A stretch of 8,812 bases of DNA. It comes from Acidobacteriota bacterium. GTDB lineage: Bacteria; Acidobacteriota; Terriglobia; Terriglobales; Acidobacteriaceae. The stretch's first letter is position 1, and the number at the start of each line of letters is the position of its first letter. The position numbers were made by a program, and so were the translations under genes. The notes below the pieces were generated by a model. It did no database searches. It was not told the DNA's origin and worked only from the letters and a program-made list of their open reading frames with translations. Below are positions 1 through 8,812 of this stretch, one piece after another. The stretch spans positions 1 through 8,812 of the forward strand of contig JAJXZK010000213.1 of the NCBI GenBank assembly GCA_021780095.1. The letters are read 5' to 3'.

Positions 1-2358
1 CGTTGCGTTGACACATGGCACATTCCAACCGCGAACGTAAGCGAGTTTTCGGCGGTCACGCGCTCCCACACCTTCGATCGCGGCATTGGTTTACCCGGCC
101 GTGTTTGGCAAGAAGTCAATGCGCTTTGGATTGAGGACCTAAACCGAGATCCCAATTTCCCTCGTTCTGCGATCGCTTCGAAAGAAGGGCTGCACAGTGC
201 GTTTGGTTTTCCAATTCTGCTCGCCGATGAAGTGCTCGGGGTACTAGAGTTCTTCAGTCATCAAATTCGGCAGCCTGATACGAAGTTGCTTAAGCTCTTG
301 TCAATAGTAGGCAGTCAAATCGGCCAGTTTCTCGAGCGCACGGAGGCAGAAGCAGCGTTGCGACTCTATGCAGGCGAGCTGGAATCGGCAAAGCAGCTCG
401 CTGAGGAAGCGACAAAAGCGAAGAGTGATTTCCTGGCCAACATGAGTCACGAGATTCGAACGCCGATGAATGCGATTGTGGGAATGACCGAGCTTACGCT
501 GGGCACTCCGCTCACCAGCGAGCAGCGCGAATACCTGGACACGATCAGAGACTCCGCGGATGCCTTACTTACCTTGATCAATGACCTGCTCGACTTCTCG
601 AAGATCGAGGCACGGAAGTTCGAACTGGACAAGAGAGACTTCAATCTCCGTGACACCCTCGAAGACACAGTGCGCTTGCTTGCCCTGCGCGCCCACCAGA
701 AAGAACTGGAGCTGGGGTGCCACATTCAAGCCGATCTGCCTGATCGCGTCTTCGGCGACCCAATTCGCCTCCGGCAGATCGTCGTTAATCTTGTCGGCAA
801 TGCCATCAAGTTCACCGACGAAGGCGAAGTGATGCTTTACGTTGAGCGACAAAAACAAAGTGAGTCGACACTCGATTTGCATTTCTTTGTGTCAGATACG
901 GGCATCGGCATTCCTGAGGAGAAGCAGCAGACGATTTTCGAGGCATTCGAACAGGCCGATAGCTCAACTACTCGCAGATATGGCGGGACCGGATTGGGAC
1001 TTTCAATTTCGGCTGCACTGGTGAAGCTGATGGGTGGCACGATGTGGGTAGAAAGCAAGGTAAGACAAGGCAGCAAGTTCCACTTCACAGTGGTGTTGGA
1101 GATCAGTAAATCAGAACCGGAATCTCTCACGAAAGAGGTTCACCAACTCATCGATTTGCCTGTCTTGCTTGTTGATGATAACGCTTCTAATCGGCGAATC
1201 CTTAGGGATATCCTGACGAACTGGCACATGAAGGCGACGCTGACCAGCAGCGGCGCTGAAGCGTTGAGTACGCTTGCGAAGGCGGATTCGGCGAATAGCT
1301 TTGCCCTGGTGCTACTCGACGTCCACATGCCTGATATGGACGGTTTTGCAGTGGCGGAGAAAATTAGAAACAGCTACGGGCAGCAAGGGATCAAGGTCAT
1401 TCTACTGACCTCTGCATCGAGGCCCAGTGATGCTGCGCGCTGTCGCGAGTTGGGAATATCCGACTATCTCAGCAAACCGATTAAGCAGTCCGAGCTCTTT
1501 GACGCAATCGTGACGGCAATGGCTGAACACAGTCGGCAACGTGAGCGATACGAGAGCCCGTCAGCCTTCATTTCGGCTTCGGAGATCTCCTTGCGAGTTC
1601 TGGTCGCGGAGGATAACCCGGTGAACCAGACGTTGGCGGTGAGGATTCTGGAGAAGCTTGGCCACAAGGTACAGGTCGTCAACAATGGTAGGGACGCGCT
1701 GGGACGGTCTCAAGCGGAAGAATTTGACCTCATACTCATGGACGTACAGATGCCCGAGATGGATGGACTTGAGGCCACAACGGCCATCCGTGCCGCGGAA
1801 TCAAACACGGGAAAGCATGTTCCGATCGTTGCGATGACTGCACACGCAATGAAAGGCGACAGGGAAAAGTGTCTCAGCGCTGGCATGGACGGGTATCTTT
1901 CAAAACCGATTCGAATTCTCGAATTGAAGCAGGCAATGTCTGAAGTTAAGAAGACTAAAAATATGAGCCAATCTTCAGAGCAGAACTCGTTTCGGGTAAT
2001 TGGTCAACTCGAGTTGCTTCTCGAGTCTGTCATGGGAGATCGAACTCTCCTCAAAGAAATGGCCGAGTTATGGCTTGCAGACAGCGCAAAGCAAGAAACT
2101 CAAATCCGAAACGGTCTTGATTCAGGTGACGCGATTATGGTCCAGAGGGCGGCTCACGCCCTGAAGGGCTCGGTTGGAACATTTCAAGCCTCCGCCGCGC
2201 AGGACGCCATGAGCGAATTGGAAATGCTCGCGAAAGATGGTGACCTGATCGGAGCGAGGAAGGCTTTCGAACGGCTTTTGACCCAAATCGAACTGGTACG
2301 GCAGGATCTTCGTCAGCTAGCACGAGCGCCCGCAGCCGGCCGCCAAGACCTTCATTGA
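1..2358 (+). CDS. Hybrid sensor histidine kinase (GAF-HisKA-HATPase-REC-REC-HPt), 5' end outside window
   Basis: Frame 1 is open from the first base to a TGA at 2356-2358, giving 785 residues with no start in the window; an internal ATG at 232 cuts the first domain and is not the real start. Domains, numbered from the first in-window codon: C-terminal half of a GAF sensor domain (about 1-105, with GIGLPGRVW and a later VLGVLEFFS strand); coiled linker (about 110-145); HisKA with SHEIRTP, phospho-acceptor His150 (nt 448-450); HATPase with N-box NLVGNAIKF (Asn267), DTGIG (Asp299) and [10 protein letters not shown]; receiver 1 with VDDN, phospho-Asp440 in [11 protein letters not shown] and LSKPI; receiver 2 with AEDNPVNQ, Asp581 in [11 protein letters not shown] and LSKPI; HPt with AHALKGS, His719 (nt 2155-2157). 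All catalytic residues are intact, so a full His-Asp-His phosphorelay is expected. The GAF domain and absence of a visible membrane segment suggest a cytoplasmic sensing part, but the missing N-terminus could add PAS, GAF or membrane regions. No response-regulator gene follows; the ligand and output are unknown. Confidence 0.95.
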
Positions 2359-2395
2359 CGTCCGAGGTGCGCCCCAGTTCAGCAGAGGTCAGCGG

Positions 2396-2640
2396 ATCAC
2401 ATCGGATTGCTTGCGAGGCGGTTCAAATCTGCGCATCCAGGACATTCCTACTTTCCGGAGGACACTCGGCATTTCCCGATCAGAGAATGGCTGCGTTTAG
2501 AAGCAGATTTCAGCACGCGGAGAATCCTCTCCTGTGTCCTTCAGGAGCAAAAGGCACCCATTTGGTGGGTATTTGTGGGGATTGTTGGCTGTAATTTACA
2601 GATTAGGAAAGACTCAAGACTGTATGGTGGACCAAGTCGT
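2396..2640. repeat. Long direct repeat, copy A (partner at 7507-7766)
   Basis: This non-genic stretch after the kinase matches 7507-7766 in direct orientation. A 19-nt exact block (2405-2423 = 7518-7536) is followed by a variable part in which copy B has extra bases. From 2460 to 2633 the two copies align without gaps to 7593-7766, including a 66-nt exact match (2460-2525 = 7593-7658) and an 18-nt exact match (2616-2633 = 7749-7766) that runs into the 3' end of a tRNA-Ala. A hairpin GGAGA-ATCC-TCTCC lies at 2519-2532; the stem is unchanged in copy B while two loop bases differ. One reading frame (ending at 2594) is open through the conserved core. The repeat is either a duplicated tRNA flank or a dispersed element; which one cannot be decided from this window. 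Confidence 0.85.
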
Positions 2641-2648
2641 GAGCGAAC
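2625..2648 (-). pseudogene. Decayed 3' fragment of a tRNA-Ala
   Basis: The 24 nt match the 3' end of the intact tRNA-Ala(GGC) at 7758-7781 at 20 of 24 positions, covering the CCA end, the 3' acceptor strand and part of the T arm (a GTTCG is still readable on the minus strand). Upstream of the fragment, in the position of the anticodon and D arms, no tRNA-like sequence remains. It forms the end of repeat copy A. It cannot be a functional tRNA; it may be a duplication breakpoint remnant or an att-like site left by integration at the tRNA 3' end. Confidence 0.6.
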
Positions 2649-2785
2649 TATTCTCCACCGCCGAATTCCGTCAACAAACCCAACTTGGACCCAAACTGGT
2701 CCAATCTCCCATTGTGTTGGCTCAGACGCAGAGCTATAACTGCCAAGCCTGCTGAGAAGCGCGGTATGGCATCTCCGAGTCATAA

Positions 2786-3538
2786 TCAGAATTCATAATT
2801 CTTCAGGAAGGCCCCGAGGCCGTCAGCGAGTGGATCAAGTGAGGCCAGAACCAAGTTCGCCCATTTCAGCCAGCGCTCCACCTCGGGTTTGTTGCTTTTC
2901 TCAGCGGGTTCCATCTCTGATACCTTTTCGATGAGCGTACGGAGGTGAAAAGCCGCTTCCCAGTTTTGCTGATCCTGTTGTAACCGAGCCCAGCGAGATT
3001 CAGCTAGCCGACGCAACCGGGTCTCCTCTTCAATTTGGGCCCATCGGCGCTCTCGTTCCAACCGCTCTTCGCGGATGATCAAGCTTATGTCGACCAACTT
3101 AGGAATCATGTCGTTTAGCTGTTCTTCCAGGGACCGTTTTTGGCTATCAGACCAGCTTTTTCGATGCCCTGGCGCTCCATGCTCCTGAATCTGAAATGTC
3201 AGCTTCCCCGTTGGGTCAAATCTATAATCCGATTCCCACGAATGCTTCTTCTCCGACGGGAGTACGTGTATTTTTGCCGTCCTCTCCCCCAGGGAAAATT
3301 CCAGTCGTTCACCGCTGATTATCAAGGCGGACCCGCGTTTCTCGCTTGCGGTCTCCACCGAAAAGCCTCGTTCTTCGAGCGCATAGATCATGGCACTCAT
3401 CAGAAGGAATGCTCTATCGCGGATGCCTTCGCTGACGCGAATATTAAGTGGAACCGCGAATGATACACCATGGTGATGGGTCGAGAGTGCCGTTTTTGTG
3501 GCTTGCACTAATGGGTGCAGTATCCGGTCCGAATTCAC
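2786..3538 (-). CDS. Uncharacterised protein, probably lacking its usual N-terminal region
   Basis: The 250-residue product starts at a GTG (3536-3538) with no clear Shine-Dalgarno. Its features match a family I know only as 'hypothetical protein': an opening HPLVQATKTAL block, a central PTGKLTFQIQ and RKSWSD..R..LEEQLNDMI block (about 110-145), a long charged helix rich in Arg/Glu (about 150-190, likely coiled coil), and a C-terminal WLKWANLVLASLDPL motif. Longer family members, as I recall them, carry an N-terminal helix-turn-helix-like segment before this part. Here the frame continues upstream of the GTG for 24 codons (reading ...EADPAHRIV, which also looks family-like) but has no ATG, GTG or TTG before a TGA at about 3611-3613. 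This suggests a truncated gene or decaying remnant, though translation from the GTG is possible. It is cytoplasmic by composition (no signal peptide or membrane segment). It lies apart from the envelope operon, with 139 nt between them. Function unknown. Confidence 0.7.
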   Translation of the reverse strand: MNSDRILHPLVQATKTALSTHHHGVSFAVPLNIRVSEGIRDRAFLLMSAMIYALEERGFSVETASEKRGSALIISGERLEFSLGERTAKIHVLPSEKKHSWESDYRFDPTGKLTFQIQEHGAPGHRKSWSDSQKRSLEEQLNDMIPKLVDISLIIREERLERERRWAQIEEETRLRRLAESRWARLQQDQQNWEAAFHLRTLIEKVSEMEPAEKSNKPEVERWLKWANLVLASLDPLADGLGAFLKNYEF

Positions 3539-3677
3539 GACGATGCGATGGGCCGGATCCGCTTCGAAGATTTGTGGCCATGCACCGAAGGTCAGCGCAT
3601 GCGCTGGACCTCAATGGATCGGAAATCGCTTGCCAGCTCGGCCATAATAATTTGTGTGTTGTGAGCTTCGATGAAGT

Positions 3678-4214
3678 CTAGTTCATGCTAGCGATGTTAG
3701 CGGAGCGGCTGCCTTGCTCCAAAGCAAGAATTTGTCGCCTGCAGAGAAACAAGGGTATGCTCCCGACCAGACCAAAGGTGCAATCGATCAGTCGCCAGCC
3801 GAGCGGAATTCCGCGGATGGCACCAGCAATCAAAGCGAGCGGAATGACTGCGGCGCATGCGAGCAGACCAAACGTGACCACCCATTTGTTGCGAACTGGG
3901 TCGACGTAAGGGCCGATAAAAGCCATCGCGATCACAAGATGGGCGAAGGCAAGCCAGTCTGTCCCGTACGCGAGAAACGGATACCGCGTATCGGTCTGGG
4001 TGATTCCATCGTAGACTCGGTCGATCCACACCAGCAGACCAGTTGAGTTCACGAATCCGCGAAGCGCACTGGCATGAAGACCCGCATCCAGCAGCCGAAT
4101 TTCGCTGGCGATCGGGAATGCAGTAATCCCGCTCAGGATCAGACCCACCATGAAGATCGCGAGCCAAAAGCGGGCACGGCGAAGATGATTCATTCGCGTC
4201 ACAGGTATAAACAT
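3678..4214 (-). CDS. Small four-helix integral membrane protein, unknown function
   Basis: Last gene of the minus-strand cluster. The product (178 residues from ATG 4212-4214) has four hydrophobic segments: FWLAIFMVGLILSG near the N-terminus, DWLAFAHLVIAMAFIG, a long VVTFGLLACAAVIPLALIAGAI, and LIDCTFGLVGSIPLFL near the C-terminus. Characteristic stretches are RYPFLAYGTDWLAFAH, GPYVDPVRNKWV and GIPLGWRLIDCTFG; I recognise these from an uncharacterised bacterial inner-membrane family but know no assigned activity. Start choice: ATG 4214 lies 7 nt after the uppS stop. ATG 4193 (MNHLRRARFW, positive N-terminus before the first helix) is equally plausible. A GTG at 4253 would overlap uppS by 32 nt and is less likely. 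None has a strong Shine-Dalgarno. Tight spacing suggests cotranscription and perhaps coupled translation with uppS. Confidence 0.85.
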   Translation of the reverse strand: MFIPVTRMNHLRRARFWLAIFMVGLILSGITAFPIASEIRLLDAGLHASALRGFVNSTGLLVWIDRVYDGITQTDTRYPFLAYGTDWLAFAHLVIAMAFIGPYVDPVRNKWVVTFGLLACAAVIPLALIAGAIRGIPLGWRLIDCTFGLVGSIPLFLCRRQILALEQGSRSANIASMN

Positions 4215-4221
4215 ATATCCG

Positions 4222-4953
4222 CTACCCACTACTTGCCGCGCCCAGACGGTCACTCGTCAAACTCGGCAGTCCACCATACCGCCGCTGCCGATGGCTGAAA
4301 TCCCTCATCGCGTCGTCAAGATCTGATTCATCAAAGTCCGGCCACATGCGATCTGTAAATAGCAGCTCCGCATAGGCAGACTCCCACAGCAGGAAATCAG
4401 AGAGCCGTTTCTCTCCTCCCGTGCGAATCAGAAGATCCACATCCTGTGTCTGCAGCCTCGACAAAACAGTGTCGCGAGCCGGAATTCCATGACGCGGAAA
4501 CGCAACCGTCGCATCTAGAGCGGCTTGCGCGATTGCGTGTCGCGACGAGTAGTCGATGGCGACGCAGACTAGAAGTCTTTTGCCTGCAGCGGTCACCGAT
4601 TCGGCGGTTTCCATCGCCTTCAGCACCACCGGAGTCAGGCGATCGCGGCGCCCAACAAATTGAAGTCGCATCCCGCGTTGGCGCATCCGTTCCGTTTCAA
4701 GGCGGAGGAAGGCCCGCAGCAGCCAGAAAATGCTCTGCACTTCTGCGGGCGGACGCCGCCAGTTATCCGATGAGAATGCGTACAGCGTGAGCTGATCGAT
4801 GGAGATATCGAGCGCATGCTCTAGCACTCTCCGCAACGCGCCGATACCCGCGCGGTGACCCGCTGAACGAGGTAGCCCCCGCTGTTCAGCCCAGCGGCCG
4901 TTCCCGTCCATGATAATGGCGACGTGGATGCCGTGCTCAGTTTCACCTGACAT
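4222..4953 (-). CDS. uppS: Undecaprenyl diphosphate synthase (cis-prenyltransferase)
   Basis: The 243-residue protein has the full UPP synthase signature. It condenses isopentenyl diphosphate onto farnesyl diphosphate in cis to give the C55 lipid carrier for peptidoglycan and other surface polymers, at the cytoplasmic membrane face. Visible motifs: HVAIIMDGNGRWA with the catalytic Asp16; RSAGHRAG (about 29-36); LTLYAFSSDNWRRP (about 56-69); and the C-terminal block LLIRTGGEKRLSDFLLWE...YAELLFTDRMWPDF, which carries the IPP- and Mg-binding Arg and Glu residues. Length is normal for the family. The usual SNFLLW is SDFLLW here, an Asn-to-Asp change next to the binding loop. The ATG at 4951-4953 lies inside the end of creD (11-nt overlap), so translational coupling is likely; the Shine-Dalgarno is weak (GGGG). 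The common neighbours of housekeeping uppS (cdsA, dxr, rseP) are absent, so this may be a second, regulated copy. Confidence 0.93.
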   Translation of the reverse strand: MSGETEHGIHVAIIMDGNGRWAEQRGLPRSAGHRAGIGALRRVLEHALDISIDQLTLYAFSSDNWRRPPAEVQSIFWLLRAFLRLETERMRQRGMRLQFVGRRDRLTPVVLKAMETAESVTAAGKRLLVCVAIDYSSRHAIAQAALDATVAFPRHGIPARDTVLSRLQTQDVDLLIRTGGEKRLSDFLLWESAYAELLFTDRMWPDFDESDLDDAMRDFSHRQRRYGGLPSLTSDRLGAASSG

Positions 4954-6337
4954 CGCTTGCCCCAGCGGACGGTACGGCTCTCTCTGGCAATGAAGCGTAC
5001 CAGTCGAGATTCCGAGTGAAGTACATCGCTACGGCCACAGCCGCGAAGCTCGCAATAGCACCTAACAGCAAAGCATTGTCCTCAAGACGCAGCAACAAAT
5101 AGATGAGCAGGTAGAGCAACGTAAAAACCATAAGCGCCCGGAACCCCAATCGCCGGTTCGCAAAGATCCATCCCGCATTTGTTGCAAGCAGCCCCACGGA
5201 GGCGACACTTGCAATCAGAAATCCCAGGTTAAATCCGATGCGTTCGGCGAATGACAACAGCAGTAAATAGAAGATAATCTGCGCCATCCCTACCAGAATG
5301 TATTGCGCCGGATGCACGTGTCGCCCGGTCGTAACCTCAAAGATGAAGTAGGCTAGAAACACCAGCCCCAGAAAGAGCGGAACATATTTCAGAGAGCGGT
5401 TCACAGACTGGTATGGATTGGCAACTTCGACGAATGAGACACCCATTGCGGTCGCGTCCAGACCGGAGATCGAACCCTCAGTTCCTTCGGCGCGCACCCC
5501 GCGCGCGATGAAGGGCACGGACCACATTGCCGTGAAGCCGCTGCTCGTCACAATTCTGCTCACCGGCAAAAAGCCGCCGTCGAATCCCGGACTACGCCAA
5601 CCTCCCTGTTCGGTAATGTGGGTAGTTTTTCCCCAGGCGAGCACGGCAATGCGCTGTGCACCGGAGAAGTGCAGCTTCGAAGAGACGCTGAACTGACCGT
5701 TGGGAACAACGAGGCTCGGGACGTGTGCACCAAGCAGCATCAGGCGAAGTTGCGAGTTCTGATCGCTGCCGAACTGCATATCAGGCGCACTTTCCGCCGG
5801 CGTGAGTGTGAACGGCTTGCCGCCCGCAGTCAACATCGCGTCGGCAAGCGCGCCGCGCGCATCGCTGACACCAACAAGGATCTCTGCCCGGCTCCAATCC
5901 AGAGTCCCTTTCGTCAATGTCGTCGGCGCTCCCGTCAAATCGAAGGTCGAATCGAGCTTCAGGTCCGCCTGAAAGACTGGCACCTTGAATAACGAACGCC
6001 GCCGTTCTTCGGTTGTGATCTTCACCATTGCGAAAGCTTGGGTCGGAAATATGAGATAGATCCCCTGTTTTGCAACCTGCGTCGGCAGATCTCCTGGGAT
6101 GCTGTATGGAATCGCTAGGATGGGTCCGAGGAAGGTCTGCTCACCACCGACAACCTGGCTGATCTGCTTCACAACATCCGCTTCGCGGCTCGTCCTGTCG
6201 TTGACTAAGGAATCCACTAGAAATGCTGGAATCATCATTAGCAGCGCCAGAAAGCAGACCACGATGAGCTTCACGCCCATCGACCATGTTCTGAATTTCG
6301 TATGCAGCAACGACGGTACGCCGGACCACTCGCTCAT
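4943..6337 (-). CDS. creD: CreD-like inner-membrane envelope protein
   Basis: The 464-residue product matches the CreD family (Pfam CreD; E. coli CreD is about 450 residues). It has one N-terminal helix (about 22-44, KLIVVCFLALLMMIPAFLV), then the family motif DRTSREADVVKQIS...GGEQTFLGPILAIPY, a large extracytoplasmic beta-rich part (about 75-320), and a C-terminal cluster of helices with HPAQYILVGMAQIIFYLLLL, SFAERIGF and TRNLDWY. In enterobacteria CreD is an output gene of the CreBC system, linked to envelope integrity and to colicin and beta-lactam tolerance; its biochemical role is unknown. The start at ATG 6335-6337 is chosen for a strong GAGGGAG (6344-6350) six bases upstream. The in-frame ATG at 6370 would place the operator palindrome inside the gene and lacks a ribosome site. 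It overlaps uppS by 11 nt. It is preceded by a palindromic operator at 6357-6373, suggesting local control by the adjacent winged-helix regulator rather than by a CreBC pair. Confidence 0.92.
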   Translation of the reverse strand: MSEWSGVPSLLHTKFRTWSMGVKLIVVCFLALLMMIPAFLVDSLVNDRTSREADVVKQISQVVGGEQTFLGPILAIPYSIPGDLPTQVAKQGIYLIFPTQAFAMVKITTEERRRSLFKVPVFQADLKLDSTFDLTGAPTTLTKGTLDWSRAEILVGVSDARGALADAMLTAGGKPFTLTPAESAPDMQFGSDQNSQLRLMLLGAHVPSLVVPNGQFSVSSKLHFSGAQRIAVLAWGKTTHITEQGGWRSPGFDGGFLPVSRIVTSSGFTAMWSVPFIARGVRAEGTEGSISGLDATAMGVSFVEVANPYQSVNRSLKYVPLFLGLVFLAYFIFEVTTGRHVHPAQYILVGMAQIIFYLLLLSFAERIGFNLGFLIASVASVGLLATNAGWIFANRRLGFRALMVFTLLYLLIYLLLRLEDNALLLGAIASFAAVAVAMYFTRNLDWYASLPERAVPSAGASDVR

Positions 6338-6356
6338 CTTGCTCTCCCTCTTAGTA

Positions 6357-6373
6357 ACTTTGCACTGCAAAGT
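6357..6373. promoter_or_regulatory. Palindromic operator site 1, upstream of creD
   Basis: On the plus strand this reads ACTTTGCA-C-TGCAAAGT, a perfect inverted repeat with 8-bp arms and a single central base. It lies in the 52-nt gap between the regulator stop (6390) and the creD start (6337), just before the creD Shine-Dalgarno. It differs from site 2 (7392-7408) only at one symmetric arm position and the centre. A 9-mer ATAGGCAAA (6376-6384) lies beside it, as at site 2. It is inferred to be bound by the winged-helix protein encoded next to it. I see no clear -35/-10 pair here, so its effect on creD could be on an internal promoter or on read-through. Confidence 0.75.
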
Positions 6374-6389
6374 AAATAGGCAAAAAAAT

Positions 6390-6779
6390 TCAGACTCTCG
6401 CCGGTTTCAATCCACGCACCGTCGCTGCGGCCGTCGCCTCTTTTGTGCCCTTCGCCGCGTCGCGAACCACCTGCTCCAGCGTTTCCAAATATTCCAAATA
6501 TCGGTTGCGCCCGGCTGGCGTAATGCGGCAAACGGTCTGCGGGCGATTACGATCGTGACCTTTGGCAATCTCTACCATTCCATCTTTTTCAAGCACGGTC
6601 AGGTGCCGGCTCAGGTTTCCATCAGTCAGTGCACAAAGCTGCTTTAGCTCGTTAAATGTCAGGCCTTTCGGATGTGTAATCAAGGACGTAAGCACGCTTA
6701 GGCGCGCTCGCTCGTGGATTACTCGATCGAGACCTTCGTAGGCGAAGCGGCCCTCTCCGGATGGCGCATTAGCTTTCAT
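6390..6779 (-). CDS. Winged-helix transcriptional regulator (HTH_27-like, MarR/ArsR fold)
   Basis: The 129-residue protein fits the winged-helix group annotated as HTH_27: IHERARLSVLTSL (helix 1), LTFNELKQLCALTDGNLSRH (helix 2 and recognition helix, about 43-62), LTVLEKDGMVEIAKG and RPQTVCRITPAGRNRYLEYL (wing and C-terminal helix). There is no ligand domain and no Cys/His metal cluster typical of many ArsR sensors, so the signal is not evident. It probably acts as a dimer, given the paired palindromes flanking its operon. The start at ATG 6777-6779 is chosen for a strong AAGGAG (6787-6792) seven bases upstream; the same frame is open further upstream but there it only shadows the preceding gene. 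It overlaps the upstream membrane-protein gene by 11 nt, suggesting that the membrane protein and regulator are made together. Predicted role: repressor of its own operon and of creD-uppS. Confidence 0.88.
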   Translation of the reverse strand: MKANAPSGEGRFAYEGLDRVIHERARLSVLTSLITHPKGLTFNELKQLCALTDGNLSRHLTVLEKDGMVEIAKGHDRNRPQTVCRITPAGRNRYLEYLETLEQVVRDAAKGTKEATAAATVRGLKPARV

Positions 6780-7389
6780 GGCCGCGCTCCTTCGCATAAA
6801 AAAACAATATGCCCGCGACCAGCATTTGCCCTGCTCCAAAGGGAATCGCCATCGCCCAGGGCGAAAGGGCACGATTTCCCCCAAGTCCCACACACAGCAT
6901 TCCGGTAAAGAGATACCACGCTCCAGCAGTAGTGATGGGCCGAGGCAAAAAACGACAAGAAGCGAAAATCCCCAAACTGAAAGTGACCTGCCAAAGTCCA
7001 GGTAGCATCCATTCGAGTTCTGGGGCTGTGCGCAGCAGCACGACAGTGAGTAGCAGCCCCGCGCCAAGTGCAGGAAGAAACTGCTCGACGGCCATATGGA
7101 TCATTTCGTCCGACAGACCGGAATGAATGCGGCGGCTGCGCGTATACATCTGGGTCCCGGCAAGCACAACGGAAACGGAAGCAGTCAAGCACCAAAGCCC
7201 CACGTATTGCGCGACATGCGTCGCGGGGTGGGGAATCCAAAGATACTGCGCTATGGAGGCTAAGACTGCGAATAAGCCGGTAGCAGCCAGGGTAGCCGGG
7301 CCATATCCGCGAAACTCCGTCGTGCGGGCCACCTGCCTTCGGATACTGCTGATGTCACCGAGTGCCTTGTAAAGTTCATTCATGGCCAT
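6769..7389 (-). CDS. Multi-pass membrane protein paired with the regulator, unknown function
   Basis: First gene of the cluster, 206 residues from ATG 7387-7389. A second in-frame ATG (7381-7383, MNELYKALG) gives 204 residues and is the better start, since AAAGTGA lies about six bases before it. After a soluble N-terminal helix (ELYKALGDISSIRRQVARTT, then FRGYGP) come about six hydrophobic segments: ATGLFAVLASIAQYLW, YVGLWCLTASVSVVLAG, FLPALGAGLLLTVVLL, MLPGLWQVTFSLGIFASC, AWYLFTGMLCVGL and IPFGAGQMLVAGILFFY. I recall this as an uncharacterised family encoded next to HTH_27 regulators, which matches the order here. It may be a sensor or partner that tunes the regulator at the membrane; that is inference. 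The operator at 7392-7408 touches its start region, so its expression should depend directly on the regulator. Confidence 0.87.
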   Translation of the reverse strand: MAMNELYKALGDISSIRRQVARTTEFRGYGPATLAATGLFAVLASIAQYLWIPHPATHVAQYVGLWCLTASVSVVLAGTQMYTRSRRIHSGLSDEMIHMAVEQFLPALGAGLLLTVVLLRTAPELEWMLPGLWQVTFSLGIFASCRFLPRPITTAGAWYLFTGMLCVGLGGNRALSPWAMAIPFGAGQMLVAGILFFYAKERGHES

Positions 7390-7391
7390 TC

Positions 7392-7408
7392 ACTTTACAT
7401 TGTAAAGT
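7392..7408. promoter_or_regulatory. Palindromic operator site 2, at the start of the cluster
   Basis: This reads ACTTTACA-T-TGTAAAGT, a perfect inverted repeat with 8-bp arms and one central base, ending 2 nt before the first possible start codon of the minus-strand cluster. It overlaps the putative -10 and the ribosome-binding region, as expected for repression. The same palindrome in slightly changed form is site 1 (6357-6373). The ATAGGCAAA 9-mer recurs beside it at 7415-7423. It resembles the TACA-N-TGTA core of some winged-helix repressor operators (BlaI/CopY sites have a two-base centre), but that is only an analogy. Confidence 0.8.
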
Positions 7409-7432
7409 AATTTCATAGGCAAAGCTTGTCAA
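7404..7432 (-). promoter_or_regulatory. Putative sigma-70-like promoter of the envelope cluster
   Basis: On the minus strand a perfect TTGACA (7427-7432) is followed after 17 nt by TACTTT (7404-7409), a weak -10 match. The -10 lies inside one arm of operator site 2, so binding there would block transcription. The expected start point is about 7397, leaving a very short leader before ATG 7389 or 7383. The weak -10 keeps confidence moderate. Confidence 0.45.
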
Positions 7433-7506
7433 TAAGGATTTAATGGCGTTCGGATCGTCGGAAACTTTGGATCAATTCGAGATTCGATTTCAGCGAGCCA
7501 ATCAAC

Positions 7507-7757
7507 ATCACATTTCAGATTGCTTGCGAGGCGGTTTAAATTGGCGTGGCCCCCCGGCATTCCTATTTTCGAAGGGTGCTCGGCTTTCTGGGGGACACTC
7601 GGCATTTCCCGATCAGAGAATGGCTGCGTTTAGAAGCAGATTTCAGCACGCGGAGAATAATCTCCTATGTCCTTCGAGAGCCAAAGGTATGCAATTCGCG
7701 GGGAAATACGAAGAGCATTGACTGTGACTTGCAGATGTAAAAAGATTTAAGACTGTA
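7507..7757. repeat. Long direct repeat, copy B, abutting the tRNA-Ala 3' end
   Basis: Direct-repeat partner of 2396-2640. The 66-nt exact block is at 7593-7658, and the 18-nt exact block (7749-7766) crosses into the tRNA gene. Relative to copy A it has a net gain of 18 nt between 7561 and 7592, creating an internal near-duplicate (GGTGCTCGGCTTTC / GGACACTCGGCATTTC). The GGAGA-ATAA-TCTCC hairpin is at 7652-7665. A frame from ATG 7443 to 7721 (92 codons) passes through it with a nearby AAGGA, but its product resembles nothing I know. The stretch 7409-7506 shows only the ATAGGCAAA motif and the promoter -35. Because the tRNA is read leftwards, this repeat is its 3' trailer. Confidence 0.85.
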
Positions 7758-7833
7758 TGGTGGACCTGGTCGGGATCGAACCGACGACCTCTTCCATGCC
7801 ATGGAAGCGCGCTCCCAGCTGCGCCACAGGCCC
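7758..7833 (-). tRNA. tRNA-Ala (anticodon GGC)
   Basis: The minus strand folds into a complete 76-nt cloverleaf: acceptor GGGCCTG paired with CAGGTCC (one G-U), D stem GCGC/GCGC, anticodon stem CTTCC/GGAAG with loop ATGGCAT (anticodon GGC, alanine GCC/GCU codons), five-base variable loop, T stem GTCGG/CCGAC with TTCGATC loop, then A and an encoded CCA. A TAAACT at 7851-7856 (minus) could be the -10, but no good -35 is visible. Its 3' end and trailer are repeated, decayed, at 2396-2648. Confidence 0.97.
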
Positions 7834-8080
7834 ACAGAAAAACCTCTTCTAGTTTACACGAGCGAGGCGGATGACAGAGAGGCTGCGGAACGGGACGCCA
7901 AATTCGTTTAAAGGGCTATTCTGAATGTAGGCCGACCCCCACGCCGAGACTGGATCGCATTGTGCCAGATTCGCATCTTGTGCGTTGCGATTGGGAATGT
8001 GGGGACGAGGGATGCGGGGATTTCGATGGAAAGCAGCAAGTAAGGCAACGGCGCAGATTCGGGAAGCATCCGTGCAAGTT

Positions 8081-8812
8081 ATGTCTAAACAGCCTGCAAC
8101 GGTGTGCGCGCCGAATTGCGATGGTGCGGAGGCGCCTTTTCATATCCGATGGGTGCTGCAAGGTTTAGCCTTGGCGGCCGTTCCGATACTGCTGCCGATT
8201 TTGATTCTGACGCCCAGGGCCTCAGCAGCCTGGCTCCAGTCGAATGCCGCAGTGCCGTCGGGGCAGGTGGCAATGCTCTCGCCCGCCATCAGCGAGTCGC
8301 TGCGTCCGGCGTTGGAGCAAGTGGAACATGGAGTGGGGCAAATCCAGATTGACCATTGGAAAGTTTCCAAGAGCTGGAAAGGGCAATTGCAAAGCGATGC
8401 CGACTCCATCGCCAACGATCTTTCCCAGCAACTGCCGGGACTGTTGCAGCAGGCACAGGCGACGCCGACTGCTCTGGACGCGCAATTACGCCTGATGCAA
8501 AATGTGGACGCGCTGTATGACGTATTGGTGCGCCTGACCCTGGCCGCCGATCTGACGGAAAAGAAGTCCGATGCCGCACTGCTTGACAGCGCATTGGAAC
8601 GATTGGAAGCTGCTCGAAAAACGGCATCAAACCAAATGCTGGCCGCCGCCGCCCAACAGCATCAGCAATTGACCCAGCTTCAGGCGCTCGCGGAGGCTAG
8701 TCAAACGGGCCAAGATATTTCTACAACCCATGGGAAAACGATTGTAGTGGACAACGAAGGGCGGCATGGAGCAGTGCATCACCCCACCCACCACAAGAAG
8801 CCGTCGCCTTCG
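8081..8812 (+). CDS. Secreted/periplasmic protein of unknown function, 3' end outside window
   Basis: From ATG 8081 the frame stays open for 244 codons to the last base, so the gene continues beyond the window. A basic-to-neutral N-region (about 23 residues) is followed by a hydrophobic core VLQGLALAAVPILLPILIL and a plausible signal-peptidase site after RASA (about residue 49), so export or an N-terminal membrane anchor is likely. The mature part is helical and Gln/Ala/Leu-rich (VGQIQIDHWKVSKSWKGQL, LPGLLQQAQATPTALDAQL, NVDALYDVLVRLTLAADL), then a Gln-rich coiled segment, and at the end a His/Lys/Pro tail (HHPTHHKKPSPS). I recall similar proteins only from acidobacteria, without function. 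Start choice is uncertain: GTG 8072 (GGGAAG six bases upstream), ATG 8012 and ATG 7997 are in frame; 8081 gives the most typical signal peptide. No gene is seen in 7834-8080. Confidence 0.8.
   Translation, partial: MSKQPATVCAPNCDGAEAPFHIRWVLQGLALAAVPILLPILILTPRASAAWLQSNAAVPSGQVAMLSPAISESLRPALEQVEHGVGQIQIDHWKVSKSWKGQLQSDADSIANDLSQQLPGLLQQAQATPTALDAQLRLMQNVDALYDVLVRLTLAADLTEKKSDAALLDSALERLEAARKTASNQMLAAAAQQHQQLTQLQALAEASQTGQDISTTHGKTIVVDNEGRHGAVHHPTHHKKPSPS

Follow-up and report, generated by a model that had tools for sequence, protein, structure and literature searches.

A conserved palindrome, the probable operator of an HTH_34 winged-helix regulator, before its own operon, creD and a few carrier-lipid genes

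The minus-strand cluster and its two palindromes

The window, an 8,812-nucleotide stretch of DNA from an Acidobacteriota bacterium (contig JAJXZK010000213.1), carries a cluster of genes on its minus strand. At 6769..7383 lies the gene for a 204-residue membrane protein (here MEM) that belongs to no Pfam or NCBIfam family and whose AlphaFold2 model is all helical, with a mean pLDDT of 86.9; the start at 7383 was picked by alignment with relatives, and a longer, 206-residue reading begins at 7389. MEM overlaps by 11 nt the gene for a 129-residue winged-helix protein (REG; 6390..6779, minus strand), and the MEM stop overlaps the aligned REG start in 72 of 81 loci. REG, the proposed operator-binding protein, matches HTH_34 (PF13601) at 78.3 bits over residues 26–105, far over the cut-off of 27, so the HTH_27 label given to it by the first-pass annotation is wrong; HTH_27 is not among the five Pfam families matched at E 0.001. 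The protein is a winged helix with a C-terminal dimer helix, as in the PadR/LmrR-like fold. It is 12–17% identical to the autorepressors LmrR and a Bacteroides PadR-like protein and 26% identical to Rv3488, and at E 0.001 it is not recognised by Pfam's PadR model. A solved relative, PH1061 (1ub9), has records that give no function. A defence-system reading was dropped, as PADLOC gave only weak matches to the winged helices of Csa3 and similar proteins.

Next in the direction of transcription comes creD (4943..6337, minus strand), the proposed target, which encodes an inner membrane protein scoring 374.6 bits against PF06123 (cut-off 23) and 378 bits against NF008712 (cut-off 275). It overlaps by 11 nt an uppS-like gene (4222..4953, minus strand) for an undecaprenyl diphosphate synthase (PF01255). 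The latter is an accessory paralogue: in 11 of 17 genomes, drawn from the 20 used for the site-specificity scan below, a UppS of the window type (56–67% identical to that of the window) accompanies a second UppS (39–45%) as an additional copy. On the 3′ side of uppS, a 191-residue protein (M191; 3678..4253, minus strand) has no Pfam or NCBIfam match; tblastn finds it at 19 of 80 loci, in part as partial matches. A direct repeat (2402–2648 and 7515–7781; 81% over 198 nt, with a further piece of 32 nt), whose copies lie 5.1 kb apart, flanks the entire minus-strand cluster. Because the repeat takes in the 3′ end of tRNA-Ala(GGC) (7758–7833), the cluster is bracketed by attachment-site-like copies. 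No integrase was seen among the genes between them; the segment also holds a 250-residue protein (2786–3538) with no family match.

Two 17-nt perfect palindromes of the form 8+1+8, to which no strand is assigned, lie at the proposed operators: ACTTTACATTGTAAAGT at 7392–7408 (operator 1, site 1), upstream of MEM and 8 nt from its ATG (7383), and ACTTTGCACTGCAAAGT at 6357–6373 (operator 2, site 2), between REG and creD and 19 nt from the creD ATG (6337). They are the sole matches in the window to ACTTTRCANTGYAAAGT at up to three mismatches, against a chance mean of 0.05, and two such matches arose in none of 200 shuffles of the window. Their positions and symmetry were thus correctly described by the first-pass annotation. 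It also placed the regulator gene between the two sites, which is right for REG, although the bracketed unit is MEM plus REG and not the regulator gene alone. Its argument that the mirrored A/G difference between the sites reflects selected symmetry had to be given up, because these positions vary independently across loci: agreement at pair 6/12 is 46% before MEM (50% expected under independence) and 54% after REG (55% expected), so symmetry among the variable pairs does not exceed that of independent positions.

Conservation and specificity of the palindrome

An alignment joining the window's REG to 24 relatives was used to scan a genome collection and returned 254 stretches encoding REG relatives; the best 80 of these were kept as loci (L001–L080). 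They come mostly from Acidobacteria, with further records from Methylobacterium/Methylorubrum, Binataceae, Gammaproteobacteria and Planctomycetes. MEM adjoins REG in all of these best 80 loci. Counting the window and 79 of the loci (L033, in which the MEM start is cut off, was left out), a site with at most three mismatches lies within 100 nt 5′ of the MEM start in 79 of 80, at distances of 0–49 nt, compared with 3 of 1600 shuffled upstream regions. For 11 loci (L004, L005, L012, L023, L028, L040, L041, L053, L068, L070 and L080) the MEM start was set by hand to the aligned start. The sole exception, L077, has a site with four mismatches. Among the 79 sites 38 are exact, and CTTT and AAAG are invariant in every one. 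The arms reach up to 2 bits per column and the flanking columns mostly stay below 0.5 bit; therefore, the conservation of the site is not just general similarity. Among 14 more distant MEM-REG pairs (L103–L116), a two-mismatch site is present in six and no site in eight.

All 75 loci that have creD or uppS downstream carry a second site after REG, compared with one of the six that have neither, most of these six being distant relatives. The first of the two downstream genes is creD in 35 of the 75 and uppS in 40. Five loci have uppS between REG and creD. In three of them (L032, L036 and L041) creD is preceded at 19–24 nt by an additional exact site, and in two (L038 and L043) it lacks a separate one. 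At least two sites follow REG in 22 of 81 loci, most commonly spaced 36 nt apart (12 of 23). The evidence excludes a two-mismatch site located where uppS begins in L047. The first-pass annotation had named lack of conservation at orthologous loci as a refuting outcome; the palindrome is conserved there, on both sides of the MEM-REG pair.

Nor is the motif frequent at random places, the second refuting outcome that could be checked. Across 20 genomes, 44 sites were found at up to one mismatch, against two for a reversed-pattern control; 35 are at MEM-REG loci and nine elsewhere, in six regions, five of the nine preceding creD genes (L081 and L082) and four being without assignment (L083–L086). 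Among 90 genomes of one acidobacterial order, MEM is present in 36 and the exact site in 18, all of them MEM-positive (18 of 36 compared with 0 of 54 MEM-negative genomes; Fisher 2.4e-9, a value that overstates independence, as the genomes are kin); the reversed pattern occurs in none of the 90. Seven of these genomes (G002, G007, G009, G012, G015, G016 and G321) had already been a source of surveyed loci. The exact site is at the MEM locus in 16 of the 18, and in G470 and G483 it lies off that locus (L199 and L200), with no link to the genes considered here.

Over 297 genomes of the phylum, 48 carry a site at up to one mismatch, giving 76 sites by per-genome counts (one G097 site was omitted from follow-up), and the reversed pattern gives 12. 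Within a gammaproteobacterial order (147 genomes), eight sites are matched by eight hits of the reversed pattern. Removal of strong MEM loci and of the L081/L082 creD sites leaves 45 sites, which with the eight gammaproteobacterial ones make 53. Of these motif-only sites, 19 lie within 400 nt before matches to MEM, UppS, CreD or IspH, and three more were linked by hand: in L117 and L149 a REG relative lies downstream, and in L160 a CreD match only just clears the cut-off. The 28 without a link to these genes compare with 20 reversed-pattern hits in those genomes. They include L120, L122, L123, L132, L135, L136 and L145–L148, a number of them inside reading frames; together with L083–L086, L140–L144, L199 and L200, no-link sites are treated as chance occurrences or left without assignment.

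Sites before creD, uppS, ispH and PAP2 genes

In 24 genomes CreD occurs in 14, as 16 distinct genes (18 rows), and 15 of the 16 have an upstream site with at most three mismatches; the 16th (L190) follows uppS in a MEM-REG locus. Fourteen of the 16 sit in loci already counted for post-REG sites, which leaves only L081 and L082 as independent cases. Both are away from the MEM-REG locus: L082 has two sites before a full-length CreD gene, then M191, and L081 has three sites before a short one. A site also precedes creD in L125–L127, with no MEM-REG within the fetched stretch.

Other genes with a proposed carrier-lipid role are found behind the same motif. Sites stand 4 and 22 nt before ispH in L133 and L134; an exact site lies between REG and a partial, weak LytB match in L170, and L180 likewise has a LytB match after REG at its MEM-REG locus, here behind a site with three mismatches. 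Two Gammaproteobacteria have a MEM-REG locus without creD and uppS, and CreD was not found in their genomes. There, sites lie before an off-locus uppS (L137, 184 nt upstream) and before genes for PAP2-superfamily phosphatases (two tandem sites in L139; two-mismatch sites in L138 and L137), and two of these PAP2 proteins give weak, below-cut-off matches to an undecaprenyl-diphosphatase model. The extra sites of a ten-genome scan were followed up except those in G314, G320, G321 and G322. Since the sites precede genes for precursor formation (ispH), chain synthesis (uppS) and a phosphatase step (PAP2) as well as creD, the putative targets point to supply and recycling of the undecaprenyl carrier lipid, a theme missed by the first-pass annotation; the ispH and PAP2 links appear in few genomes.

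Two other genes lie behind the motif. Three of the 53 motif-only sites, in three genomes (L118, L153 and L169), stand where a B12-binding radical SAM gene begins, 52 nt upstream in L153, 24 nt upstream in L169 and overlapping the first possible start in L118; the L153 protein is 65% identical to that of L169 and 36% to that of L118. These proteins are distantly like HpnJ/HpnR and lipid-biosynthesis models, which is a lead only. On the gammaproteobacterial contig that also carries PAP2 and uppS targets (L137, 4217–4368), a gene resembling leucine carboxymethyltransferases (PF04072) has a site some 135 nt upstream.

Promoter context and probable role of REG

On the minus strand, a TTGACA hexamer that reads as a -35 element of the MEM-REG promoter lies at 7427..7432, and its spacing to the site is conserved: an exact TTGACA ends 18, 19 or 20 nt before the MEM site in 30, 7 and 8 loci, respectively (45 of 79). 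With a 17-nt spacer, this -35 and its conserved spacing imply a -10 element TACTTT (7404..7409, minus strand) that overlaps operator 1. A consensus promoter scan, which needs at least four of six positions per hexamer, returned nothing at MEM-REG, TACTTT scoring three. The palindromic site is thus seated over what, by these hexamers, would be the promoter of REG's own operon. Its overlap with the -10 that the TTGACA implies makes autorepression the most likely action of REG. Site 2 has no recognisable -35, with no TTGACA-like hexamer at the equivalent distance. Between the REG stop and site 2, a minus-strand T-run (6382–6388) stops 8 nt short of the site.

We consider it likely that ACTTTRCA-N-TGYAAAGT is the operator of REG, that REG represses its own operon and that the sites define a small carrier-lipid regulon. 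Conservation, specificity and co-occurrence argue for the palindrome as operator of the neighbouring regulator, in agreement with the first-pass annotation. From the sequence of the sites, their conservation, their position relative to a promoter-like TTGACA, their co-occurrence and their neighbouring genes, we infer DNA binding by REG, and repression rather than activation. Bound to the palindrome, probably as a dimer, REG would cover the MEM-REG promoter at its -10 and start region and so repress the MEM-REG operon. It would bind the same sequence before the next operon, here creD-uppS-M191, and before a few distant genes, among which ispH and uppS would serve supply and PAP2-type phosphatases recycling, with CreD in addition.

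The two sites might also act differently, REG repressing itself through site 1 and activating creD and uppS through site 2. The lack at site 2 of the hexamer that precedes site 1 by 18–20 nt would fit such a division, as would a run of at least five T ending 7–10 nt before site 2 in 45 of 76 loci (exactly 8 nt in 39 of these) and the 36-nt spacing commonest in loci with at least two sites after REG. However, in the window site 2 is just 19 nt from the creD ATG, with AGGGAG in between, so that an activator would have hardly any space upstream, and we regard activation as unlikely. Many dimeric regulators could be served by a symmetric site of this length and binding by REG is a prediction, so another, unlinked regulator could bind the palindrome with REG merely one of its targets; the nesting of the exact site within MEM presence among the 90 genomes and the co-occurrence of the MEM-REG pair and the site in several phyla make this improbable. 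Least probable is that the sites act as RNA, in hairpins that terminate or attenuate transcription, or belong to a repeat element, and are not protein operators. The palindrome could fold as RNA, yet only a one-base centre separates its arms, no T-run follows either site in the window, the left arm overlaps the implied -10 and the variable pairs show no compensatory change; as to a repeat element, the motif is not scattered through genomes.

MEM, made together with REG from overlapping genes, is a candidate membrane sensor controlling REG. In Bacillus subtilis, SdpR is a small winged-helix autorepressor encoded with the membrane protein SdpI, which sequesters it. SdpR belongs to a different winged-helix family from REG, and the Sdp pair serves toxin immunity, in contrast to the proposed carrier-lipid targets here; what the systems share is a small winged-helix regulator encoded together with a membrane protein, here in 80 of 80 loci. 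Sequestration of REG by MEM is no more than a hypothesis. Going further, we tentatively suggest, as a possibility with less than even chances, that MEM and REG form a sensor and a repressor devoted to the undecaprenyl (C55) carrier-lipid pool and that CreD is a working part of the cycle. A fall of the C55 pool would lead MEM to remove REG from ACTTTRCANTGYAAAGT, and IspH, the accessory UppS, PAP2 phosphatases and CreD would rise, CreD acting, for example, in transport or protection of the carrier lipid. The signal and the role of MEM in this scheme are inferred.

The known control of creD is of another type. PMC4689548 describes CreBC, a two-component activator that controls creD in gammaproteobacteria via the direct repeat TTCACN6TTCAC, and speaks of little published work on CreD function. 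The CreBC-CreD regulon (E. coli, Aeromonas, Pseudomonas and Stenotrophomonas) resembles the proposed system in having creD as a main target under envelope-stress-linked control, and differs in its two-component regulator and direct repeat, in place of the one-component winged helix and inverted repeat proposed here. The window has no match to TTCACN6TTCAC with fewer than two mismatches and none before creD; its three two-mismatch hits (3308, 3437 and 8061) fall below a chance mean of 7.66. CreB-type control of the window creD was accordingly rejected, the direct repeat being absent upstream. In E. coli, according to PMC3599342, creD is strongly induced within 30 min (5.66 and 4.96 in the paper's table) by colicin M, an agent that sets undecaprenol free from lipid II. 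This induction counts in favour of the carrier-lipid reading. If true, the C55-sensing reading would explain this induction of creD by lipid-II damage, there through an unrelated regulator.

A winged-helix autorepressor with a palindromic operator is ordinary in kind, and the comparative evidence for the operator is strong. The open-licence literature searched holds no mention of HTH_34 or PF13601 that we found, and we found no earlier report of this operator in that literature on the motif, HTH_34, CreD/CreBC, uppS/ispH control and Acidobacteria regulons, the motif itself turning up only in an unrelated paper on virus detection. The site and its targets would thus give a sequence-defined operator and regulon to a winged-helix family that has no operator in the literature searched. 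As a group, the targets offer a helpful hint about CreD: co-regulation of creD with uppS, ispH and PAP2 genes, in bacteria whose control of creD seems to be of an unrelated kind, would make a role of CreD in the carrier-lipid cycle testable. The same reading predicts transcriptional control of the accessory UppS in Acidobacteria and Methylobacterium.

CreD itself varies among the loci. Matches without the middle of the protein occur in L081, L042, L046, L054, L073, L074, L078, L094, L097, L204 and L205, and consist of an N-terminal piece plus residues from about 280–303 onwards, or of the latter alone; the full reading frames among them that were seen have about 236–250 residues. Loci with such a middle-less CreD carry the same upstream site, weaker in some.
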